Source of the DNA: Capillimicrobium parvum
Lineage (GTDB): Bacteria; Actinomycetota; Thermoleophilia; Solirubrobacterales; Solirubrobacteraceae
DNA: 64,000 nt
NCBI RefSeq assembly: GCF_021172045.1
Contig: NZ_CP087164.1
Coordinates: 2,542,001 to 2,606,000 of the forward strand
Direction of reading: 5' to 3'
Part shown: piece by piece, positions 1-64,000 of the stretch
How positions within the stretch are numbered: the stretch's first letter is position 1
Layout: each line of letters starts with the position of its first letter
The notes under the pieces: model-generated
The model's database searches: none
Told to the model about the DNA's origin: nothing
The model's input: only the letters and a program-made list of their open reading frames with translations
Program-made: the position numbers and the translations under genes

Positions 1-438
1 GGCCTTGTACGCCTCCACGTCCTGCGGCGTGATCTGCTCCACGGCGACGTCACCGAAGTGGGCGGCCAGCAGCGTGGCCGTACGGCGGTAGTCGCCAAGG
101 GTGGAGGACCGCACGCGCCGGTCGTGCTCGACGTACCGCAGCCACTCGTCGGCGGCTTCGCGGAACGTCACCACGGCGGGCCTGCCGCCCACGACGCGCT
201 CGCGTTCGGCATCGAGGATGCGCACCAGTTCGTCGTTCGCGGTGCGCTCGGTGAAATACCCGGCCGGTGGACGGCCCGCCTTGGGCCAGTGCGGACCGAG
301 CCGGCGAGTCTTCTGCGTGGGGCCGAAGGTGCCGTCCTGCCGATGGTCGAGCGTGCGGTAGCGGACGTACCAGACCTCGCCCTTGGTCTTGCGCTCCTTG
401 CGGACGTGGCCAGTTGCGGCGGTAGGCTGCGGGCGCAT
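1..438 (-). CDS. Tyrosine recombinase (integrase), N-terminal part
   Basis: The first 146 codons of a gene that runs off the left edge. The start ATG at 438 follows a good AAGGAG ribosome site. The N-terminus has the short basic 'VWYVRYRTLD' strand typical of actinophage integrases. After about residue 95 comes a SAM-like core-binding domain ('TFREAADEWLRYVEHDRR', then 'STLGDYRRTATLLAAHFGD' and 'ITPQDVEAYKA'). The catalytic domain with the R-H-R-H-Y residues would lie outside the window. The protein presumably recombines the island at the tRNA-Cys site 7.2 kb to the right. It is transcribed outward, away from the rest of the element. Confidence 0.85.
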   Translation of the reverse strand, partial: MRPQPTAATGHVRKERKTKGEVWYVRYRTLDHRQDGTFGPTQKTRRLGPHWPKAGRPPAGYFTERTANDELVRILDAERERVVGGRPAVVTFREAADEWLRYVEHDRRVRSSTLGDYRRTATLLAAHFGDVAVEQITPQDVEAYKA

Positions 439-461
439 CTCGGGCTCCTTCCGAGTTGTCA

Positions 462-492
462 GACCCCCGGTCGTTGATGCGGCGCGGGGGTC
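462..492. terminator. GC hairpin upstream of the integrase
   Basis: An 8-bp inverted repeat (GACCCCCG ... CGGGGGTC) with a 15-nt loop lies between the integrase start and the end of the gene at 562. It could stop transcription coming from that gene or act as a regulatory site. There is no T-run, so the terminator reading is weak. Confidence 0.35.
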
Positions 493-561
493 ATCTACTT
501 AAGTGACACTGCGTTGCCACTATTGCAGACCTCCCAAAAACCGTGTGCGCTCTAATTACGG

Positions 562-1140
562 TTAATCTGGGTGCGACCGACGGTGCCAGTCCGCCAGAGC
601 CGTTACAAACCTGCTGTCACGCCACCACGTTCGCGGTAGTCGCCCATCCGGTACTACCGCCCAGGGCCACGCGCCGAGTTGGGCGAGAATTACTCGTCCG
701 TCGTTCCGCCACCGTTCGACTGTGCCGGACCGCCAGGAGTCTTGACGGAACGTGACCTCGCGTAGCGCCATGGGATGGCCAGGCGACTTCCGCAGGTAGC
801 GCTCCAAGAACGTCCCGGGTGCTAGTTCCCGACGCTCGATGTCGCACATGTAGGCCACGGTCGCCGCCTCGTAGGCATTTCGTCTTGGCTGGCCCGCCGT
901 GTCGTGTTGTGGCCCCGGCTGAGTCGTGCCGTCCGTTGGACGGGTGGCGTCGGCTAGCGCCTCGGTAAACGATCGCAGCAGATCCGGCTCAGGTATGAAC
1001 AGCAGCGGTACGGCGGTGACGAGCGGCAAGGTAGGCGAGCGTCCCGTTGTGAGTCCAGCGATCACCTGTTCAAGGTCCGGGCTTTCCCCCAGTCGAGGCA
1101 GGTAATAAGTGGCGCAAACGGGGTCTCGGTCGCGCCGCAT
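562..1140 (-). CDS. Hypothetical protein of the satellite
   Basis: A 192-residue protein that I do not recognise. It is rich in Trp and Arg, especially in the last third ('RTWWRDSRFVTALADWHRR'), and has no membrane segment or signal peptide. The ATG at 1140 avoids overlap with the divergent HTH gene; an upstream ATG at 1170 would overlap it. No clear ribosome site precedes either start. It reads toward the integrase and might be co-transcribed with it, but function is unknown. Coding status rests on its length and position. Confidence 0.5.
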   Translation of the reverse strand: MRRDRDPVCATYYLPRLGESPDLEQVIAGLTTGRSPTLPLVTAVPLLFIPEPDLLRSFTEALADATRPTDGTTQPGPQHDTAGQPRRNAYEAATVAYMCDIERRELAPGTFLERYLRKSPGHPMALREVTFRQDSWRSGTVERWRNDGRVILAQLGAWPWAVVPDGRLPRTWWRDSRFVTALADWHRRSHPD

Positions 1141-1152
1141 GCTGTGCCCACG

Positions 1153-1380
1153 ATGGCTCAAGTCGCCCACAACACAGCAGGTTGGCAGTCGGACCGGCTA
1201 GTTCCCGCATCGGAGGTCGCAGGCCTCCTAGGCGTCTCCAGGAGCACGGTGGTTCGGCTCGCCGACCGCGGAGATCTACGGCCGGTGCGTCTCTCCTCCA
1301 GATGCACCCGGTACCGCATGAGCGACGTCGTCGCCTTCATCGAAGCCCGGCAGTCGAGCGCGAGCGCTGATGATGCATGA
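1153..1380 (+). CDS. Excisionase-like helix-turn-helix protein
   Basis: A 75-residue protein with one HTH_17/MerR-like domain: 'VPASEVAGLLGVSRSTVVRLADRG' forms the helix-turn-helix, followed by the wing 'YRMSDVVAFIEAR'. Proteins of this size and fold are usually excisionases or early repressors in integrative elements. It begins the rightward operon and overlaps the next gene by four bases (ATGA). A GTG at 1144 is an alternative start. It is divergent from the gene at 562-1140 with almost no gap, so one short promoter region would serve both. Confidence 0.7.
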   Translation: MAQVAHNTAGWQSDRLVPASEVAGLLGVSRSTVVRLADRGDLRPVRLSSRCTRYRMSDVVAFIEARQSSASADDA

Positions 1381-2387
1381 GCAACCTCGCAAGGTTCATC
1401 GAGTCCGGCCCAGAGACGCCGCTCGCGGAGGGGCAGGTGTTGGTGGGCACCGCTTGCGAGCACGCGTATCTCTGGGACGAGATCGAGCTTCCGTATGGCG
1501 ATGGTCCGCGCGGTCACGGAGACACTGCCGCGTGGTGTCCGAAGTGCGACGACCCGACGGCCGTGCGCCATTTTGCGATGCGCAGCGTGACGACCTCGGG
1601 GCAAGCCGTCACGGCGCGGTGGCCCGGGTGCTCAGAGGCGGGGTGGTGGTACGTGCAGATCGATAGGAAGCTCGTCCGGTGGGCGAAGCACCTGGGCCTC
1701 AAGTCGTCCCACGTCGGACTGCTCATCGCGCTCGAGGGCTATCGGAAGACCTGGGACGCGCCGACGTGGGTCAAGTACGCGACGCTCGCGAGCGAGATCG
1801 GCGACAGCGAGGACACGATCAGCCGCCGTGTGCAGGACATGGAGCAGCTCGGTCTAATCGAGGTCGACCGCACGTCTACGAACGGTCGGCGAGGGGTCTG
1901 TCGGATCACACGCAAAGGCCTGACGTTGGCGCTTGCCCATATCGCGGGGAACATTCGGCGCGACCTGCCCGGCGACCATGGGCTCGATGAGTTCCTACGC
2001 GCTCTTCGACAGCAACCGCAAGCTGCGGCTGCGCGTAACCGCAAGCTGCGGTCGGAGCAACCGCAAGTTGCGGCCACCAAAGAAGAGCAGTTTGAAGAAG
2101 AGGAAGTTGAAGAAGAGCCTCTAACGAGGCGCGACCCGGAGGATCGCGGATTGTTCGATGACGACGCTGATCCCGAGGAGGCGTTCATCGACAACGTCAT
2201 CCGCCTCTTCAACGCCGTCGAGGAGCCGATCGACGCCAAGCCCATCGAGGCACGCGACGGGACGATCTGCGCCTACGCTCACCACGCCGAGTCAGACTGG
2301 ATCAGGCACAACGGTCGCCGTGAGTGCGGCATCTGCCATCCGCCAGCGGTGCCGCGCCTCGTGGCTCGATGGGTTAGGGCCGCCTGA
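1377..2387 (+). CDS. Winged-helix replication initiator-like protein
   Basis: A 336-residue protein. Residues 1-70 contain a Cys/His cluster ending in 'CPKCDD' that may bind zinc. Residues 95-190 form a winged-helix domain ('YATLASEIGDSEDTISRRVQDMEQLGLIEVDR'). A low-complexity linker with a strongly acidic stretch follows, and a C-terminal Cys/His pattern ('CAYAHH ... CGICHP') closes the protein. A winged helix plus flexible linker is usual in phage replisome organisers. The linker DNA carries three iteron-like repeats and a purine-rich low-GC tract, matching the lambda O-gene arrangement. The gene overlaps its upstream neighbour (ATGA) and downstream neighbour (TGATG). Its role in replication is inferred. 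Confidence 0.65.
   Translation: MSNLARFIESGPETPLAEGQVLVGTACEHAYLWDEIELPYGDGPRGHGDTAAWCPKCDDPTAVRHFAMRSVTTSGQAVTARWPGCSEAGWWYVQIDRKLVRWAKHLGLKSSHVGLLIALEGYRKTWDAPTWVKYATLASEIGDSEDTISRRVQDMEQLGLIEVDRTSTNGRRGVCRITRKGLTLALAHIAGNIRRDLPGDHGLDEFLRALRQQPQAAAARNRKLRSEQPQVAATKEEQFEEEEVEEEPLTRRDPEDRGLFDDDADPEEAFIDNVIRLFNAVEEPIDAKPIEARDGTICAYAHHAESDWIRHNGRRECGICHPPAVPRLVARWVRAA
2014..2073 (+). repeat. Three iteron-like repeats inside the replication gene (candidate origin)
   Basis: The 15-mer AACCGCAAGCTGCGG occurs at 2014-2028 and 2037-2051, and AACCGCAAGTTGCGG at 2059-2073. Spacings are 23 and 22 bp, about two helical turns. Copy 2 is in a different reading frame from copies 1 and 3 (peptides QPQAAA, NRKLR, QPQVAA), so the repeat is kept at DNA level. 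An AT-richer purine tract at about 2080-2120 follows and could be the unwinding region. Confidence 0.6.
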
Positions 2388-2581
2388 TGGCCGCGCTACT
2401 GACCGCCGAAGACGTGGCCGCTCAGCTGCAGATGACGAAGGCGGGGGTCTGGAGTGAGACGCGTGCCGGACGCTTCCCGGCCGTGCGGTGCGGACGCAGC
2501 TACCGCTACCGGCAGCAGGACGTGGAGGCCTGGATCGAGACCAACGTCACCGGGGCACTGCCAACGAGGGGGCGACCATGA
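2387..2581 (+). CDS. Small HTH_17 DNA-binding protein
   Basis: A 64-residue protein made almost entirely of a MerR-like/HTH_17 domain ('LTAEDVAAQLQMTKAGVWSE', wing 'VRCGRSYRYRQQDVEAWIE'). It is the second such protein of the island and is a candidate excisionase or regulator. Its ATG overlaps the stop of the replication gene by one base, and its end overlaps the next start (ATGA), so it is translationally coupled on both sides. Confidence 0.7.
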   Translation: MAALLTAEDVAAQLQMTKAGVWSETRAGRFPAVRCGRSYRYRQQDVEAWIETNVTGALPTRGRP

Positions 2582-2916
2582 TCGCGACCGTCTTCGCATT
2601 CGAGCGCCCCGATGGAAGCTGGGGCGCGGTCAACGATGACACCGGCCGCCTGATCGGCACACAGATCGGGTTCCTCGCCGGCGTCTTCATGGCCCGGCTC
2701 AAGGTCCGTGGCGCTGACGTGCATCCGGTGCAGGTGACGCCAGCCCAGATGGCTGATCTGCTGCTGAGCGCCGGGTACGGCTCAGATCAGGCGGCGCACC
2801 GGTTCGCGCTCATCGAGGGCCAGGCCGAGGACGTCACCGATGCACTGCGCTGGGCCATCGATCTCGCCGACCTCGTGCCGCTCGCCGAGGTGCAGGAGCC
2901 GTCGTGTCAGCACTGA
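2578..2916 (+). CDS. Hypothetical satellite protein
   Basis: A 112-residue acidic protein without a recognised domain. The start ATG at 2578 follows a GAGGGGG ribosome site and overlaps the stop of the HTH gene. The N-terminus 'MIATVFAFERPDGSWGAVND' suggests a small beta-rich fold. It is the last gene of the early rightward operon and ends two bases from the convergent DUF4145 gene. Confidence 0.6.
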   Translation: MIATVFAFERPDGSWGAVNDDTGRLIGTQIGFLAGVFMARLKVRGADVHPVQVTPAQMADLLLSAGYGSDQAAHRFALIEGQAEDVTDALRWAIDLADLVPLAEVQEPSCQH

Positions 2917-2918
2917 AC

Positions 2919-3626
2919 TCAGGTTGTCGCGTCGCGCTTGGCGATGGCGTCACGCGCACCTTGCGGCAGCGCGTCGAAAAGTCCCTTGAGCTTCTTGGGC
3001 TGAGCGATGCGGTCCTGCACGATGAAGTTGATCACCGCGAACAGGGCGGTCGCCGTCTCGGTGTCGTCGCGCAAGTCCATCTCAAGGGGGTGCACGGCGT
3101 TGTTCCCGACAACCCGCAGAACATCGAGTGCCTGTTGGGTCTCGACCGGCAGGCCTGCCGCGACGAGAGCTTTGATGGCGGCGTTGGGATCCTTGCCCTG
3201 CTGGCCCAGATGGTTCTGCAGCAGCGTCTGCAGCGCGAACCGCAGCAGCGCGCAAGCACCCCGTGGGGAGGCAGAGACGATTGCGCGGGCCTCCTCGTAG
3301 TCAGCCCGCACGTCGTCTGGCATGTCGGTGTGCGGGCGTGGACCGGTCAGGGTCTGTTGCGGTTCGACCATTCGCGCCGTGATCTGCGGCGTGCCGTCCA
3401 CCATCCAGAACCCTTCGACCCAGTAGGCGTCTCTGTCGCAGTGTTGGCACGTCGAGATCCACCCATTGGAGGCGGTGGGTGTCCACTCCTCATAGTCGAC
3501 CCGGACGTTGTAGTGCAGTTGCGCCCACTCCTGAGGCGCGTAGACCCCGCACCGGGGGCAATGAAACGCCGTGCTCTTGAACGTCGGGGTGACGATTTCC
3601 CCCTCTGCGATCCGCGGCAGCGCCAT
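2919..3626 (-). CDS. DUF4145 (HEPN-like) protein, possible defence cargo
   Basis: A 235-residue protein. The N-terminal half has a zinc-ribbon-like pair ('CPRCGVYAPQEW' and 'CQHCDRDAYW'). The C-terminal half matches DUF4145: 'DYEEARAIVSASPRGACALL', a helix-rich middle, then 'VLRVVGNNAVHPLEMD'. DUF4145 is a HEPN-type fold often linked to restriction and other anti-phage loci. It is the only gene on the minus strand between the early and structural operons, where phage satellites typically carry cargo. A defensive role is inferred. Confidence 0.7.
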   Translation of the reverse strand: MALPRIAEGEIVTPTFKSTAFHCPRCGVYAPQEWAQLHYNVRVDYEEWTPTASNGWISTCQHCDRDAYWVEGFWMVDGTPQITARMVEPQQTLTGPRPHTDMPDDVRADYEEARAIVSASPRGACALLRFALQTLLQNHLGQQGKDPNAAIKALVAAGLPVETQQALDVLRVVGNNAVHPLEMDLRDDTETATALFAVINFIVQDRIAQPKKLKGLFDALPQGARDAIAKRDATT

Positions 3627-3733
3627 TGCTCAAGCGTACGGGACCGGTCGGACCTGAACGGAAGATCCGCGTCACGGCCCGCAAAGCCGTGGGAACGCCG
3701 CTTGAGGTCGCATCCCCACTGGACTTCCAGCCG

Positions 3734-3756
3734 CCGCACCTCCAACCGCACCTCCA
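3734..3756 (+). repeat. Tandem CCGCACCTCCA repeat before the packaging operon
   Basis: The 11-mer CCGCACCTCCA occurs at 3734-3744 and 3746-3756, a 12-bp period, just before the start at 3761. The same 11-mer occurs inverted at 7597-7607 next to the tRNA-Cys end of the island. It might be bound by a common protein such as an excisionase or packaging factor. Confidence 0.4.
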
Positions 3757-3760
3757 CGGC

Positions 3761-4207
3761 ATGAACCAGACAGGGCATCCCCAGACGCTCCAAGCGGTCC
3801 AGCTGGGCAACCGCAACGCCGAGCAGCACGGCCTCTACGCCGGGCCGGGGAGGGAGTTGGACCCGCTGGCGCAGGAGGTGGCCGACTGGCTGATGCAGGC
3901 CAGGCACACCGAGCCGCTGGATCTGATGGCCGCCATCGAGATCGGCAAGCTGGCGGTCCTCATCGATCGCGTGGACACGGCGCTTGGCGATGGCGTGGTG
4001 GAGCGCAAGGGTCAGCCACGCGGCCTGATCGACATGCGTATCCGGCTGTCCTCGCGGTTGGAGAAGTGGCTTCGGCAGTTCGGCCTGACGCCTGCTGCCC
4101 GCGCTGACTTCGCCAAGGCGCTGGCAGGCGGCTCGTTCAGGGAGAAGATCGAGGCACGCCGAGCGGCGCTTGCCCAGCAGCAGGAGGCCGGCGATGCGCC
4201 CCGATGA
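3761..4207 (+). CDS. Small-terminase-like protein
   Basis: A 148-residue helical protein. The segment 'LGNRNAEQHGLYAGPGREL' resembles the N-terminal '..N..HGLY/S' signature of many actinophage small terminase subunits. The rest is amphipathic helix with a basic Ala/Gln-rich tail. I place the start at ATG 3761. A TTG at 3626 would extend it through the divergent promoter with an unlikely Pro/His-rich leader. It opens the structural operon and overlaps the next gene. The family call is tentative. Confidence 0.5.
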   Translation: MNQTGHPQTLQAVQLGNRNAEQHGLYAGPGRELDPLAQEVADWLMQARHTEPLDLMAAIEIGKLAVLIDRVDTALGDGVVERKGQPRGLIDMRIRLSSRLEKWLRQFGLTPAARADFAKALAGGSFREKIEARRAALAQQQEAGDAPR

Positions 4208-4403
4208 TCCGTTCACGGCTGTGGAGATCAGCACTGCGCCGGGCTGGGATGAGAGCGGGAGCCGCGTGGATCGCTGGGCCGTCGTGCTGAAGACGGCCTA
4301 CGGCACCAGTCGCGTGTTCACCACGCCGCACCTGGAGATCGCCGTCTCCGAGGCGCACGGACACATGAGCAGAATCGAGAAGCGACGGAAGGTGGCGGCA
4401 TGA
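4194..4403 (+). CDS. Small hypothetical protein
   Basis: A 69-residue protein with no family that I recognise. The ATG at 4194 lies inside the end of the preceding gene behind a good AGGAGG site. The stop overlaps the next ATG (ATGA at 4400). The sequence contains beta-type stretches ('RWAVVLKTAYGTSRVF'). The double overlap supports real coding within the structural operon. Confidence 0.6.
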   Translation: MRPDDPFTAVEISTAPGWDESGSRVDRWAVVLKTAYGTSRVFTTPHLEIAVSEAHGHMSRIEKRRKVAA

Positions 4404-5053
4404 ACGCGCCGCGTGAGGAGTTCCTGTTGGCGTTGGAGGCGGTCGCCTATGCCGATGCGACCTCGCCGGGTGACCGGCTGCGGGCGCTGGAGATGCTGGA
4501 ACGTGAGCGCCAGAAGACGCCTGACGGCCACGCGGTGTTCGACCTCTCGGGCCTTTCAGGCGAGGCGCTGGAGCGCGAGCTCGCCGGGTTCCTTCAGCCG
4601 GGCTATCACGGCAACCCGCCTCCGCTGCCTCAGGAGGACCCAGCCGATGAGGTTGCGGCACGTGTGATCGAGCAGGTGGCTGAAGGCGAGGACACGACGA
4701 TGTTCAGTCGCACGACGGCGGCGTTAGCTCGGTACTTCCATGGCCGCGAGGACCGCGAGGACCGCGAGCAGCCGAGCGCCGAGCCCGGTGGCAAGGTGGT
4801 GCCGTTGCGTCCCTCTCAGGAGACGGCGGGCGACCGTAGCGAGCCGCCCGTGGACCCACGCATGCTGGATCGCAACGACCCTCGGGTGAAGGAGCACGTG
4901 CGAAAGCAGCAGGAGGCCGCCCGCGCCGCACTTGCCCATCAGCGGCGCGAGGCGTTGCCGGAGTCGCTGAAGGCGCTGGTGCCTCCCGGCGTGGATCCAA
5001 AGGCGGCCGATCGCCAGTGGCCGAACGGCCTGGACGGGCGCGGCCGCGGATAA
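4400..5053 (+). CDS. Hypothetical structural-operon protein
   Basis: A 217-residue, mainly helical protein with high charge. There is an acidic centre ('HGREDREDREQPSAEPGG') and a basic C-terminal helix ('VKEHVRKQQEAARAALAHQRREA'). Its place between the small-terminase-like gene and the capsid gene, and its charged helical make-up, would suit a scaffold or assembly factor, but no family match is evident. It is coupled to the previous gene by ATGA. Confidence 0.55.
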   Translation: MNAPREEFLLALEAVAYADATSPGDRLRALEMLERERQKTPDGHAVFDLSGLSGEALERELAGFLQPGYHGNPPPLPQEDPADEVAARVIEQVAEGEDTTMFSRTTAALARYFHGREDREDREQPSAEPGGKVVPLRPSQETAGDRSEPPVDPRMLDRNDPRVKEHVRKQQEAARAALAHQRREALPESLKALVPPGVDPKAADRQWPNGLDGRGRG

Positions 5054-5318
5054 CACACAGACGCGTTGCGCAACGAGTCGTGCCGCCGCGGCGTTTGGCA
5101 GGGTTCGACTTGCATACGTCGGACGCTCGCCAGGGGGCCTGTACGCAGGGTCACGCGAGATACGGCGGCACGACTGGTCAGGCGTAGCCAGAGGGCGGGA
5201 AGTCTCCGTCACGCATTTCGCTCGTTTCCGGTGCACGGCTGGGCCTCCTTCGGAGGTGAGTCACCGAGTCCAGGACGCCCGTTGGCGTCATGAATTCGCG
5301 TACTTCGGAGGGATCCCC
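5054..5318. other. Intergenic region before the capsid gene
   Basis: No convincing gene. It holds the palindrome GTTGCGCAAC near 5065 and the hairpin CCTCC-TTCG-GAGG at 5243-5255, which has a stable UUCG loop. These may be processing, attenuation or promoter elements separating the small upstream genes from the capsid gene. Confidence 0.4.
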
Positions 5319-6599
5319 GTGCGGGATGTGCAGCAGGTCCTCAACGACCTCAAGGCGCTGGCCCAGCAGCGCAACGCAGGCCACGACGTCAGCCACCATC
5401 AGACACAGCTGATCGCTGAGCTCAAGGAGCACGGCATCGTCGCATCGGTCGCCGCTCCCCCGGCCGCGCAGCCCCCGGCGCTGTCGCAAGCGCAGCTGGA
5501 GGCGGCGGTGCGCAGCGTGTTCGCCGGTCGTGGCGGCAGCCGCTTCACCACTGACGAGACGGCCGAGTTCATGAAGGCGCTGGAGTCCGGGCAGGCGCAG
5601 TACGCGCCGACCTCCTCGCAGCCGAAGGCGACCCTCGCCGGCGTCATGACCAAGGCCCTGGCCGAGGCGACTCCTTCGGCTGGCGGCTATCTCGTGCCGG
5701 TCGAGGTCAGCAACGAGGTGATGCAGCTTGTCCGGGCGCGCATTTCGGTGATGCAGATGGGGCCGCGAGTCCTGAACGTCGCCAAGGAGCTTGACCTCCC
5801 GGCGGTGGCGCTGGGGACCACGGCGGCGTTCGTGCAGGAGAACGCCCGGATCCCGGTCAGCGAGCCGCAGTTCAGCCTGACGCCGAAGCTCAAGCCCCTC
5901 CAGCTGGCCGCCCTGTCGCCGGTGTCCAACCGGCTGCTGCACGACGCCCAGACCGTGCCCGAGTTCGAAGAGATCATCCGCAGCGACCTTGCCGACGCAG
6001 TCGCCAACCGCGCCGACCTGGCCTACCTCCAGGGCCTCGGCGGCGGTACCGAGCCGCTGGGCCTGCGCAACGTCTCGGGCATCAACGTCGTCAACCTCGA
6101 CCCCACGACCGCGCCGACCCTGCTCGACTTCCGCAAGGTGGTCGCGACACTTCGGTCGCGCAACTGCCCGTTCGTCAAGCCCGGCTGGATCATGCACCCC
6201 GACGTGCTCAGCTGGCTCGAGCAGCAGACCGACACGGACGGGCACCGGCTGCTGGACGGCGAGGACCTCAGCCTCGACGCGGCGGGGACGAGCGGCACGT
6301 TCTTGGGCTTCCGGTTCCAGACCACGACGCGCATCCCAACCAACCTCACCGTCTCATCCACGCCGGGGTGCACCTACGCCCTGTTCGGTGACTTCAACGA
6401 GGTCTGGATCGGCGAGCAGGAGGGCCTTCGCCTGGACGCTTCCGACACGGCGTCCTACGTGCAGACCGTCGAGGGCGAAGACGTCCACATCCACGCCTTC
6501 CAGTTCGAGCAGACCCTGTTCAAGGCCAGGACCGCCGTGGACATCTGCCTGCGCCGCCCCGAATGGATGGTCGCCATGGAAGGGGTCAAGGTCTCCTAG
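5319..6599 (+). CDS. HK97-fold major capsid protein
   Basis: A 426-residue protein. Residues 1-110 are helical and charged, like the delta/scaffold region of HK97 capsids. The conserved core starts at 'PSAGGYLVPVEVSNEV' and includes 'LAALSPVSNRLLHDA', 'LQGLGGGTEPLGLRN', 'WIMHPDVLSWLEQQTD' and 'YALFGDFNEVWIGE'. The GTG at 5319 follows GGAGGG at the right spacing; a GTG at 5256 sits inside a hairpin and adds unlikely residues. No prohead protease is visible, so removal of the scaffold region would need a helper phage or a gene outside the window. It implies the island builds or redirects capsids. Confidence 0.88.
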   Translation: MRDVQQVLNDLKALAQQRNAGHDVSHHQTQLIAELKEHGIVASVAAPPAAQPPALSQAQLEAAVRSVFAGRGGSRFTTDETAEFMKALESGQAQYAPTSSQPKATLAGVMTKALAEATPSAGGYLVPVEVSNEVMQLVRARISVMQMGPRVLNVAKELDLPAVALGTTAAFVQENARIPVSEPQFSLTPKLKPLQLAALSPVSNRLLHDAQTVPEFEEIIRSDLADAVANRADLAYLQGLGGGTEPLGLRNVSGINVVNLDPTTAPTLLDFRKVVATLRSRNCPFVKPGWIMHPDVLSWLEQQTDTDGHRLLDGEDLSLDAAGTSGTFLGFRFQTTTRIPTNLTVSSTPGCTYALFGDFNEVWIGEQEGLRLDASDTASYVQTVEGEDVHIHAFQFEQTLFKARTAVDICLRRPEWMVAMEGVKVS

Positions 6600-6632
6600 A
6601 AGCTTCCCGGCGGACGGACGGAAGAGACGTAG

Positions 6633-7244
6633 ATGGCCGCCGCGAAGACCCGCACCGCGTGCAACAGCGGGTTGCTCTCCCAGGCCCCCAACCCCGCCCC
6701 GGTCAACGCTGAGCCGGGGCGGGCGCGGGGGACCTGGACGGACGCGCTCGACGTCGCCCGGCGCATCCTGACCCAGCGCCCCGACCTCACCTGGCCGACG
6801 CTGTGGCCCTTGCTGCTCGCCGCCGAAGTCGCCGCTGAGGACCAGGAGGACGCGTGCCGGTCTGCGCTACGGCGCGCTGCCGCCAAGGGCCAGCTTCCAA
6901 CCGTCCGTGCCGACAAGCGCGGGCCAAAGACCGGCACCGAGTGGTCGCAGCAGCGACGAGACGCGATGGCTTGGCAGAAGCCGACCCCACGGCCGATCGT
7001 CGACGAGCCAACCGTCTACGAGCTACAGAGCGAGCGCCGACAGGCGTGCCTAGCCATGCTGAGCACCCTCGTCGGAGTGATCGCCGTCGAGTTGTCCCCA
7101 AGAACGCTCGCCATCCTCGCCGCGCAGGGCTACGGGTCCGATGTCGTCATGGACGCCACCGATCGGCTCGTAGACGCTGGCCTGGCCGAGGTTCGGTGGC
7201 AGGCCCACGGCTGCGACCTCTGGCCACGGGTGGAGGCCGCGTGA
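6633..7244 (+). CDS. Hypothetical protein downstream of capsid
   Basis: A 203-residue protein without a recognised family. The N-terminal half has a helical segment rich in Trp/Leu ('DLTWPTLWPLLLAAEVAAED'), then a basic stretch ('RRAAAKGQLPTVRADKRGPK') and a helical C-terminus. The ATG at 6633 is 33 bp after the capsid stop, so it likely belongs to the capsid transcript. Its last bases overlap the next start. Confidence 0.5.
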   Translation: MAAAKTRTACNSGLLSQAPNPAPVNAEPGRARGTWTDALDVARRILTQRPDLTWPTLWPLLLAAEVAAEDQEDACRSALRRAAAKGQLPTVRADKRGPKTGTEWSQQRRDAMAWQKPTPRPIVDEPTVYELQSERRQACLAMLSTLVGVIAVELSPRTLAILAAQGYGSDVVMDATDRLVDAGLAEVRWQAHGCDLWPRVEAA

Positions 7245-7576
7245 GAGAGCCGCTACACATCGCGGGTGCGACGAGTGGCACCGCGACAACGAGCGAACTC
7301 GCTGCCGCCGCCCGGCTCATCCCCGTCGAGGGCACCGGCACCGACCCGCTTGGCCGCTACGCGAAGGGCCAGCGCTACCGGATCCCGCTGGAGCACCTGC
7401 CCGACCTCCTCGATCGCGGCTGGGTCGAACCGGCCGACGTCATCACCCCGACGCTGATCCAGATCGCCTCGATGAAGATCGAGAACCCGCTCGCCCGGCT
7501 AGCCAACCCCGTGCACCGGGTCGTCTTTGACTCGCTCACCGAGGCCGAGGCCTATGCGCTCGTTCAGGGCCTCTGA
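7241..7576 (+). CDS. Hypothetical protein at the island's right end
   Basis: A 111-residue protein starting at GTG 7241, overlapping the previous stop (GTGA). The first 60 residues read like a small beta-rich connector ('DPLGRYAKGQRYRIPLEHLPDLLDRGWVEP' region). No membrane segment is present. It is the last gene before the tRNA-Cys attachment region. Function unknown. Confidence 0.5.
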   Translation: MREPLHIAGATSGTATTSELAAAARLIPVEGTGTDPLGRYAKGQRYRIPLEHLPDLLDRGWVEPADVITPTLIQIASMKIENPLARLANPVHRVVFDSLTEAEAYALVQGL

Positions 7577-7589
7577 CGGCACATCTCGG

Positions 7590-7620
7590 GGTGCGGTGGA
7601 GGTGCGGTTCGGGGTGCGGT
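7590..7620 (+). repeat. Three GGTGCGGT repeats next to the tRNA-Cys junction
   Basis: GGTGCGGT occurs at 7590-7597, 7601-7608 and 7613-7620, 48-78 bp from the tRNA 3' end. Short tandem sites at this distance from an att core are typical arm-type sites for an integrase or excisionase. They overlap the inverted copy of the 11-mer seen at 3734. Confidence 0.45.
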
Positions 7621-7637
7621 TGAACCCCTAACGCAAG

Positions 7638-7660
7638 AACCCTCCGCAAATGGGAGGGTT
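7638..7660 (-). terminator. tRNA-Cys terminator
   Basis: An 8-bp stem AACCCTCC / GGAGGGTT with a 7-nt loop directly downstream of the tRNA-Cys 3' end on the minus strand, followed by TT. Confidence 0.6.
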
Positions 7661-7667
7661 CCGAGAG

Positions 7668-7738
7668 AGGCGACGACCGGAATCGAACCGGTGTACACGG
7701 CTTTGCAGGCCGCTGCGTAGCCACTCCGCCACGTCGCC
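7668..7738 (-). tRNA. tRNA-Cys (GCA)
   Basis: A 71-nt cloverleaf: acceptor GGCGACG / CGTCGCC, anticodon loop CTGCAAA with anticodon GCA, T-arm CCGGTTCGATTCCGG, discriminator T. No CCA is encoded. Its 3' end is the junction with the phage-like island. Confidence 0.93.
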
Positions 7739-7824
7739 AGGTGCGGCCCTCAGGCTATCGGGCGCGGGCGGCGGATGGTCGAGCGCGAGGGCGTCGCGGC
7801 GTTGCTACGCTACGGCGCGGCTGA

Positions 7825-7897
7825 GGGCGATTAGCTCAGCTGGGAGAGCGCCGCCTCGACAAGGCGGAGGTCACTGGTTCGAGCCCAGTATCGCCCA
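7825..7897 (+). tRNA. tRNA-Val (GAC)
   Basis: A 73-nt cloverleaf: acceptor GGGCGAT / ATCGCCC, anticodon arm CCGCC-TCGACAA-GGCGG with anticodon GAC, T-arm ACTGG-TTCGAGC-CCAGT, discriminator A. Only CC follows, so the full CCA is not encoded. Its 3' end serves as the attachment site of the element to the right. Confidence 0.94.
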
Positions 7898-7898
7898 C
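7878..7898 (+). repeat. att core copy 1 (tRNA-Val 3' end)
   Basis: TTCGAGCCCAGTATCGCCCA plus C, 21 bp, is repeated exactly at 25615-25635 and in damaged form at 27600-27618. Arm-like GTACCAA sites follow at 7940 and 7953. Confidence 0.85.
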
Positions 7899-7903
7899 CT
7901 CGG

Positions 7904-7927
7904 AAACCCGCTGGAGACGGCGGGTTT
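7904..7927 (+). terminator. tRNA-Val terminator
   Basis: Stem AAACCCGC / GCGGGTTT with an 8-nt loop, ending in TTTT. Similar hairpins follow the other two att cores. Confidence 0.75.
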
Positions 7928-8182
7928 TCGCGTTCTCGGGTACCAACTCCGAGTACCAATTCCGTCGCGCTGCGTCCGCACGCAGCCCAGATACCAAGGC
8001 GTGGCGCTCGTGCGATTGGCTGACCGCAGCCATCGCCGGGTCCCTCACAGAGAGCGATGCGCGAAATAGGATCGTCGAATGCCCGGGGCTCTAGACCCGC
8101 TGCTCGACGACTGCGCGTCGGGTTGAGTACGCGTCCAGGGTCGCCCGGCCGAGGGCGACAGCTGATCAACGACCAACGAGGG

Positions 8183-10129
8183 GTGGCGGGCGTGCTCCTA
8201 CCGGCGTGGCTGTTTGCGCTGCGCGACACGTTGCGCGCCGGCGCGCTCGCTCCGGCCGAGGCACTGGGCCCGATCACCGTCCTCACCGAGCTCTCGCACG
8301 TCTGCGAGACGTTGCTCGCCGGCAGAGCCGGCCCCAACGACGCAGACCGCAAGTCCATCACCGCCGAGCTTCGCGCCGCGCGCGGAACCATTGGACCGAG
8401 GGCAGCGCAGGCGATCGGGCCGACGCTGGACACGTTCGTCAGGGAGACGACAGCGACGAGGCTTGAGACCGCGCAGGGAGCGCGGTCCGTCAAGCTCGCG
8501 TTGGACGCGCTCGGTCCGCGTGTCGTAGCGCCTGAGGCGTCCGCGGCCGCCTGGGACGATGTGGTGGCGGCGTTCGCCGACCCTGACGTGGACGTAGACA
8601 TCTGCGAGCAGCGGATGATGGTGTTGAGGGAGCTGTGCGAAGCGCGCGGCCATGGCTGGTGGGCGCTCGGCCTGCCGCACGTGCTTTCGGACGTGATCTC
8701 CGACACGATGTTGGGCGCGGTCTGGGCCGGGGTCATGGACGAGTCCCTGCTGACGGACCCACGCGATCAGGCTGGGATGGACGAGGAGGTGAGACTGGCG
8801 GCGTGCCGCCGAATGGTCGCCGAGGACGGAGAGCGAGACGACGTGGTTGTCTGGCTGCGCTTCGAGCATGCGTACGTCGATGGGTGGCAGCGAGTCGGGC
8901 CCGTCGAGTTCTTCCACGCGGGGATGTTTCCCGACGGACTGCGTGCTGGTGGCGGCCTCGCTGGCATGCCCGGCTATGAACCGCCAGCTGAACTGCACGA
9001 CCCGAGGTTCACAGGACGCTGGCCAGAGGATCACCGAGCCGACCCAGGCACTGAGCATGCTGTGCTCGCACGCGTCCGCCTGCCAGACATCTACGTCGAA
9101 CAGGCGAGGCGGCGTGCGCGAGATCTCGTCACGGCGGTCATTGAAGTTGCGTCCGAACTCTCGCAGTGGGAGCTGCAATCCGGAGAGGTGCTCTACACCG
9201 AGAAGAACGGCGCCTCCGGTTCGTTCTTCGCCGATCCCAAGCAGCTCGAGCGCAACCGAACGCGGGTCCAGTCGGTCGACGACCCCACCAGGGACGGGCT
9301 CGCACGGCTCGACCCGGGTCTGGTGACACGACTGGCTGCAGACGACCCCGCCGCCTTTGAGGCCGTGGAGGACGCCCGCTGGGTCATCGCGGTCGCCCGG
9401 TCGCCCAGCGCCGCCCAACGCGTTGCACTCGGCACGCGCGCGTTGGAGCGATCGCTCGGCGCCGCGCGCGCTCAGGGCGAGCGATGGCCCGACGGGGTCC
9501 GGCGCTATCTGCGCGCCCCATGGTTGCACTGCGCGATCGGGATGTGGCTGGAAGTGCTGGCGCACCACGCGATTGTCGGCGCCGCGCTGACACACGGCAG
9601 GGACAGTGCGAGCGCGGAGGCGGTCGTGGGGTCGGAGCGCGGCACAGCTGCGCGGTCGCCACGAAGCGTCGACGTTCGTGGGCTGGCATCGTTGGCGTCC
9701 GGCCGTCCGCTGGACGAGATCATTTCCGCCGGCCTCATGGAACATCGCCAGGTTCGCGTCGGACTCGCTGTGCTCAGTGACCCCACGGCGGCGGCGCGGT
9801 GGCTGGCCACGCGCGAGCGACGCTTCGACGTCCTGCTGGCTCGCGCCGAACGGTGCCGAAACGGCGTCATCCACGGGCAGCGGCCAACCGAAGGCGCGCT
9901 CAACACGGTCGACGGCTTCGTCGCCGACCTCGGGCGCATCGTGGCGCGCGACAGCGTCCGAACCGCGGCATCCGGCCTGGAGCCGCTCGCCGTGCTCGAA
10001 GGGTGGCGCGTTGGGATCGTCGAGGCCAAGGCGCGGCTCGACGCCGGTGACGGCCCCGTGGAGGCGCTGTTCCTCAATCCGTGTGCCCGCGGCGACGACT
10101 TCGAAGGCAGCACTGTCGGCGAGCCATGA
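8183..10129 (+). CDS. HEPN-domain protein 1 of a tandem paralogous pair
   Basis: About 648 residues, paralogous to the next gene across its length. Shared blocks are an N-terminal 'LGPITVLTELSHVCETLLAGR' region, a central 'FEAVEDARWVIAVARS' plus 'AQRVALGTRALERSL', and a C-terminal 'LLARAERCRNGVIHGQRP'. The last contains RNGVIH, a canonical HEPN RNase motif (R559, H564). There is no membrane segment. I start at GTG 8183 by alignment with the paralog; GTG 8192 and ATG 8057 are alternatives. It overlaps the next gene by four bases, so the two are co-translated. I infer an RNA-cleaving defence or toxin role; no named family is recognised. Confidence 0.75.
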   Translation: MAGVLLPAWLFALRDTLRAGALAPAEALGPITVLTELSHVCETLLAGRAGPNDADRKSITAELRAARGTIGPRAAQAIGPTLDTFVRETTATRLETAQGARSVKLALDALGPRVVAPEASAAAWDDVVAAFADPDVDVDICEQRMMVLRELCEARGHGWWALGLPHVLSDVISDTMLGAVWAGVMDESLLTDPRDQAGMDEEVRLAACRRMVAEDGERDDVVVWLRFEHAYVDGWQRVGPVEFFHAGMFPDGLRAGGGLAGMPGYEPPAELHDPRFTGRWPEDHRADPGTEHAVLARVRLPDIYVEQARRRARDLVTAVIEVASELSQWELQSGEVLYTEKNGASGSFFADPKQLERNRTRVQSVDDPTRDGLARLDPGLVTRLAADDPAAFEAVEDARWVIAVARSPSAAQRVALGTRALERSLGAARAQGERWPDGVRRYLRAPWLHCAIGMWLEVLAHHAIVGAALTHGRDSASAEAVVGSERGTAARSPRSVDVRGLASLASGRPLDEIISAGLMEHRQVRVGLAVLSDPTAAARWLATRERRFDVLLARAERCRNGVIHGQRPTEGALNTVDGFVADLGRIVARDSVRTAASGLEPLAVLEGWRVGIVEAKARLDAGDGPVEALFLNPCARGDDFEGSTVGEP

Positions 10130-12012
10130 AGCTGAACACCGACAGCTACGCCCACAACGATCTCCCGGCCGCGCTACTCGACCTGCGCGCAGAACTGTCG
10201 GAGGGCGCTGACAAGGCGCCGCCCGAGCTGCTGGGCCCGATCAGCGCGCTGCTGGAGGTCGACTACACGTGCGAGAGCGTCATGAAGGGGCGGAGGATCA
10301 ACCCGGGTGATCGCCAGTGCCTCGTCGCGGACCTCGGGTCGATGCACCGGGCACTCGGGCCGCGGACCCGCGCGGCGGCCAGCCCCGAGCTGGACGATTT
10401 CGTGCGCGGGCTCAGCAAGCTCGCCAGGCGGCTCGACGACGCCGGCCAGGCACGCTCGGCTCAGCTGACCACTAGATCACTGCTCGCGGCGATGGCCCGT
10501 CCCGACGTCGCCCGGGCCGCATGGAATGACGCCGTGCACGCCTTCGAGTCGCGCGAGACGACCCCGCAGGAGTGCATGTACCGCCTGCGTGTCCTGCAGG
10601 AGATCTGTGAGCACCGCGGCTACCAGTGGCACCCGCAGGGTCTCGCCGACCAGCTCGTGATCCGGCTTGGCGACGTCGTCGCACGCCAGGCTATGGCTGA
10701 CGGCGACGCCACGATCCAGCCGACTCCCGTCCGCGAGCGCCTTGACGCCTGCGAGGCGCGGCTCGCGCAGACCCCGGGGCGCGCCGACATCGCGGTCTGG
10801 TTCGTGATATCGCACGCGGAGCTGCCCGACGGCCCGATCGACCTCGGGCCGGTTCAGGTGTACCCGGCTGCGACTCTCCGCGCAGCGGCGGAGCCCGACG
10901 CCGCGCTCCCTAACCTCGCCACGGACCTCCCGGAGATCAACCGGCTGCGTGCCGGCGCCGGCTCATGGCTGAGGCCGGCGCCCGATCACCACGCTATGTC
11001 CTTGGCGCGGGTGTGGATGCGCGACGCGTTGCGCTGGCGCGCACCGGCCGTCGCGCGCGGCACCCTCGAGGCCCTCGTGGAGATCGCCGACCCCGGCACC
11101 CAATGGGTCATCTGGGACGGACACATGGGCTGGAGCGGCGGCGACCTGTGGGGCGAGTCCTTCACCGATCCCGAACGGGAAGCCCAACGCCAGCGACTAA
11201 CCATTTCGATGTTCGACCATACCCAGCAAGGCCTGCAGACGTTTAGCGGCGAGTTTGTGCAGCGGCTGCTCGACAGCGACCCGAACGCGCTAGAGGCCGT
11301 CGAGGACGCTCGCTGGGTGGTCGCGCTTTCGAGGGCCTCAGGCCACGCGCAGCGCGTAGCGCTCGGCACCCGTGCGCTCGAACGCAGCCTCAGCGTCGTC
11401 CAAGGCCCCAAGCAGCGTTGGGCCGAAGTTACATCCCGCTACCTGAAGGCGAGGTGGGTCCTGGACGTGCTGCGCCAGGACCTCGGGGACGCCGCCCTCA
11501 CCGCCGTGCGCGACATGCGCTGGAAGGCGCACAACCCCACGGCCGAAGATGACTTGCTGCACCTCGTGCTGTCAGGGTCCGACCCCACGTCATGGAAGGT
11601 CTCGCACCGCGGGCTGGCGACAGCCCGGGCCACCTACGGCGACCAATGGGCGAGCGGGTCGCTTGCCGTGCGGCTCGTCGAACGCGCGGACACGGCGCTC
11701 AACGACCCGACGGTTGCGCTCGCCCGCCTCGACGAGCTCGAGGATCGGTTCACAACGCTGCTCGAGCGCGCCGAGCGACAACGCAACAGCTTGATCCACG
11801 GTGGACGCCCCGTCGACGGCGTGCTCGCGACCGTCGACGACTTCGTCACGACGCTCAACGACCTCGTCGCCGAGGAAAGCATGCACGCGGCCGAAACCGG
11901 CGACGACCCACTCGTCCGGCTCGAGGGCTGGCGCGTCGAGGCGCTCCACCGCAAACAGCGGCTCGAGGCAGCGGAAGCGCCCGTCGATGTGCTCTTCGCC
12001 GACGGGTCGTGA
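10126..12012 (+). CDS. HEPN-domain protein 2 of a tandem paralogous pair
   Basis: A 628-residue paralog of the preceding protein. The N-terminus has 'LLGPISALLEVDYTCESVM', the centre 'LEAVEDARWVVALSRAS' and 'AQRVALGTRALERSL', and the C-terminus the HEPN motif RNSLIH (R553, H558) followed by 'GGRPVDGVLATVDDFVTTL'. Both copies end with 'EGWRV...K.RL.A...PV..LF'. The middle (residues 200-330) differs most, as if the two had specialised to different signals or partners. Its ATG overlaps the stop of copy 1 (ATGA), which fixes the start. Two obligately paired HEPN proteins suggest a hetero-oligomer. Confidence 0.8.
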   Translation: MKLNTDSYAHNDLPAALLDLRAELSEGADKAPPELLGPISALLEVDYTCESVMKGRRINPGDRQCLVADLGSMHRALGPRTRAAASPELDDFVRGLSKLARRLDDAGQARSAQLTTRSLLAAMARPDVARAAWNDAVHAFESRETTPQECMYRLRVLQEICEHRGYQWHPQGLADQLVIRLGDVVARQAMADGDATIQPTPVRERLDACEARLAQTPGRADIAVWFVISHAELPDGPIDLGPVQVYPAATLRAAAEPDAALPNLATDLPEINRLRAGAGSWLRPAPDHHAMSLARVWMRDALRWRAPAVARGTLEALVEIADPGTQWVIWDGHMGWSGGDLWGESFTDPEREAQRQRLTISMFDHTQQGLQTFSGEFVQRLLDSDPNALEAVEDARWVVALSRASGHAQRVALGTRALERSLSVVQGPKQRWAEVTSRYLKARWVLDVLRQDLGDAALTAVRDMRWKAHNPTAEDDLLHLVLSGSDPTSWKVSHRGLATARATYGDQWASGSLAVRLVERADTALNDPTVALARLDELEDRFTTLLERAERQRNSLIHGGRPVDGVLATVDDFVTTLNDLVAEESMHAAETGDDPLVRLEGWRVEALHRKQRLEAAEAPVDVLFADGS

Positions 12013-12100
12013 CCCGTGCGCGGGTCGGGCGTGGAGTCGGGATCAGGGCCGCCCTGCTACATCGCAATGGCCTGTCCGGCCGCAGGCGTACCTTGGAGAC

Positions 12101-13201
12101 GTGGCCGCGCGTCACCACTACCTGCCCAGGTTCCTGCAGCGCCGCTTCGGTTGCGACCCCGCAGATCGCAACACGACGGTCGTCCGCATGGACGTGTCGA
12201 CCGGCGAATGCCGCGCGGTCCACCCTGCCAAGGAGGCGTCGCTGGACCGCTACTACCGCCTGACCGACAACAACGCCAAGAATGAGGACGGTGTCGAGGG
12301 GCTCCTCGGTCGCATCGAGTCGGCCGCGGCGCCCGCGATCACCAAGGTCGTTGGCTCGGGCGGCGAGCCGCCCGAGCCGCGCAAGCTCGTGGGCCTTGCA
12401 AGGTTCGTCGCGACACTGGCGTTCCGCACGCCGGACGCGCGCGCCGACCTCGCGGCCGCAGACATCGAATTCTCTAAGCTCGCGGCACGGCAACTGTTCT
12501 CCGACCCGGCTGCAACGCGGCGCGCCCTGGGTCCCGACGCGACTTACGAAGCGGTCGCCAGGTGGCAGCGCAAGCTCCTGGACGGCTTGCGCGACGGGAA
12601 CATCACCTTCGAGCGCGATCCGGTGCGCGAGATCGGCATGATGCTGCGCGCTGTGGAGCCATTGACCCAGTGGCTCATCTCGGCAGCGTGGTGGGAGCTG
12701 CTGCGCGCCCCCCAGGGCCGCCAGTTCGTGCTGTCCGACGCGCCCGTCGCTCACCGGGACCCGACGCCACCGCTCGATGGTGCCGGCGCCGGCTTCAACT
12801 CCTCGCCCGGGGCGATGACGGTACTGCCGATCGACCCGGTCGTCGCGCTGCTCATCCGGCCTGCGCCCGACGGTCTGCTGAACTGGGTAGCTCGGGACGT
12901 TGGCGAGGCGCTCGTCGACGACTTGAACCTGCTCATCTACGCGCAGGCTGGCGAGGCGGTGTACGCCTCGTCCCGGCAGATCCTTGAGGAGGTGCGCGCC
13001 AACGCGCGGCGCGATCCGCAGCGCGTCGTTGAGCTCAGGCGCCGGCGCATGCGCGTGTGGGTCGGCGAGCTGGGCCCCAAGGACGCGCCCGGCCAGGGCG
13101 GCGTGCGCGAGTTCACCGGCAGAAACCGCGACGGCACGGTCACCGCATCGATGCGGGTCTCCGCCGCGCAGGAGGCCGATGCGCTGCGACGCGCGATCTG
13201 A
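12101..13201 (+). CDS. DUF4238 family protein 1
   Basis: A 366-residue protein starting at GTG 12101 behind a GGAG site. The N-terminus 'RHHYLPRFLQRRFG' is the hallmark of DUF4238. A central 'LLRAPQGRQFVLSDAPV' block matches the family's second conserved motif. The protein is soluble, with a basic C-terminal helix ('RRMRVWVGELGPK'). The gene lies 88 bp downstream of the HEPN pair in the same direction and may share its transcript. DUF4238 proteins recur in defence islands but their biochemistry is unknown. Confidence 0.78.
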   Translation: MAARHHYLPRFLQRRFGCDPADRNTTVVRMDVSTGECRAVHPAKEASLDRYYRLTDNNAKNEDGVEGLLGRIESAAAPAITKVVGSGGEPPEPRKLVGLARFVATLAFRTPDARADLAAADIEFSKLAARQLFSDPAATRRALGPDATYEAVARWQRKLLDGLRDGNITFERDPVREIGMMLRAVEPLTQWLISAAWWELLRAPQGRQFVLSDAPVAHRDPTPPLDGAGAGFNSSPGAMTVLPIDPVVALLIRPAPDGLLNWVARDVGEALVDDLNLLIYAQAGEAVYASSRQILEEVRANARRDPQRVVELRRRRMRVWVGELGPKDAPGQGGVREFTGRNRDGTVTASMRVSAAQEADALRRAI

Positions 13202-13221
13202 GGCGTCCTTTTCGCCTCAGA
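13197..13221. terminator. Bidirectional terminator
   Basis: A perfect 9-bp stem TCTGAGGCG / CGCCTCAGA with a T-rich loop, overlapping the stop of the DUF4238 gene and lying just before the end of the convergent HEPN gene. Confidence 0.7.
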
Positions 13222-13244
13222 GTTAGAGCGCCAGCAGGCCTCGC

Positions 13245-14309
13245 TCAGCCACCGGGTCGGCGCTCCACTACGTCGGGATCGTCGTTGTCCAGGATCCAGT
13301 CGTCGAAGTCGATGTCGCCGATCCGTACCGGTTGCCCACCATACGAAGCGGGACCTCGGACGTAGGTGGCGAGGATCTCACGCACACACATGCGAAAGAC
13401 GCGCACCGCGATCTCTGCATGCGGGCGGACGCCACGCCAAAAGAGCAGGGTGTCCGCAGGAGTGTCGATGTGGCCGTGCACGAGCGCGTTGCGGACGTTG
13501 TAGAAGTCCGAGGCCCACTGTTGCGCGAGCGTGTATTGGCCTGGCCCGTTGAAGAGCGACACCGTCTCGGCGCCGCGGCTATACGGGTCAACCCACTTGC
13601 CAATGCGCGCGACGAACTCGCGGCGGTTGGCGAAGTCCAGCAGCGCTTCAAGCGCGATGTTGAGATGCACCAGGCGCCAGAGCCCCTTGTACATTTCGTT
13701 ATCCGTCAGGGCGTAGAAGAAGCTCTCCAGCGCCAGCCACAGCCGTCGTAACTCAGCCGCGTCGTCCCGGCTGATAAGGAGCCCCAGGGATGTGACGAAG
13801 TCGTTGTCGGGCCGGGTCGGCACAAGGCTCGTTGGCGTCCAGGGCGGGCAGACGAACTTCATCTTTACGCCGTCGCCGAAGCCCGTCAGCTTGCGGCCGC
13901 TTTGGACCGCGATACCGCCGGACCCGTCGAGCATCTGGTGGTAGAGCAGGAAGTTGTCCGATGAGCACGGCAACACCGGGTTGTGGTAGCCGAACGCCAA
14001 CGACGAGAATGCGAGCGCGTAACCGGCTCGACGCACCAGTGTCCGTTCGTCGTCGGTGAGCGGACGCAGCGAGAATGATGAGTCGATCGTCGCGACGACG
14101 ATGCTCCGCACCTCGTCCTGCTCTGGCCATGTCAGGTACGCGCGCTTGACGCGGTCCAGTCGGTCCCGGTCGACTGTGCTGAGCGTGACTGGCAGATCGT
14201 CGGCCGGGTAATCAAAGAAGAGGACCGGTCCGAGCTGAACAGGATCGCCGATCCGTAACCAGGGCATGAAGCCGATCTCGGCAAGCGGCCGCGGGCTTGA
14301 CGTGGTCAT
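13245..14309 (-). CDS. ApeA-like HEPN protein
   Basis: A 354-residue protein. The N-terminal two thirds have alternating strands and helices ('MPWLRIGDPVQLGPVLFFDY', 'YHNPVLPCSSDNFLLYHQML'). The C-terminal third has 'LVHLNIALEALLDFANRREF' and then 'DFYNVRNALVHGHI', with the HEPN RNALVH motif (R273, H278). The arrangement of an expected-monomer helix, 'ALE.LL' and 'YN.RN..VHG' is that of ApeA-like HEPN proteins; ApeA itself is a reported abortive-infection effector. ATG 14309 is chosen because the upstream extension is Arg/Pro-rich noise. It is convergent to the HEPN pair operon. Confidence 0.75.
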   Translation of the reverse strand: MTTSSPRPLAEIGFMPWLRIGDPVQLGPVLFFDYPADDLPVTLSTVDRDRLDRVKRAYLTWPEQDEVRSIVVATIDSSFSLRPLTDDERTLVRRAGYALAFSSLAFGYHNPVLPCSSDNFLLYHQMLDGSGGIAVQSGRKLTGFGDGVKMKFVCPPWTPTSLVPTRPDNDFVTSLGLLISRDDAAELRRLWLALESFFYALTDNEMYKGLWRLVHLNIALEALLDFANRREFVARIGKWVDPYSRGAETVSLFNGPGQYTLAQQWASDFYNVRNALVHGHIDTPADTLLFWRGVRPHAEIAVRVFRMCVREILATYVRGPASYGGQPVRIGDIDFDDWILDNDDPDVVERRPGG

Positions 14310-14825
14310 ACCCGCGAAGCTAGGGCGTGCACCGGCGGATCCGCGCGTAGGCCTGCCAGGCGCGCGACGCTCGCCGGCGATTCGGCGCCCAAGCGCGCCC
14401 CTGCGTGGCTTCGGCACGCCTAGCCCCGCTCCCGAGGCCCGCCCGCCAAGCTGTTCGACGGCGTTCCCCCGAGGCCGGCCTCTGCGGTGACTGCGTGAGC
14501 TTCGGTGAGCAGTCTCGGCTGGGCGCCTACCGCAGCCCATTGAAGCGAGTCGTCACCGATCACCTGTTCGAGTCCCTCGACGTGCGCGATGAAGCCCGCC
14601 AACGCGACGTCGACGGCTATCGCGTGCCGTCGCACCGCACCACGTCGTGCTGGCGACTGGCGTGCAGCGGCTATCTCGGACTACGGCCATGGCACTCGGC
14701 GCCCAGTCGGCCGCGGTGGCGAGTGGAGATCCGCAACGCGGGGACGCGTACACCGCGCTAACCGGTGGAGCGGTTCCTCGGCGTACGTGGGCCGGGATCG
14801 TGCACCCGCGGCGGACTCAGACGCG
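14310..14825. other. Gene-free stretch or gene remnant
   Basis: About 516 bp without a convincing gene. A minus-strand frame at 14420-14635 ('ALAGFIAHVEGLEQVIGDDS') has somewhat protein-like composition but no start signal and no recognised family. It may be a decayed gene. Promoters for the ApeA-like gene must lie at the left side. Confidence 0.3.
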
Positions 14826-15863
14826 TCACAGCGAGTAGCTGGACAGCACCTGGGCGTGCTCGCCCTCGTGCCGCACGAAGGAGTGCTTCAGCCCCTCGGT
14901 CGTCTGCGTCATCCAGGCCGTCACGACTGCGCGATCTTCGACGCCCCGAGCGCGGTCGAGCGTCCTCGTCTGCAGCCACGCGGTGGTCGCGTCGAGCCGC
15001 GCGCTGTTGCGGATGTCGTAGGCCGGGAAGCTCGCGGCCGACACGGCGACTGGTCGCGCGTCGATCCCGCGCGGCGTCGTCCCGGGCCGCCAGAACCTGT
15101 GCGTTTCGGCCTGGGCCCAGGCGCCGTGGTTGAACGCGGCGAGCTGATGGCGAGGCGCGTCGTGGCCCGGAACGCGATCGTCCGCGTCCGCCCAGGTGAG
15201 CAGCAACGCGTCACGCGGGTCCAGCGGGACGCGAACCTCAAGAGATCCCAGAAGGCTGACGTCGACGTGGCCGCCGGCGTCGGTGCGCGACCAGGCCGCT
15301 TGCGTGATCGGGTGGTCGGAGGACACGAGCTCCGGACGGGAGAACCGCAGCAGAGCCCAGTGCATCTGCCCGATGATGGACGCGACGGTGCTGACTGCGT
15401 CGAACATCGAGTCGAGCTCGAAGTCCGCCTCGCGCAGCTCCTGGCGGCCCGCTCTCGTCAGCCAGGCCAGCAGCGGGGCTTCGCGCTCCATCTCGTCGAG
15501 GAACCGGCCGACCATCCCGGGGATCTCTCCCCGCTGTCTCGGACTGGCGCAGAGGATCATCGCGATCCACAGCGCAACCCATGCGCGCTCGCCGGCGTCG
15601 GTCAGCGGCCATCTCTGGCCGAGCTGTCGGATCAGAGGGAGCGCGCGCGTCTCGATCGCGCCTCGCTCCGTCTCGGCGACGGCCGCCGGCCGCGACCCGT
15701 CGGGCGAGGGTGAGGCCGCGTAGAACTTCTTGCGCACCCCGACCTGACTGGGCGGTAGCTTCAGCCGCTGCCCTCCGTCGACCAGTTCGCATTCGACGAC
15801 GTCGTCGACGGTCCAGTTGCGGATGTATCCGGCGCTGATGACGTGGTTACGGTCACGATCCAT
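14826..15863 (-). CDS. DUF4238 family protein 2
   Basis: A 345-residue protein. The N-terminus 'RNHVISAGYIRNW' is a variant of the DUF4238 'H..P..YLR.F' motif. 'LLRFSRPELVSSDHPI' matches the second family motif (aligned with 'FVLSDAPV' in copy 1). The C-terminus is helical and ends 'FVRHEGEHAQVLSSYSL'. ATG 15863 puts the motif at the N-terminus as usual; ATG 15908 is an alternative. It is downstream of the PLD-like gene on the same strand with a 135-bp gap. Identity to copy 1 is low, so it is not a recent duplicate. Confidence 0.65.
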   Translation of the reverse strand: MDRDRNHVISAGYIRNWTVDDVVECELVDGGQRLKLPPSQVGVRKKFYAASPSPDGSRPAAVAETERGAIETRALPLIRQLGQRWPLTDAGERAWVALWIAMILCASPRQRGEIPGMVGRFLDEMEREAPLLAWLTRAGRQELREADFELDSMFDAVSTVASIIGQMHWALLRFSRPELVSSDHPITQAAWSRTDAGGHVDVSLLGSLEVRVPLDPRDALLLTWADADDRVPGHDAPRHQLAAFNHGAWAQAETHRFWRPGTTPRGIDARPVAVSAASFPAYDIRNSARLDATTAWLQTRTLDRARGVEDRAVVTAWMTQTTEGLKHSFVRHEGEHAQVLSSYSL

Positions 15864-15998
15864 CGGGCGGCCCGCCTTTGCGCCTGCCGTCGCGCTCTTG
15901 AAGGTCATCGATCGGGAAGTTCGACGCGGTAGCGCCTCTCGTCTGACGCGCAGCGGAGCAGGACGGGCCAGCCACGCAAAGCCTGATGGTCGAGGTCC

Positions 15999-17639
15999 TC
16001 ACGGCTTCGAGGGGTGCGACGGGTTCGGACGGGTCGCGAACCGTATTGGCGGGCCTGCCTGCCACCACACATCGAACTGGTCGCGCCAGGCCTGGACGTC
16101 GCCGAACGGCAGCTCGGACACCGTGGTGAGCCGGCCTTCGCGGCCGTCGGGCTTGGGCAGGAACGTCGCCGGGGACCCGCCGACGAGCAGCCCGGTGTCC
16201 CCGACGATCCAGATGCGGTCGTGAAGCACGTTGGTGCCGTGCTCGAGCCGCCGGAACTCCAGCCGGCGCGCGGGAGAGCACGCCTGCGCATCGGCCGACA
16301 GCTTTGCGGTCAGCGCACGAATCGGCCTATTGAGCTCCTCGAGGAACTCGATCACCGCGGGGGCCGTGTCGCCTGCGAGCAGCTGCGGGTCGACGATCAG
16401 CAGCTCGCCGCTTCGGTACGAGAGCCGCGACCGCAGATAGTCGCGCAGCTCGCCTCGGTTCGACCATCGCCTCCGAGCTGCCGCGAGGCGCGCCTCGGCG
16501 GCCAGGGAGTTCGCCAACTCGACCGCCTCGTCGCTCTCGGCGGCGCTCGGCGTCGGGCGTCGCTCGCCGATGACCGACCGCGACCCGGGCGCCGCGGCAG
16601 CCTCCGCGTGCCATGTGAGCTCAACGGACTCGATCCGGCGGACCAGTGGCCGCTCGTCGAGGAGGCGGCCGTCAGGGCTCATCAGCGACACGCTCCACGA
16701 GGTCCGGTGCGGTCCTCGCGGAAGGCGAACCGCGATGGTGCGCCGATTCCAGGCGAGCATTCTGGGCTCGGGCCCGTCGTCCCGCTGGTCGCCGGACGGC
16801 AGATCGGTGATCCGGACCTGTTGGGCGAGCAGCGGGCGCTCCTCTCCGACGCGGAGCAGCAGCGAGCAGCTCACCGGGTCGATCCGGTCCGCGTCCCAAG
16901 CGACGGAGATGATCAACTCACCCGTGTCGAAGTCGGGGTACACGTCGGCGATCCACGCGTCGCCCAGGACCCGGCCGATCGCCACCCGGTTGACGGGCGC
17001 GTGATCGGGATGGCCCAGCCAGGCGATGCCAGTCAGGCGCTCCGGCCAGTTGGTCAGATAGCGATGCTTGGCGACCTCCGCGAGATCTCGCCCGCGTGGC
17101 AGGTGCGGCGGCGACTGGACTTCCCAGGCCGGCTGCGTTAGCGGCGCCGGCGGCGTCTCGAGGTCGGCGATGACGGCGAGGACCGGACGATGGGTGCCCG
17201 CGACGAGCGCTCGGTCCTCGTTCGTCGTTTCGGTCGGGATCAGAGTCGGTGGACTCCAGCTCGACGCGGCGACCTGCAGCGCGGCCCACGGCGCCTCGAA
17301 CGCGCCCGATCCCAGGCGAGCCACGACGTCGTCCCACTCGTCAGGTGCGACCGGGGCGCGCATGATCCGAACGCCCAGGAAGGGCTCGGCGATGAACACG
17401 GGACCGAGGTCGAAACCCTCAGCGTCGCCGCGAGGCCTTGCAGTGGGCGGTTGCAGCGACCCCCAGCGGGTCCAGCTTGTCGTCGACAGCGCGAGTGGGA
17501 CCGTCAGCAGCGCACCGGCGGCGAGCTTCCACCGGCCTTCATCGAGGAACGCGATGGCCGACCACACGCAACCCTCGTCCTCTGCGGGACGCAGGGCTGG
17601 CGGGGCAACCAGGTGTGGAGGACAGGGCGCCGCGCTCAT
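15999..17639 (-). CDS. Large protein with PLD-like C-terminus
   Basis: A 546-residue protein. Residues 1-330 are a mixed alpha/beta region of unknown family with several Trp-rich strands ('FIAEPFLGVRIMRAPVAPDE'). Residues 360-520 look like a phospholipase D-like half-domain: 'RSGELLIVDPQLLAG' then 'HDRIWIVGDTGLLVGGSPAT' with His at about 473 and the usual 'GLLVGGS' strand. The canonical HKD lysine is not obvious, so activity is doubtful. The size and plan recall proteins annotated VPA1262-type, but I cannot confirm this. ATG 17639 is preferred because the upstream frame belongs to the broken SinR-like gene. Confidence 0.55.
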   Translation of the reverse strand: MSAAPCPPHLVAPPALRPAEDEGCVWSAIAFLDEGRWKLAAGALLTVPLALSTTSWTRWGSLQPPTARPRGDAEGFDLGPVFIAEPFLGVRIMRAPVAPDEWDDVVARLGSGAFEAPWAALQVAASSWSPPTLIPTETTNEDRALVAGTHRPVLAVIADLETPPAPLTQPAWEVQSPPHLPRGRDLAEVAKHRYLTNWPERLTGIAWLGHPDHAPVNRVAIGRVLGDAWIADVYPDFDTGELIISVAWDADRIDPVSCSLLLRVGEERPLLAQQVRITDLPSGDQRDDGPEPRMLAWNRRTIAVRLPRGPHRTSWSVSLMSPDGRLLDERPLVRRIESVELTWHAEAAAAPGSRSVIGERRPTPSAAESDEAVELANSLAAEARLAAARRRWSNRGELRDYLRSRLSYRSGELLIVDPQLLAGDTAPAVIEFLEELNRPIRALTAKLSADAQACSPARRLEFRRLEHGTNVLHDRIWIVGDTGLLVGGSPATFLPKPDGREGRLTTVSELPFGDVQAWRDQFDVWWQAGPPIRFATRPNPSHPSKP

Positions 17640-17719
17640 CGCTTTGGGGTGCGACGTTCTAGCGCACTTCGTCCGAGAGCGGCGCGTCCGCGGCGGAGCT
17701 GTTCCCGCCGCGAGACGGA

Positions 17720-18001
17720 TGGAGGGGTTCGTAGCCTTCAACCACTCGCTCTCGGCCGTTAGGTTGCGCCACGCGGCAGGCTTGCCGATGGGGCATACGA
17801 ACACCGGTCGTTGCGATCGATATGCCGCGCAAGGTCGTCCAGGATCTCCTTGGCGGTCCACTCGCTGACGATGAGCCACGTCGACAGCATGATCCTGCGG
17901 CAGTTCGCGTACGCCCCGATCTCGGTGATGAGGTCCGCGTAGTCGGCGCTCGTCTCGTCACAGCCACGGAGATCGTACGTCACTAGATAAGTAGTCTCCA
18001 T
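17720..18001 (-). pseudogene. SinR/Cas2-like small protein, frameshifted
   Basis: ATG 18001 opens 'METTYLVTYDLRG', and 'RRIMLSTWLIVSEWTAKEILDDL' follows, as in SinR-like proteins with the Cas2/VapD ferredoxin fold. The frame then gives non-family sequence and stops at 17759. In the neighbouring frame the expected end appears at once: 'VFVCPIGKPAAWRNLTAESE' and 'WLK'. One missing G near 17804-17807 (CGGTGTTC instead of CGGGTGTTC) explains the shift. Either the gene is broken, the base call is wrong, or frameshifting is programmed. The second frame has no stop before the PLD-like gene. Confidence 0.7.
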
Positions 18002-18256
18002 CAACAGGATTCTGTTGAGCGGCGACCGGACGCGCAACGCGTGCAGGTGGGCGGACTTCGCAGTTTCCGCGTGACGCCGTCCGGGTCACCGCGATCGACG
18101 AGGCTTCGATCGAACCCGCGTCATACCTCGGCGTTCATCGCCCGCGTCCGCAACCGGGCAGGTCACGCCGATCGCAGGCGCGCCGGCGTAGCACGCCGCT
18201 CGACGAGCGCGCTGACCAACCGCGATTCGGTCGCTCAAGATCCGTAATGTGTTGCC

Positions 18257-18664
18257 GTGCCCAAGCGCCTGTGGGATCAAGATGGCGTCTCGGTCTGGTT
18301 CCACTACACGACGCCGGATCTTGCACTCGGGATTCATCGGTCACGCAAGTACATGGTTCTCGATCGCGAGGACGCGCGAGGCAACGGACTGCACGTGACG
18401 AACATCGCGCCCGAGCAGCTTTCCGACGATGACCTCCTCAAGCGTCTCTTCGCCAAGCAGAGGGCGGTCGTCAATATCGAGGGCGTCCTGGTGTTGCGCC
18501 GCGACCCGAAGATCCTCCCGGTCGAGAAGTCCTACGGGCCGGGGAAGTGGCTGCATCCAAGCCCACGCAAGTCCGTGATCGACCTCGCGCCGGTGTACTT
18601 GGGGATCGGTATCCGGCAGAAGGACGTGTGGTTGTGGACGGACGGACTGATGCTCGGCGCGTGA
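18257..18664 (+). CDS. HYD1-type ADP-ribosyltransferase-like protein
   Basis: A 135-residue soluble protein. 'VWFHYTTPDLALGIHRSRKY' followed by 'GNGLHVTNIAPEQLSDDDL' matches the HYD1-signature ART fold (Tox-ART-HYD1), in which a leading H-Y-T and a later 'G..vT...P' shape the NAD site. The distal 'VEGVLVLRRDPK'-like strand fits too. ART-HYD1 domains occur in polymorphic toxins and in anti-phage toxins. No antitoxin gene is adjacent, but the frameshifted SinR-like gene and an HTH gene flank it. The GTG start at 18257 is the first in frame. Confidence 0.55.
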   Translation: MPKRLWDQDGVSVWFHYTTPDLALGIHRSRKYMVLDREDARGNGLHVTNIAPEQLSDDDLLKRLFAKQRAVVNIEGVLVLRRDPKILPVEKSYGPGKWLHPSPRKSVIDLAPVYLGIGIRQKDVWLWTDGLMLGA

Positions 18665-18707
18665 TGGGCTCGGTGGTGATCCGCCCGGACGCCAGGTCGG
18701 ATGAAAT

Positions 18708-18723
18708 GTACTTTTGAAAGTAC
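18708..18723. promoter_or_regulatory. Palindromic operator candidate
   Basis: GTACTTT-TG-AAAGTAC, a 7-2-7 palindrome that is unusually AT-rich for this DNA, 19 bp before the start of the HTH gene at 18742. It probably binds that gene's own MerR-like product. Confidence 0.55.
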
Positions 18724-18741
18724 GGTTGCTACCATCTCCTC

Positions 18742-19554
18742 ATGGCCGATCTCCCGATCATCCGCCCCGACGCGACGGGCTACACCTACGACGGCGTGTC
18801 CGTCGATGGCTTCGCCGATCGGCCTGAGCTACCCGATGGCACCCGGCAGGTGATCGCGGCGATGGCCGAGGCGGTGGCGCCGCAGACGCTCACCGCTCTC
18901 CAGCGAAAGCTCGCACGCCTGCGCGCGGACGAACTGGCCAACGACTGGCTGCTGGAGCTGCTGACCGAGGATGCCGCACAGATCGCCGACGCCGACGAGC
19001 GCGGCGACTTCGCGGATCTCACCGCGGAGGAGTACCGGCTCTGGCGCTATCCCGGGGACCATCCTGACCTGCCCGACGACGCGTTCTACCCGCTCGGGAT
19101 CGGTCATGCCGCCGCCCTCGCCGGCGCAAAGAGCTTCGTTCTGCGCCGGTGGGTCGACGCGGGGATCGTCCCCGCCGTCCGAGTCGGCGCGCGCTACCAC
19201 TTCTTCTCTGCGGGGACCCTGCAGGCGCTGCTGCTCGCCAAGCGCAACAAGCAGGAGATCGCTGCGCTGCTCAAGCTCGTCAAGGGCGACGACGAGTCAG
19301 CCTCATGGGCGCGGCTGATCGGCCGCACCCTCGAGGTCAAGGCCCGCACCGTCGCCAGCTACGCCACTCACACCGAAACCGCGTCAGACCTCGAGGCCAT
19401 TGGGGGCAGGCTCGTCGAGACCAGTGACGCGTTCGCCCACATCAACATGACCGAGCTCGCTGAGCTCTCGGACCCAGACGAGATCTCCACCGCGGCCTTC
19501 AGCAACGCCCTCGCAACACGCAAGAAGGCCAGCCGCGAGCTCGCGGAGTACTGA
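18742..19554 (+). CDS. MerR-like HTH protein of the mobile element
   Basis: A 270-residue protein. Residues 1-110 are helical and acidic ('LRADELANDWLLELLTEDAA'). Residues 125-165 form a MerR/HTH_17-type domain ('AALAGAKSFVLRRWVDAGIV', then 'GARYHFFSAGTLQALLLAKR'). A long helical C-terminus would allow dimers. The palindrome 18708-18723 in its promoter suggests autoregulation. It lies between the cargo block and the relaxase region, where a master regulator of transfer or a partition-like factor would be expected. It may be leaderless, since no ribosome site is visible. Confidence 0.6.
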   Translation: MADLPIIRPDATGYTYDGVSVDGFADRPELPDGTRQVIAAMAEAVAPQTLTALQRKLARLRADELANDWLLELLTEDAAQIADADERGDFADLTAEEYRLWRYPGDHPDLPDDAFYPLGIGHAAALAGAKSFVLRRWVDAGIVPAVRVGARYHFFSAGTLQALLLAKRNKQEIAALLKLVKGDDESASWARLIGRTLEVKARTVASYATHTETASDLEAIGGRLVETSDAFAHINMTELAELSDPDEISTAAFSNALATRKKASRELAEY

Positions 19555-19826
19555 CTCGACTTGTCGACCAGGTGTGCGGTCGCGCTGGCGGCGCCGCTGT
19601 ACAAAAACGGTGCTCCGGCTGTGCAGACCTCGGCGCCAAGGCCAGTCGGATCGCGCGCAGAGGAGGTCCGCCCCGGCCGGCGAAGCCCGTTCAGCGCCCG
19701 AAGCGCTCAGGTCCGTGCGTGAGATCCCGGCGGAGTCGTGTGTCAGCACCCCCCGCCGACGCTCCCAGATCCAAGCGCAGCTCGGCTTCATGAAACGCTC
19801 CTCGTACCGGCGAGCCCGTCGACGCG
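19555..19826. other. Intergenic, possible oriT side
   Basis: No gene seen. Directly after the preceding stop is the palindrome TCGAC-TT-GTCGA (19556-19567). The region lies between the regulator and relaxase genes, a usual place for an origin of transfer. Confidence 0.35.
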
Positions 19827-20102
19827 TCATCGCGGCGGGGGTCCGGGCCCGCGGTCAGCCGTCCGTCGACGAGGGGCCGCGGGGGTGTCGAGGTCGCGCG
19901 TCCAGATCATCTGCGGTCCGTCGCCGAGCAGGTCCCAATGCCGCTCGGTGAGGTCCTCGACGTGGAGCCACACGGTGGCCGGATACCGCAGGTGCAGCAG
20001 GCCGGTCGGAGTCGCGCCATCGTCGAGGTCGATCAAGTGTGGAGTCAGCCGGCCGCGCCGAAGTACGAGGCCGCCAGGACGTCGGCGCCACCGGCTGCGC
20101 AT
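19827..20102 (-). CDS. Possible small hypothetical protein
   Basis: A 91-residue minus-strand frame. Its middle is protein-like ('PHLIDLDDGATPTGLLHLRY' and 'VWLHVEDLTERHWDLLGDGP'), but upstream of ATG 20102 the frame becomes Pro/Thr/His noise. Divergent from the relaxase gene, it might be an accessory relaxosome protein. No family is recognised and no ribosome site is clear, so it may be spurious. Confidence 0.35.
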   Translation of the reverse strand: MRSRWRRRPGGLVLRRGRLTPHLIDLDDGATPTGLLHLRYPATVWLHVEDLTERHWDLLGDGPQMIWTRDLDTPAAPRRRTADRGPGPPPR

Positions 20103-20399
20103 CCAGCATCCCGGCGGGTGCATTTGGGTGGTCGGCTGCGGGGGAGCGGAGGTGAGCGGCGTCGATGGGGAGTCGCGGCGGTGGTGCGGGAGTCGGCGGC
20201 GAGGATCGAGGGGGGCGCGGTGGGCGGCGGCCGTGGGGGTCGGTGTGGTGGCTGGTCGCGTGTGGCGAGTGTGGTGGCGGTGAGGGGGCGGGAGCGGGGG
20301 TGACGGCTGGTTCGGGGGGCGGGGGGTCGGTGGCGGCGTGGGGGTGTGAGGGTGCGGGTGCCGTCTGGATCTCATGCGCGCGTGTGTGGGGATCTGCTG
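20103..20399 (+). other. G-rich, strand-asymmetric region before the relaxase
   Basis: About 300 bp with many GGGG, GGTGG and GGCGG runs on the plus strand and few C-runs, most extreme at 20270-20345. It can form G-quadruplexes on one strand. It contains no gene and probably includes the relaxase promoter and possibly oriT. Confidence 0.5.
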
Positions 20400-23300
20400 G
20401 TGTTGAGCATTGGCAAGCTCACGCGCGGCGCGGAAAGCGCGCGTTATTACGAGCAGTCGGTCGCGACCGGCCGGGAGGACTACTACACCGGTGAGGGCGA
20501 GTCGCGCGGCGAATGGGTCGGCGGCGGCGCGGCGACGCTCGGGCTCGAGGGCGACGTGGCGGACGGCGAGCTTGAGACGCTCCTGGTGGAGGCGCGCCAT
20601 CCGCGGACGGGTGAGCCGCTGCGGCCCGGGGGCGGGTTCGCGGTGCAAGGCTTTGATCTAACGTTCTCGGCGCCGAAGTCGGTGTCAGTGTTGTTCGCGG
20701 CCGGCGACGAGCAGGTCCGTACCGCAGTGGTGCGCGGTCATGAGGCGGCGGTGCGTGACGCGCTGGGCTATCTGGAGCGTGAGGCGGTCCAGGTCCGGCG
20801 CGGCGCCGCGGGCGCGGTCAAGGAGCACGCCGGCGGGCTGATCGCGGGGGCATACCGGCATCGCACCTCGCGGGCCGGTGACCCGCAGCTGCACACCCAC
20901 GTCGTGGCGGCCAACCTGGCGCAGGGTGCTGATGGGCGCTGGACGGCGTTGCATGCCGCGCCGTTGTACGCGCACGCCAAGACGGTCGGCTACCTGTATC
21001 AGGCGGCGTTGCGTGACCAGCTGAGCCGGTCGCTGGGGGTGCAGTGGGGTCCGGTGGTCAAGGGGGCGGCGGAGATCGAGGGCATGCCGCGGGAGGCGCT
21101 TGAGCACTTCAGTCAGCGTCGCGCGGAGATCCTCGACGCCCTGCACGTTCGTGGGTTGCAAAGCGCGGCCGCGGCCAGGGCTGCGGCGTTGGAGACCCGT
21201 CAGGCCAAGACGTACGGGGTCAGCCAGCACACGATCTATGAGCGCTGGCAGGCCCGAGCAGCTGAGCACGGCCTGACGCGCGACATGGTTGCCGGCGTGC
21301 TTGACCGCGAGCCGGTCGAGACAACCGACGAGCAGGTGCGCGCGGCGGCGCAGTTGATGGCCGGCAAGACCGGCATCACGGCGCAGGCGTCGACCTTCGG
21401 TCGCCGTGAGGCGCTGCAGGCATGGGCCGAGCTGCACCCGTCGGGTGCCGACGTGGCGCGCATCGAGGCACTCGCGGATCGCTGGCTGGCCTCCGACCTC
21501 GTGGTGCGTGTCGATGGCGAAGCCGGGCCGGTGGCGCGCTCGCAGGTCATCTCGACCCGCCACGGCGCGCGGGTGGCCGTGGTCGAGGATCGCTACAGCA
21601 CCCCGGACATGCTCGCCACCGAACGCCGACTCGTCGAAGCCGCCGCCGCCAGGGTCGGCCAAGGCACCGGCGTCGCGGACGCGCAGAACGTGGCCGACGC
21701 GCTGGCCACCCGCCCGTATCTCGCCGATGAGCAGCGGGGGATGGTCCGCGCACTCACGTCGTCGGGAGACGGGCTGCAGGTGGTGCTGGCCAAGGCGGGC
21801 GCGGGCAAGACGACCGCGCTCGACGCGGCGAGGGAGGCGTGGCAGCGCTCCGGCCTGCTCGTCCAGGGCACCGCGCTGGGCTCGTATGCCACCAACGAGC
21901 TGCGCGACTCGGGCATCCCGGCGTGCACGATCGCCCGCCTCCTGGTCGACATCGACGAGCACGGCCTGGCCCGGGGGTCGGTGTTGAGCGTCGATGAGGC
22001 CGGCATGGTCGGCACCCGCACCCTCGATCGTCTCGCCAACCACGCCGAGCGGGCCGAGGCGAAGCTGGTGCTGGTTGGTGATGACAAGCAGCTGCCTGAG
22101 ATCGATGCTGGCGGCGCGTTCCGCGGTCTCGCCCGACGGCTCGGCGCGATCGAGCTGCACGACAACCGCCGCCAACACGATCCCGAAGACCGCCGCGTCC
22201 TGGATGCCCATCGTGCCGGCCGACCCGACGAGCTCATCGATTCCCTGGCGCGTCGCGGCCGCATCACCGTCGCGCCCGACGTCCAGCAGACCCGCCAGGC
22301 GCTGGTTGCCGATTGGTGGCAGGGCGCCCAGGCGGAGGGCATCGAGCAGGTCGCGATGATCGCGCTGCGCCGCAGCGAGGTACGCGAGCTCAACCACCTC
22401 GCCCGCCACAGAATGCGCGACGCAGGTCGCCTGACCGATCGCGAACTCCATGTTGATGGCCGCGCGTTCGCGGTGGGCGACCGCGTCGTGACGCGCACGA
22501 ACGCGCCGTATCTCGGTGTCGTCAACGGCAGCCGCGGCGAGATCACCCACATCCACGACGACACTGCCATCACGTTGCGCCTCGACGATGGCCACACCGT
22601 CGACCTTCCGCCGCGCTATGTCACGGGCTGGCGTGACCAGACGCCGAATCTCGATCACGGCTACGCGATCACCGCCAACGGCATCCAGGGCGGGACCGTT
22701 GAGCGCAGCTACGTCCTCGCCAGCGAGGAGGCATTCCAGGAGTGGGGCTATGTCGCGGCCAGCCGCCACCGCGTCGAGACGCGCTTCTACGTCACCGCCT
22801 CCGATTCGCAGTCCGACCAGCTCGCGCTGGATGGCACGCCACCGACCGATCCGCTGCGCGACATCGTCCGCGCGCTCGGCCAGTCGCGCGCCAAGGGCCT
22901 CGCGATCGACGCCGCCGCCCAGGGCGAGCTGCGGACCATGCCCGACGATCGGCTGCGCTCCGAAGCCGGGCACCTGCGCTCGATCCTCGAGACCGCACCG
23001 ACCGCGGCGGCACACAAGCTCGACGTACTGACCAGCGAGCGCTCGCGCGTGGCCGCCGAGGTCGAGCGCTCAGCCCAGACACTGGACCAGACGTCGGCGC
23101 AGCTCGCTGGCGCGCGGTGGCGCGAGCGACGCGTGCTGCGCGAACGCGTCGCGGGCGCACACCGCGCGGCCGCGACCTGGCGCGAACGCCTCGCTCACGT
23201 CGACCAGCGCATCGCGCAGGTGCGCGAGCACCTGGGCGACCCCGACGCCTGGCTCGACGACCGCCGCCACGCCATCGGTCGGCTGGCGGCCGTCGAGACC

Positions 23301-23633
23301 GAGCTCGCGCGCCGCGAGCACACCAGGCGCATCGAGGCGCTGCGGTTGGTCACGATCGACCCGCCCGCCTACGTCACCCAGGAGCTCGGTCCCCGGCCCG
23401 AGGAATTCACCCTGCAGCGGCGATGGGACCAAGGGGCGCGCACGATCGAGAGCTACCGCCAACGTCACGGCCATCACCTCGCGCCCGACCAGCCCGGACT
23501 TGGTCCGCCGCCCCGCGTTGACCGCGAGCGCCGCGTCTACCACGCTGCGGCCCGCCGCCTCGATGACGTCAAGTCCGAGCTCGGCCTGCAGCCGCCAACG
23601 TGTGGCCCGGTCGCGCTCGATCGCGGCCGGTAG
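20400..23633 (+). CDS. MobF-family relaxase-helicase (TraA-like)
   Basis: A 1077-residue protein that nicks and unwinds the element for transfer. The relaxase domain starts 'VLSIGKLTRGAESARYYEQS' with tyrosines Y16/Y17. The metal triad lies in 'HRTSRAGDPQLHTHVVAAN' (H154, H165, H167). A RecD-like helicase follows: Walker A 'AKAGAGKTT' (K470), Walker B 'VLSVDEAGM' (D532/E533), later 'GYAITANGIQGGTVERS'. The C-terminal 250 residues are charged helix. GTG 20400 puts the motif at the very N-terminus, where the family has it. With no coupling protein or secretion genes, mobilisation in trans is implied. Confidence 0.92.
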   Translation: MLSIGKLTRGAESARYYEQSVATGREDYYTGEGESRGEWVGGGAATLGLEGDVADGELETLLVEARHPRTGEPLRPGGGFAVQGFDLTFSAPKSVSVLFAAGDEQVRTAVVRGHEAAVRDALGYLEREAVQVRRGAAGAVKEHAGGLIAGAYRHRTSRAGDPQLHTHVVAANLAQGADGRWTALHAAPLYAHAKTVGYLYQAALRDQLSRSLGVQWGPVVKGAAEIEGMPREALEHFSQRRAEILDALHVRGLQSAAAARAAALETRQAKTYGVSQHTIYERWQARAAEHGLTRDMVAGVLDREPVETTDEQVRAAAQLMAGKTGITAQASTFGRREALQAWAELHPSGADVARIEALADRWLASDLVVRVDGEAGPVARSQVISTRHGARVAVVEDRYSTPDMLATERRLVEAAAARVGQGTGVADAQNVADALATRPYLADEQRGMVRALTSSGDGLQVVLAKAGAGKTTALDAAREAWQRSGLLVQGTALGSYATNELRDSGIPACTIARLLVDIDEHGLARGSVLSVDEAGMVGTRTLDRLANHAERAEAKLVLVGDDKQLPEIDAGGAFRGLARRLGAIELHDNRRQHDPEDRRVLDAHRAGRPDELIDSLARRGRITVAPDVQQTRQALVADWWQGAQAEGIEQVAMIALRRSEVRELNHLARHRMRDAGRLTDRELHVDGRAFAVGDRVVTRTNAPYLGVVNGSRGEITHIHDDTAITLRLDDGHTVDLPPRYVTGWRDQTPNLDHGYAITANGIQGGTVERSYVLASEEAFQEWGYVAASRHRVETRFYVTASDSQSDQLALDGTPPTDPLRDIVRALGQSRAKGLAIDAAAQGELRTMPDDRLRSEAGHLRSILETAPTAAAHKLDVLTSERSRVAAEVERSAQTLDQTSAQLAGARWRERRVLRERVAGAHRAAATWRERLAHVDQRIAQVREHLGDPDAWLDDRRHAIGRLAAVETELARREHTRRIEALRLVTIDPPAYVTQELGPRPEEFTLQRRWDQGARTIESYRQRHGHHLAPDQPGLGPPPRVDRERRVYHAAARRLDDVKSELGLQPPTCGPVALDRGR

Positions 23634-23915
23634 CCCCGGACGCGCCAAGTTGTCGCGCGGGTCGCAACAACGCTCCGGCTCTGGCTCGAAGTAGATCCGT
23701 AACCAGGCTGTTCATCACCGCTCGCGCCGCCGCAGCGCCCAGCACTCCGCTCGGTACGCGCCTCCCACGCGGCCCGGGTCCGCTTCGATGCCACCCTAAG
23801 CCGATCCACAGCTTGCTCCCTGCTGGTGGTGGCCGTCGCGCGTCCCACGTTGTCCCCGCACCGTACGTGCGTCCATCGCGGGCGGGATGCTGTCGAGACG
23901 TGCCGTCTGTTCGGC

Positions 23916-24152
23916 ATGTTTGATCATCTCGATGCCGCTCAAGCCCCCGACCGTCTCCTCGATGCCGGGGAGGTCGCGGAGATCCTGCACGTCGCCCGCT
24001 CGTGGGTATACGAAGAGACTCGGCTCGGGCGTATGCCTCATGTGCGCCTGGGCCGGTACGTGCGTTACCGGCGCGCCGCGATTGAAGCGTGGGTCGCGGA
24101 CCTTGAGGGCGACGGCGCGGTCCGGCGGGGATCACGTCGCGTGGCCACGTGA
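23916..24152 (+). CDS. Excisionase-like HTH protein
   Basis: A 78-residue protein: 'LDAGEVAEILHVARSWVYEE' is an HTH_17 helix-turn-helix and 'GRYVRYRRAAIEAWVADLE' the wing. It sits 93 bp upstream of the integrase on the same strand, the standard xis-int order. ATG 23916 is preferred over an upstream ATG at 23826, which would add an unlikely Arg/His-rich leader. The 23634-23915 stretch before it holds no gene that I can support. Confidence 0.75.
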   Translation: MFDHLDAAQAPDRLLDAGEVAEILHVARSWVYEETRLGRMPHVRLGRYVRYRRAAIEAWVADLEGDGAVRRGSRRVAT

Positions 24153-24245
24153 GATGTCCGCCGCGCACGTGAGAATTGGGAGCCGAGACGAGGTGGCCGG
24201 GCGGCGCGCGAACGCCCCCGGCCTGGCACAGGAGGGGTAGCTCCC

Positions 24246-25481
24246 ATGCAGGCGCAAGGTAGCGCGAGACGCGCATACGGGTCCGGCTCGATCTTCGAGG
24301 TCGACGGCACCTGGTACGGCAAGTGGCGAGTCAGTGGGCGTCAGGTGAAGCGCCGGCTCGGACCGAAGCGCACGCGTGGCGAGGCCGACGGGCTGACGAA
24401 GGCGCAGGCTGAGGCACGGCTGCGCGAGCTCATTGCGAACGTCGGGTCGGAAGACCTCCGGGCGCGCGGAACCAAGGGCCGCGCGCGGCACGGCTACACG
24501 ATCCAAGAGCTCGGCGACCTCTTCATCGAACACGCCCGTGAGCACCGCGGGCTGAAGAAGACGACGCTAGATGACTACGCCATGCATCTACGCATCCATC
24601 TCGTGCCGTTCTTCGGCGACACGCCGATCCAGGACATCGACGCACGACGGATCGAAGCGTTTGCGGCGCACCTGAGCGCCAAGAAGGGCCAGGGACGCCG
24701 GGGTGGGCAGAGCTTGTCACCGAAGTCGGTCCGCAACTACCTCGGCAGCCTGAGCGCGCTGCTCAACTTCGCGGTCCGCAAGAAGTGGATCGCGGCGTCG
24801 CCGATGAGCGCCATCGACCTGCCGACTATCACCAGAGACGCGCCGCTCGAGGAACTGACCTTTCTCGAGCCGCACGAGGTCGCCCGGCTGATCGCCGCAT
24901 CCGTGGAGGGCGAGTACGAAGAGCTGGATCGGACGCTCTACGTGCTCGCCACGTACACCGGTCTGCGGCAGGGCGAGCTGCGCGGATTGCGGTGGCAGCA
25001 CGTCGACTTCGAGCGATCGCTCATCCACGTGCTCGAGAGCGTGACGCGGGGTCGCCGATCGAGCCCGAAGGGACGCCGGCGGCGATCCGTTCCGCTCGCG
25101 GCGACGGCTGCCGAGGCACTGCTGCAATTGCGCGCGGTCAGCAAATGGGTCGGCCCGGAGGACGCCGTCTTCGCGTGCCCCTCTACCGGACACCCGATGG
25201 CTCGCGCCGGGATCATGCAGCGCTACCGGCGAGCGCTTGTCGCGGCAGGCCTATCGCCGACCTTCTCCTTCCACGACCTGCGCCACACGTTCGGGACGAC
25301 GATGGCGCGCCGCGGCGTCCCCGTCGGCACCATTCAGGCGTGGATGGGGCATGCCGATCTTGCAACCACGCAGCTCTACATGCACTACGCGCCGGCCGCC
25401 CGCGACGCGCAGATCATCGACGCGGCGTTCGCCCCGGAGTCAGACGCCAACGCGCCCGCGATCGATGCCGTCGTCGCATAG
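24246..25481 (+). CDS. Tyrosine recombinase (integrase) of the tRNA-Val element
   Basis: A 411-residue phage-type integrase. Residues 10-45 are an arm-binding region ('SIFEVDGTWYGKWRVSGRQV'), 85-180 the core-binding domain, and 205-390 the catalytic domain. Visible catalytic residues are R241 ('YTGLRQGELRGL'), K275, H343 and R346 ('HDLRHTFG'), H369 ('WMGHADLATTQ') and nucleophile Y378. The start follows AGGAGGGG. The gene ends 134 bp from the att core at 25615, as usual for elements using tRNA 3' ends. All key residues are present, so the element is probably still able to integrate. Confidence 0.95.
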   Translation: MQAQGSARRAYGSGSIFEVDGTWYGKWRVSGRQVKRRLGPKRTRGEADGLTKAQAEARLRELIANVGSEDLRARGTKGRARHGYTIQELGDLFIEHAREHRGLKKTTLDDYAMHLRIHLVPFFGDTPIQDIDARRIEAFAAHLSAKKGQGRRGGQSLSPKSVRNYLGSLSALLNFAVRKKWIAASPMSAIDLPTITRDAPLEELTFLEPHEVARLIAASVEGEYEELDRTLYVLATYTGLRQGELRGLRWQHVDFERSLIHVLESVTRGRRSSPKGRRRRSVPLAATAAEALLQLRAVSKWVGPEDAVFACPSTGHPMARAGIMQRYRRALVAAGLSPTFSFHDLRHTFGTTMARRGVPVGTIQAWMGHADLATTQLYMHYAPAARDAQIIDAAFAPESDANAPAIDAVVA

Positions 25482-25562
25482 CCCCGGCGGCCGATAGCGG
25501 CCGGATTCTCCGGTACCAATCGAGTACCAATTTGAGCGGATCTGACCGAACTGCGGGCACCT

Positions 25563-25635
25563 CCGACCACCAGAGAAGCAAGTCCTAGAGCCAAATTCGC
25601 CTGGCGGCCGCGTCTTCGAGCCCAGTATCGCCCAC
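25563..25635 (+). repeat. att core copy 2 with right-end repeat
   Basis: The 21-bp core at 25615-25635 equals the tRNA-Val 3' end. The preceding about 50 bp ('CTAGAGCCAAATTCG' and flanks) recur before core copy 3 at 27549-27599. GTACCAAT sites at 25513 and 25524 lie just inside. This is the right boundary of the element. Confidence 0.85.
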
Positions 25636-25638
25636 TCA

Positions 25639-25667
25639 CGAAACCCCCGAGGACATCGGGGGTTTCG
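25639..25667 (+). terminator. Hairpin following att core 2
   Basis: A 12-bp perfect stem CGAAACCCCCGA / TCGGGGGTTTCG with a 5-nt loop. It occupies the position of the tRNA terminator after the duplicated tRNA end and is probably the ancestral terminator displaced by the insertion. Confidence 0.65.
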
Positions 25668-26261
25668 CCGTTCTCGGGTCGGTCCGTGGGCCCAACAGGG
25701 GCCCATTTGGCGGCATCGGCAGGGCGCGGAAACGCCCGGACCCGTCGCGCCACCCTCCGGTAGGCCGGTTGTATCACTGTCCAGTTGGATCACGGTTGGA
25801 TCACGGGATGATCCAACTGAAAGACCCCGCATTCCCACGGGTGTTTTCGCACCCCGCGCCTCCAGTTGGATCACGCGTTGAAACTCCCCGCGCGGGCGAG
25901 CCCGGCCGCCCCTCCCGGCGAACCCGGTTGGCGCCACAGGGCCGCCGTGCGAACCTGTCCGTTGAGACGCACCCGTCCCAGCAGGAACGCTATCCGCCGT
26001 CCGCCCGCCGCCTCGGTGAACTCGAGCCCCTCGCCCGCATCGACCAACGCGACGTAGACCTCGAGGAGTTGCGCGAACGGCAGGCGGCGAGGTCGTGCCG
26101 CTGCTCGCGCCGCTGCCGGCGACGGCCGACACGGCCGGCTTGCGGTGCGTGTGGTGTGGCCGGCAGGCGCGATAGGACGCTCGCCCGCCCGACCGGACCG
26201 CAGTCCGGCGCGCCGCTGTCCGTGGGGGACGCGTCGAGGAGGGGCCCCTCCCCCGATTCTC
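25668..26261. other. Decayed region between att copies 2 and 3
   Basis: No intact gene supported. A minus-strand frame ending at 25871 carries a protein-like stretch ('LPFAQLLEVYVALVDAGEGL' and 'AFLLGRVRLNG') but no credible N-terminus, suggesting a remnant. GATCC-type repeats lie at 25782-25874. Confidence 0.4.
25782..25874. repeat. TTGGATCAC repeat cluster
   Basis: CAGTTGGATCA (25782-25792) and its exact inverse TGATCCAACTG (25809-25819) enclose another TTGGATCAC (25796-25804). A fourth copy, CAGTTGGATCAC, is at 25863-25874. It is probably a protein-binding array (integrase arm, partition or regulator) of an older element. Confidence 0.5.
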
Positions 26262-26475
26262 TCGTGGTCACTGGCCTCTACCGACGTCGCCCGCCTGCCG
26301 ATGTCGGAGGAGGAGCTGGCGGACGCGCTTGTTGGAGCAGGCGGGCGTCGCGCTGCTCGCCGGCACGGCGTTCGGCGCGGGCGGCGCCGGGCACCTCCGG
26401 CTGTCCTGCGCGAGCTCACGCGCCGATCTCGAGCTCGCGCTCGAGCGCATCGGCGACTTCCTCGCGCGGCTCTGA
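26262..26475 (+). pseudogene. Class I aminotransferase, 3' remnant
   Basis: The last about 50 codons read 'LEQAGVALLAGTAFGAGGAG' and 'HLRLSCASSRADLELALERI', the C-terminal small-domain signature of class I/II PLP aminotransferases. The preceding 'MSEEELADAL' belongs to the same family but is one base out of frame (shift near 26327-26331). Everything upstream, including the PLP lysine region, is missing. The next gene, an SDR, follows 126 bp later. Confidence 0.65.
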
Positions 26476-26601
26476 CCCGCGACGAGCTTCTCGACGCGGT
26501 GCTCCTGCTTGGCCGGCCGGTTCGGGGACGACGGCCACCGGCCCGAGCAGCTCCTCGTGGTACGCGCGTACCGTGTGGCGCATCACCGAGAGGAGCGTGC
26601 A

Positions 26602-27399
26602 GTGGAGCGGAGCGTGGTAGTGACCGGCTGCGGGACCGGGCTCGGAGCGGCGATCTCCGGCCGCCTGGCGGCCGACGGCTGGCAGGTCGTCGGCATCGAC
26701 GTCGACGCCGACCTGGCCGCCGAGGCGGCTCGTGCGCTGGACTCGGGCGGCGAGGTCGTCGTCGGCGACGCCGCCGACCGCGCCATGCTGGCGGAGGCCG
26801 CGGAGCGCGCGGAGGCGCGTGCGCCGCTGTCAGGCTGGGTGAACAACGCCGGCCTGATGATCCGCACCAGCCTGCACGAGCCCGACCCCGACGACGTCGA
26901 GTCGCTGCTGCGGGTCAACCTCATGGGCTACTACTGGGGCTGCTCGCAGGCCGTTCGAAGCCTCCTCGAGGCCGACCGTGCCGGCGCGATCGTGAACATC
27001 TCCTCCACGCACGCGCGGGCGTCGTTCCCCGGCTGGGCGGCGTACGCCGCGTGCAAGGGCGCGATCAACTCCCTGACGATGCAGGCCGCGGTCGAGTACG
27101 CGCCGGCCGGCATCCGCTGCAACGCGGTCGAGCCGTCGGGCATCCGCACGCCGCGCAACCTCGAGGCGATGGCCGCGGCGCCCGATCCTGCCGCTGCCGC
27201 TCGCGAGAACGACGTCGTCCAGCCGCTCGGCCGCATGGGCGAGCCGGAGGAGATCGCCTCCCTCGTCGCGTTCCTGCTGTCGTCCGAGGCGTCCTTCATC
27301 ACCGGCCAGTGCATCGCGGCGGACGGCGGAGCGACCGCCCGCTGCTATCCCGGCACCTCCGACCCCGTCGTCGCCGCGCGGGTGAAGGCCAACCGCTGA
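26602..27399 (+). CDS. SDR-family oxidoreductase
   Basis: A 265-residue classical short-chain dehydrogenase. The cofactor motif '[14 protein letters not shown]' (TGxxxGxG) is at residues 8-21, followed by 'VNNAGLM', '[14 protein letters not shown]' with the catalytic Ser, and YAACK (YxxxK). The C-terminal '[14 protein letters not shown]' is also typical. GTG 26602 is chosen for its GGAG site. Substrate is unknown; 'ID' after the second strand favours NAD. It is the only intact gene between att copies 2 and 3, flanked by a broken aminotransferase and a broken MYG1-like gene. Confidence 0.85.
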
Positions 27400-27407
27400 G
27401 CACGACG

Positions 27408-27575
27408 ATGCGGGTCGCGACGCACCCTGGCGGATTCCACGCCGACGATGTCTTCGCGATCGCCGCGCTCGGCCTCGCCGCCGGGCCGCTGGAGATCGCC
27501 CGCAAGCGCGACGAGGCGCCAGGACTCCGTCAACGCGGCGAGAGCGCCTCAGACCACCACAGAACAAGGTCCTAG
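27408..27575 (+). pseudogene. MYG1-like gene, 5' fragment
   Basis: ATG 27408 opens 'MRVATHPGGFHADDVFAIAA' and 'LGLAAGPLEIARKRDEA', the metal-binding N-terminus of MYG1/UPF0160 family proteins (about 300 residues). Homology is lost at about 27520. The frame continues into the right-end repeat of att copy 3 and stops at 27575. The gene was cut by the event that formed that junction. Confidence 0.65.
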
Positions 27576-27618
27576 AGCCAAATTCGTGCCGGTGGCGTCT
27601 TCCAGCCCAGTATCGCCA
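27549..27618 (+). repeat. Degenerate att copy 3 with right-end repeat
   Basis: It repeats 25563-25635 imperfectly, including CCTAGAGCCAAATTCG and a core with one substitution (TTCCAG) and one lost C (TATCGCCACTC). A left-end-like sequence with CGAGTACCAA follows at 27671-27680. This marks an older, decayed integration at the same tRNA. Confidence 0.75.
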
Positions 27619-27627
27619 CTCATGGAT

Positions 27628-27648
27628 GGCCCGCTCCGGCGGGCCTTT
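27628..27648 (+). terminator. Terminator after att copy 3
   Basis: Stem GGCCCGC / GCGGGCC with a TCCG loop, followed by TTT. Confidence 0.65.
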
Positions 27649-27834
27649 CGGCTCTCTGGGTTACCGATCTCGAGTACCAACTTGCGTCGCGCCGCCGGCG
27701 AGGCACGTGTCCGGGCGTGCCGCTTGACCCCGGAGACCGGCACGTGTTGCGAGATCGGCGGGGTTGATCTAGATTCGGGCAGGTCCGAGGAGGGAGACGG
27801 TCGGTGTCGTGGCGGGGACAGCATCGGTCGGCTG

Positions 27835-28080
27835 ATGGGCGAGCCTGAGCTCCCCGCTCGTTTCACCCCACGCGCGCCGGCGTCGCGCGGTCGCAGGGCC
27901 GCCCTGTATCTGGCGGCGCCCGTGGTGTGGGTCGTGGCGCTGGTCACATTGGCGTTCGTGGTGGGACACGGGGATGCGGTCGAATACGCGCTGATCGCCC
28001 TCGGGGCGTCGTTCGTCGTGGCGCTGTTGGTGGTCGGCTGGAGCCGGGTCGTTCGTGTGCGCGAGGAGCGCGGCGCGTGA
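27835..28080 (+). CDS. Small two-helix membrane protein
   Basis: An 81-residue protein with two membrane segments ('LYLAAPVVWVVALVTLAFVV' and 'YALIALGASFVVALLVVGWS') joined by a short acidic loop. The C-terminus is basic and cytoplasmic. Its stop overlaps the start of the GT2 gene (GTGA). Small coupled membrane subunits are common with processive GT2 synthases (compare PgaD with PgaC), so an accessory role in the same exporter is plausible. Family not recognised. Confidence 0.6.
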   Translation: MGEPELPARFTPRAPASRGRRAALYLAAPVVWVVALVTLAFVVGHGDAVEYALIALGASFVVALLVVGWSRVVRVREERGA

Positions 28081-29345
28081 GCGGCGGCCAGACGGCCAAG
28101 CTCCTGCTGGCGTTCCTCGGCCTGTATCCGGTTGTCACCTCGGCGGCCTGGATCGCGGGCGGCCTGCTGTTCCGCCTCTTCGACGAGCGTCCGGAGCCGC
28201 AGGAGCCGCAGGGAGGCTGGCCGGGGGTGAGCGTGCTGATCCCGGCCCACAACGAGCAGAGCGTCATCGGGGCGTGCGTACGCGCGGCTCGGCAGATCGA
28301 CTATCCGGTCTTCGAGGTGCTGGTGCTCGACGACGGCTCCAGTGACGCCACGGCGGCGGCGGCGACCGCGGCGGCGGAGGGCGACCCGCGCGTGCGGGTG
28401 GTCGCGGACCCGGTGAACATCGGCAAGGCCGACCGGCTCAACCGCGGGTTGCGGATGGCCCGGCATGGGCTCGTGGTGATCACCGACGCGGACACGCACG
28501 TCGATGCGCTGGCGCTCAAGCTGCTGGTGAGCCGGTTGTTGCGCTCGGAGCGTGTCGCGGCGGTCGCGGGCGCGCCGCACGTCACCAACCGGCGCACCCT
28601 GTTGTGCGCGATGCAGATCATCGAGGCGTCGGCGATCATCGGGCTGATCCGGCGCACCCAGGCGGTCGCCGGGCGCGTCGGTGTGGTGGCCGGCGTCCTC
28701 GGGCTCTTTCGCCGCGATGCGGTCGTGGAAGCGGGCGGCTACCGCGCCGAGATGGCGACCGAGGACATCGAGCTCACGTACCGGCTGCTTCTGGCGGGTT
28801 GGCACACGACGTTCGAGCCGGACGCGCTGGTCGGGATGCAGGTCCCGTCGAATCTCCGCGCGCTGTGGGCGCAGCGCCGCCGCTGGGCACGCGGGCAGGG
28901 GGAAGTCCTGCATGTCCACCTGCGCCATCTGGTGCGTTGGCGCCAGCGGCATCTGTGGCCGTTGGCGCTCGAGGGGCTCGGCTCGCTGTTCTGGATCGTG
29001 CTGCTCGCGATCTGGTACCTGATCATGGTCCTGCTGTTCGTCGTCGCCGGAGTCGACGTCCCGGACGTCTCGGCGTTCACGCTCCTGTTCTCGTGGGGGA
29101 TCGCCGTCGCCGTCGTCGCCACGATCCAGGTCACGATCGCCCTGAGTCTGGACCGGCGCTACGACGGCCGCGCCCCCCTCGCCTTGCTCATCGCCCCGGT
29201 CTATCCGGTCGCGTATTGGATGCTGAGCGCGGCGGCCGCCCTGTGGGCGGAGGTGCCCGCTCTGATCCGCGGCCCCGCCAGCCACCGCGTCGTGTGGGAC
29301 ATCCCGCGCGAGGACCTCGCGGAGCAGGCGCCGGCCGAGAGCTGA
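28077..29345 (+). CDS. Processive family 2 glycosyltransferase (PgaC/IcaA-like)
   Basis: A 422-residue membrane synthase. One N-terminal helix precedes the GT-A domain. Motifs are LDDGSSD (84-90), DAD (137-139), TED with the catalytic Asp (228-230) and QRRRW (266-270), the set typical of cellulose, hyaluronan and poly-N-acetylglucosamine synthases. Three or four C-terminal helices follow ('LFWIVLLAIWYLIMVLLFVV'). It would polymerise a cell-surface polysaccharide from a UDP-sugar and export it. It is coupled to the small membrane protein upstream. The exact polymer cannot be read from sequence. Confidence 0.85.
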   Translation: MSGGQTAKLLLAFLGLYPVVTSAAWIAGGLLFRLFDERPEPQEPQGGWPGVSVLIPAHNEQSVIGACVRAARQIDYPVFEVLVLDDGSSDATAAAATAAAEGDPRVRVVADPVNIGKADRLNRGLRMARHGLVVITDADTHVDALALKLLVSRLLRSERVAAVAGAPHVTNRRTLLCAMQIIEASAIIGLIRRTQAVAGRVGVVAGVLGLFRRDAVVEAGGYRAEMATEDIELTYRLLLAGWHTTFEPDALVGMQVPSNLRALWAQRRRWARGQGEVLHVHLRHLVRWRQRHLWPLALEGLGSLFWIVLLAIWYLIMVLLFVVAGVDVPDVSAFTLLFSWGIAVAVVATIQVTIALSLDRRYDGRAPLALLIAPVYPVAYWMLSAAAALWAEVPALIRGPASHRVVWDIPREDLAEQAPAES

Positions 29346-29403
29346 GCGGCGCGGGGAGGATCCGGCGCGACGAGCAGCGCGTCGCGGACGGTCGGGGCCG
29401 AGG

Positions 29404-29880
29404 TCAGTCGCCGCCGGCCGGCTCCCGCTTCCGATGCGGTCGTTGCCGTGGCCGCGACCCGGCGGCGAACGCCCACCGCCGGTTGCCCATGAAGCTCAGT
29501 GGCGTCACGGCGATCGTCGCCGCGGCCTGCGCGGCGATGGCATCGGCGTGCAGCGCGGCGACGAGACCGGTGAGGATCGCGAGGCTCAGGGCCGTCGCCA
29601 TCACCGAGACCACGAGGAACCGGCTCGCCTGTCCCACCGCTCCGGCGCGGGCGGTCGCGAACGTCCAGCGCCGGTTCCAGACGAAGTTGTTGGCGACGGC
29701 GACGAGGAACGCCAGCGCGTCCGCGGCACGGTAGTCGATTCCGGTGCGTTCCAGGAGCAGCGCGAAGGTGACGAGGCTGACGACGAAGCCGCTGGTCCCG
29801 ACGACGCAGAAGCGCGCGAACTGCGACAGCGAGGCGCGATCTCGGGTCAGGAGCAGCGATGCGGATGGGGATCTCGGCAC
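29404..29880 (-). CDS. GtrA-like membrane protein
   Basis: A 158-residue protein with four membrane helices and the GtrA pattern: 'FARFCVVGTSGFVVSLVTFA' in helix 1, 'VANNFVWNRRWTF' after helix 2 and 'FMGNRRWAF' near the end. GtrA proteins are thought to help flip polyprenyl-phosphate sugars. The neighbouring DPM-type GT2 gene would make the lipid-linked sugar, the usual gtrA-gtrB pairing. Start is GTG 29880. A basic tail is exposed in the cytoplasm. Confidence 0.85.
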   Translation of the reverse strand: MPRSPSASLLLTRDRASLSQFARFCVVGTSGFVVSLVTFALLLERTGIDYRAADALAFLVAVANNFVWNRRWTFATARAGAVGQASRFLVVSVMATALSLAILTGLVAALHADAIAAQAAATIAVTPLSFMGNRRWAFAAGSRPRQRPHRKREPAGGD

Positions 29881-29913
29881 AGTCGCACCGCGAAGGGAGG
29901 CGTCGTCCCGCGT

Positions 29914-30747
29914 TCAGGCCGCAGCGGCGCGGCGCTCGGCGGCCAGCTGCCGGCGCAGCCGCGCGAGCTCTGCGAACGCGCGCATCACGACGCGTGGGCT
30001 GGCGCCGCTCTGCCGGCCGTTGATGCGGGGCCGGTGGTGGACGCCGAGCTCGGTGATCCGGGCGCCGGCGGCCAGGCAGCGCACCAGGAGCTCAGTGTCG
30101 ATCATCGCGCCGTTGGCCGTGAGCGTGATCCCGTCGAGCGCGCTGGCGCGCAGGAGCTTGAACGCGCAGTCGACATCGCGGACCGGCAGGTGGAAGACCC
30201 TGCGTACGAGCCAGTTCCACGCCGCGGCGTTCATGCGGCGCCCGACCGGGTCGCGGCGAAGGATGCGCCAGCCGATGACGAGGTCCGCCGTCGCGGTCTG
30301 GGGCAGGAAGTCGTCGAGCTCGTCGAGGTCGAACTGGAGATCGGCGTCGGTGAGCAGGATCCAAGGCATCGACGCGGCCGTGATGCCGGTGCGCAGGGCC
30401 GCGCCGTAGCCGCGGTTGGCCGGGTGGATGAGCAGCCGGACGCGGCGGTCGCGCGGGACGAACCCGGCGGCGATCTCGGCGGTCGCGTCGGTGCTGCCGT
30501 CGTCGACGACGATGATCTCGTAGTCGAGGCTGGTGTGGGAGGCGGCACGCGCGGCGGCGCGGATCGCGTCGGCGACGTTGGCCTGCTCGTTCAGGCACGG
30601 CAGCACGATGGACAGCCCCGGCAGGACGAGGTCCGGCGCGCGCGGGGTCTCCGTCGGAGCTCGGGACGGCCGGGCGTCGGGACGCGGTGGTGCCGGCGGC
30701 GGCAGGCTGCCGGGCGCCTGGCGAGTGGGGGAGTCGGCGGTGTGCAT
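29914..30747 (-). CDS. Dolichyl-phosphate-mannose-synthase-like GT2
   Basis: A 277-residue GT-A enzyme without C-terminal helices. After a Pro-rich leader of 40 residues come 'LSIVLPCLNEQANV', VDDGSTD (81-87), 'NRGYGAALRTGI' and DADLQFD (134-140), the DPM1/GtrB pattern. It likely transfers a sugar from a nucleotide donor to polyprenyl phosphate. It pairs with the GtrA gene 33 bp downstream. Its promoter carries the phased AAC repeat shared with three other promoters. Confidence 0.85.
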   Translation of the reverse strand: MHTADSPTRQAPGSLPPPAPPRPDARPSRAPTETPRAPDLVLPGLSIVLPCLNEQANVADAIRAAARAASHTSLDYEIIVVDDGSTDATAEIAAGFVPRDRRVRLLIHPANRGYGAALRTGITAASMPWILLTDADLQFDLDELDDFLPQTATADLVIGWRILRRDPVGRRMNAAAWNWLVRRVFHLPVRDVDCAFKLLRASALDGITLTANGAMIDTELLVRCLAAGARITELGVHHRPRINGRQSGASPRVVMRAFAELARLRRQLAAERRAAAA

Positions 30748-30780
30748 GCCGCCAGACTGTCCGGCGCCCGGTTCGTCCCG

Positions 30781-30805
30781 GTTGCCCGGCGGTTAGCGTT
30801 GCGTT
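30781..30805 (-). promoter_or_regulatory. Phased AAC repeat, site a
   Basis: In the direction of the GT2 gene, AAC occurs three times with an 11-bp period; the middle copy is in CTAAC, 47 bases before the ATG at 30747. See the matching sites at 31527, 32936 and 35999. Confidence 0.6.
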
Positions 30806-30815
30806 GGTCTCGCCA

Positions 30816-31493
30816 CTAGCGCTCGAGGATCCAGACCGTGACGGGCTCTCCGCCCAGCGCGGACTCGTGGAACGAGTGCACCCGGTACGGATGCCCGGCG
30901 ATCGTGGCCGTGCCCGAGGCGGGCAGTCGGACGAACGCGGCGGAGTACATCGACGTGCGCAGGTGCGACCGGCCGCGGCCGCGCAGAATGACGTTGGCGC
31001 CGTAGACGCGGTGCATGTAGCGCACGAAGCCGATCTCGTCCTGCATCGAGATCTGGACCGTGGCGAGCGGCCGGCCGTGGGCGTCGCGGATGGTCTTCTG
31101 CAGCGGCGCGAGGACGAACGGCACGCCGGCGTCGGCCAGGACGCGTGACCTGCGGACCACTCGCAGCCGCGAGATGTGTGCGTGCGGTGTGGCCTGGAGC
31201 CGGCGGACGGCCGCCCGCAGCGAGGCCACGTCACCGGTGCGCAGCGCGTGCAGTAGCTGGGGGTCGTGAACGACGGTCCGCAGGTGGATCTGGGCGGACG
31301 CGCCATGGGACTCGATCCCGTAACGGCGCATCGCGGTCCGCGTCATGGCATCCGGCGCGGACACGGTCGTCTGCGTCGCCGGCTGGGGAGCGGCGGCCGC
31401 CGAGGTCTGCGTGGGCGCCGCCTGCTGCGATCCGCAGCCGGCGATCACCGCGAGGGCGGCGCCGACGACGATCAGTGAGGAGAAGGTGCGCAT
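30816..31493 (-). CDS. Predicted lipoprotein
   Basis: A 225-residue secreted lipoprotein. The signal peptide 'MRTFSSLIVVGAALAVIAGC' ends in the lipobox cysteine C20. A Gln/Thr/Ala-rich linker follows, then a domain of about 170 residues with 'LRTVVHDPQLLHALRTGDVA' and 'ATVQISMQDEIGFVRYMHRV', resembling an extracellular Cache/PAS-like sensor fold. No catalytic motif is evident. Its own promoter has the phased AAC repeat, which places it in the same putative regulon as the glycosyltransferases around it. Confidence 0.7.
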   Translation of the reverse strand: MRTFSSLIVVGAALAVIAGCGSQQAAPTQTSAAAAPQPATQTTVSAPDAMTRTAMRRYGIESHGASAQIHLRTVVHDPQLLHALRTGDVASLRAAVRRLQATPHAHISRLRVVRRSRVLADAGVPFVLAPLQKTIRDAHGRPLATVQISMQDEIGFVRYMHRVYGANVILRGRGRSHLRTSMYSAAFVRLPASGTATIAGHPYRVHSFHESALGGEPVTVWILER

Positions 31494-31516
31494 CGCGCCA
31501 GGTTGTCCCGACGTCC

Positions 31517-31551
31517 GTTCGGCGCGGTTGCGGGGTCGTTAGCGTCGCGTT
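31517..31551 (-). promoter_or_regulatory. Phased AAC repeat, site b
   Basis: AAC at 11-bp spacing (complements at 31549-31551, 31538-31540, 31527-31529) plus a fourth at 31517-31519. The CTAAC copy is 47 bases before the lipoprotein start. Site b resembles site a closely (GTTAGCGTYGCGTT on the plus strand). Confidence 0.6.
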
Positions 31552-31561
31552 TGGGCGGTCA

Positions 31562-32902
31562 TCATCCGAGACCGAGCCGCGCGTGGGTGACGCCCATGAA
31601 CGCGGTCAGGACGAACGTCGCGGTCTGCAGGCGGCGATCGCGGGCGACCGCAGCGAGCGGCAGCAGCCAGACGATGTACCAGGGCAGCAGCCAGGCCGTG
31701 CTCACCAGCAGCGCGGCGGTCGCCCAGCCCGCCGCCGCCACCGCGCGGTGCCGGTGGCGCCACGCGTGGACCAGCGCGACGGCGGCGGCGGTGGCGGCGG
31801 CCGCGCCGAGCATCGCGCGCACGGTCCCGATATCGAGCCCCGACAGACTCGCCACCTCACTGGGCATGCTGTGGCGGGAGACGGAGCGCTGCTGCTGGGC
31901 GAGCGCGCCGACCATGCCGGTCAGGCTCGAGCCGAAGGCCAGCACCGCCGCACCTGTGCACAGCGCCGCCGCCGCGAGCGCTCCCGCGAGCGCCCGGCGA
32001 CGCGAGGGGGCGCCGAGGATGACGAACGGCGCGAGCAGCAGCGCGGAGGTCTTCATCGCGGCGGCGAGGATCGCCGTGCCGGAGGCCAGGGCGCCGCGCC
32101 GCGCGCCCAGCGCGAGCAGCGCGGCCGCGGCGACCGCCGCCACGAGCAGGTCGTTGTGGGCGCCGCCGACGGCGTAGACGAGCAGCAGCGGGTTGAGGCC
32201 GACGAGCGCCGCGGCGTGCGCCGGCGCGCCGCCCGCCCGTCCCGCCGCTGCGGCGCTGAGCCCCGTGCAGGCCAGTCCGGCCGCCATGGCCATGACCTTG
32301 AAGGCCCAGAGCGCACCCGCCACCCCGAGCGGCACCGTCAGGTAGCTCAGCAACGTGAACGCCGGCCCGTACGGGCTGTGCACGTCATGCCACAGCACGA
32401 AGCGGTGCACCGCGTCGTGATGCAGTGCGACGGCGCCGTGCGTGTAGGGACTCGATCCGTGAAGGACGCCGAGGCGTGCGTAGCCGATGTAGCCGAACAC
32501 GTCACCGGTCAGCAGCGGCGGCGCGAGGAGCAGGATCACGTGCGCGGCCACGACGGCGATCAGGACACCGCGCAATCCCAGGCGGCGTGCGCCGAGGACG
32601 GCGACCGGATACAGCGCGATCAGCAGGATCAGGACGATGCCGAACGCGCGCTGGCTGATCGGCTTCGCGAGACCGTGCAGCGGCCCGGCCATCCACGCCG
32701 GGAAGGCGCGGCGCGAGACGGGCACCAATCGCGACGGAGCTCCGGCCGCGGAGACGGCCACCACCGACATGAGCGCGACCATGATCCCCGGCGCCAGCGC
32801 GCAGGCCCATGCAGGGATGGCGACCGGCGCCCGTGGTCGCGGGTGTGCGGTCTGCGGGACGGGCATCGGCCACCGCACTCGACCGCGCCCGTACGGGTCC
32901 AT
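31562..32902 (-). CDS. MptB-like polyprenol-phosphomannose-dependent mannosyltransferase
   Basis: A 446-residue integral membrane GT-C enzyme with about 12 helices. Family marks are 'TGDVFGYIGYARLGVLHGSS' with the catalytic-type Asp in the first loop, 'HSPYGPAFTLLSYLTVPLG' and 'LNPLLLVYAVGGAHNDLL'. These are typical of actinobacterial alpha-1,6-mannosyltransferases (MptA/MptB type) using a lipid-linked donor. The donor could come from the GtrB-like enzyme nearby. It suggests a mannosylated envelope glycan. Its promoter has site c of the phased repeat. Confidence 0.8.
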   Translation of the reverse strand: MDPYGRGRVRWPMPVPQTAHPRPRAPVAIPAWACALAPGIMVALMSVVAVSAAGAPSRLVPVSRRAFPAWMAGPLHGLAKPISQRAFGIVLILLIALYPVAVLGARRLGLRGVLIAVVAAHVILLLAPPLLTGDVFGYIGYARLGVLHGSSPYTHGAVALHHDAVHRFVLWHDVHSPYGPAFTLLSYLTVPLGVAGALWAFKVMAMAAGLACTGLSAAAAGRAGGAPAHAAALVGLNPLLLVYAVGGAHNDLLVAAVAAAALLALGARRGALASGTAILAAAMKTSALLLAPFVILGAPSRRRALAGALAAAALCTGAAVLAFGSSLTGMVGALAQQQRSVSRHSMPSEVASLSGLDIGTVRAMLGAAAATAAAVALVHAWRHRHRAVAAAGWATAALLVSTAWLLPWYIVWLLPLAAVARDRRLQTATFVLTAFMGVTHARLGLG

Positions 32903-32935
32903 GCGCTCATGCTCACCGGTGATCGGCGGGCTGCG

Positions 32936-32960
32936 GTTGCCGGGGCGTTAGGTTCTCGTT
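32936..32960 (-). promoter_or_regulatory. Phased AAC repeat, site c
   Basis: AAC complements at 32958-32960, 32947-32949 and 32936-32938. The middle CTAAC copy lies 47 bases before the MptB-like start at 32902. Confidence 0.6.
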
Positions 32961-33015
32961 GTGGTGGGCGCCGCGCGCGTATCGACGACACGGCGCGGAT
33001 AGGCAGCGCCGAAGG

Positions 33016-34050
33016 ATGCTCCGCCGCGCCGCTTCGCTCATGTCCCGGCTCCCGCGCCCGCTGCTCGTCACGATCCTCGCCGCCGGCGTCGTGCTGGCGG
33101 TCCTGCCGGCCCGGCACCCGCCGGCCACCGCGCTCCAGCCGGCCGGGCACGCGCCGGCCACCGCGCTCCAGCCGGCCCGGCACGCGCTGGCCACGGCGTT
33201 CCAGCCGGCCGGGCCGCGCGCGCCCGCGGCGGCCTGGCCCGGCCGGCACGGCTGCGGTGGTGGCGCCGACCTCACCGTCGAGGTGCGCAGCGGAGGGCGG
33301 CGGCGCGTCGCGCTCGTGCACGTGCCGCGCGGAGTACGGCGCGGCGCGCCGCTCATGATGGCGCTGCACGGCGCGCACGCAGACGGGCCGTTCATGGCCC
33401 GCTACTCGGGCCTGTCGCGGGTCGCCGATCGCGCCGGCTTCGTGGTCGCCTATCCGTCGTCGCTCGGCCGGCCGGCGTTCTGGGACCTGACCGGCCCCGG
33501 CGACGTGGCGTTCGGGCGCAGGCTGGTCGACCGGCTGTGGCGCACCGGCTGCGTGGACACGCGGCGGACCTACGCGGTCGGCGTCTCCAACGGCGGCGGC
33601 ATGACGGCCCGGCTCGGCTGCGAGCTGTCGTCGCGGCTGGCGGGCATCGTCGTGGTCGCGGGCGGATTTCGCAGCCTGCCCGCCTGCGCGCCCGACCGCC
33701 CTGTCTCGGTGCTCGAGATCCACGGGACCGACGACCAGGTCGTGCCATACGCCGGTCGCGCCGACGACGGCTTCGCCGGCGACGTGCGGGCCTGGGTGGA
33801 CGGCTGGGTGCGCCGCGACGGGTGCCTGCCGCAGCCGCGCGAGCGGCTGCTCGCCCCTCGGGCCGAGCAGCTGGCCTGGGGTCCGTGCGCGCAGGGCAGC
33901 GCCGTCGAGCACATCGTCCTGCAGGGCGGCCAGCACGCGTGGCCCGGGGCCACGCCGCCGGATCCGGGCCCCCGCGCCTCGATCTCGGCCGCGGCGCAGG
34001 CGTGGCGGTTCCTGCGCAGCCGACGGCTGGCGCATGCGCCGGCCGGCTGA
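33016..34050 (+). CDS. LpqC/PHB-depolymerase-like secreted esterase
   Basis: A 344-residue alpha/beta hydrolase. An N-terminal hydrophobic segment ('LLVTILAAGVVLAVLPA') is followed by about three degenerate 12-residue repeats (ATALQPAGHAP type). The catalytic domain has 'LMMALHGAHADG' (oxyanion strand), GVSNGGG (nucleophile Ser), 'LEIHGTDDQVVPY' (acid) and 'GGQHAWPG' (His), as in LpqC and feruloyl/PHB-type esterases. ATG 33016 follows GAAGG. It probably acts outside the membrane on a short-chain ester. It is convergent with the GT39 gene. Confidence 0.8.
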   Translation: MLRRAASLMSRLPRPLLVTILAAGVVLAVLPARHPPATALQPAGHAPATALQPARHALATAFQPAGPRAPAAAWPGRHGCGGGADLTVEVRSGGRRRVALVHVPRGVRRGAPLMMALHGAHADGPFMARYSGLSRVADRAGFVVAYPSSLGRPAFWDLTGPGDVAFGRRLVDRLWRTGCVDTRRTYAVGVSNGGGMTARLGCELSSRLAGIVVVAGGFRSLPACAPDRPVSVLEIHGTDDQVVPYAGRADDGFAGDVRAWVDGWVRRDGCLPQPRERLLAPRAEQLAWGPCAQGSAVEHIVLQGGQHAWPGATPPDPGPRASISAAAQAWRFLRSRRLAHAPAG

Positions 34051-34054
34051 CGCG

Positions 34055-35890
34055 TCACGTCACCCGGTACAGGCGCGAGCGCAGCATGCTGTGGACGATC
34101 CCGGCCTCGGCGCTGACGTTCACGCCGTGGGCGGCGACCCAGCGCGGGACGACGCAGCCGGCGGTCGCCGCCCATCGCCGCTGGCGGCAGGCGGGGCCGA
34201 GCAGCACGTAGCGAACGTCGCCGCGGCGGATCGCGGCCCGCAGTTCACGGAGCCTCACGAGCGGGCGCGTGCCCGTGTTGTCGAGGATGAGCACCGCGCG
34301 CTGGTCGTGCAGCACGATTCCCGCCGCGATGTACGGCGACTCGACCGCGACCTCCTCGCGCGCACCGCCCTGGTGTTCGATCAGGAACGCGCTCAGCCGG
34401 TGCGCGGTGGCCGGAGCGATCCTCCCGAACTGCTCGGCGTCGTTGGCGCCCGTGCGCACGATGCGCAGCGAATGCACGAGCGGGACGGCGAGCACCACGG
34501 CGAGCGTCGCCGTCGCCGCTGCCGGCCACAGGGCGCGACGGTGCCGGGCGACGAGCGCGAGCGCGAGCGCCAGCGCGGCCGTGGCGGCGACGGCCGCGCG
34601 CAGGGTCGTGCTCGGGCCGGCCAGCCACAGCGCGTAGAGGGCCACGGCGGCGGTCGCGGCCGCGGACGCCGCGGCGACCGTGACGCGACGCGACGCGGCC
34701 TGGGCGACCCCGACGGCTCCGGCGCCCAGCGCCGCCGCCACCGCGGGGGTGAAGCCCTCGAAGTAGCGGACGTGCATCGCGCCCATCGCGCTGTAGACCA
34801 CGAGGCCGGTGCCCAGCCAGATCGCCAGGCTCAGCGCCGCCGCGCGGCGCAGGCGATCGGCCGCCGCCAGCGTGCTGCGGGACGCCAAGGCGGCCAGGAG
34901 GCCGAACAGCGCCGCGGCCGACGCGGCGGCGCCGACGACCACGCCAGTGTCGACCGGGCGCAGCCGCAGCAGCCGCGGGAGGCCCGGCGGGTTGCCCCCG
35001 GCGCGCGGACCGCCGCCGAGGCGTCCGACGCCGTCATAGAGGAAGGTGGCGTCCCACGCGCTTCCGTGCGCGGAGCCCAGCGCGAACGGCCGCTGCGCGG
35101 CGGGCAGCAGCGAGATCGCCCCCAGCCAGCCGAGGGCGACGAGCGCGAACGTCGCGCCGGCGCCGGCAAGGTGACGCCGGCGCCCCGCCCATCCCCAGAC
35201 CGCCAGCACGACGAGCGCGGGAGCGGCCACGAGCGACTCGAGCTGCTTGGCCTCGAACGCCAGGCCCGCCGAAGCGGCGGCGGCGTACAGCAGCCATGCG
35301 CGTCCGGTCTGGCAGGCGCGCACGATCAGCCAGGCGGCCAGCACGAGCAGCGCCGACATGACGCTGTCCATCGTGTCGCTGCGCGCGGTGAGCACCGCGA
35401 CCGGCAGCACCGCGAGCACCGCGGCGGCGGCGAGGCCGGCGACCGGCCCGGCGAGGCGGCGCACCAGGTCGTAGAGCAGCACGACGGCGGCGATCCCGCT
35501 CAGCGCCGCCGGCAGCTGCAGCGCGATGCGGTCGAACCCCAGCAGCTTGACGCTGACCACCTGCAGCCACAGGTCGAGCGGCGGCTTGTCGATCGACACG
35601 TGGGCTCCCGGCTCCAGCGCACCGACCAGCAGCGCGTGCCAGGAGCCCGCCATCGTGCGCACCGCGGCGTCGTAGAACGGGTCAGGAGGGACGCGGCCGA
35701 GCGCGACGAGGCGCAGCGCGGCGGCAACGCCGACGACCGCGGCGAGCGCGATGGCCGTCGCCGCGCGTGGCGCGCGACTCGAGGGCGCGGCGGCCGCCTC
35801 CGGATCGGCGAGCGCGGCCGCGGATGCCGGGGCAGCCTGCTCCGCACCGCCACGCCCCGCACGCAACCGATCGAACCGGGCGCTCGTCAT
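34055..35890 (-). CDS. GT39 (PMT/ArnT-like) glycosyltransferase 1
   Basis: A 611-residue membrane protein with about 12 helices. The first large loop has 'FYDAAVRTMAGSWHALLVGA' followed by 'SIDKPPLDLWLQ', the DKPP signature of the PMT/ArnT superfamily that moves sugars from polyprenyl phosphate to proteins or glycolipids. The C-terminal 170 residues form an extracytoplasmic domain ('GIVLHDQRAVLILDNTGTRP'). A Pro/Ala-rich cytoplasmic head of 45 residues precedes helix 1. It is divergent from a paralog at 36057. Confidence 0.82.
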   Translation of the reverse strand: MTSARFDRLRAGRGGAEQAAPASAAALADPEAAAAPSSRAPRAATAIALAAVVGVAAALRLVALGRVPPDPFYDAAVRTMAGSWHALLVGALEPGAHVSIDKPPLDLWLQVVSVKLLGFDRIALQLPAALSGIAAVVLLYDLVRRLAGPVAGLAAAAVLAVLPVAVLTARSDTMDSVMSALLVLAAWLIVRACQTGRAWLLYAAAASAGLAFEAKQLESLVAAPALVVLAVWGWAGRRRHLAGAGATFALVALGWLGAISLLPAAQRPFALGSAHGSAWDATFLYDGVGRLGGGPRAGGNPPGLPRLLRLRPVDTGVVVGAAASAAALFGLLAALASRSTLAAADRLRRAAALSLAIWLGTGLVVYSAMGAMHVRYFEGFTPAVAAALGAGAVGVAQAASRRVTVAAASAAATAAVALYALWLAGPSTTLRAAVAATAALALALALVARHRRALWPAAATATLAVVLAVPLVHSLRIVRTGANDAEQFGRIAPATAHRLSAFLIEHQGGAREEVAVESPYIAAGIVLHDQRAVLILDNTGTRPLVRLRELRAAIRRGDVRYVLLGPACRQRRWAATAGCVVPRWVAAHGVNVSAEAGIVHSMLRSRLYRVT

Positions 35891-35998
35891 CGGCCCCCGA
35901 TTGTCCCCGTTTCGCGGTGGCGCCGGGTGAGGCCGATGTTGCGCCGCGGTTAAGGCGGGCCGACGACGCATGGCGGGCGACCGTGGTCCGGTCGGCGC

Positions 35999-36023
35999 AA
36001 CCAGACCCTAACGATGCGCCAAT
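35999..36023 (+). promoter_or_regulatory. Phased AAC repeat, site d
   Basis: AAC at 35999-36001 and 36010-36012, AAT at 36021-36023. The middle copy, in CTAAC, is 47 bases before ATG 36057. A weaker two-copy version on the other strand (35938 and 35949) may serve the divergent paralog. Confidence 0.55.
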
Positions 36024-36056
36024 CGGGCGCTGCCCGGGAGCGGTGACCATGCCCGC

Positions 36057-37853
36057 ATGAGCCTGACCAACGCCGATGCGATCCCGGCGGCGGTACCGAC
36101 GCTGCGGCGGACGCTGCCGGTGAGCCTGGCCGGAATCGCCACCGGATCCGCTCTGGCCGTCGTCACGGCGGTCGCCGTTGCACTGCGCTTCTGGTCGTTG
36201 GCGGACGTGCGCCTGAACCCGTACTACGACGCCGCGGTGCGCAGCATGTCGGTCTCGTGGCACAACCTGCTCTACGGCGCGTTCGAGCCCGGCGGTTCGC
36301 TGTCGGTCGACAAGCTCCCGGTGGACCTCTGGCTGCAGGTGGCGAGCGTCAAGCTGCTCGGCTTCTCGTCGTTCGCGCTGCACCTGCCCGAGGCGCTGGG
36401 CAGCGCGGTGGCGGTGCCGCTGCTCTATTGCGCGGTGCGCCCGCTGTTCGGGCGCGGAGCGGGGCTCGCGGCCGCGGCGGCGCTGGCCGTGCTGCCGATC
36501 GCCGTGATCACCGGGCGCAGCGACACGATGGACTCGGTGATGATGGCCCTCGTCGTCCTGGCCGCGTGGCTGGCGGTCCGCGCCGCGCGCAGCGGCCGCG
36601 TCCTGCCGGCGATCGGGGCCGGCGCGATGATGGGCCTGGCGTTCAACGTCAAGCTGTTCGAGGCGCTCATCCCGCTGCCGGCCGTCGTCCTGCTGTTCTG
36701 GCTCGGCGCCACGGGGTCGGCCCGCGCGCGTCTCGGCCGGCTGGCGGCGGCCGGCGCCGCGCTTGTCGTCGTCGCCCTCTCCTGGCTGGTCGCCGCATCG
36801 CTCGGTCCCGGCCATCACCCGTATCCCGTCGGATCCACGGACGGCAGCGTCTGGAACGTCGCGCTCGTCTTCAACGGCATCGACCGGCTGCGGGGCTCGG
36901 GCGCGCCGGTCACCGTCAACCCGCCGTCGGTCACGCGGCTCTTCGACGGTCCCTACGCGTCGCTGGTCGGCACCGCGCTGCTCGCCGCACTCGTGCTGGG
37001 CGGCCTGGCCGTGCTCGTCGCCGTGCTCGCCGGTCGCCGCGACGGTCCGCCTCCGCGGCCGGCGCGGGTCGGAGCCGTGGCGATCGCCACGTGGCTCGTC
37101 GGCGGCGCGGCGCTGTTCAGCGCCATGCAGATGCTGCACCCGCGCTATCTCGAGGTGATCACGCCGGCGATTGCCGCGGCGATCGGCATCGGCGTCGTCA
37201 GCCTCGCCGCCGCGGCGGGCCGTCGGCGCACCGCGGCCGCCGTGCTGGCGGGCGGCGCGATCGCCGCCGCGCTCGGCCAGCTCGCCCTCGGCCCGGCGAC
37301 TCCGGCCCGCGCCACGGTCGTCGTGGTCGTCATCGCCGCCGCCGGACTCGTGGTGGTCTGCGCACTCGCGCGGCGGCGCGGGGCCGCGCCGATGGCCCTG
37401 CTCGCGCTCGTGGCCGTGCTCGCCGTCCCGACCGCCGGCGCGTTGACGGCGGTTCACGCGCGGACGAGCAGCGCCGGCGAGCCGGGGGCGATGCCCGCCG
37501 CCGAAGTGCGCGCGCTGAGCCGGTTCCTGACCGCCCATCAACGCCACGCCCGGTATGAGGTGGCGAGCTCCAGCGTCGCGCTGGCCGGACCGCTGATCGC
37601 TCGCGACGGCCGGCCCGTGCTGATGCTCACGAGCATGAACGGCCGCGCATTCACCACCGCGGCGACGCTGAGGACGGCGGTCCGCACGGGCCTGGTCCGC
37701 TACGCGCTGCTCAGCCGCGCCACGTGCCCCGCCGGCAGCTGCGCCCCGGCCGTGCGCTGGGCGATGGCCCACGCCACCGACGTCAGCCGTCAGGCCGGGC
37801 TCAGCCGCCACGGTCTCCTGTACCGCCTGTCCGACGGACGCCGTGGTCCGTAA
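36057..37853 (+). CDS. GT39 (PMT/ArnT-like) glycosyltransferase 2
   Basis: A 598-residue paralog of the divergent protein, with the same plan: 'YYDAAVRSMSVSWHNLLYGA' and 'SVDKLPVDLWLQ' in loop 1 (DKLP instead of DKPP), then 'TGRSDTMDSVMMALVVLAAW' in the helical core, and an extracytoplasmic C-terminal domain with 'PLIARDGRPVLMLTSMNGRA'. It probably glycosylates a secreted protein or lipid using a polyprenyl donor. The divergent pair shares a 166-bp promoter region that includes site d of the phased repeat. Confidence 0.82.
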   Translation: MSLTNADAIPAAVPTLRRTLPVSLAGIATGSALAVVTAVAVALRFWSLADVRLNPYYDAAVRSMSVSWHNLLYGAFEPGGSLSVDKLPVDLWLQVASVKLLGFSSFALHLPEALGSAVAVPLLYCAVRPLFGRGAGLAAAAALAVLPIAVITGRSDTMDSVMMALVVLAAWLAVRAARSGRVLPAIGAGAMMGLAFNVKLFEALIPLPAVVLLFWLGATGSARARLGRLAAAGAALVVVALSWLVAASLGPGHHPYPVGSTDGSVWNVALVFNGIDRLRGSGAPVTVNPPSVTRLFDGPYASLVGTALLAALVLGGLAVLVAVLAGRRDGPPPRPARVGAVAIATWLVGGAALFSAMQMLHPRYLEVITPAIAAAIGIGVVSLAAAAGRRRTAAAVLAGGAIAAALGQLALGPATPARATVVVVVIAAAGLVVVCALARRRGAAPMALLALVAVLAVPTAGALTAVHARTSSAGEPGAMPAAEVRALSRFLTAHQRHARYEVASSSVALAGPLIARDGRPVLMLTSMNGRAFTTAATLRTAVRTGLVRYALLSRATCPAGSCAPAVRWAMAHATDVSRQAGLSRHGLLYRLSDGRRGP

Positions 37854-37901
37854 CGAGATCGCAATGACGGCACGATCCCGGGCAACCTCGGCGATGCGAC
37901 G

Positions 37902-39770
37902 GTGAGCGGCATGCGGCCCGTGACACCGTCCACGGTGCGCCGACCCCGCCGCGTCGTGCCGGCGGCCGCTGCCGGCCTCGTCGCGCTGGCGGCGGCGCTG
38001 CTCGCCGGGAACGCGCTGGTCCCCTCGGCGCCGTGGCGGCCGCTGAGCCTCGTGTCGGTCTCCGGCGGCTCGCCCATGGCGTTCGGCCATGTGCTCGCCC
38101 TGGCCCTGGGCGGGGGGCTGGTGCTGCCGGCGTGCGGCCTGTGGCGTGGGCAGCGGCGTGCCGCGGTAACGGCCGCGCTGGGGCTGTCTCTGTGGGCGGG
38201 GGTCGCCCTGACCCGTCACGGCGTCGAGGTGAGGCCGCTGGCGGTCGCGTTCGACGCGCTGGTCGTCGCGGCGCCGGTCGCCGCTGCCGCGCTGCTGCGG
38301 CCCGCACCGGCGGCGGACGGCCACCTGCCGGCCGAGCACGAGCGGGCGACGGCGCTCGTGGCCGCACACAGCAGGGACTCGCTCGATCCGTTCATCCTGC
38401 GCGAGGACAAGTCGCTGCACTTCGCGGCCGGCGGCGTGCTCGGCTATCGCACGCTGCGCGCGACCGCGATCGTCGGCGGGGATCCGGTCGCCCCGGACGA
38501 CCGGGCGCCGGCGGTTCTCGCCGACTTCGAGGCGCGCGCGGCGCGCCGAGGCTGGGACGTCGTGGTGACCGGTGCGTCGGCGCGTCACCTGGACGCCTAC
38601 CGCGCGGCGGGCTGGCACGCGCTGCGGATCGGCGACGAGGCGGTCGTCGATCCCCGGGCCTTCTCGCTGGCCGGCCGGCCGATCCGCAAGGTGCGCCAGT
38701 CGGTGATGCGGATCGCGCGGCTCGGATGGAGCGTCGATGTCCTCGACGGCGAGCAGCTCGGCGACGCGATGGGCGAGATCGCCGCGATCGACCGGCGCTG
38801 GCGCACCGCGCAGCCGCGGCTCTACGGCTTCGCGATGACACTCGGGCACCTCGAGCCCGACGGTGTGTACGTCCTCGCGCGCGACGAGCGGGGCCGGCTC
38901 GGCGGCTTCCTGCGCTTCTCTCGGTACCTCGACGGCCTGTCGCTCGACGTGATGCGCCGCGAGGCGGACACGCCGAACGGGCTGAACGAGGCGATGGTCG
39001 TGGCGGCGCTCGAGTACGCCCGCGCGGGGGGTTTGGCCGAGGTGAGCCTGAACTTCGCCGGCTTCGCCCACGTGATGGCGGCGGCGGGGCCGCTGAGCCC
39101 GCCGTACCGGCTCGTGCGCTGGGTGCTGCGGCGCGCGCACGGGCGCTTCCAGCTCGAGCGGCTCGTGCGTTTCAACGCGAAGTTCTTCCCGCAGTGGCGG
39201 CCGCGCTTCCTCCTGTACCGCCATCGCGGCGCGCTGCCCCGCCTGGCGCTGCGGGTGCTGCAGGCGGAGGCCTACGTCCGCGCGCCGCGCTGCCGGATGC
39301 TGCCCAACCGGTGGCTGGCGCCCCGCCCCGGAATGACGATCAGCGCGCCGGCGGCGACCAGCCCCGTGGCCACGAGCGTGCCGGCGCGCCCCAGCTGCGG
39401 CTCGACATGGCTCGCGACGGGATCGGAGATCGCGGCCGCATCCGACGCCGCGCCCACGATCGCCAGCACGATCCACGCCAGCGCGGCGGCGGTGGCCGCG
39501 GACGCGACCGCGGACAGCCCGGCGATCCGGCGCAGCGCCAGGCCGGCCGCGAACCCGGCGGGCAGCCAGGCGACGAGCATGCGGAGCAGTCCCTGGCGCT
39601 CGCCGCCGGCCAGCTGCTGCAACGGCAGCGCCCCCGCGACGCGCGGTCCGATGCCGAGCACGCCGGCGTGGAACAGCAGGTACAACCAGCCGACGCCCGC
39701 GAACACGGACGCGATGACGGCCAGGATGGCGGCCGGCCAGCGGGCCGCCGACAGCACGAGACCGCGATGA
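37902..39770 (+). CDS. Lysylphosphatidylglycerol-synthase-like protein (DUF2156)
   Basis: About 622 residues. Four N-terminal helices are followed by a GNAT-like DUF2156 domain as in the MprF C-terminal half: 'DPFILREDKSLHFAAGGVLG', 'VVTGASARHLDAYRAAGWHA', 'LNEAMVVAALEYARAGGLAE', 'VSLNFAGFAHVM' and 'FFPQWRPRFLLYRHRGALPR'. It would aminoacylate a membrane lipid and raise surface charge. The domain ends at about residue 465. The last 155 residues are antisense to a membrane-protein gene and look non-native, yet the stop overlaps the next ATG. GTG 37902 or ATG 37911 may start it. Confidence 0.75.
   Translation: MSGMRPVTPSTVRRPRRVVPAAAAGLVALAAALLAGNALVPSAPWRPLSLVSVSGGSPMAFGHVLALALGGGLVLPACGLWRGQRRAAVTAALGLSLWAGVALTRHGVEVRPLAVAFDALVVAAPVAAAALLRPAPAADGHLPAEHERATALVAAHSRDSLDPFILREDKSLHFAAGGVLGYRTLRATAIVGGDPVAPDDRAPAVLADFEARAARRGWDVVVTGASARHLDAYRAAGWHALRIGDEAVVDPRAFSLAGRPIRKVRQSVMRIARLGWSVDVLDGEQLGDAMGEIAAIDRRWRTAQPRLYGFAMTLGHLEPDGVYVLARDERGRLGGFLRFSRYLDGLSLDVMRREADTPNGLNEAMVVAALEYARAGGLAEVSLNFAGFAHVMAAAGPLSPPYRLVRWVLRRAHGRFQLERLVRFNAKFFPQWRPRFLLYRHRGALPRLALRVLQAEAYVRAPRCRMLPNRWLAPRPGMTISAPAATSPVATSVPARPSCGSTWLATGSEIAAASDAAPTIASTIHASAAAVAADATADSPAIRRSARPAANPAGSQATSMRSSPWRSPPASCCNGSAPATRGPMPSTPAWNSRYNQPTPANTDAMTARMAAGQRAADSTRPR
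39272..39757 (-). CDS. Four-helix membrane protein overlapping the DUF2156 gene
   Basis: A 161-residue minus-strand frame that looks truly coding: four hydrophobic helices ('AAILAVIASVFAGVGWLYLL', 'LVAWLPAGFAAGLALRRI', 'ALAWIVLAIVGA', 'LVATGLVAAGALIVIP') with sensible loops ('FHAGVLGIGPRVAGALPLQQ'). It lies wholly inside the C-terminal extension of the convergent DUF2156 reading frame. The plus-strand translation here is Ser/Pro/Ala-rich and lacks structure. GTG 39757 is the likely start. Function unknown. Confidence 0.55.
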   Translation of the reverse strand: MLSAARWPAAILAVIASVFAGVGWLYLLFHAGVLGIGPRVAGALPLQQLAGGERQGLLRMLVAWLPAGFAAGLALRRIAGLSAVASAATAAALAWIVLAIVGAASDAAAISDPVASHVEPQLGRAGTLVATGLVAAGALIVIPGRGASHRLGSIRQRGART

Positions 39771-40675
39771 CGCGCCGGCTGCTGGCTGCCGCCGCGATCG
39801 GCTTCGTGGTCGTCGGGCTCTTCGGCACCTGGTCGTATGCCCACAACTATCTCCGCTATCGCGGCTTCCCGCCCCCGCGCGACCCGCGCAACGTCGGTCC
39901 CGGCCGCGTCGTCCACCTGCACTTCTTCTCGGCCGCGCTCGGCAGCCGCCGGTCGGCGCTCGTCTACCTGCCCCCTGACTATGCCGTGGCCGCCGCGCGT
40001 GGCCGCCGCTACCCGGTGCTGTACCTGCTGCACGGCAGTCCCGGCACGCCCCAGCTGTACTTCGACGCCGGGGCCCTGGGCGTCGATCTCGACACGATGA
40101 TCGCTCGGCACCGCATCCGGCCGATGATCGTCGTCCTGCCCAACGGCAGCGACGGGACGCTGCGCTCGGACACCGAGTGGGCCAACACCACCCACGGGCG
40201 CTACGAGAGCTTCGTGCTGGACACCGTCCGCGCGGCCGACCGGCGCTTTGCGACCATCCCCGATCGTGCCGGCCGCGCGATCGCCGGCACCTCCGAGGGT
40301 GCCTACGCCGCGGTCAACATCGGCCTGCGCCACCTCGGGACGTTCGCGACGATCGAGAGCTGGTCGGGCTACTTCACCCAGACCCACAGCGGCGTCTTCG
40401 CGCACGCCACGGCCGCCCAGCGGCGCGCCGCGAGCCCGGCCCGCTACGTCGGCTCCCTGGCACCCCGCCTGCATGCGCTGCCGACCCACGTGCTCCTCTA
40501 CGGCGGCGCCCAGGACCACGACACCCGCCAGCTCGCGCCGTTCGCCGCCAGGCTGCGCGCGGCCGGCGGCGACGTCACCGCGCGCGTGTTGCCCGGCCGC
40601 CACGACTGGGGGTTCTGGCGCCGCGAGACGCCCGCGGCGCTGCGCTATCTCGACGCCCACCTCGCCTCCGCATGA
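39767..40675 (+). CDS. Secreted or membrane-anchored esterase (antigen-85/esterase D type)
   Basis: A 302-residue protein. An N-terminal anchor ('LLAAAAIGFVVVGLFGTWSY') precedes an alpha/beta hydrolase domain: 'YPVLYLLHGSPGTP', 'MIVVLPNGSDGTLRSDTEWA', nucleophile elbow GTSEG, 'HVLLYGGAQDHD' (acid) and 'GRHDWGFWR' (His). This is the layout of esterase D and mycolyltransferase-like proteins. It overlaps the preceding stop (ATGA at 39767) and the following start (ATGA at 40672), so it belongs to an operon with the lipid aminoacylase-like gene and the DMT gene. Confidence 0.78.
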   Translation: MTRRLLAAAAIGFVVVGLFGTWSYAHNYLRYRGFPPPRDPRNVGPGRVVHLHFFSAALGSRRSALVYLPPDYAVAAARGRRYPVLYLLHGSPGTPQLYFDAGALGVDLDTMIARHRIRPMIVVLPNGSDGTLRSDTEWANTTHGRYESFVLDTVRAADRRFATIPDRAGRAIAGTSEGAYAAVNIGLRHLGTFATIESWSGYFTQTHSGVFAHATAAQRRAASPARYVGSLAPRLHALPTHVLLYGGAQDHDTRQLAPFAARLRAAGGDVTARVLPGRHDWGFWRRETPAALRYLDAHLASA

Positions 40676-41520
40676 CGAACGCGCTGATGATCGGGCTCGC
40701 TCTCGCGCTCGCCGCCGCGGTCGCGCTGAACGCCGGCTACCTGCTGCAGCACGCGGGCGCACGCACCGCCCCGCCGATCAGCGCCCGCCACCCCGTGACG
40801 ATGATCCGGGGTCTGCTGGGCTCGCGCGCGTGGCTGGCCGGCCTCGCGCTCGGGCTCACCGGCTGGGCGCTGCACGTCGCCGCGCTCGCCCACGCCCCGC
40901 TCTCGCTCGTGCAGGCCTTCGCCGCCGGGGGGCTGGTGCTCTCGATCCCAGCGGCCGCCGTGCTGCTGCGCGAGCGCCTCGGCCGCGCCGAGCTGCAGGG
41001 CATCGCGATCATGGTCGGGGCGCTGCTGCTGCTGGCGGTCGGCGTCGGGCCGATCGCCGCGCCGACGCTGCGACCCGGCGCACTGGCCGCGTACCTGCTC
41101 GCCGCCGCCGCGCTGGCCGCCGCGCTGGCCGCCGCTCCTGCGAGCGACCGCCGACCCCACATGCTCGGTCTGGCCGGCGGCGTGCTCTACGGCGCCGCCG
41201 ACGCCGCCACGAAGGCCGCCACGATCGTCGGCGGCCACGGCGTCGGGGCGCTGTTGCTGAGCCCGTGGCCGCTGGTCGTCCTGCTCGCGAGCGCGGGCGC
41301 CTTCCTGTGCTTCCAGCGCGGGCTGCAGACGGGGGCCGCCGTGCCGGTCGTCGCGCTGATGACCGCCGGGACGAACGTCGTGGCGATGGCCGCGGGCGTG
41401 TTCGTGTTCGGGGATCCGCTCGGAGCCGGACCGGTCGCCGCGGGCCTGCACGTGCTCGCCTTCAGCCTCGTCGCCCTGGCGGCGTGGCGCCTGGCGCCCG
41501 CCCAGACCGCGTTCGCCTGA
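40672..41520 (+). CDS. DMT/EamA-like transporter
   Basis: A 282-residue protein with about nine or ten membrane helices in two halves, typical of the drug/metabolite transporter superfamily. The first half has 'LNAGYLLQHAGARTAPPI' and 'GWALHVAALAHAPLSLVQAF'. The second has 'GLAGGVLYGAADAATKAATI'. This Q-H-A...PLSLVQ form occurs next to envelope genes in actinobacteria, where a flippase role has been suggested but is not established. A paralog of the same type lies at 46186-47037. Start is fixed by the ATGA overlap. Confidence 0.7.
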   Translation: MTNALMIGLALALAAAVALNAGYLLQHAGARTAPPISARHPVTMIRGLLGSRAWLAGLALGLTGWALHVAALAHAPLSLVQAFAAGGLVLSIPAAAVLLRERLGRAELQGIAIMVGALLLLAVGVGPIAAPTLRPGALAAYLLAAAALAAALAAAPASDRRPHMLGLAGGVLYGAADAATKAATIVGGHGVGALLLSPWPLVVLLASAGAFLCFQRGLQTGAAVPVVALMTAGTNVVAMAAGVFVFGDPLGAGPVAAGLHVLAFSLVALAAWRLAPAQTAFA

Positions 41521-41554
41521 CCGCCGCGCGCGCGTGCCTACCCTCAGTGAGGCA

Positions 41555-42430
41555 ATGCGCGCCCTTCTCGCCGCATTCGCCGTGTGCGCGATCGCCGTCG
41601 CGGCCGCCGTGTGGCTCCTGCCCGGCGACGGGTCGCGGGCCTCGTCCGCCGGCCGCGTGATCCTCGGCTCCTACCCGTCGTCGGCGCTGCGCGGCACCGA
41701 GCACTACGCCGTCTACCTGCCGCGCGGCTACGACACCGGCGCCGACCGCTACCCGGTGATCTACGCGCTGCACGGCCTGCCCAGCGACGCGGGCGGCTAC
41801 CGGCAGATGGACATCGCCGCGTGGGGCAGCGACGCGCAGGCCGCCGGCCGGCCCGCGATCGTGGTCGCCCCGCAGGGAGCGCGCGCGGGCGACACCGATC
41901 CCGAGTGGCACGACTGGGGTCCCGGCCGCGACTGGGAGACCGCGGTCGCCGAGGAGCTCGTGGCCCGCATCGACCGCGCCTACCGCACGATCGCCGACCG
42001 GCGCGGGCGGGCGCTGATCGGCGTCTCGGCCGGCGGCTACGGCGCCAGCATCATCGGCGTGCGCCACCGCGACGCCTACTCGGTCGTGCAGTCGTGGAGC
42101 GGCTACTTCCATCCGACCAACCCGGCCGGCGACGGACCGCTGGACCTTGGCTCGCCGGAGGCCGAAAGCGCGGCCAGCGTCCACAGCTACGTGCACGACG
42201 CCGCGCGCGCCCGCGCGGCCGGCGGCCCGACGATCGACTTCGGCTTCTACGTGGGTGACGCGGACCCGCACTTCCTGCCTGAGAACGAGCAGCTGCACCG
42301 CGACCTGCTGGCGGCCGGGGTGCCGCACACGTACGCGGTCTACCCGGGCGCGCACACCCGCGCGTTCTGGGCCGAGCACGAGGAGGAGTGGATCGGCACC
42401 GCGGCGCGCGAGCTCGAGCGCGCGCACTGA
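41555..42430 (+). CDS. Secreted esterase, second copy
   Basis: A 291-residue esterase related to the one at 39767. It has a signal/anchor segment ('LLAAFAVCAIAVAAAVWLLP'), then 'YPVIYALHGLPSDAGGYRQM', 'IVVAPQGARAGDTDPEWHDW', GVSAGGYG (nucleophile Ser), 'DFGFYVGDADPHF' (acid) and 'YPGAHTRAFW' (His). It lies 34 bp after the DMT gene and probably continues that operon. Its last 91 bp overlap the convergent methyltransferase gene. ATG 41555 follows GTGAGG. Confidence 0.75.
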   Translation: MRALLAAFAVCAIAVAAAVWLLPGDGSRASSAGRVILGSYPSSALRGTEHYAVYLPRGYDTGADRYPVIYALHGLPSDAGGYRQMDIAAWGSDAQAAGRPAIVVAPQGARAGDTDPEWHDWGPGRDWETAVAEELVARIDRAYRTIADRRGRALIGVSAGGYGASIIGVRHRDAYSVVQSWSGYFHPTNPAGDGPLDLGSPEAESAASVHSYVHDAARARAAGGPTIDFGFYVGDADPHFLPENEQLHRDLLAAGVPHTYAVYPGAHTRAFWAEHEEEWIGTAARELERAH

Positions 42431-43188
42431 TCCGGGGCCGCGGCGTTCCATCCCGGCGCCTCGTTGCGCAGGAGCGCCAGCAGCGACAGGCCGGCGGGGA
42501 GTCGCAGCCCGTGGCGCAGCAGGGTCGCCTCGACGCGCATCGGCATCTCGAGCACCGTGTCGAGGCTGCGCGGCGTGCGGTCCAGGTCGGATCGGTCGGT
42601 GCTCGCGGCGGTGTGCCTGGTGGCCAGGCGCACCACGGCGGCCGGGGCGAGCAGCAGCGTGTTGAAGTACGTCGTGTGGACCGGCGCCCAGCCGGCGGCG
42701 ACGGCGGCCGCGAGGAGGGTGCGGCGCTGGTAGCGGCGGTAGTGGCGGTTGACCTCGTCTTGGCGCGACCAGAGCAGCGGGTAGGCGGGCACGGTGACGA
42801 GTAGGTGGCCGCCGGGGCGGGTGACGCGCCGCAGCTCGCGCAGGGTGCGGCGGTCGTCGGGCGTGTGCTCGAGCACGTCGAGGCAGGTGACCAGTCCGAA
42901 CCGGGCGCCGGCGAACGGCAGCTCCTCGACGGCGGCCAGGGCGACGTCGCGATGGCCGCGCGCCCGAGCCGCCGCGACCGCGTCGGGGCTGATGTCGACA
43001 CCGACGGGACGGCCGTACGCGGCCAGCTCATCGAGCATGCGCCCGGATCCGCACCCGGCGTCGAGCAGCTCGGTGCCGCACTCGAGCGCAACGCCGGCGA
43101 GGACGGCGCGCAGGACGCGCCGCCGGCCGCGGTACCACCAGTGGTGCTCGTCCCCCGCGAGCATCGCGCTGAGCTCGGAATCGACCAT
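42340..43188 (-). CDS. Class I SAM methyltransferase
   Basis: A 282-residue methyltransferase of the polysaccharide or lipid-linked type. 'DEHHWWYRGRRRVLRAVL' at the N-terminus is common in such enzymes. Motif I is 'LLDAGCGSGRMLDELA', motif II 'PVGVDISPDAV', 'EELPFAGARFGLVTCLDVLE' covers motifs III-IV, and 'GGHLLVTVPAYPLLW' follows. The C-terminal 30 residues are encoded in the overlap with the convergent esterase and look irregular ('SSSCSAQNARVCAPG'), so the true end may once have been earlier. Upstream are two AAC copies with 11-bp spacing but a different start distance. Confidence 0.8.
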   Translation of the reverse strand: MVDSELSAMLAGDEHHWWYRGRRRVLRAVLAGVALECGTELLDAGCGSGRMLDELAAYGRPVGVDISPDAVAAARARGHRDVALAAVEELPFAGARFGLVTCLDVLEHTPDDRRTLRELRRVTRPGGHLLVTVPAYPLLWSRQDEVNRHYRRYQRRTLLAAAVAAGWAPVHTTYFNTLLLAPAAVVRLATRHTAASTDRSDLDRTPRSLDTVLEMPMRVEATLLRHGLRLPAGLSLLALLRNEAPGWNAAAPDQCARSSSRAAVPIHSSSCSAQNARVCAPG

Positions 43189-43254
43189 ATGCCGAACTGT
43201 GCCCCGGCGGGCGTTGACGCCGGCGGGCGTTGCGTGAGCGTTCTGTTAGGCCCC

Positions 43255-44661
43255 TCAGTCGATCGCCGCGGGCGCCGGGGTGAGCGCCAGCGTGAAGCGG
43301 GCGCCCGGAGCGCCCGGGTCGACCGTGAGGTCTCCACCCATGCGGCGGGCCAGCTCGCGGCCGATCGCCAGGCCGAGGCCGAAGCCGACGGTGGCGGCAT
43401 CGGTCCCGCGCTCGAAGCGCTCGAAGATGCGCTCGGCGTCCTCGGCGGATACGCCGGGCCCATGGTCCTGCACGACGACGACCGGGCGGTCGCCGTCCGC
43501 GGGCACCTCGACGCAGACCGCCGCCGCCGGCGGCGAGTGGCGCAGCGCGTTGTCGACGAGGATGCGGATGATCTGCGCGACGCTGCCGGGATCGGCGACC
43601 GCCCAGCGCGGCGCCGGGGCGACGAGGTCGATCGGCGAGCCGGCGTCGGCCGTGCGCGGCTCGAACTCGGCCAGCACCGAGCGGCTGAGCTCGACGAGCT
43701 CGACGAGCTCCGTGCGCGGCGGCACGCCGGCATCGAGCCGGCTGAGGTCGAGCAGGTCGCGGGCGAGCTTGCTGAGCCGCTCGGTCTGGCTGACGGCGCG
43801 GGAGAGCTGGTCGCGGGCGTCATCGAGGTCCGGTCGGGGCACGGCGAGCTCCTCGCTCGCCGAGTCCAGCATCAGCCGCAGCGACGCCAGGGGGGTCCGA
43901 AGCTCGTGCGAGGCCGTGGCGACGAAGGTGCGGCGAGCCTGTTCCTGCTCGAGGAGGCGCTGCTGCATGGTCGCGAAGGCGCGCGTGAGGTCGCCGACCT
44001 CGTCGCGGGCATCGTCGGCGCGCATCTCGGCGACGGGCCCCAGCTCGGCGACACGAAGGGCGGTGTCGCGCAGCGCCTTGAGCCGGTGGGCCAGCCGCCC
44101 GGCCAGCGCGACGCCGACGACGAGCGCGACGCCGAGCGCGATCAGCGCGGCGACCAGCAGGGCGTGCCGGACGACCTCCTGCGCGGAGCCGAGGTCCTCG
44201 AGCGACTTGCGCACCGCCAGGGCGTAGTCATGACCGGCGACCTCGAACGGCACCGCGACCTGCGCCACCTGCTCTCCGCCCGTGTCGTCGATCGATCCGA
44301 TGAGGCGGTGCTCGCGGATCGCGCGCGCGACGTCGGGGAACCGCTCGTCGGGGTTGAGGACGGGCGTGGTCAGCACCAGGCCGGTCCCGTCGACCACGTC
44401 GACCTCTGCGCCGGCCCGGCGCCTGAGGGCGCGCGCGGCGCGCTCGAGCTCGTCGCCGCCGGGCCGGAGGTCGCCGCGATCGATGTCGCGGAACCCGGGC
44501 GCGGCGGCGCCCACGGTCTGCTTGAGCGACGCGAGCGCGTCGGTGCGCAAACGGCGGTCGAGCGGGGCCAGCAGCAGGATCGCCGCGACCGCGAGCGTGA
44601 GTGCGCTGACGACGAGCAGGGCGGCGGTCAGCCGGCCGCGCAGGCCGAGCATCCACCTCAC
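43255..44661 (-). CDS. Sensor histidine kinase
   Basis: A 468-residue kinase: helix 1 (10-32), a periplasmic domain of about 125 residues ('VDVVDGTGLVLTTPVLNPDE', a Cache-like loop), helix 2 (about 166-188), HAMP (190-240), HisKA with 'ATASHELRTP' (H252), then HATPase with 'ILVDNALRHSP' (N box), 'VVVQDHGPGV' (G1) and 'GFGLGLAIGREL' (G2). It autophosphorylates in response to an envelope signal and passes phosphate to the regulator encoded just upstream, which it overlaps by four bases. Confidence 0.93.
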   Translation of the reverse strand: MRWMLGLRGRLTAALLVVSALTLAVAAILLLAPLDRRLRTDALASLKQTVGAAAPGFRDIDRGDLRPGGDELERAARALRRRAGAEVDVVDGTGLVLTTPVLNPDERFPDVARAIREHRLIGSIDDTGGEQVAQVAVPFEVAGHDYALAVRKSLEDLGSAQEVVRHALLVAALIALGVALVVGVALAGRLAHRLKALRDTALRVAELGPVAEMRADDARDEVGDLTRAFATMQQRLLEQEQARRTFVATASHELRTPLASLRLMLDSASEELAVPRPDLDDARDQLSRAVSQTERLSKLARDLLDLSRLDAGVPPRTELVELVELSRSVLAEFEPRTADAGSPIDLVAPAPRWAVADPGSVAQIIRILVDNALRHSPPAAAVCVEVPADGDRPVVVVQDHGPGVSAEDAERIFERFERGTDAATVGFGLGLAIGRELARRMGGDLTVDPGAPGARFTLALTPAPAAID

Positions 44662-45368
44662 GGGCTGTGCAGGCGGTAGCCGACACCCCGCACCGTGAGC
44701 AGCAGCTCCGGCTTGTCGGGCCTCGCCTCGAGCTTCTCGCGCATGTGGCAGACGTGGACGTCGACGCCGCGCGGGTCCCGGTAGGCGCTGTCGCCCCAGA
44801 TCGCCCGCAGCAGCTCCTGGCGGTTGAACGAGCGTCCCGGGGCGAGCATCAGCGTCTCGAGCAGCTCGAACTCCGAGAAGGTCATCTCGACCGGTCGGCC
44901 GTCGACCGTCACGGTGCGCCGGCTCCGGTCGAGCACGATCGGCCCGACCTGCAGGACCTCGTCGCCGAGCGCGCGGGTGCCGGCGCGGCGCAGGACGGCG
45001 CGGATGCGGCTGCGCAGCTCGGCGGGCCCGAACGGCTTCGTCACGTAGTCGTCGGCGCCGGCCTCCAGCCCGAGCACCGCGTCGGCCTCGCTGTCGAGCG
45101 CGGTCAGCATGATGATCGGGACGAGGTTGCGGCGGTCGCGCATCGTGCGGCAGACCTCGTAGCCGTCGGGGCCGGCGCCGAGGGCAACGTCCAGCAGCAC
45201 GACATCGAAGCGCCCCGTGGTGGCGCGGTCGATCGCCGCGCGCCCGTCGGCGACGGCCACCACCCGGTGCCCGTCACGCTCGAACAGGCGCTTGATCTGC
45301 TCGCGCAGCTCGGACTCGTCGTCGACGACGAGGATCTCGAGCGTCTCGACCGTCACGCGAGCGAACAT
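44658..45368 (-). CDS. OmpR-family response regulator
   Basis: A 236-residue regulator. The receiver domain has the acidic pair DD (16-17), phospho-acceptor D60 ('FDVVLLDVALG'), and K111 ('VTKPFGPAEL'). The C-terminal winged helix ends 'GVDVHVCHMREKLEARPDKP' and 'LLLTVRGVGYRL', typical of OmpR/PhoB. Such proteins bind direct repeats at 11-bp or 10-bp phase as dimers, which makes it the best candidate to bind the phased AAC repeats found in four promoters nearby. ATG 45368 or GTG 45353 may start it. Confidence 0.93.
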   Translation of the reverse strand: MFARVTVETLEILVVDDESELREQIKRLFERDGHRVVAVADGRAAIDRATTGRFDVVLLDVALGAGPDGYEVCRTMRDRRNLVPIIMLTALDSEADAVLGLEAGADDYVTKPFGPAELRSRIRAVLRRAGTRALGDEVLQVGPIVLDRSRRTVTVDGRPVEMTFSEFELLETLMLAPGRSFNRQELLRAIWGDSAYRDPRGVDVHVCHMREKLEARPDKPELLLTVRGVGYRLHSP

Positions 45369-45583
45369 TATCGCCCGCCCAGAGGTGATCGAGGGGGATC
45401 GATCATGGTGTCGCGGTGCTCCTGGCCGTGTGATCCACCAACGCCTAACGCAAGGTCAATGCGGGGCTGCTCGCAGCCAATCTGCCGGCGCGTACGTTCG
45501 GCGCGTCCAGCCCGCCGACGCCACGCCGCTCGGCGGGGCGACGGCCGGTGCCGGCCCACCTCTCGACCGCTTGGAGCCCAACC

Positions 45584-46144
45584 ATGTTGCACGGCATCTT
45601 CGTCCTGCAGGTCCCGGTCGCCGAGAAGCTCCTGCGTACGGTCCTCGTCTACGCGACGATCGTGCTGCTGTTCCGGCTGACGGGCAAGCGGGAGCTCGCG
45701 GGCCTGAACACGCTCGACTTCGTCGTGCTGTTCCTGCTGTCCAACGTCGTCCAGAACGCGATCATCGGCAGCGACAACAGCTTCTCCCGCGGGGCGATCG
45801 GCGCGGCGACGCTGGTGGGGGTCAACGCCGCGGTCAACCGCGTGGTGGCCGCGTCGCCGACGGTCGCCCGCTGGCTGGAGGGCACCCCGACGCCGGTGAT
45901 CGCCGACGGCGAGCCCCTGATGCGCGACATGCGCCGCATGGGCCTGCGGACCGCCGATCTCGAGCACGCCGTCAAGCTGCAGAACGGCGACGCGATCGGC
46001 GATGTCGCCAGCGGGGTCCTCGAGCCGGGCGGCCACCTGATCCTCGACCTCAAGCCGTCCCAGCGCGGGGCCACCAGCGGCGACATCGACCGCGTGCTGA
46101 GGCGGATCGCGGCGCTCGATCGCCGCGCCGCGCCGCGCGGGTGA
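45584..46144 (+). CDS. DUF421/YetF-like membrane protein
   Basis: A 186-residue protein: about three helices (residues 13-85, 'LVYATIVLLFRLTGKRELAG', 'LDFVVLFLLSNVVQNAIIGS') followed by a cytoplasmic DUF421 domain with 'PTPVIADGEPLMRDMRRMGL' and 'LEHAVKLQNGDAIGDVASGV'. YetF-type proteins are envelope or germination-linked, function uncertain. ATG 45584 follows GGAG. A partial phased-repeat (CTAAC then AAT 11 bp on) lies 130 bp upstream in the spacer shared with the response regulator. Confidence 0.82.
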   Translation: MLHGIFVLQVPVAEKLLRTVLVYATIVLLFRLTGKRELAGLNTLDFVVLFLLSNVVQNAIIGSDNSFSRGAIGAATLVGVNAAVNRVVAASPTVARWLEGTPTPVIADGEPLMRDMRRMGLRTADLEHAVKLQNGDAIGDVASGVLEPGGHLILDLKPSQRGATSGDIDRVLRRIAALDRRAAPRG

Positions 46145-46185
46145 CGCGGCGCGGTTCTCGGCCGGGTGCAGGTCGCCGTCGCCGC

Positions 46186-47037
46186 TCATGACGGCGCGGT
46201 GGCGGCGTCGACCGCCCTGGAGTGCAGCATGTCGGTGGCGGCTCCGAGCACGGCGGCGACGCCGACGATCGTCGCGAGCGCCGCGACGGGCGATGCGGCC
46301 CACCGCGGCACGCCGATCCAGGGCATCACGGCGAGCGGGACGAGCACCTGGAGGGCGAAGACCGCCGGCGCGGTGCGGGTCACGGGCCGGCGCTGCAGGG
46401 CCGTCGACTCGCTGAGCAGCGCGACGCCCGACGCGGCCGCGGTCGCGACCGCCCATCCGAGCGCGGCCGGCCACCGGCCGGCCGCCGCGCTGTCGGCGCA
46501 CAGCTTCGTCGAGATGCCGCTCCAGGCGAAGCCGATGCCGGCGCCGACGGTGGCGAGCCGTCCGTCGATGATGCCGACGGCCGCGGCGACGACGGGCGCG
46601 AGCGTCGCCATCGCCGTGATGGCGAGCATCGTCGCCGCCGCCGTGCCCAGGTGGGCGGTTCCGGCCGGTCCGCCGCCGATCGTCAGCAGCGCGACGCCGG
46701 CGAGCAGCCCGCACACCGCCAGCACATCGCGCTGGCGGACGGGCTCGGCCATCCGGTGGGCGCCGATGGCGAGCAGCGCGATGAGGCCGACCCCCAGGGT
46801 CGGCTGCACGACGCTCAGCGGCGCGAGGCGTGTGGCCACCGCCTGCAGCGGCCAGCCGACGATCCCGAGCGCGAGCCCGGCCAGCCAGATCGGCCGGCGC
46901 GCGAGCGTGGCCAGCAGGGAGACGCGCATCGCGCTGCGCGTGGACGTCCGGCGAGCCTCGTGCGCCTGGCAGGCGACGCCGACGTCATACAGCAGCGACG
47001 CGGCCGTGGCGGCCGCCACCCCGAACAGAACTCGCAC
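46186..47037 (-). CDS. DMT-like membrane protein, second copy
   Basis: A 283-residue protein with eight to nine helices, related to the protein at 40672. The N-terminus 'AASLLYDVGVACQAHEARRT' matches the 'YLLQHAGART' position of the other copy, and 'VGWPLQAVATRLAPLSVVQP' matches its 'GWALHVAALAHAPLSLVQ'. The Y-x-x-Q-x-x-E/H and 'APLS.VQ' elements define this subgroup. Probably transports or flips an envelope precursor. It stands alone, convergent to the DUF421 gene and divergent from the deacetylase. Confidence 0.7.
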   Translation of the reverse strand: MRVLFGVAAATAASLLYDVGVACQAHEARRTSTRSAMRVSLLATLARRPIWLAGLALGIVGWPLQAVATRLAPLSVVQPTLGVGLIALLAIGAHRMAEPVRQRDVLAVCGLLAGVALLTIGGGPAGTAHLGTAAATMLAITAMATLAPVVAAAVGIIDGRLATVGAGIGFAWSGISTKLCADSAAAGRWPAALGWAVATAAASGVALLSESTALQRRPVTRTAPAVFALQVLVPLAVMPWIGVPRWAASPVAALATIVGVAAVLGAATDMLHSRAVDAATAPS

Positions 47038-47112
47038 GATGCAGTTGACGCTAGACGCGCCGCGGTCGTCCGGCCGTCGGTGTTCAGGTGATGGTCAGCA
47101 TGGACGTCGAGC

Positions 47113-47823
47113 ATGGTCGCCATGGCGCCGGCGCACGCGATGCTCGCCTGTCTTGGCGGCGGCGTGCTGGCCGCCCACGCTGTCCCGGCGCTCGCCCAGC
47201 CCCTACCCCGGATCGGCGACCTCCTGGGCGTCGAGCGGCGCGTCCCCGGACCGGCCGCGGTCGCGCTGACGTTCGACGACGGCCCGCACCCGCAGGCCAC
47301 GGAGCAGGTCCTCGAGGTGCTGCGCGCGCGCCGGGCCACCGCGACGTTCTTCCTGGTCGGCGAGCAGGCGGTGCGCCATGGCGGTGCCGCCGCCGAGGTC
47401 GCGGCGGCCGGGCACGCGATCGGGGTCCACGGGTTCCGCCACCGCAACCTTCTGCGCCTGACGCCCGCGCAGACCGTGGACGACCTGCGGCGCGGTCGCG
47501 CCGCGGTCGCCGAGGCGACCGGGCTCGATCCGTGGGTGTACCGCCCGCCGTACGGGGTGCTGAGCGGCGGCGCGCTGCGCGAGGCGCGCCGCCGGCGCTG
47601 GCGCGTCGTGCTCTGGAGCCGCTGGGGCCGCGACTGGCGCGCCGACGCGACCGCGGGCTCGGTGTGCACGCTCGTCGTCGCCGGGCTCGCCGGCCGCGAC
47701 GTCGTCCTGCTGCACGATGCCGACCACTATGCGGCCGCCGGATCGTGGCGGGCGACGGTCGGCGCGCTCCCGCGGATCCTCGACGCGATCCAGGACGCCG
47801 GGCTGGTGACGGTGCGCCTGTGA
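47113..47823 (+). CDS. Polysaccharide deacetylase
   Basis: A 236-residue NodB-type protein. After a signal-like N-terminus ('LACLGGGVLAAHAVPALAQP') come TFDDGPHP with catalytic D55 and metal D56, 'HGFRHRN' with metal ligands H106/H110, 'YRPPYGV' and a C-terminal 'VVLLHDAD' with the last His. It would remove acetyl groups from a GlcNAc polymer, in keeping with the PgaC-like synthase at 28077. It is coupled to the next gene (GTGA overlap). Confidence 0.85.
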   Translation: MVAMAPAHAMLACLGGGVLAAHAVPALAQPLPRIGDLLGVERRVPGPAAVALTFDDGPHPQATEQVLEVLRARRATATFFLVGEQAVRHGGAAAEVAAAGHAIGVHGFRHRNLLRLTPAQTVDDLRRGRAAVAEATGLDPWVYRPPYGVLSGGALREARRRRWRVVLWSRWGRDWRADATAGSVCTLVVAGLAGRDVVLLHDADHYAAAGSWRATVGALPRILDAIQDAGLVTVRL

Positions 47824-49076
47824 GCCTGCGGGTCCTCATCCTGTCCGCGGACATCGGCGAGGGCCACAACACCGCCGCGCGCGCGCTCGCACAGGGATTG
47901 CGCCGGCGCGGCGCGGTCGTCCACGTGGACGAGCACCTCGAGTCGCTGTCGGCCGCGCAGCGACTCGCCTTGCGTGAAGGCTCGAGGCTGCTGTTCCGCC
48001 ACGCTCCGTGGGCGTTCGGCGCGTACTACCGGCTCTTGCTGCGCTCCCGGACCGCGCGGGCGCTCGCACGCGCCTCGCTGGTGCGGTTCGGCGCCCGACC
48101 GATGCTGCGCATGATCGATCGCCACCGGCCGGACGTGATCGTCTCGACGTATCCGGCGACGACCGTCGTTCTGGGCGAGTTGCGCCGCCGGGGCGCGGTC
48201 CGCGCACCCGTGGTCGCCACGATCACGGACGTGACCGGGCTGTTCTTCTGGGCTGCGCCCCGGATCGACCTGCACCTGGTGAGCTGGCGGGAGTCGATCG
48301 AGGAGGTGCTCACCATTGCGCCGGGCAGCGACGTCCGGCATGTCGCCGGTCTGACCGATCGCGTGTTCCAGCGCCCCCGGAGCAAGCGGGAGGCCCGGAC
48401 CGCGCTCGGACTGGCCGCCGATCGTCCGGTCGTGGTCGTCTCAGGCGGTGGATGGGGCGTGGGGGACCTGGCGGGGGCGGCTTGCGCCGCGCTCGCGGTC
48501 CCCGGCGCGCAGGTGATCGTCGCGGCCGGACGGGACCCGGCCGTGCGCGCCCGGCTCGAGCGGCGCATCGGCGCGGCGGCAGGGCTTCACGTCCTCGGCT
48601 TCACCGACCGGATGAGCGACCTCCTAGCCGCCGCCGACGTGCTCGTGCACGCGACCGGCGGCGTCACCTGCCTCGAGGCGCGGCTTCGCGGTTGCCCCGT
48701 CGTGCTCTACGGCTTCGCCGTCGGACACGTCCGCCACAACGCGGTCGCGATGGAGCGTCTCGGCCTGAGCCTCAGAGCGCGTCGGCCGGCCGAGCTGACG
48801 GCGGCCATCGTCCGGATCCTGCAGGAGCCCGCGCCGAACGCGCGGCCGTGCGGAGCGCTTCCGTCGGCCGCGAACGCCGTCATGACGGCGCGGGCGCTCG
48901 ATCTGGCGCCCGTCCCCGTCCGCCGGGCGCCGTCGCGGGTGCGTGGCCGTGTGGCGGTCGCGGCGCTCGTCGGCGCGCTGGTGGTCGCGGGGTTCGCGCA
49001 GACCGCACCGGGCGACGCGATCGCCGATCACGCGCGGCTGCACGTCCACTCGGTGCTCGTCGCACCGATCCGATGA
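47820..49076 (+). CDS. MGDG-synthase/MurG-type glycosyltransferase
   Basis: A 418-residue GT-B enzyme of the GT28 kind. The N-terminal domain has 'LILSADIGEGHNTAARALAQ' (the G-H-N acceptor loop), 'IVSTYPATTVVLGELRRRGA' and 'TDVTGLFFWAAPRIDLHLV'. The C-terminal domain has 'VVVSGGGWGVGDLAGAA' and 'ADVLVHATGGVTCLEARLRG'. This matches diacylglycerol glucosyl/galactosyltransferases. An unusual C-terminal helix ('VAVAALVGALVVAGFAQT') plus a short tail follow the GT fold and may anchor it. The deacetylase upstream is translationally coupled. Confidence 0.82.
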   Translation: MSLRVLILSADIGEGHNTAARALAQGLRRRGAVVHVDEHLESLSAAQRLALREGSRLLFRHAPWAFGAYYRLLLRSRTARALARASLVRFGARPMLRMIDRHRPDVIVSTYPATTVVLGELRRRGAVRAPVVATITDVTGLFFWAAPRIDLHLVSWRESIEEVLTIAPGSDVRHVAGLTDRVFQRPRSKREARTALGLAADRPVVVVSGGGWGVGDLAGAACAALAVPGAQVIVAAGRDPAVRARLERRIGAAAGLHVLGFTDRMSDLLAAADVLVHATGGVTCLEARLRGCPVVLYGFAVGHVRHNAVAMERLGLSLRARRPAELTAAIVRILQEPAPNARPCGALPSAANAVMTARALDLAPVPVRRAPSRVRGRVAVAALVGALVVAGFAQTAPGDAIADHARLHVHSVLVAPIR

Positions 49077-49115
49077 GCCGCCGGCCCCGCGCCGCGGCGA
49101 CTGCCGAGACCTGCC

Positions 49116-50303
49116 TCAGCCCGTGACCTCGACGACGACGGCGGCGCCGGTGTCGCCGGCGGCGCATCCGGTGAACAGGCCGATGCCGCCGCCGCGGTCT
49201 TCGAGCGCGTGCAGCAGCTCGACGATGCCGCGCGCGCCGGTCGGGCCCTGCGGGTGGCCGTAGATGAGGCTGCAGCCGTAGGGGTTGAGGGCGCGCGCAT
49301 CGACGCCGGTCTCGCGGGCGAACCACACGTCGTTGACGACGAACGGATTGTGGGTCTTGACGATGTCGACGTCGTCGAACGTCAGCCCGGCGTCGTGGAG
49401 TGCCGCGCGTGCGGCGGGCACCGGGGCCTTGGGCATCGTGCCGGCGTCGACGCGGGCGAAGCCGGTGGACCGGATGCGGGCCAGAGGGCCGTCCACGCCC
49501 AGGTCGCGCGCCTGCTGGGCGGTGGTGAGGATCATCCCGGCGGCGCCGTCGGCCGGGTGGGTCTGGCTGCCGTAACTCACGACGCCATCCGGCGTGACCG
49601 GGGCCAGCGCACCGAGCTCCTCGAGGACGGCGGGTCGGATGCCCTGATCCTCCTCGATCTCGGTCGCGCGCTTCCCGCGGCCGACGGTGATCGGAACCAT
49701 CCAGCGGCGCTGGAAGGCGCGGTCGTCGGCGAGAGCGTCGGCGTACTGCTCGTAGCGGCGGACGGTGAGCTCGTCGAGGTGCGACTTGTCCATGCCGCCC
49801 TCGACCGCGACGCGCTCCGCCGTCGCGAGCATCGACTCGCCGGTCATCGGGTCGCGGGCGAAGGAGTCGAGGACCCAGTTCTCGCTGTCCGGGGTGCCGC
49901 CGGGTGCGCTCGTGCGTGGGTAGGTGAGGTGCGGTCCGTTCGATGTGCGGTCGGTGGTGACGACGAGGCGCGCGCCCATCGGCTCGACGTCCTGGGTTGC
50001 CGCCGCCGCGTGCAGCGCGGCCACCGAGGTGGCGCATGCCTGCGAGATCATGGGACCGCTGACGCCGGGGAACCCGAGTTGCGCGGCGAGGGTGGGAGCG
50101 CCGTAGAACGCCTCCTTCTGGGGAATGGTCCAGCCTAGGACGAGCTCGCGGACCGGCCACGTCGTCCCGCGCTCGCGCAGCGCACGCCCGGTGACCTGCT
50201 TGGCCAGCTCGAGGCTGTTGAGGTCGGCGGTGGCTCCCTGCCAGCGCACGAACGGCGACGACCACGCGGCCCGCAGGGGAATGACGGTGTTCTCGAAGCG
50301 CAC
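49116..50303 (-). CDS. Thiolase (acetyl-CoA acetyltransferase family)
   Basis: A 395-residue thiolase. The acyl-accepting Cys is C90 ('MISQACATSVAALHAAAAT'). The C-terminal signatures are 'NPYGCSLIYGHPQGPTGAR' with the active His and 'FTGCAAGDTGAAVVVEV' with the proton-acceptor Cys; 'KTHNPFVVND' supplies the Asn. It likely cleaves or forms a beta-ketoacyl-CoA at the end of the catabolic route. It is divergent from the aldolase operon across a 171-bp region holding operator site 1. Confidence 0.88.
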   Translation of the reverse strand: MRFENTVIPLRAAWSSPFVRWQGATADLNSLELAKQVTGRALRERGTTWPVRELVLGWTIPQKEAFYGAPTLAAQLGFPGVSGPMISQACATSVAALHAAAATQDVEPMGARLVVTTDRTSNGPHLTYPRTSAPGGTPDSENWVLDSFARDPMTGESMLATAERVAVEGGMDKSHLDELTVRRYEQYADALADDRAFQRRWMVPITVGRGKRATEIEEDQGIRPAVLEELGALAPVTPDGVVSYGSQTHPADGAAGMILTTAQQARDLGVDGPLARIRSTGFARVDAGTMPKAPVPAARAALHDAGLTFDDVDIVKTHNPFVVNDVWFARETGVDARALNPYGCSLIYGHPQGPTGARGIVELLHALEDRGGGIGLFTGCAAGDTGAAVVVEVTG

Positions 50304-50431
50304 GACTCTCCTTCGGCCTCAGGCGTGCGCGCCATGATGGCCGCACGTACGAGATCCTATGACATCTGCCTGACGCACGACATCAGACAGTCTCGTAACG
50401 CGCCGTCCCGATTAGGCCTGAATACCCTACT

Positions 50432-50450
50432 GATACGCTCCGTTGCGTAC
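50432..50450. promoter_or_regulatory. Catabolic operator, site 1
   Basis: GATACGC-TCCGTT-GCGTAC, an interrupted palindrome in the divergent thiolase/aldolase promoter region. The same sequence recurs at 59256 (on the other strand) and in variants at 54329 and 59321. Confidence 0.75.
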
Positions 50451-50474
50451 TGGTAAGAGGAGGAGGAGGTTGCC

Positions 50475-51101
50475 GTGGCACGGACACCGCAGGTTGGCAC
50501 GGCGGACATCACGGGCGTCGTCGCCTACCAGCCCACGACGGTCCGCACCGACGTCGTCATCGACCGCAACACGAAGGACGCGATCGACCTCGACGAGGCG
50601 GCGCGGGCCGCCGACGTGCTGGTCCGGGACGGAGCGAGCGCGATCTGCCTGAACGGCACGTTCGGCGAGCTGTCGTCGCTCACCCTCGAGGAGATCCTCG
50701 CCTTCACGCGCGCCGTCGTGGAGTCGGTCGCCGACCGCGTGCCGGTGTTCGGGGGAGCCACGACGCTGAACACCCGAGACACGCTCGACCGGGCGCGCCG
50801 GTTCCGCGAGATCGGCGCTCACGGCCTGAACCTCGGCCGCGGGATGCTCTCCGCCATGGGCGACGTCAACATCGTCCGCTGGTACCAGGACGTCGCGCAG
50901 GAGCTGCCCGATATGGCGATCTTCCGCTACGACGACGTCCAGGCGTTCAAGCGCCCGATCAACACCGCGGTCTATCGCGAGCTGGCGAAGATCCCGCAGG
51001 TCGTCGCCTGCAAGTACCGCACGCAGATCGTCGTCGGGCGCATGATCCAGACGAACACCTACAACGCCGGTCTCGAGGCGGCCGCGGCAGTCCCGGCATG
51101 A
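50475..51101 (+). CDS. DHDPS/NahE-type aldolase, C-terminally truncated
   Basis: A 208-residue class I aldolase-type protein. 'ICLNGTFGELSSLTLEEILA' is the G-T-F-G-E carboxylate-binding motif seen in hydratase-aldolases such as NahE. 'IFRYDDVQAFKRPI' carries the catalytic Tyr (Y152), and K180 in 'VVACKYRTQ' would be the Schiff-base lysine. Family members are about 300-330 residues, so the last third of the barrel is missing. After 'GRMIQTNTYNAGLEA' the frame ends and the RraA-like gene starts (ATGA overlap). Either an internal deletion joined them or the protein is inactive. It follows operator 1 and an AGGAGGAGG site. Confidence 0.7.
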   Translation: MARTPQVGTADITGVVAYQPTTVRTDVVIDRNTKDAIDLDEAARAADVLVRDGASAICLNGTFGELSSLTLEEILAFTRAVVESVADRVPVFGGATTLNTRDTLDRARRFREIGAHGLNLGRGMLSAMGDVNIVRWYQDVAQELPDMAIFRYDDVQAFKRPINTAVYRELAKIPQVVACKYRTQIVVGRMIQTNTYNAGLEAAAAVPA

Positions 51102-51708
51102 GACTTGCGCAGCGGCTGGCCGCGCTCAGCGCGTCGGGCGTCTCCGACGCGACCGGTGGCCAGGGCGTCGTGCGCACCGGCCTGATCCGCTACAGCGGCT
51201 CGGGCACCGTCGCCGGCCGCGCCGTGACCGCCGATTGCGCGGAGGGCTCGCTGCTCGCGGTGTTCGGTGCGCTCGACCGGGCGCAGCCGGCGACGTGCTC
51301 TGCATGACCGCCCCGGGCGACACCGCCTATCTGGGCGAGCTGCTCGCGACGGACATCGCCAACCGCGGCCTCGCGGCGGCGGTGGTCGACGGCCTCATCC
51401 GCGACAGCGAGGCGCTGCCGGGCCTGCCGGTCTCGTTCTTCGCGCGCGGCGTCACGCCGACGGCCCGTCGCGGCGACGACCCAGGGCGATCCATGATCCC
51501 CATCGACCTGGGCGGGGTGCAGGTGCGTCCGGGAGACTGGATCGTCGCCGACGGGGACGGCGTCGTGGCGATCGCCGCCGGCGAGGTCGACAGCGTGCTG
51601 GCCAAGGCCGAGGAGGCTGCGCGGCTGGAGGAGCGGATGCTCGAGCGCATCAGGGCGGGCGCCAACGTGATGGACGCCGTCCGCGCGGTGATCGGGGCGC
51701 CGTCGTGA
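51098..51708 (+). pseudogene. RraA/HMG-aldolase-like gene, frameshifted
   Basis: The first frame (51098-51307) reads 'LAALSASGVSDATGGQGVVR' to 'AVFGALDRAQP'. The homologous continuation is in the next frame: 'GDVLCMTAPGDTAYLGELLA', 'AAAVVDGLIRDSEALPGLPV', 'VQVRPGDWIVADGDGVVAI'. One missing G near 51291 (CCGGCGAC for CCGGGCGAC) explains the shift. Together they give a protein of about 203 residues of the RraA-like 4-hydroxy-4-methyl-2-oxoglutarate aldolase family, which cleaves products of ring fission. A base-call error is as likely as real inactivation. Confidence 0.75.
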
Positions 51709-53207
51709 GCGGGACGGCGACGCGGCCGGCGCCGATGATGATCGGCGCGGAGCACGAGACGCGGTCCGGCGAGACCCTTGACGTCCTGACGCCCTCGACC
51801 GGCGAGGTGATCGCGCGGGTGCCCGCAGGCGACGCGACGGACGTGGATCTCGCCGTCGCGCGCGCGAAGGAGGCGTTCGCGACGTGGTCGCGCGTCCCCG
51901 CCGCCCAGCGCGCGAAGCTGATCAACCGCCTCGCCGACCTCGTCGACGAGCGGCTGCCCGAGCTGTTCGAGCTCGAGACGTCGAACAACGGCCGCCCGAT
52001 CGTCGAGACGCGCGCCCAGCTGTCGATGGCCGGCGGCATCTACCGCTACAACGCCGCCCTCGCGCTGACCGAGCGCGGCGAGACGTTCGACGCCGGCCCG
52101 CAGCACCATGGCTACCTGCAGCGCTCGCCGCTCGGCGTGTGTGGCGTGATCGTCCCGTTCAACCACCCGTTTCTCATCATGGCCCGCGGCGTGGCGCCCG
52201 CGCTGGCCGCGGGCAACACCGTGGTCGTCAAGCCGTCCGAGCTCACGCCGCTCACCGCGCTGCGCTTCGCCCGTCTCGCGGCGGAGGCGGGGATCCCCGA
52301 CGGCGTCGTCAACGTCGTCACGGGCCTCGGCCCGGCGGTCGGGGCGCCGCTGACCCGCCACCCGGACGTCAAGAAGATCGAGTTCACCGGCGGCGCGGGG
52401 ACCGGGCGGCAGGTCGCGGTGGCCGCGGCCGAGCGCTTCGTCTCCTACAGCGCCGAGCTCGGCGGCAAGACGCCGGTGCTGGTGTTCGACGATGCGGGCG
52501 TGGAGGAGGCCGCGCGCGGCTGCGCGTTCGCCGCCTTCATCGCGGCCGGGCAGACGTGCGTCTGCGGCTCCCGGATCCTCGTGCAGGAGTCGATGTACGA
52601 CGCGTTCGTCAGCGCGCTCGTCGAGCAGACCGGGGCGATCGGCATCGGCGATCCGGCGGATCGCGCGACGCAGATGGGGCCGCTCATCTCCGCCGCCGCG
52701 CGCGACCGCTCGGCCGCCTACACCGCGATCGCGCGCGACGAGGGTGCGACGATCCTCACCGGGGGCGCGCCGCCGCGGCTCGACGCGCCCTTCGACCGCG
52801 GGTTCTTCTTCGCGCCGACCATCGTCGGCAACGCGACGAACGGGATGCGCTGCGCCCAGGAGGAGATCTTCGGCCCGGTCATCGTCGTGGCGACGTTCCG
52901 CGACGAGGCGGACGCGATCCGCCAGGCCAACGACATCCCGTTCGGGCTCGGCGCGGCGATCTGGACCCGCGACGTCGCCCGCGCACACCGGGTGGCCGGC
53001 CGGATCGAGGCCGGGATGGTGTGGGTCAACGACCACCACCGGACCGCGCCGGCGATGCCGTGGGGCGGGGTGAAGGACCCCGGCTTCGGCAAGCAGTCGG
53101 GGCGGGAGGCGTACGACTCGTTCACCACCGTGAAGGCGGTCGTCGTCCGGACGGCTCCCGACCCGGTCGACTGGTACGGCAGCGACCCGCACGACCGGCT
53201 GAACTGA
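51705..53207 (+). CDS. Aldehyde dehydrogenase
   Basis: A 500-residue NAD(P)-dependent ALDH. Visible are the Asn region 'VPFNHPFLIM' (N153), cofactor strands 'NTVVVKPSELTPL' and 'IEFTGGAGTGRQV', general base E251 ('ELGGKTP'), catalytic C285 ('GQTCVCGSR') and 'EEIFGPVIVVATF'. GTG 51705 overlaps the preceding stop. It likely oxidises a semialdehyde or aldehyde from ring-cleavage or aldolase steps. Last gene of the operon driven from operator 1. Confidence 0.92.
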   Translation: MSGTATRPAPMMIGAEHETRSGETLDVLTPSTGEVIARVPAGDATDVDLAVARAKEAFATWSRVPAAQRAKLINRLADLVDERLPELFELETSNNGRPIVETRAQLSMAGGIYRYNAALALTERGETFDAGPQHHGYLQRSPLGVCGVIVPFNHPFLIMARGVAPALAAGNTVVVKPSELTPLTALRFARLAAEAGIPDGVVNVVTGLGPAVGAPLTRHPDVKKIEFTGGAGTGRQVAVAAAERFVSYSAELGGKTPVLVFDDAGVEEAARGCAFAAFIAAGQTCVCGSRILVQESMYDAFVSALVEQTGAIGIGDPADRATQMGPLISAAARDRSAAYTAIARDEGATILTGGAPPRLDAPFDRGFFFAPTIVGNATNGMRCAQEEIFGPVIVVATFRDEADAIRQANDIPFGLGAAIWTRDVARAHRVAGRIEAGMVWVNDHHRTAPAMPWGGVKDPGFGKQSGREAYDSFTTVKAVVVRTAPDPVDWYGSDPHDRLN

Positions 53208-53240
53208 GCCGGGCGCCCGCGCGCGGGCGCCCGGTGTCCG

Positions 53241-54308
53241 TCAGTTGCTCGGGGCGGCGAGGACCTCCGCGACCACCCGGCGGTGCTCACGCATGGTCTC
53301 CATCCCGTCCTGTCCGGGCTGGCGGCCGAACCCGCAGTACATCGCTACCCCGAAGTCGTCGAGGTACTGCGACGCGGTCGCGTGGCGGCGGCGCAGGCCA
53401 TCGACCCCGTCGACGGGCAGCACGATGCCCAGGTACAGGCGCGTATCGGGCGTGTCGAGGTCGGCAAGCGGCGCGAAGAACCGGCTGTCCTCGCTGCGCA
53501 GGTCACGCGGGCCGGCCAGGTGCAGGAAGTCGACCGGGCGCCCGGACTCCTGCACCGCGTAGTTCGCCATCTTGACCAGCAGCGACATGTCCCGGGCCTC
53601 GTACATCGGCCACGCCGGGAACGTGCCGTAGCAGAGGTGATACCCGACCAGGACCTGCTCGGGGATCATCCGCGTCAGCCGGGTGACGCCGCCGGCGAAG
53701 CGCTTCCAGGCGTCGCCCTCCATCCACGAGATGACGCCCTCGATGTTGAGGACCTCCCAGCACACGTCCCACTGGATGACCAGGTCCTCGGGCGGGATGG
53801 CGTCGGTCAGCCGCCGGATCTCCCGGGAGAACATCTCCTCGTAGGCGGCGGAGACGACCGCGAAGTCGTGCTCCCAGTCGCGCTTGAAGCTCGCCATGAC
53901 GCTGGTGTTGAACGGCAGGCCGACCTGGAAGCGCACGTGCGCCGGGATGGCGCCCTCGTCGCGCAGCCTGCGGAAGACCTCATAGGACGCGATCGCGTCG
54001 TCGAGGCGCGGCCAGCGGTCGAAGGTCAGCTCGCCGACGCCGATGCCGTCGCGCACGCCGAGCACGGTGATCTGCTCGACATGACGCGGCGGAACGGCCC
54101 CCGGCTCGACCACCTCGATGCCCTCGTTGGGCTCCAGCATCGTCATGTGGTCGTAGGCGGCCCACAGCGCGCGCGGGCCGGTCTCGCCGTCGGGGAGCGC
54201 GAACACGAGGTCGCCGTACAGTTCGCCTCCGACGCGCAGGGCCTCCTCCGTCGATGCGGCAGGGAGGCTTCCCACCAAGAGCAGCTCGCTCGAAACCCTG
54301 GGGGCCAT
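53241..54308 (-). CDS. MetE-like zinc TIM-barrel protein A
   Basis: A 355-residue protein of an uncharacterised UROD/MetE-like family. It opens 'ELLLVGSLPAASTEEALRVG' and 'ALPDGETGPRALW'. The potential zinc site is H224-x-C226 in 'GYHLCYGTFPAWPM' and C325 in 'YCGFGRQ', the pattern used by cobalamin-independent methionine synthase for thiol activation. 'FFAPLADLDTPDTRLYLGIV' is shared with the paralog at 60537. A methyltransfer (demethylation) or other thiol-dependent reaction is inferred. It is divergent from the operon at 54366, with operator 2 between. Confidence 0.72.
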   Translation of the reverse strand: MAPRVSSELLLVGSLPAASTEEALRVGGELYGDLVFALPDGETGPRALWAAYDHMTMLEPNEGIEVVEPGAVPPRHVEQITVLGVRDGIGVGELTFDRWPRLDDAIASYEVFRRLRDEGAIPAHVRFQVGLPFNTSVMASFKRDWEHDFAVVSAAYEEMFSREIRRLTDAIPPEDLVIQWDVCWEVLNIEGVISWMEGDAWKRFAGGVTRLTRMIPEQVLVGYHLCYGTFPAWPMYEARDMSLLVKMANYAVQESGRPVDFLHLAGPRDLRSEDSRFFAPLADLDTPDTRLYLGIVLPVDGVDGLRRRHATASQYLDDFGVAMYCGFGRQPGQDGMETMREHRRVVAEVLAAPSN

Positions 54309-54328
54309 GGACTCTCTCCTTCCAGATG

Positions 54329-54348
54329 GATACGAAACGAATCGTATC
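54329..54348. promoter_or_regulatory. Catabolic operator, site 2
   Basis: GATACGA-AACGAA-TCGTATC, with perfect 7-bp arms and a 6-bp spacer, 20 bp from one divergent start and 17 bp from the other. Binding here would block both genes. Confidence 0.8.
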
Positions 54349-54365
54349 ACGGTAGGATGGCGCCG

Positions 54366-55361
54366 ATGAGCGACGCTCCGTTCTTCGTCTCCTCGCAGGC
54401 GGCCACGCAGGTGTTCGCCTGGCCGGAGGCGATCGCCGCGCTGGCGCAGGCCTACGCGGCGCCGCCCAACCCGGCGGCAACTCCGCCGCGCACCGTCGCC
54501 CACGACGACGGCGCCTGGCTGCGCACCCTGCCGGCGCTGCCCAGCGGCGGGCGGTACTTCGGCGCCAAGCTCATGGCGATGGCGCCCGCCTCGGCCCAGC
54601 CCGGGGTCGAGTACGTGATCGTGTTGTGGGATCGCGAGACCAGCCGCATCGCGGCGTTCGTGGACGGCCACGAGGTCACGGCCCTGCGCACCGCGGCGAC
54701 CTCGGCCGCCGCCCTCGACCGCCTGGCCCCACCCGGCCCGATCCGCCTCGGCGTCCTCGGCAGCGGCCTGGAGGCGACGATGCACGTGCGCGCCTTCTCC
54801 GCCGTGCGGCCGATCGAACGGCTCGTCGTCTCGAGCCCCACGCCGGCGCGCCGCGAGGCGTTCGCCGAGACGGCCGCCCGCGACCTGGGCTGCGCGGCCG
54901 AGGCGGTCGCCGACGGCGCCGCCGCGGTGCGGGGCGCGTCGGTCGTGCTGGCGGCGGCCCGGTCGCGCGGCGAGCAGCCGATCCTCCACGGCGACTGGCT
55001 CGCGCCGGAGGTGGCCGTCGTGTCCATCGGCTCGACCATCCCGGCCCAGCGCGAGATCGGCGCCAGCGTCGTCGCCGCGAGCGACCTCATCGTCTGCGAC
55101 ACCGTCGAGGAGGTCGTCGAGCAGACGGGCGACATGCTCGAAGCCGCCCGCGCCGGCATCGACTTCGCCGGTCGGACCTTCTCGCTGCACGACCTGCTCG
55201 CCGGAGCGCTGGACGAGCGGCTGGCGCACGCGCCGCGGCGCCTGTTCAAGTCGGTGGGCGGCGGACTCCAGGACGTCGTCGTCGCCGAGGTGATCGTCCG
55301 CCGCGCCCTGGAGGCGGGCCTGACCACGCCCTTGCCGATCGGGTTCGACACGAAGGAGTAG
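54366..55361 (+). CDS. Ornithine cyclodeaminase/mu-crystallin family protein
   Basis: A 331-residue NAD(P)-binding protein: 'GRYFGAKLMAMAPASAQPGV' with the family Lys, 'HEVTALRTAATSAAALDRLA' with the R-T-A substrate motif, the Rossmann motif 'GVLGSGLEATMHVRAF', and 'VSIGSTIPAQREI'. The family includes ornithine cyclodeaminase, ketimine reductases and alanine dehydrogenases; the real substrate here is unknown. It starts a three-gene operon (3-bp and 18-bp gaps) behind operator 2. Confidence 0.85.
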   Translation: MSDAPFFVSSQAATQVFAWPEAIAALAQAYAAPPNPAATPPRTVAHDDGAWLRTLPALPSGGRYFGAKLMAMAPASAQPGVEYVIVLWDRETSRIAAFVDGHEVTALRTAATSAAALDRLAPPGPIRLGVLGSGLEATMHVRAFSAVRPIERLVVSSPTPARREAFAETAARDLGCAAEAVADGAAAVRGASVVLAAARSRGEQPILHGDWLAPEVAVVSIGSTIPAQREIGASVVAASDLIVCDTVEEVVEQTGDMLEAARAGIDFAGRTFSLHDLLAGALDERLAHAPRRLFKSVGGGLQDVVVAEVIVRRALEAGLTTPLPIGFDTKE

Positions 55362-55364
55362 GAC

Positions 55365-56384
55365 ATGGCCGACTACACCAAGGATGACGCGCGCGCCTGG
55401 GCCCGGGAGCGCCTGACCGGCTGCGCGGCCGTCACGATCCCGACGTTCACCGCTGACCTCAAGCGGCTCAACGAGCACGCGATCCGCCACGACGTCGAGC
55501 GGGCCGTCGAGCACGGGTTCAGCTACACGCTCCTGATGACGGAGACGGCCATCACGCCCGAGGAGGCCGGCCGGTTCACCGCCGTCGCGCGCGAGGCCGC
55601 GGCGGGGCGCCTGCGGCTGTTCGCCCACGCCGCGTTCGGCACGCTGGAGGACAACGTCGAAGCGGTGCGCACCGCCGAACGGGAGGGCGCCGATCTCGTC
55701 CTGCTCGCCTACCCGCCGCAGTTCTGGCCGACCAGCGAGCAGGAGATCTACGACTGGACCCGCGAGGTCTGCGAGGCGACGAGCCTCGGCGTGATGCTGT
55801 TCGGCCTGCCAGCGTGGGGCTTCGAGCGTGTCCATCCCGCCGGCATGCCGGTCTCCTTCGTGCGGCGGGTGCTCGACACGATGCCGAACGTCGTCGCCAT
55901 CAAGGCCGAGCAGGGCTTCCCGCTCGTCGCCGGCGTGTGCGAGATGTACCACCACTTCCGCGACGAGGTCGTCATCAGCTGCCCGATCGAGTCCGACGCG
56001 ATCCCGCTGATGAGCGTCATGGACCTGCAGTTCTCCGGGACCAGCAACACGCAGTGGATGAGCGACTGGTACCCGCGCACGTTCGAGCTGGCCCGCACCG
56101 GCCGCTGGGAGGAGGCGATGCAGCGCTTCTGGGCGGTGCAGCCCGCACGTCAGGCCGCCACCGCGGCGACCCAGGCCTACATCGGCGGCACGACCGTGCT
56201 CAACCGGACGATGTGGAAGTACCAGGACTGGCTGGCCGGATACAACGGCGGGCCGCTGCGCGCCCCGGCGATGCGCGTCCCTGACCGGTTCATGAAGTCC
56301 CTGCGCGCTGGCTTGGAGGCCGCGGGCCTGCCGGTCACGACCGACCCTGACCGGGAGTTCATGACCGGCCGCCATCCGGCCTGA
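55365..56384 (+). CDS. DHDPS-family protein (aldolase/lyase)
   Basis: A 339-residue TIM-barrel protein of the DapA/NAL superfamily. 'GCAAVTIPTFTADLKRLNEH' is the N-terminal strand. 'YTLLMTETAITPEEAGRFTA' occupies the G-T-T-G-E site with T-E-T, a variant. The Schiff-base Lys is in 'NVVAIKAEQGFPLVA', and 'GVMLFGLPAWGFERVHP' fills the Tyr-containing strand without the usual Tyr. The changes suggest a reaction other than standard pyruvate aldol chemistry. It ends with a long 'YQDWLAGYNGGPLRAPAMRV' region. It sits between the OCD-like and MetE-like genes. Confidence 0.78.
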   Translation: MADYTKDDARAWARERLTGCAAVTIPTFTADLKRLNEHAIRHDVERAVEHGFSYTLLMTETAITPEEAGRFTAVAREAAAGRLRLFAHAAFGTLEDNVEAVRTAEREGADLVLLAYPPQFWPTSEQEIYDWTREVCEATSLGVMLFGLPAWGFERVHPAGMPVSFVRRVLDTMPNVVAIKAEQGFPLVAGVCEMYHHFRDEVVISCPIESDAIPLMSVMDLQFSGTSNTQWMSDWYPRTFELARTGRWEEAMQRFWAVQPARQAATAATQAYIGGTTVLNRTMWKYQDWLAGYNGGPLRAPAMRVPDRFMKSLRAGLEAAGLPVTTDPDREFMTGRHPA

Positions 56385-56402
56385 GACGCGAGGGGAGAGA
56401 CG

Positions 56403-57563
56403 ATGCCCGACACCATCCGCGCCGACCACATCGGCAGCCTGCTGCGGCCGCCTGCGCTGCTCGAGGAGATCCACGAGATCTACGACGCAGGCCATACGGC
56501 GCTGCTCGCCGCGGAGCGCGCGAAGGATCGCACGCGGCTGCACCAGCTCGAGGACGAGGCGATACGGCGGGTCGTCGCGCGCCAGCAGGATCTCGGGCTC
56601 GAAGTCGTCACCGACGGCGAGTTCCGGCGCCTCATGTACTTCAACTCCTTCTTCGACGCCGTCGACGGGCTCGCCCCGAGCGCCTCGAAGCTGCACTTCC
56701 GCGGCGACGACGGCAGCGTCGTCGAGCACGAGGGGCCGGTCGCCATCGTGGGGCGCGTCGCCAAGCGCGAGAGCCCCGCGGCGGCCGAGGCGCAGTTCGT
56801 CTCGGGCCTCACCGACCGCACCGTCAAGGTGGCGTTCCCGACCGCGTCCTTCCTGGTCGGCCAGGCGGCCCTGGGCCCGGGCATCGAGGCCTACGGGTCG
56901 ACCGAGGAGGCGTCCGCGCAGCTGGTCGGCGTGCTGCGCGAGCTGGTCGACGACGCCGTCGCGGCGGGCGCGACCTACGTCCAGTTCGACGTGAGCGGCT
57001 ACATGATGCTGTCGGCCTCGCCGCTGGGCCAGCTGGTGCGCTCGCGCGGCATCGACCTCGACGCGCTCCTGGAGCAGATGCTGGAGGCCGACCGCCGCCT
57101 CGTCGCGGGCCTGCCCGACCACGTCACGATCTGCATGCACCAGTGCCGCGGCAACTACGCGTCACGCTACCTGGCCGACCACGACGGCCTGGGCGAGCTG
57201 GGCGAGACGTTCTTCTCGCTGCCCTACGACCGCTTCACCCTCGAGTGGGACGGCCACGTCGAGCGCACCGACGCCGACTATGCGGCGCTGGAGCGCGTGC
57301 CGCCCGGCGGGCCCACGGTCGTGCTCGGCGTCGTCAGCACGCGCCACCCGGAGCTCGAGTCGGCCGATGCCATCGCCGCGACGGTCGACCGCGCGGCGCG
57401 CCACGTCGCGCTCGAGCAGCTGGCGATCTCGCCGCAGTGCGGGTTCTCGTCCGCGCTGACGACGAGCGACGACGACCGCCCCGACGGCAACCTCATCGAC
57501 GAGGACGCCCAGTGGCGCAAGCTCGAGCTCCTCGTGACGACCGCGCAGCGGATCTGGGGCTGA
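56403..57563 (+). CDS. Cobalamin-independent methionine synthase II-like protein (B)
   Basis: A 386-residue MetE C-terminal-domain-like protein of the YxjG/YxjH type. 'IRADHIGSLLRPPALLEEI' and 'EVVTDGEFRRLMYFNSFFD' are family hallmarks. Zinc ligands H246-x-C248 ('CMHQCRGNYASRY'), E281 and C346 ('ISPQCGFSS') are all present. It lacks the N-terminal MetE half that binds folate, so the methyl donor is not methyl-tetrahydrofolate in the usual way. In this catabolic operon a role in removing a methyl group from a substrate is possible. RBS GGGGAGAG precedes the ATG. Confidence 0.85.
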   Translation: MPDTIRADHIGSLLRPPALLEEIHEIYDAGHTALLAAERAKDRTRLHQLEDEAIRRVVARQQDLGLEVVTDGEFRRLMYFNSFFDAVDGLAPSASKLHFRGDDGSVVEHEGPVAIVGRVAKRESPAAAEAQFVSGLTDRTVKVAFPTASFLVGQAALGPGIEAYGSTEEASAQLVGVLRELVDDAVAAGATYVQFDVSGYMMLSASPLGQLVRSRGIDLDALLEQMLEADRRLVAGLPDHVTICMHQCRGNYASRYLADHDGLGELGETFFSLPYDRFTLEWDGHVERTDADYAALERVPPGGPTVVLGVVSTRHPELESADAIAATVDRAARHVALEQLAISPQCGFSSALTTSDDDRPDGNLIDEDAQWRKLELLVTTAQRIWG

Positions 57564-57718
57564 ACGCGGCCGGCGGTGGTCGCGCCAGGGGTGCCGACGC
57601 CGGCCCGCGGCCTCCAAGGTGGGCTTGCAGCGCCTGCCGCCGGGAGGCGCGCCCCCGTGGGGTCCAGTGCAGCCGTCCGGAAGCTCTTCGAGACCCGAAG
57701 AACTTGCGGATGGGTGTA

Positions 57719-59230
57719 CTAGTGAGGGACCGCCGCGGTGGTGTGGCCGGTCCACCGCGAGATGAGCTCGTCGAGCCCGGTCGCGTCGTCGGCGACGCCG
57801 AGCACGTAGCGGTCGGGCCGCACGACCAGCGCACCGCCGGCGCCGTGGCGCGCCAGCAGCTCGTCCGCGACCGCCGCGCCGGGGTCGAGCACGTGGAACC
57901 AGCGTTCGTCGGCCAGCGCGCGGCGGGTGTCGTCGTCCAGCGCCGCCTCGACCGCGGGCGTCATCGCCACGAGGAAGCGCCAGCCGGTCTCGTCGTCCAG
58001 GCGCGACCCGTCGGGCAGGACCGCCTGCTCGGAGAGCAGGCCGGCGGGCGGCGCCGCATCGCCGTGCAGGCCGGGCCCGAGCGGCGGCGTCTCGTTGCGG
58101 TAGGGCATCGGGTTGGCGAGCAGGTGCGCGTCGCGTCCGGCGGCGACCTGGGGGTCCGTCGTGTTGATCACGTTGGACAGCTCCGTGGCGATCTCGATCC
58201 ACGCGCGCGCGTGGGCGCGGCGCTCGGCCTCGTAGGTGCCGAGCAGGCCGTCCGCGGCCTCGCCGCGCAGCACGGCCGCGAGCTTCCACGACAGGTTGAT
58301 CGTGTCGCGGATCCCGGAACACAGGCCCTGGGCGCGCAGCGGCGGCTGCATGTGCGCGGCGTCGCCGGCGAGGAAGACGCGGCCGACGCGCCAGGGGTCC
58401 GCCAGCAGCGACCGGAAGGTGTAGATGGCGGAGCGGTCGATGCGCACGTCGTCGCGCCCCGCGAACCGCTCGATCAGTCCGTAGGCGCCTTCGGGCGTCC
58501 CGATCACGGAGCGGTCGTCGTCCGGGAGGACCATGAACTCCCAGCGCAGGCGCGGCTCGCCCATCGGCACGAAGAAGTGGGGACGGCTCGGCCAGCAGTA
58601 GCCGATCATCGCCTCGGGCAGGTCGTCCAGCGGACGCAGCTTGACGCCGTCGATGACGACCCAGTCCTGCTCGGGACCGAGCGTCTCGAAGTTGGCGCCG
58701 ATCGCCCTGCGCACGAACGAGGAGCCGCCGTCGCAGCCGACCGCGTACGCGGCCGTGACCGTCCGCGTGGTGCTCGAGGCGCGCGCACGGACGGTGAGCC
58801 GCACGCCGTCCCCGTCCTGCTCGAGCTGCTCGACGGTGTGGCCGTCCCACATCTCGATGCCGGGCAGCTCCGCCATGGTCCGGCGCAGCAGGGACTCGAC
58901 GTCGGGCTGATGGAACATGTGGGTGTCGCCCCAGCCCTGGCTGCCGGTGCGGTCGTAGGGCAGGTCCCAGTCGATCAGGGCCTGGCCGGCGTCGTTCTCG
59001 TAGCGGAAGCCCCGCATCGGCACCGAGACGCCCGCGATGCCGTCGGCGACGCCGAGCGACTGGTACATCCGCAGGATCTCGCCATCGAAGCAGACGGCGC
59101 GGGGGAGGTGGTAGATCGACGTCTCGCGCTCGATCGCCACGGCGCGGACGCCCTGCTGGCCGAGCGCGATGGCCAGTGTCGCGCCCACGGGACCGCATCC
59201 AACGATCGCCACGTCGAAGTCGTGTGCCAC
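57719..59230 (-). CDS. FAD-dependent aromatic hydroxylase (MhpA-like)
   Basis: A 503-residue group A flavin monooxygenase. 'DVAIVGCGPVGATLAIALGQ' is the FAD-binding GxGxxG, 'YAVGCDGGSSFVRRAIGANF' the DG motif, and 'VFLAGDAAHMQPPLRAQGL' the GD motif contacting FAD ribityl. The C-terminal thioredoxin-like tail is retained ('ALVVRPDRYVLGVADDATGL'). It resembles 3-(3-hydroxyphenyl)propionate hydroxylase, which adds an ortho hydroxyl before ring cleavage. GTG 59230 follows GGAGGAGAG. Its promoter holds operator 3. It is convergent with the MetE-like operon. Confidence 0.9.
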   Translation of the reverse strand: MAHDFDVAIVGCGPVGATLAIALGQQGVRAVAIERETSIYHLPRAVCFDGEILRMYQSLGVADGIAGVSVPMRGFRYENDAGQALIDWDLPYDRTGSQGWGDTHMFHQPDVESLLRRTMAELPGIEMWDGHTVEQLEQDGDGVRLTVRARASSTTRTVTAAYAVGCDGGSSFVRRAIGANFETLGPEQDWVVIDGVKLRPLDDLPEAMIGYCWPSRPHFFVPMGEPRLRWEFMVLPDDDRSVIGTPEGAYGLIERFAGRDDVRIDRSAIYTFRSLLADPWRVGRVFLAGDAAHMQPPLRAQGLCSGIRDTINLSWKLAAVLRGEAADGLLGTYEAERRAHARAWIEIATELSNVINTTDPQVAAGRDAHLLANPMPYRNETPPLGPGLHGDAAPPAGLLSEQAVLPDGSRLDDETGWRFLVAMTPAVEAALDDDTRRALADERWFHVLDPGAAVADELLARHGAGGALVVRPDRYVLGVADDATGLDELISRWTGHTTAAVPH

Positions 59231-59255
59231 TGTTGCTCTCCTCCTGCCTTCCGCC

Positions 59256-59276
59256 GTATACGCAACGGAGCGTATC
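59256..59276. promoter_or_regulatory. Catabolic operator, site 3
   Basis: GTATACGC-AACGGA-GCGTATC, the inverse of site 1, 26 bp upstream of the hydroxylase start. Confidence 0.78.
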
Positions 59277-59320
59277 GGGTCTTGAGCGGGTTTGCCACTT
59301 GCCAGTCGGTAAACCGCTAC

Positions 59321-59341
59321 GATACGCTCCGTTTCGGTAAC
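59321..59341. promoter_or_regulatory. Catabolic operator, site 4
   Basis: GATACGC-TCCGTT-TCGGTAAC, with a good left arm and a degenerate right arm, 15 bp upstream of the ribosome-site/ATG at 59356. It faces the dioxygenase operon. Confidence 0.65.
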
Positions 59342-59362
59342 GAGGGAGAGAGGACATGCGTC

Positions 59363-59533
59363 GTGCACTTCGAGGACGGCGTCGAAGGCTCGCAGCGGCG
59401 AGCCGACGCCGTCGCCCGGCACGTGACCGGCTTCGGCGTGGCGACGGAGTGCGGCCTCGGCCTGCTGCCGCGCGACGAAGTCCGCCCGACCTTGGAGATC
59501 CACCGCGCGCTGCGGGCGCCGGTGGCCCACTGA
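59363..59533 (+). pseudogene. MetE-like zinc barrel protein, C-terminal remnant
   Basis: The frame from 59363 reads 'HFEDGVEGSQRRADAVARHV' and 'GFGVATECGLGLLPRDEV' and stops at 59533. It aligns with residues about 307-345 of the protein at 60537 ('HHDDGVAGFNRRAELARRHL', 'FGIGAVCGYGRLPAAEL'), including the zinc-ligand Cys. About 300 upstream codons are gone. A good ribosome site and ATG at 59356 remain in another frame, so a deletion fused the promoter and leader to the tail. The dioxygenase gene follows 12 bp later. Confidence 0.75.
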
Positions 59534-59545
59534 CCAGGAGAACCC

Positions 59546-60535
59546 ATGCCCCACCGACCGCTGTCCATGCTGTCGCACGTCGAGCTGCTGACCCCCAAGC
59601 TCGACGAGTCCGTCGCCTTCGCCCGCGAGATGCTCGGCATGTTCGTCGTCGCCGAAGAGGGAGACTCGGTCTACCTGCGCTGCTGGGGCGACTACTACGC
59701 CTACAGCCTGGTCCTGTCCGAGGGCGCCGAACCGGGGCTGGGCCACGCGTCGTTCCGCACCTGGAACGCCGAGCAGCTCGACATCGCGGTCGCCTCGGTC
59801 GAGGCGTCGGGCATCACCGGGCGCTGGATCGAGTCGTCCCACGGCCACGGCCGCGCGTACCGCTTCGACGGCCCCGGCGGCCACGCGACCGAGCTGTTCT
59901 GGGAGGTCGATCCCGCCGTTGTGCCCGCCGGCGAGGAGTCGCCGTATCCCGAGCGCCCGCAGCGCGCGGCCGGGCACGGCATCCCCGTGCGCCTGCTCGA
60001 CCACGTGACGGTGACGACGCCGGACGTGAAGTCGGCGATGTACTGGCATCGCGACGTGCTGGACTTCCGGCTGATGGCCGCCGTCGAGGAGGCGCCCGGC
60101 GCACCGTGGTTCTTCGGCATCGCGACGAACAACGAGAAGTCGCACGACCTCGGGTTCATCCTCGACTTCGACGGCATCCCGGGGCGCCTGCACCACCTGG
60201 CCTTCTGGGTCGAGACCAACCACGACCTGACCGAGGGCGCGCGGTTTCTCATCGAGCGCGGCTGCGAGCTCGACTACGGTCCCGGCCAGCACGGCATCGG
60301 CGAGCAGAACTACCTGTACTTCCGCGATCCGGCGGGCCTGCGCTACGAGCTCAACTCGGGCGGCTACCGCAACTACGTGCCTGACTGGGAGCCGCAGGTC
60401 TGGCGCTTCGAGGACGGTCCGAACAACACGTTCCGCACCGAGATCGGGATGCCCGCCGTGCACATGGTCGCGATTCCGCCCGGGATCGTCGGCAGCAGCG
60501 ACGAGGCGCTCGAGGGCATCGTGGCCAAGGGCTGA
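59546..60535 (+). CDS. Extradiol ring-cleavage dioxygenase (VOC type I)
   Basis: A 329-residue two-domain VOC protein like catechol 2,3-dioxygenase. Domain 1 (8-120) lacks the metal site, domain 2 (150-275) has the Fe ligands H153 ('LLDHVTVTTPD'), H217 ('GRLHHLAFW') and E268 ('GLRYELNSGGYRNY'). 'GPGQHGIGEQNYLYFRDPAG' is typical. It opens a catecholic ring next to a hydroxyl. Substrate is probably the product of the flavin hydroxylase encoded divergently. RBS CAGGAGAA precedes ATG 59546. Confidence 0.92.
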   Translation: MPHRPLSMLSHVELLTPKLDESVAFAREMLGMFVVAEEGDSVYLRCWGDYYAYSLVLSEGAEPGLGHASFRTWNAEQLDIAVASVEASGITGRWIESSHGHGRAYRFDGPGGHATELFWEVDPAVVPAGEESPYPERPQRAAGHGIPVRLLDHVTVTTPDVKSAMYWHRDVLDFRLMAAVEEAPGAPWFFGIATNNEKSHDLGFILDFDGIPGRLHHLAFWVETNHDLTEGARFLIERGCELDYGPGQHGIGEQNYLYFRDPAGLRYELNSGGYRNYVPDWEPQVWRFEDGPNNTFRTEIGMPAVHMVAIPPGIVGSSDEALEGIVAKG

Positions 60536-60536
60536 C

Positions 60537-61631
60537 ATGGCGACGCGGACACGAGGCGACGTCCTGCTCGTCGGCAGCCTGCCGTTCGACGAGGCGTCCG
60601 ACGCGCTGCGCGCGGGCGGCGAGCTGCTCGGCGAGCACCTGCGGGGCGTGCCGGACGGCGAGGTCGGCGACCGCAAGATCTGGATCGGGTTCTTGCCGCG
60701 GACCGTCTACAGGGATCATCCCGGCCTCGATCTGCTGCGCGCGCCCGAGGGCGGCGTCCAGCACCAGCCCGACGCCAAGCCGGACGTCTGGGAGGCGTCG
60801 TTCCTCTTCGGGATCCGCGACGGCGTCGAGACGCTGCGCTTCGACGACCTCGGCTACGGCCGTCTCGCCCTCGAGAGCTACCGCGAGTACCGACGGCTGC
60901 GCGACGAGGGCGTGATCCCCGACGGCGTCCGCTTCCAGGTCTGTCTGCCGGGGACCGGCAGCGCGGTCTCCTACTTCTTCGGGCGCATCGAGGATTGGCC
61001 GCGCGCCCACGCCGCGTACCACGACGCGATCCGCCGGGAGATCGAGATGATCGCCGCCGTGGTGCCGGCCGCGGAGCTGCAGGTCCAGTTCGACCTGGCC
61101 ATGGAGTTCGTCGACCTCGCCGCGGGGGAGGGCCGGGGTATAGCGCACTGGCCCGGCGAGCCGCTCGAGGCGCGCATCCAGCGTCACGCCGCCTATCTCG
61201 ACGAGCTGTGGAAGGGCCTCCCGGACGAGGCCCTGCTCGGCTACCACTGGTGCTACGGCACGTGGGGTGGGTGGCCGATGAAGGCGATGCCCGACCTGGG
61301 GTTGTGCGTCCGCATGTCGAACGAGGCCAAGCGGCGCAGCGGGCGGCGGCTGGACTACGTGCACATGCCCGTCGTGCGGGACCCGGACGAGGCGTTCTTC
61401 GCGCCGCTCGCGGATCTGGACGTGGGCGACACCGACGTCTATCTCGGGCTGGTCCACCACGACGACGGCGTCGCGGGCTTCAACCGCCGCGCCGAGCTGG
61501 CCCGGCGCCACCTGCCGCGGTTCGGCATCGGCGCGGTCTGCGGCTACGGGCGCCTGCCCGCCGCCGAGCTGCCCGACGTGCTGGCGCTGCATCGCGACTG
61601 CGCCGACGCGCTCGCCGCCGCCCGCGCGTAG
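60537..61631 (+). CDS. MetE-like zinc TIM-barrel protein C
   Basis: A 364-residue paralog of the protein at 53241, with the same opening ('DVLLVGSLPFDEASDALRAG', 'GVPDGEVGDRKIW'), zinc pattern H237-x-C239 ('GYHWCYGTWGGWPM') and C335 ('VCGYGRLP'), and 'FFAPLADLDVGDTDVYLGLV'. It starts one base after the dioxygenase stop, so it is strictly co-expressed with ring cleavage. That linkage is the best hint of a role in the same pathway, for example demethylating a methoxy- or methyl-substituted intermediate; this is inference. Confidence 0.75.
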   Translation: MATRTRGDVLLVGSLPFDEASDALRAGGELLGEHLRGVPDGEVGDRKIWIGFLPRTVYRDHPGLDLLRAPEGGVQHQPDAKPDVWEASFLFGIRDGVETLRFDDLGYGRLALESYREYRRLRDEGVIPDGVRFQVCLPGTGSAVSYFFGRIEDWPRAHAAYHDAIRREIEMIAAVVPAAELQVQFDLAMEFVDLAAGEGRGIAHWPGEPLEARIQRHAAYLDELWKGLPDEALLGYHWCYGTWGGWPMKAMPDLGLCVRMSNEAKRRSGRRLDYVHMPVVRDPDEAFFAPLADLDVGDTDVYLGLVHHDDGVAGFNRRAELARRHLPRFGIGAVCGYGRLPAAELPDVLALHRDCADALAAARA

Positions 61632-61668
61632 GGAGGCGGTCTCCGCGCCCCCGCTCGCGTGCCCCTCG

Positions 61669-62763
61669 CTACGCCGCGCGGGAGTGGGGCCTGCCGCCGA
61701 CGGCGCGGGCTTCCTCCTCGCCGCGCAGGACCCGCAGTGCGCCCTCGGCGAGGGCGGCGAGCTCGTCCTCGCCCGGGTGGACGTTCACGGGGGCGATCCA
61801 GTCGACGCGCTCGGCGATCGCGGCGGTGAGCGCGGCGGCGTGGGCCATGCCGCCGGTCAGCAGGATCGCGTCGACGCGGCCGCGCAGCGGCGCGGCCGCG
61901 GCGCCGATCTCGCGGGTGATCTGATGGATCATCGCGTCGATGACGAGCGTGGCCTCGGCGTCGCCCGCGAGATCGGCGCGCCGGAGCGCCTCGGCGACGT
62001 CGCGCGTCCCGAGATAGGCCAGCAGCCCGCCCTCGCGGAAGAGCATGTCCTCGACGGCGCGGCGGTCGTGGCGGCCGCTGAAGCACAGCTCGACGAGCGC
62101 CATCGCCGGGACCCCGCCGGCGCGCTCCGGCGAGAACGCGCCCTCCTCGCGCGAGTTCGTCACGTCGATCATGCGCCCGCCCGCGTGCGAGGAGATCGAG
62201 ATCCCCGAGCCGAGGTGCGCGACGATGAGCCGCAGGTCCTCGTAGCGGCGGCCGGTCTCGCGGGCGAAGCGCTTGGCCACCGCCTTGGTGTTGAGCGCGT
62301 GCGAGAGGCATTCGCGGGGGAGGGCGGGATGGCCGGAGAGGCGGATGTGCGCCGGCCACTCGTCCACCGCGACGGGATCCACGACGAAGGCGTCCACCCC
62401 CGCCTCGGCGGCCAGCTCCTGTGCCAGGAACGCGCCGAGGTTGGACGCGTGCTCGCCGCGCTCGTGGCGCTCCAGCAGCTCGAGCATGGCCGCGTCCACC
62501 CGGTAGGTGCCGGAGGCCAGCGGCGGCAGCAGGCCGCCGCGGCCGACGACGGCGGCGAGCACGCCGGGCTGCGTCTCCAGCCACGCGCGGATCGCGGCTG
62601 CTCGCATCGGAAGCTGGTCGAGGATCGGGCGCCCCCGGAAGGCGTCGAGCTGCGCCTGGTCGTGGCCGACGGCGACGGCGGCGAGCTCCCGGCCGCCCGC
62701 GAACAGCGCCACCTTCGTCGAGCTCGAGCCCGGGTTGACGGCGAGGATCAGCGGCTCAGTCAT
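61669..62763 (-). CDS. buk: Butyrate kinase
   Basis: A 364-residue ASKHA-fold kinase. 'LILAVNPGSSSTKVALFAGG' is the phosphate-1 region, 'LSHALNTKAVAKRFA' and 'LIVAHLGSGISISSHAGGRM' follow, and 'ILLTGGMAHAAALTAAIAER' is the adenosine region. Length and motifs fit butyrate/branched-chain acyl kinases rather than acetate kinase (about 400). It converts acyl phosphate and ADP to acid and ATP. It overlaps the phosphotransacylase gene by 8 bp and presumably completes the route acyl-CoA to acyl phosphate to acid. Confidence 0.9.
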   Translation of the reverse strand: MTEPLILAVNPGSSSTKVALFAGGRELAAVAVGHDQAQLDAFRGRPILDQLPMRAAAIRAWLETQPGVLAAVVGRGGLLPPLASGTYRVDAAMLELLERHERGEHASNLGAFLAQELAAEAGVDAFVVDPVAVDEWPAHIRLSGHPALPRECLSHALNTKAVAKRFARETGRRYEDLRLIVAHLGSGISISSHAGGRMIDVTNSREEGAFSPERAGGVPAMALVELCFSGRHDRRAVEDMLFREGGLLAYLGTRDVAEALRRADLAGDAEATLVIDAMIHQITREIGAAAAPLRGRVDAILLTGGMAHAAALTAAIAERVDWIAPVNVHPGEDELAALAEGALRVLRGEEEARAVGGRPHSRAA

Positions 62764-63697
62764 CCGCGCTGCAGATGACGCCCAGGCAGATCGACGTCAG
62801 CTTGTCCTCGGCGCTCTCGACGCGCGACGGGATGAGGATCGGCACGCGGGCGCCCGCGATCACGTGCCCGAGGACGCTGCCGGCGAGGTACTTGGCCGCC
62901 TTGCCGAGGTGGTTGCCCGCCTCGATCGACGCCGCGACCAGGCAGTCGGCGTGGCCCGCCACCGGGTGGTCGATGCCCTTGGCTGCCGCGGCGGCCGGCG
63001 ACAGCGCGTTGTCGAGCGCGAGCGGCCCGTAGACGTCGCAGTCGCCGAACTCGCCGCGGGCGCCCTCCTCGGTCAGCGTGCGCGCGTCGAGCGTCGACGG
63101 CATTGCGTCGGTGACCGCCTCGGTCGCGCTCATGATCGCGATCCGCGGCCGCGCGAAGCCGAGCCGGTGCAGCACGGCGGCCGCGTTGCGGACGATGTCG
63201 CGCTTGTCGGCCAGTGTGGGCGCGATCGACAGCCCGCCGTCGGTGACGCCCACGAGCCGCGGCGCACCCTGCACCCGGTCGTCGTAGAAGGCGACGTCGC
63301 TCAGCCGCCGGCCGGTGCGCAGGCCCGCGTCGGCCGACAGGGCGGCGCGCAGCAGCTGATCGGTGCGCAGCGCGCCCTTCATCAGCACGTCGACGTCCCC
63401 CGCCCCGGCGGCCCGGGAGGCGAGCCGCGCGGCGTCCTGCGCGCTGCCGGCCGCCACGAGCTCGCAGGGGTCGAGCAGCGCCGCCGGCGCCTTCGCCTCG
63501 ATGGCGGCGGGATCGCCGAACAGGACGGGCGCGACGATGCCGAGCTCGACCGCAATCGCGACGGCCTCGAGCGCCACCCCGTCGTCGGCGCACACGACCG
63601 CCAGGCGCGCCGGCGGGCGGCCGACGGCCAGCGCCCGGAGGGCGGCGAGGTCCCGCGGCGCCGTGCCGGCCGGCGCCTCAGACCGTGGAGAACTCAT
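62756..63697 (-). CDS. ptb: Phosphate butyryltransferase
   Basis: A 313-residue phosphate acyltransferase. 'VDVLMKGALRTDQLLRAALS', 'SDVAFYDDRVQGAPRLVGVT', 'ARPRIAIMSATEAVTDAMPS' and 'GHADCLVAASIEAGNHLGKA' are conserved in Pta/Ptb, the short length fits Ptb. ATG 63697 lies 20 bp inside the end of the BKACE gene, so all three genes are coupled. It exchanges CoA for phosphate on a short acyl group released by thiolytic or BKACE steps. Confidence 0.88.
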   Translation of the reverse strand: MSSPRSEAPAGTAPRDLAALRALAVGRPPARLAVVCADDGVALEAVAIAVELGIVAPVLFGDPAAIEAKAPAALLDPCELVAAGSAQDAARLASRAAGAGDVDVLMKGALRTDQLLRAALSADAGLRTGRRLSDVAFYDDRVQGAPRLVGVTDGGLSIAPTLADKRDIVRNAAAVLHRLGFARPRIAIMSATEAVTDAMPSTLDARTLTEEGARGEFGDCDVYGPLALDNALSPAAAAAKGIDHPVAGHADCLVAASIEAGNHLGKAAKYLAGSVLGHVIAGARVPILIPSRVESAEDKLTSICLGVICSADD

Positions 63698-64000
63698 CGC
63701 CGGCAGCGGCCGCGGTGAGCGGCGGGTCGTTGCGCGGACGCTCGTCGGCCACGAGCGGCTCGGGCACCGCACCGGCGGATCGCCCGCGCGTGCCGAGGAT
63801 CTCGCGCGCCTCGCTCGGGGTCGCCGGCCGCAGCTGCAGCTCGCGCGCGATCCGCACCGCGCGCTCGACGAGCTGAGCGTTGTCGCGCGCCATCTCGGTG
63901 CGGCTGTAGCGGACGTTGTCCTCCAACCCGACGCGGATGTTCAGGCCCATGGCCAGGCCCATCGTCGTCAGCGGCAGCTGCGCACGCCCGATCCCGATGA
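63678..64000 (-). CDS. BKACE (beta-keto acid cleavage enzyme) family, C-terminal part
   Basis: The last 106 residues of a DUF849/BKACE protein that continues past the right edge. 'MGLAMGLNIRVGLEDNVRYS' contains the conserved 'G...RVGLEDN' metal-site strand, and 'NAQLVERAVRIARELQLRPA' with 'EAREILGTRG' is the usual C-terminus. BKACE enzymes react a beta-keto acid with acetyl-CoA to give acetoacetate and a new acyl-CoA. The new acyl-CoA would feed the downstream Ptb and Buk. The last 30 residues are an extra low-complexity tail. Confidence 0.85.
   Translation of the reverse strand, partial: IGIGRAQLPLTTMGLAMGLNIRVGLEDNVRYSRTEMARDNAQLVERAVRIARELQLRPATPSEAREILGTRGRSAGAVPEPLVADERPRNDPPLTAAAAGDEFSTV

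Follow-up and report, generated by a model that had tools for sequence, protein, structure and literature searches.

The locus described here raises the question whether a gene for a winged-helix protein can hold, inside its own coding sequence, the site from which its element replicates. The window analysed is a stretch of 64,000 nucleotides of the Capillimicrobium parvum genome, and coordinates refer to it unless another locus is named. The segment 2014-2120 lies within the gene at 1377-2387, and we consider it likely that this segment is a lambda-O-type replication origin of a 9.6-kb integrated element, placed inside the gene of its own initiator.

Repeats and low-stability tract within the gene

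A repeat of the form AACCGCAAGYTGCGG is present in three copies at 2014, 2037 and 2059 within gene 1377-2387. The steps of 23 and 22 bp correspond to about two helical turns, and a purine-rich tract with the letters CAAAGAAGAGCAGTTTGAAGAAGAGGAAGTTGAAGAAGAG starts 5 bp beyond the last copy, on its 3′ side. The features are as follows.

2014-2028, + strand: iteron 1, AACCGCAAGCTGCGG, with a near-palindromic core at 2016-2028
2037-2051, + strand: iteron 2, AACCGCAAGCTGCGG, core at 2039-2051, in a reading frame other than that of iterons 1 and 3
2059-2073, + strand: iteron 3, AACCGCAAGTTGCGG, core at 2061-2073, the best palindrome of the three
2078-2117, + strand: candidate DNA unwinding element, purine-rich, 40% GC, the least stable 40-mer of the element

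The 13-bp core, CCGCAAGYTGCGG, is nearly palindromic: against its own reverse complement it has 3, 3 and 1 mismatches in copies 1, 2 and 3, respectively. The sequence-only reading of this DNA had reported three near-identical 15-mers at 22-23 bp spacing beside a purine-rich low-GC tract, with the middle copy in another frame, and all of this was recovered, every copy on the forward strand. Counted from the gene start at 1377, the copies have offsets of 637, 660 and 682, which gives a common frame to copies 1 and 3 and a different one to copy 2.

These repeats could in principle be a chance or coding repeat that has no function at the DNA level. The outer copies, read in one frame, encode the similar peptides QPQAA and QPQVA, and clusters of three near copies were found at 6 places in 200 kb of the bacterium's genome (10 of 20 sampled stretches were scanned); both points speak for such a reading, and repeat clusters as such are no great rarity in this genome. 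Most of those 6 clusters are tandem repeats rich in GC, often with steps in multiples of 3. Against this reading stands the frame of copy 2, which encodes NRKLR, therefore the repeat is not due to a common peptide, as the earlier reading had also argued. The similarity is also not a matter of chance: none of 20,000 synonymous-codon shuffles of the gene was as similar as the observed arrangement (sum of mismatches 2, against a minimum of 4 and a mean of 15.4 in the shuffles), and a comparable triple anywhere in the gene appeared in none of 2,000 shuffles. Matches to the core number 4 in the whole 5.95-Mb genome, 3 of them in this gene, and the reversed control pattern has 11. The triple scan of the 64-kb window gave one other case, a 33-bp tandem repeat near 33113, which spans 33113-33210. 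The cluster stands out by having several traits at once: its units are palindromic, they lie in mixed frames at two-turn spacing, and the DNA next to them is the weakest in the element.

The stability of the tract was profiled by the nearest-neighbour method over the 9,573 bp of the element. Among 40-mers, the lowest stability is that of 2078-2117 (z 4.7), and among 60-mers that of 2065-2124; 2073-2117 has the highest purine content of any 45-mer. At the 100-bp scale, stability is slightly lower around 491, upstream of where the integrase gene starts, than in the tract on the iteron side. The cumulative GC skew of the element makes no turn near 2.0-2.1 kb, which counts against the reading as an origin.

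The gene product and the element that carries it

The gene and its operon neighbours are listed below.

1144-1380, + strand: excisionase-like HTH_17 gene, whose last 4 bp are shared with the start of the initiator gene
1377-2387, + strand: gene for an O-like replication initiator of 336 aa (HTH_36 over the cut-off; best PHROG “replication initiation O-like”)
1695-1859, + strand: winged-helix domain (HTH_36, scoring above the curated cut-off) over residues 107-161, fold predicted
2268-2339, + strand: C-terminal finger-like motif C-x-Y-x2-H...W...C-G-x-C-H-P, putatively zinc-binding from its sequence
2387-2581, + strand: HTH_17 DNA-binding gene, directly 3′ of the initiator gene

The product had been called a winged-helix protein, and the HTH_36 match agrees with this. 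It is assigned to an O-like initiator family: its best PHROG is phrog_678, “replication initiation O-like”, at a modest E-value of 3e-5, and several more replication initiation families follow among the 13 PHROGs listed (E up to 1). A second cysteine motif is present near the N-terminus, and both motifs may bind metal. The C-terminal finger motif recurs elsewhere, as a small separate gene beside the initiator of G059 (L063:2148-2324), and in G009 it ends an ATPase-like ORF (L003:1501-1731). Scans for promoters and terminators gave nothing useful.

Modelling of the full-length protein from a two-sequence alignment was poor (pLDDT 40), and the winged-helix domain modelled from eight sequences reached pLDDT 72. 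The domain model matches generic winged helices, with MarR-type regulators leading in Foldseek, and a second structure comparison placed DnaD N-terminal domains among many other winged helices at Z about 10-11. A lambda-O structure is absent among the structural matches listed, which is uninformative either way, and a phmmer search of solved structures had no match with an E-value under 0.17. On these models, the fold search would not separate an initiator from a regulator.

The MarR-family matches at the head of the fold search, together with the tight operon that the gene forms with the xis and HTH_17 genes, bring in the possibility that the palindromes are operators, at which a MarR-like winged-helix regulator binds its own gene and blocks or tunes transcription of the xis-initiator operon, with no start of replication. 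We hold this to be unlikely. Replication initiation families are the best PHROGs of the protein and of its relatives, an operator does not need the least stable 40-mer alongside it, and multiple in-gene sites at about two-turn spacing recur in the related genes described below.

The gene belongs to an element of 9,573 bp, which is bounded by a 44-bp direct repeat formed by the 3′ part of tRNA-Cys.

-1863 to -1820 (L007:8138-8181), no strand assigned: left copy of the direct repeat, 44 bp, 3′ part of tRNA-Cys
1-438, - strand: N-terminal part of a tyrosine integrase (whole ORF -803 to 438, L007:9197-10438; family match)
3626-4207, + strand: weak small-terminase-like ORF, below the curated cut-off
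5256-6599, + strand: HK97-type major capsid protein gene (family match)
7666-7709, no strand assigned: right copy of the direct repeat, 44 bp, 3′ part of tRNA-Cys

The element thus has both the integrase and the attachment repeats by which an integrated satellite is recognised. The element ORFs tested yielded no recognisable portal, large terminase, tail, primase, helicase or helicase loader gene, and a search of the bacterium's whole genome for a portal was also negative. A capsid gene without portal, large terminase, tail, primase and loader makes a helper-dependent phage satellite plausible from the gene content; alternatively, the element may be a decayed prophage. The earlier description as a phage satellite is supported in part, by the tRNA-Cys repeat, the integrase, the capsid gene and the phage functions that were not recognised among the ORFs tested; no helper is known. 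The further claim that the island replicates on its own went too far, since a primase, a helicase and a helicase loader were all unrecognised among the ORFs tested.

Some further observations were made on the element and on a similar capsid. A long GC-rich inverted repeat with the arms AGTCGTGCCGCCG / CGGCGGCACGACT lies at 5060-5190, between the ORF at 4400-5053 and the capsid gene; it has no Rfam match and an RNA fold z of -1.9, and it could be a packaging or regulatory site. To the left of position 1, the 3′ part of an unannotated ORF (L007:7920-9047), whose final stretch reads DYPFPLRNGQIARLSLPQRLEKSDVDRMVQLLHAL, is located inside the element between the left repeat and the integrase. Another genome, G033, has a capsid 42% identical to that of the window at about 9475-10743 of L076 (G033:C1:3177001-3196000), near a tyrosine integrase. 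No other phage families were recognised among the ORFs tested near it, and the locus is possibly a related capsid-bearing island. This genome has no HTH_36 match over the cut-off, and a 310-aa ORF at its capsid locus was dropped, as no family was found for it.

Palindromic clusters in related winged-helix genes

No close homologues of the 1377-2387 product were found in genome_contigs, viral_contigs, phages (tblastn), 101 relatives or 232 genomes of the order. The sole homologue at E 1e-5 or better in the 101 relatives and the 232 order genomes is L008 in G005, with 34% identity (E 6e-11) in the winged-helix region, residues 49-214; its protein, used as query against 399 genomes of the class, returned the gene of the window only. 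On the same contig are ORFs which by eye resemble large terminase, portal and capsid genes. The G005 gene carries six copies of a 24-bp palindromic unit in the same gene region as the window iterons and in different letters, and the motif scan gave 10 matches against 0.01 expected. Weaker matches in G019, G046 and G028 were set aside as seemingly unrelated genes on ORF reading, and one in G009 as its likeness was limited to the C-terminal finger. The exact iteron pair of the window is absent from viral_contigs, and no relative of the G032 initiator was found there.

The survey of HTH_36 covered the 232 genomes of the order and gave 16 genes in 14 genomes at E-values of 1e-5 or less, each gene scoring over the cut-off; all 16 were scanned. 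A palindromic cluster lies inside the gene in 5 of the 16 (the window's own, G020, G128, G032 and G059), at or just beyond the gene end in 2 (G004 and G057), and no cluster was accepted in the other 9; the intragenic plan is therefore not universal. A GC-rich repeat family in G078 was judged non-palindromic and counted among the 9 negatives, and an inverted-repeat check of 4 of these 9 left the count unchanged. G004 and G057 have short HTH_36 genes, with clusters at L051:1762-1879 and L059:1822-2015, which are possible extragenic versions of the same origin plan. Matches to phrog_678 are present in 53 of the 232 genomes; 30 loci were fetched and 12 of these scanned, with palindromic clusters in 3 (G103, G100 and again G020).

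Together with the G005 homologue, the total is eight genes with eight different palindromes, the window's own included (the others being G005, G103, G100, G020, G128, G032 and G059). The repeats are unrelated in their letters and equivalent in their gene position; in the related genes they sit just 3′ of the DNA-binding domain. The same plan is thus realised in these genes with other palindromes, and when the surroundings of the related loci were scanned with the motifs, few or no close matches fell outside the gene. From the coordinates, the copies are in mixed reading frames in 7 of the 8 genes. An AT-rich or purine-rich tract was seen by eye after the last copy in G103, G100, G032 and G128, and is less clear in G005, G020 and G059. 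The closest parallel to the window is G032, with five sites of the GGAC...GTCC type followed by GAAGAAGAACTAGCGGAAGAAGAACTA. At two mismatches its motif is too short to inform (63 found against 18 expected), and use was made only of its exact matches, which number three and all lie within the gene. The ORF after the related gene of G100 encodes an ATPase which by eye resembles a DnaC-type helicase loader, giving the lambda O-P order.

The survey bears on the chance or coding reading of the cluster from both sides. The three exact copies of G128 are all in one frame, so that this one may be a coding repeat, and it lends that reading some support; against it, the pattern returns with other letters in seven related genes, six of them in mixed frames. 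With the frame of copy 2 and the shuffles also against it, this reading is strongly disfavoured, its probability being very slight.

Iterated palindromes also mark packaging or partition sites, and the weak small-terminase ORF at 3626-4207 would fit a cluster that serves another protein, such as a small terminase or a ParB-like factor. The company in which the repeats are found argues against this, for in the related genes they accompany the winged-helix gene, lie just after its DNA-binding domain and have different letters in each case. A packaging or partition site is accordingly judged very improbable.

Proposed mechanism and comparison with known systems

Under the preferred reading of 2014-2120 as an origin, the 1377-2387 protein would bind the three palindromic iterons through its winged helix, probably as dimers. 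With the iterons about two helical turns apart, the bound proteins would come to lie on one face of the DNA. The complex would bend the DNA and could help to melt the adjoining 40-bp purine-rich tract, at which a replicative helicase of the host or of a helper phage may then be loaded. We infer binding, melting, helicase loading and origin activity from the sequence. If the origin reading is true, it would explain why repeats occur in several reading frames in such genes. The eight genes with eight palindromes would also form a self-labelled data set, in which each gene holds a winged helix and its likely target, and therefore a recognition code could be inferred and tested.

Embedded origins are already known in lambdoid phages and SPP1. 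In lambda, according to the available text of PMC5043065, the origin within gene O consists of inverted repeats bound by O dimers, followed by an A+T-rich region of about 40 bp which is opened by O. As a control, the same repeat finder was applied to gene O (NC_001416, 38686-39585) and gave four iterons with steps of 20, 24 and 23. The likeness lies in an initiator gene that holds imperfect palindromic iterons about 20-24 bp apart and then a low-stability tract of about 40 bp. An O-like DNA-binding domain, palindromic iterons at two turns and an adjoining low-stability tract, which are among the features by which a lambda-O-type origin is recognised, are all found here, and with the plan of the related genes they uphold well the earlier comparison with lambda O. 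The differences are several. The window has three iterons with a 13-bp core and lambda four of 18-19 bp; the iterons begin 63% into the window gene and 39% into O; the window protein has a cysteine motif at either end; beside its gene, no P-type loader was recognised among the element ORFs tested; and the tract is rich in purines where that of lambda is strongly AT-rich, the GC content of the window being 72%. Lambdoid phages have four to six iterons against three here, which counts against the reading as an origin, and three are enough for lambda according to the accessible part of PMC7466680.

SPP1 gp38/oriL is alike in having repeats and an unwinding element inside the gene of the origin-binding protein; it differs in a second origin, oriR, in its own loader and helicase, and in repeats which are described as direct repeats (both from the part of PMC6316719 available). 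For mycobacteriophage repA, the text available in PMC7157519 suggests an embedded origin as a possibility, and repeats were not found.

Among satellites, the phage-inducible islands (PICI; SaPI and EcCI) resemble the window element in being integrated and in carrying xis, an initiator gene and iterons adjoining an AT-rich region. Their origin is immediately 3′ of rep, with two iteron sets flanking the AT-rich region (PMC6092414, as far as its text is available), whereas the window iterons are in the gene and on one side of the tract only, which departs from the PICI origin, as does the result that no primase or primase-rep match was obtained among the element ORFs tested. Capsid-forming PICI have capsid, protease, portal, connectors and both terminase subunits (available portion of PMC10690885); the window element does not have this set, since its tested ORFs include a capsid and a weak small terminase, and neither a portal nor a large terminase was found among them. 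The RepA of PLE is likewise a satellite-coded initiator which binds semi-palindromic iterons; the binding is that of PLE, and RepA differs in being of the RepA_N family with its origin in a noncoding region (available text of PMC7145576). A literature search, with most subscription papers beyond its reach, did not bring up any satellite for which an origin within a gene had been described.

It may be, and we put this forward only tentatively, that small integrative elements and phages of this order form a family in which each winged-helix initiator, in some cases with zinc-finger-like ends, has a fast-diverging origin of its own inside its gene, and that the window shows this plan at work in a primase-less satellite with a capsid gene, which would be a replicon of another type than PICI, PLE or P4. 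Since each such gene would contain its own target, initiator and site would have to change in step, and matched protein-DNA specificities would result as a natural set. If the origin reading is true, embedded origins of the lambda type reach as far as a small island with a capsid gene in a bacterial lineage of high GC content. The satellite origins in the sources cited are placed otherwise, beside rep or in noncoding DNA.

What the first reader, a model, noticed from the sequence alone, without database searches (positions are those of the whole stretch)
53241..61631. Three MetE-like zinc barrels in one aromatic-degradation regulon: possible demethylases
Proteins A (53241), B (56403) and C (60537) all keep the H-x-C plus Cys zinc pattern of cobalamin-independent methionine synthase but lack its folate-binding half. 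C starts one base after the extradiol dioxygenase stop, and all share the same operator. Zinc-thiolate methyl transfer could remove methyl groups from a methoxylated aromatic, a route not established for such proteins.
Basis: inference. Interest (0 to 1): 0.68.

Follow-up and report, generated by a model that had tools for sequence, protein, structure and literature searches.

The report
MetE-like zinc barrels in aromatic regulon
Three relatives of the zinc half of methionine synthase, two of them from a widespread protein family that no database names, are switched on together with a ring-cleaving pathway in a soil-type actinobacterium; they look like zinc-thiol methyl (or alkyl) transferases, but nothing yet shows that they take methyl groups off the aromatic substrate.

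Summary
A (53241-54308, -), B (56403-57563, +) and C (60537-61631, +) are one-barrel proteins with the MetE zinc and homocysteine sites and no folate half. B belongs to PF01717. A and C (38% alike) belong to a family with no Pfam or NCBIfam match in 53 members. The A model (pLDDT 94) has MesD 3RPD (Z 21.4) and MetE as nearest folds. Profile alignment maps A residues E42, D181, H224, C226, H263, C325 onto MetE E484, D599, H641, C643, E665, C726, so this family swaps the zinc ligand Glu for His. The shared operator is real: in 5.95 Mb only five sites match with two or fewer mismatches, all in this regulon, which looks like a homoprotocatechuate-type meta-cleavage pathway. The demethylase reading is possible but unproven. 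For it: intact thiol site; a relative near a true syringate demethylase gene (DesA); frequent MetE-like neighbours. Against it: most A orthologues stand alone; this genome's closest A and B paralogues form a MetE-A-MetE run without ring-cleavage genes; a relative in a similar Bosea cluster has lost the zinc site; the growth substrate is unknown. Verdict: new variant of a known kind, donor unknown.

The parts
53241..54308 (-). Protein A, 355 aa: MetE/MesD-fold barrel of a family without a Pfam name; H224-x-C226, H263, C325, E42, D181, S14
56403..57563 (+). Protein B, 386 aa: PF01717 one-barrel MetE-like protein (PRK06520-like), complete H/C/E/C zinc set
60537..61631 (+). Protein C, 364 aa: same family as A (38% identity), separate clade; starts 1 base after the dioxygenase stop
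59363..59533 (+). C-terminal remnant (56 codons, GTG) of a fourth A/C-family protein between operator and dioxygenase gene
   Evidence: 42% to C, E 8e-8
54331..54348 (+). Operator copy, divergent promoter of A and of the 54366 operon (OCD, aldolase, B)
50432..50449 (-). Operator copy before the aldolase / RraA / ALDH operon
59259..59276 (+). Operator copy before the FAD hydroxylase (transcribed -)
59321..59338 (-). Operator copy (2 mismatches) before remnant, dioxygenase and C
59546..60535 (+). VOC extradiol dioxygenase (catechol 2,3-dioxygenase / HpaD-like)
   Evidence: TIGR03211 240 bits, TIGR02295 153 bits, both below cut-off
57719..59230 (-). FAD hydroxylase, MhpA-like
   Evidence: NF004829 504 bits, cut-off 390
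54366..55361 (+). Ornithine cyclodeaminase / mu-crystallin family protein, first gene of the operon of B
55365..56384 (+). DHDPS-superfamily protein (aldolase-like)
50475..51101 (+). Short DHDPS-superfamily protein (208 aa)
51705..53207 (+). Aldehyde dehydrogenase, HpaE-like
   Evidence: TIGR02299 482 bits, cut-off 638

Best explanation
A, B and C are zinc-dependent thiol methyl (or small-alkyl) transferases built on the MetE catalytic barrel, induced with a homoprotocatechuate-type meta-cleavage pathway. Zinc held by His/Cys/His/Cys (A, C) or His/Cys/Glu/Cys (B) turns the thiol of homocysteine, or a similar amino-acid thiol seated on the conserved Ser/Glu/Asp, into a nucleophile. The thiolate takes a methyl group from a donor tied to the growth substrate, and methionine feeds the SAM cycle. 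Shown by computation: fold, ligand positions, homocysteine-site residues, single regulon. Inferred: the metal, the thiol, methyl transfer itself. Unknown: the donor, whether an O-methyl or N-methyl group of the substrate or a methylated carrier.
For: Model of A pLDDT 94.2, pTM 0.93; VIA Z 21.4 to MesD 3RPD and about 20 to MetE C-terminal barrels, UROD lower at about 18. Residue mapping to MetE for E42, D181, H224, C226, H263, C325; 27 of 27 paralogues found by whole-genome HMM search, not by the HxCYG pattern, keep His, Cys, Cys and His/Gln. B keeps every MetE ligand. Operator unique to this regulon. A-family genes lie within two genes of MetE-like genes in 7 of 49 distant loci (7/183 near genes against 5/436 farther, p 0.034 uncorrected), and also in L032, L044 and L043. 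A-domain fused to a SAM-methyltransferase domain in six loci, one of them followed by homocysteine S-methyltransferase and by a gene that reads as SAM synthetase. A MetH-type gene is present, so housekeeping methionine synthesis need not rest on these proteins.
Against: No biochemistry. The donor is not identified. Most A orthologues (58-66%) are single genes with unrelated neighbours. A relative in a Bosea MhpA/VOC/FAH cluster has lost both zinc Cys residues and the DGE motif, so some members of such clusters cannot do this chemistry. The MetE adjacency counts include related genomes.
Confidence: 0.42

Rival explanations
1. One reading: A, B and C are aryl-methyl-ether demethylases, thiolate attacking the methyl carbon of a methoxyphenol, without folate or cobalamin.
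For: No known O-demethylase type was seen among the genes at the operator sites. A relative (L084) lies 1.2 kb from a DesA syringate O-demethylase (802.6 bits, cut-off 800) and L094 has a LigM/DesA-like neighbour. LigM/DesA show that a nucleophile can take an aryl O-methyl without corrinoid (PMC6888825 for LigM/DesA in SYK-6; the chemistry from own knowledge).
Against: L084 already has a dedicated demethylase; the A clade and the L032 MetE-A-MetE run have no aromatic genes; no evidence of a methoxylated substrate; no paper found that reports such a reaction.
Confidence: 0.15
2. The methyl donor is an N- or S-methyl compound (for example an N-methylated phenethylamine that feeds a homoprotocatechuate pathway), as in betaine-homocysteine methyltransferase.
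For: HpaD/HpaE/HpaG-like genes and an imine-reductase-like OCD protein in the operon of B suggest a side chain with nitrogen. A single-enzyme transfer from betaine and DMSP to homocysteine is documented for Bmt, a different family (PMC12366255).
Against: OCD-family function is broad; no amine oxidase or N-demethylase marker was identified among the regulon genes.
Confidence: 0.12
3. Methyl salvage: the proteins are core methionine synthases that take methyl from a carrier loaded elsewhere, needed when the substrate supplies surplus C1.
For: MesA-D precedent for MetE barrels without the folate half (PMC7857596); a LigM/DesA-like gene lies a few genes from a MetE-like gene in another cluster of this genome (L033).
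Against: No corrinoid protein identified in the regulon; no MesX match in the genome (but its control did not ring); A and C differ from MetE and the Mes families in the fourth zinc ligand.
Confidence: 0.13
4. Zinc-thiolate chemistry other than methyl transfer: thiol addition to an epoxide, quinone or other electrophile, like epoxyalkane:coenzyme M transferase, or ether cleavage.
For: The same zinc-thiolate logic serves alkyl transfer in that enzyme (own knowledge); catechol pathways make electrophiles; the family is widespread without C1 markers nearby.
Against: The homocysteine-site residues are kept; fusions to methyltransferase domains and MetE neighbours point to methyl metabolism.
Confidence: 0.13

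Closest known systems
Core methionine synthases MesA-MesD (MesD = PDB 3RPD)
   Same: Single MetE catalytic barrel, no folate half, zinc and homocysteine residues; top structural match of A (Z 21.4)
   Different: A and C have His for the zinc-ligand Glu and no PF01717 match; no MesX match in this genome (control silent); induced with a catabolic pathway
PRK06520 / PDB 1YPX MetE-like proteins (PF01717)
   Same: B aligns over its full length (E 1.2e-38 to 1YPX) and keeps all ligands
   Different: B scores 183 bits, below the PRK06520 cut-off of 313; function of 1YPX itself is only putative
MetE (cobalamin-independent methionine synthase), C-terminal domain
   Same: Fold, zinc site, homocysteine site
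   Different: No N-terminal folate barrel; about 11-18% identity for A
UROD / MtaA-like methyltransferases
   Same: Same barrel superfamily (Z about 18)
   Different: Lower structural scores than MetE/MesD; MetE-type ligand positions fit better
LigM / DesA O-demethylases
   Different: GcvT fold (PF01571) using tetrahydrofolate; A, B and C have no such domain

Membership tests
Core methionine synthase (Mes) / MetE catalytic domain - protein B | PF01717 catalytic domain without N-terminal folate barrel | tested here: met
   E 1.1e-15; 386 aa single domain
Core methionine synthase (Mes) / MetE catalytic domain - protein B | Zinc ligands His, Cys, Glu, Cys and homocysteine residues Ser, Glu, Asp | tested here: met
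Core methionine synthase (Mes) / MetE catalytic domain - protein B | Methyl transfer to homocysteine from a corrinoid protein or the MesX partner | not testable with these tools
   MesX search of own genome negative, but its control genomes did not ring: inconclusive
PF01717 (Meth_synt_2) - proteins A and C | Match to the Pfam model | tested here: not met
   none of 53 family members matches at E 0.01
MetE/UROD barrel superfamily - proteins A and C | MetE-type fold | tested here: met
   A; C by 38% identity to A
MetE/Mes active site - proteins A and C | Zinc ligands His641, Cys643, Cys726 (E. coli numbers) | tested here: met
   H224, C226, C325 map onto them
MetE/Mes active site - proteins A and C | Fourth zinc ligand Glu665 (Asp in MesB) | tested here: not met
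   His263 aligns there; His in 50 and Gln in 3 of 53. A smaller alignment shifted it by two
MetE/Mes active site - proteins A and C | Homocysteine residues Glu484 and Asp599 | tested here: met
   E42, D181, invariant in 53 of 53; S14 for Ser433 placed by eye only
Aryl O-demethylase (LigM/DesA type) | GcvT fold (PF01571) | tested here: not met
   no match in A, B or C
Aryl O-demethylase by function | Removal of methyl from a methoxyaromatic | not testable with these tools
   needs an enzyme assay

The most novel reading that the evidence does not exclude
A and C (and B) are cobalamin- and folate-free methoxyaryl:homocysteine S-methyltransferases: a zinc-thiolate route for aromatic O-demethylation, in a large unnamed family with a His/Cys/His/Cys zinc site.
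Probability: 0.13. Interest if true: 0.8.

Novelty: new variant of a known kind. Interest (0 to 1): 0.5.

Why it matters
About 400 encoded relatives were found in one scan of species genomes, annotated as hypothetical proteins where records were read, up to 11 copies in one genome. The family has a predicted zinc and thiol site, so its function can be attacked directly. If it moves methyl groups off catabolic substrates it would add a route of aromatic or N-methyl demethylation that needs neither P450, Rieske enzyme, folate nor cobalamin, of use in lignin conversion. The tightly bounded regulon gives a test organism and an inducible readout.

Tried and rejected
BLASTP A against B shows nothing useful; only profiles and structure link them. 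PDB sequence search with the A profile gave only 1YPX at E 0.01. My first guess at the operator was wrong; the corrected motif is. Near-versus-far neighbour counts for VOC, FAH, FAD hydroxylase, Rieske and LigM are not significant, so I do not claim that the A-family as a whole is tied to aromatic catabolism. A search for relatives of the second aldolase gave no cluster with MetE-like genes. MesX search: control silent. No paper on MetE-like O-demethylation was found (open-licence library only). The invariance of H224 and C226 in the 53-row alignment is partly built in by the HxCYG search pattern; E42, D181, H263 and C325 are not in that pattern, and the whole-genome paralogues were not chosen by it.

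Full report
Setting. The window is 2,542,001-2,606,000 of a single-contig 5.95-Mb genome; its closest A and C relatives are Solirubrobacterales and other Actinomycetota, so I take it to be an actinobacterium of that kind. The finding covers a divergent gene region: thiolase (49116-50303, -), short DHDPS-type aldolase, RraA-like gene, HpaE-like aldehyde dehydrogenase, A (-), an operon OCD / DHDPS-type aldolase / B, an MhpA-like FAD hydroxylase (-), a VOC extradiol dioxygenase, C, then butyrate kinase and phosphate butyryltransferase (-) (the last name from reading the sequence). Beyond the window follow what read as a BKACE and a cupin gene, two FAH genes with HpaG-like scores, a TetR gene and an ABC transporter operon. 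HpaD-, HpaE- and HpaG-like scores, all below their cut-offs, suggest a homoprotocatechuate-type meta-cleavage pathway; the substrate itself is unknown.

Observation. Coordinates, gene order and the one-base gap before C are right. B is a clear PF01717 one-barrel protein whose profile aligns with MetE and MesD through the zinc and homocysteine residues. A and C have no Pfam or NCBIfam match, nor does any of 53 relatives show a meaningful one. They are nevertheless MetE barrels: hhalign 97.6%, MetE-profile hits by family members, and an AlphaFold model of A with pLDDT 94.2 whose nearest solved structures are MesD 3RPD (Z 21.4, 3.6 A over 297 residues) and the C-terminal half of MetE, ahead of UROD.

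Active site. Price et al. (PMC7857596) give for E. coli MetE the zinc ligands H641, C643, E665, C726 and the substrate residues S433, E484, D599. In a profile alignment with two full MetE proteins A residues E42, D181, H224, C226, H263 and C325 fall on E484, D599, H641, C643, E665 and C726. The Glu-to-His change at the fourth ligand is kept in 50 of 53 relatives, with Gln in the other three, and in nearly all of 27 paralogues that were found by whole-genome HMM search. Metal binding itself is inferred.

Regulon. The motif TACGNAACGNANCGTATC occurs with two or fewer mismatches only five times in the genome, all here: before the 50475 operon, between A and the OCD-aldolase-B operon, before the FAD hydroxylase, before dioxygenase plus C, and before the ABC operon at window position 67052. 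The promoter region of the TetR gene at about 66386 holds CGATACGCAACGGAGCGATAG, a diverged copy, so this TetR is the likely regulator (inference).

Context elsewhere. One scan found 399 loci that encode relatives. The clade of A (38 rows, support 100/100) is actinobacterial and mostly solitary. C falls in another clade, nearest to a 55%-identical protein of a Solirubrobacterales MAG. So A and C are old paralogues brought under one operator, not a fresh tandem duplicate. In the same genome the 65% paralogue of A sits between two MetE-like genes on the same strand (L032: 8701-9840, 9837-10910, 10919-12007) beside a divergent TetR gene, with no ring-cleavage genes: an A-plus-B module exists apart from this pathway. 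Elsewhere A-family genes adjoin MetE-like genes more often than more distant genes do (7/183 against 5/436, p 0.034 uncorrected), and in Rokubacteria and a same-family genome the domain is fused to a SAM-methyltransferase domain. A few relatives lie in aromatic clusters: L117 (FAH - A - VOC in a row), L084 (VOC, A, DesA at 802.6 bits with cut-off 800, FAD hydroxylase), L094 (LigM/DesA-like, LigB-like). Over 49 distant loci these associations are not significant. The Bosea plasmid relative, in a cluster with VOC, MhpA-like and FAH genes, has lost the zinc and thiol residues, a warning against assigning demethylation by neighbourhood.

Mechanism. The best-supported reading is zinc-thiolate methyl (or alkyl) transfer to homocysteine or a like thiol, coupled to the pathway's substrate; the genome keeps a MetH-type gene, so this need not be housekeeping methionine synthesis. 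O-demethylation of a methoxyaromatic is one option among several donors. The regulon has no recognised demethylase of its own, which leaves room for it, but no methyl group in the substrate is shown.

Verdict. Observation confirmed and sharpened; interpretation partly supported. New variant (His-for-Glu zinc site, unnamed family) of a known kind (core MetE barrels).

Noticed in passing
59363-59533: A 56-codon remnant of a fourth A/C-family protein keeps the final Cys-Gly motif and lies between operator and dioxygenase gene, as if an older gene there lost its first 900 bases.
   Followed up: partly
51098-51708: RraA-like gene is split by an apparent one-base frameshift near 51290-51310: decayed gene or sequencing error.
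   Followed up: no
50475-51101: DHDPS-type protein of only 208 aa, about 80 short of the model, overlapping the RraA start by 4 bases.
   Followed up: no
L038 2386-2967 and 3052-3069: TetR gene just outside the window with a diverged operator copy in its own promoter and a perfect copy behind it; likely regulator.
   Followed up: partly
L032 8701-12007: MetE-like / A2 / MetE-like run with divergent TetR, no ring-cleavage genes: an apparent A-B module on its own.
   Followed up: partly
L033, L034, L035: Other clusters of this genome combine MetE-like genes with genes that read as P450, HpaB-type, NicX-like and Rieske genes; L033 also has a DesA/LigM-like gene (241 bits, below cut-off).
   Followed up: no
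L043 9124-15490: A-domain fused to SAM-methyltransferase, then homocysteine S-methyltransferase fused to a methyltransferase, then a gene that reads as SAM synthetase.
   Followed up: partly
G512 (genome of L081): Eleven A-family copies in one 3.7-Mb proteobacterial MAG, at scattered places.
   Followed up: partly
L172 9740-10735: Bosea relative without the zinc ligands (Asp and Ser for the two Cys) in an MhpA/VOC/FAH cluster: a possible pseudo-enzyme.
   Followed up: partly
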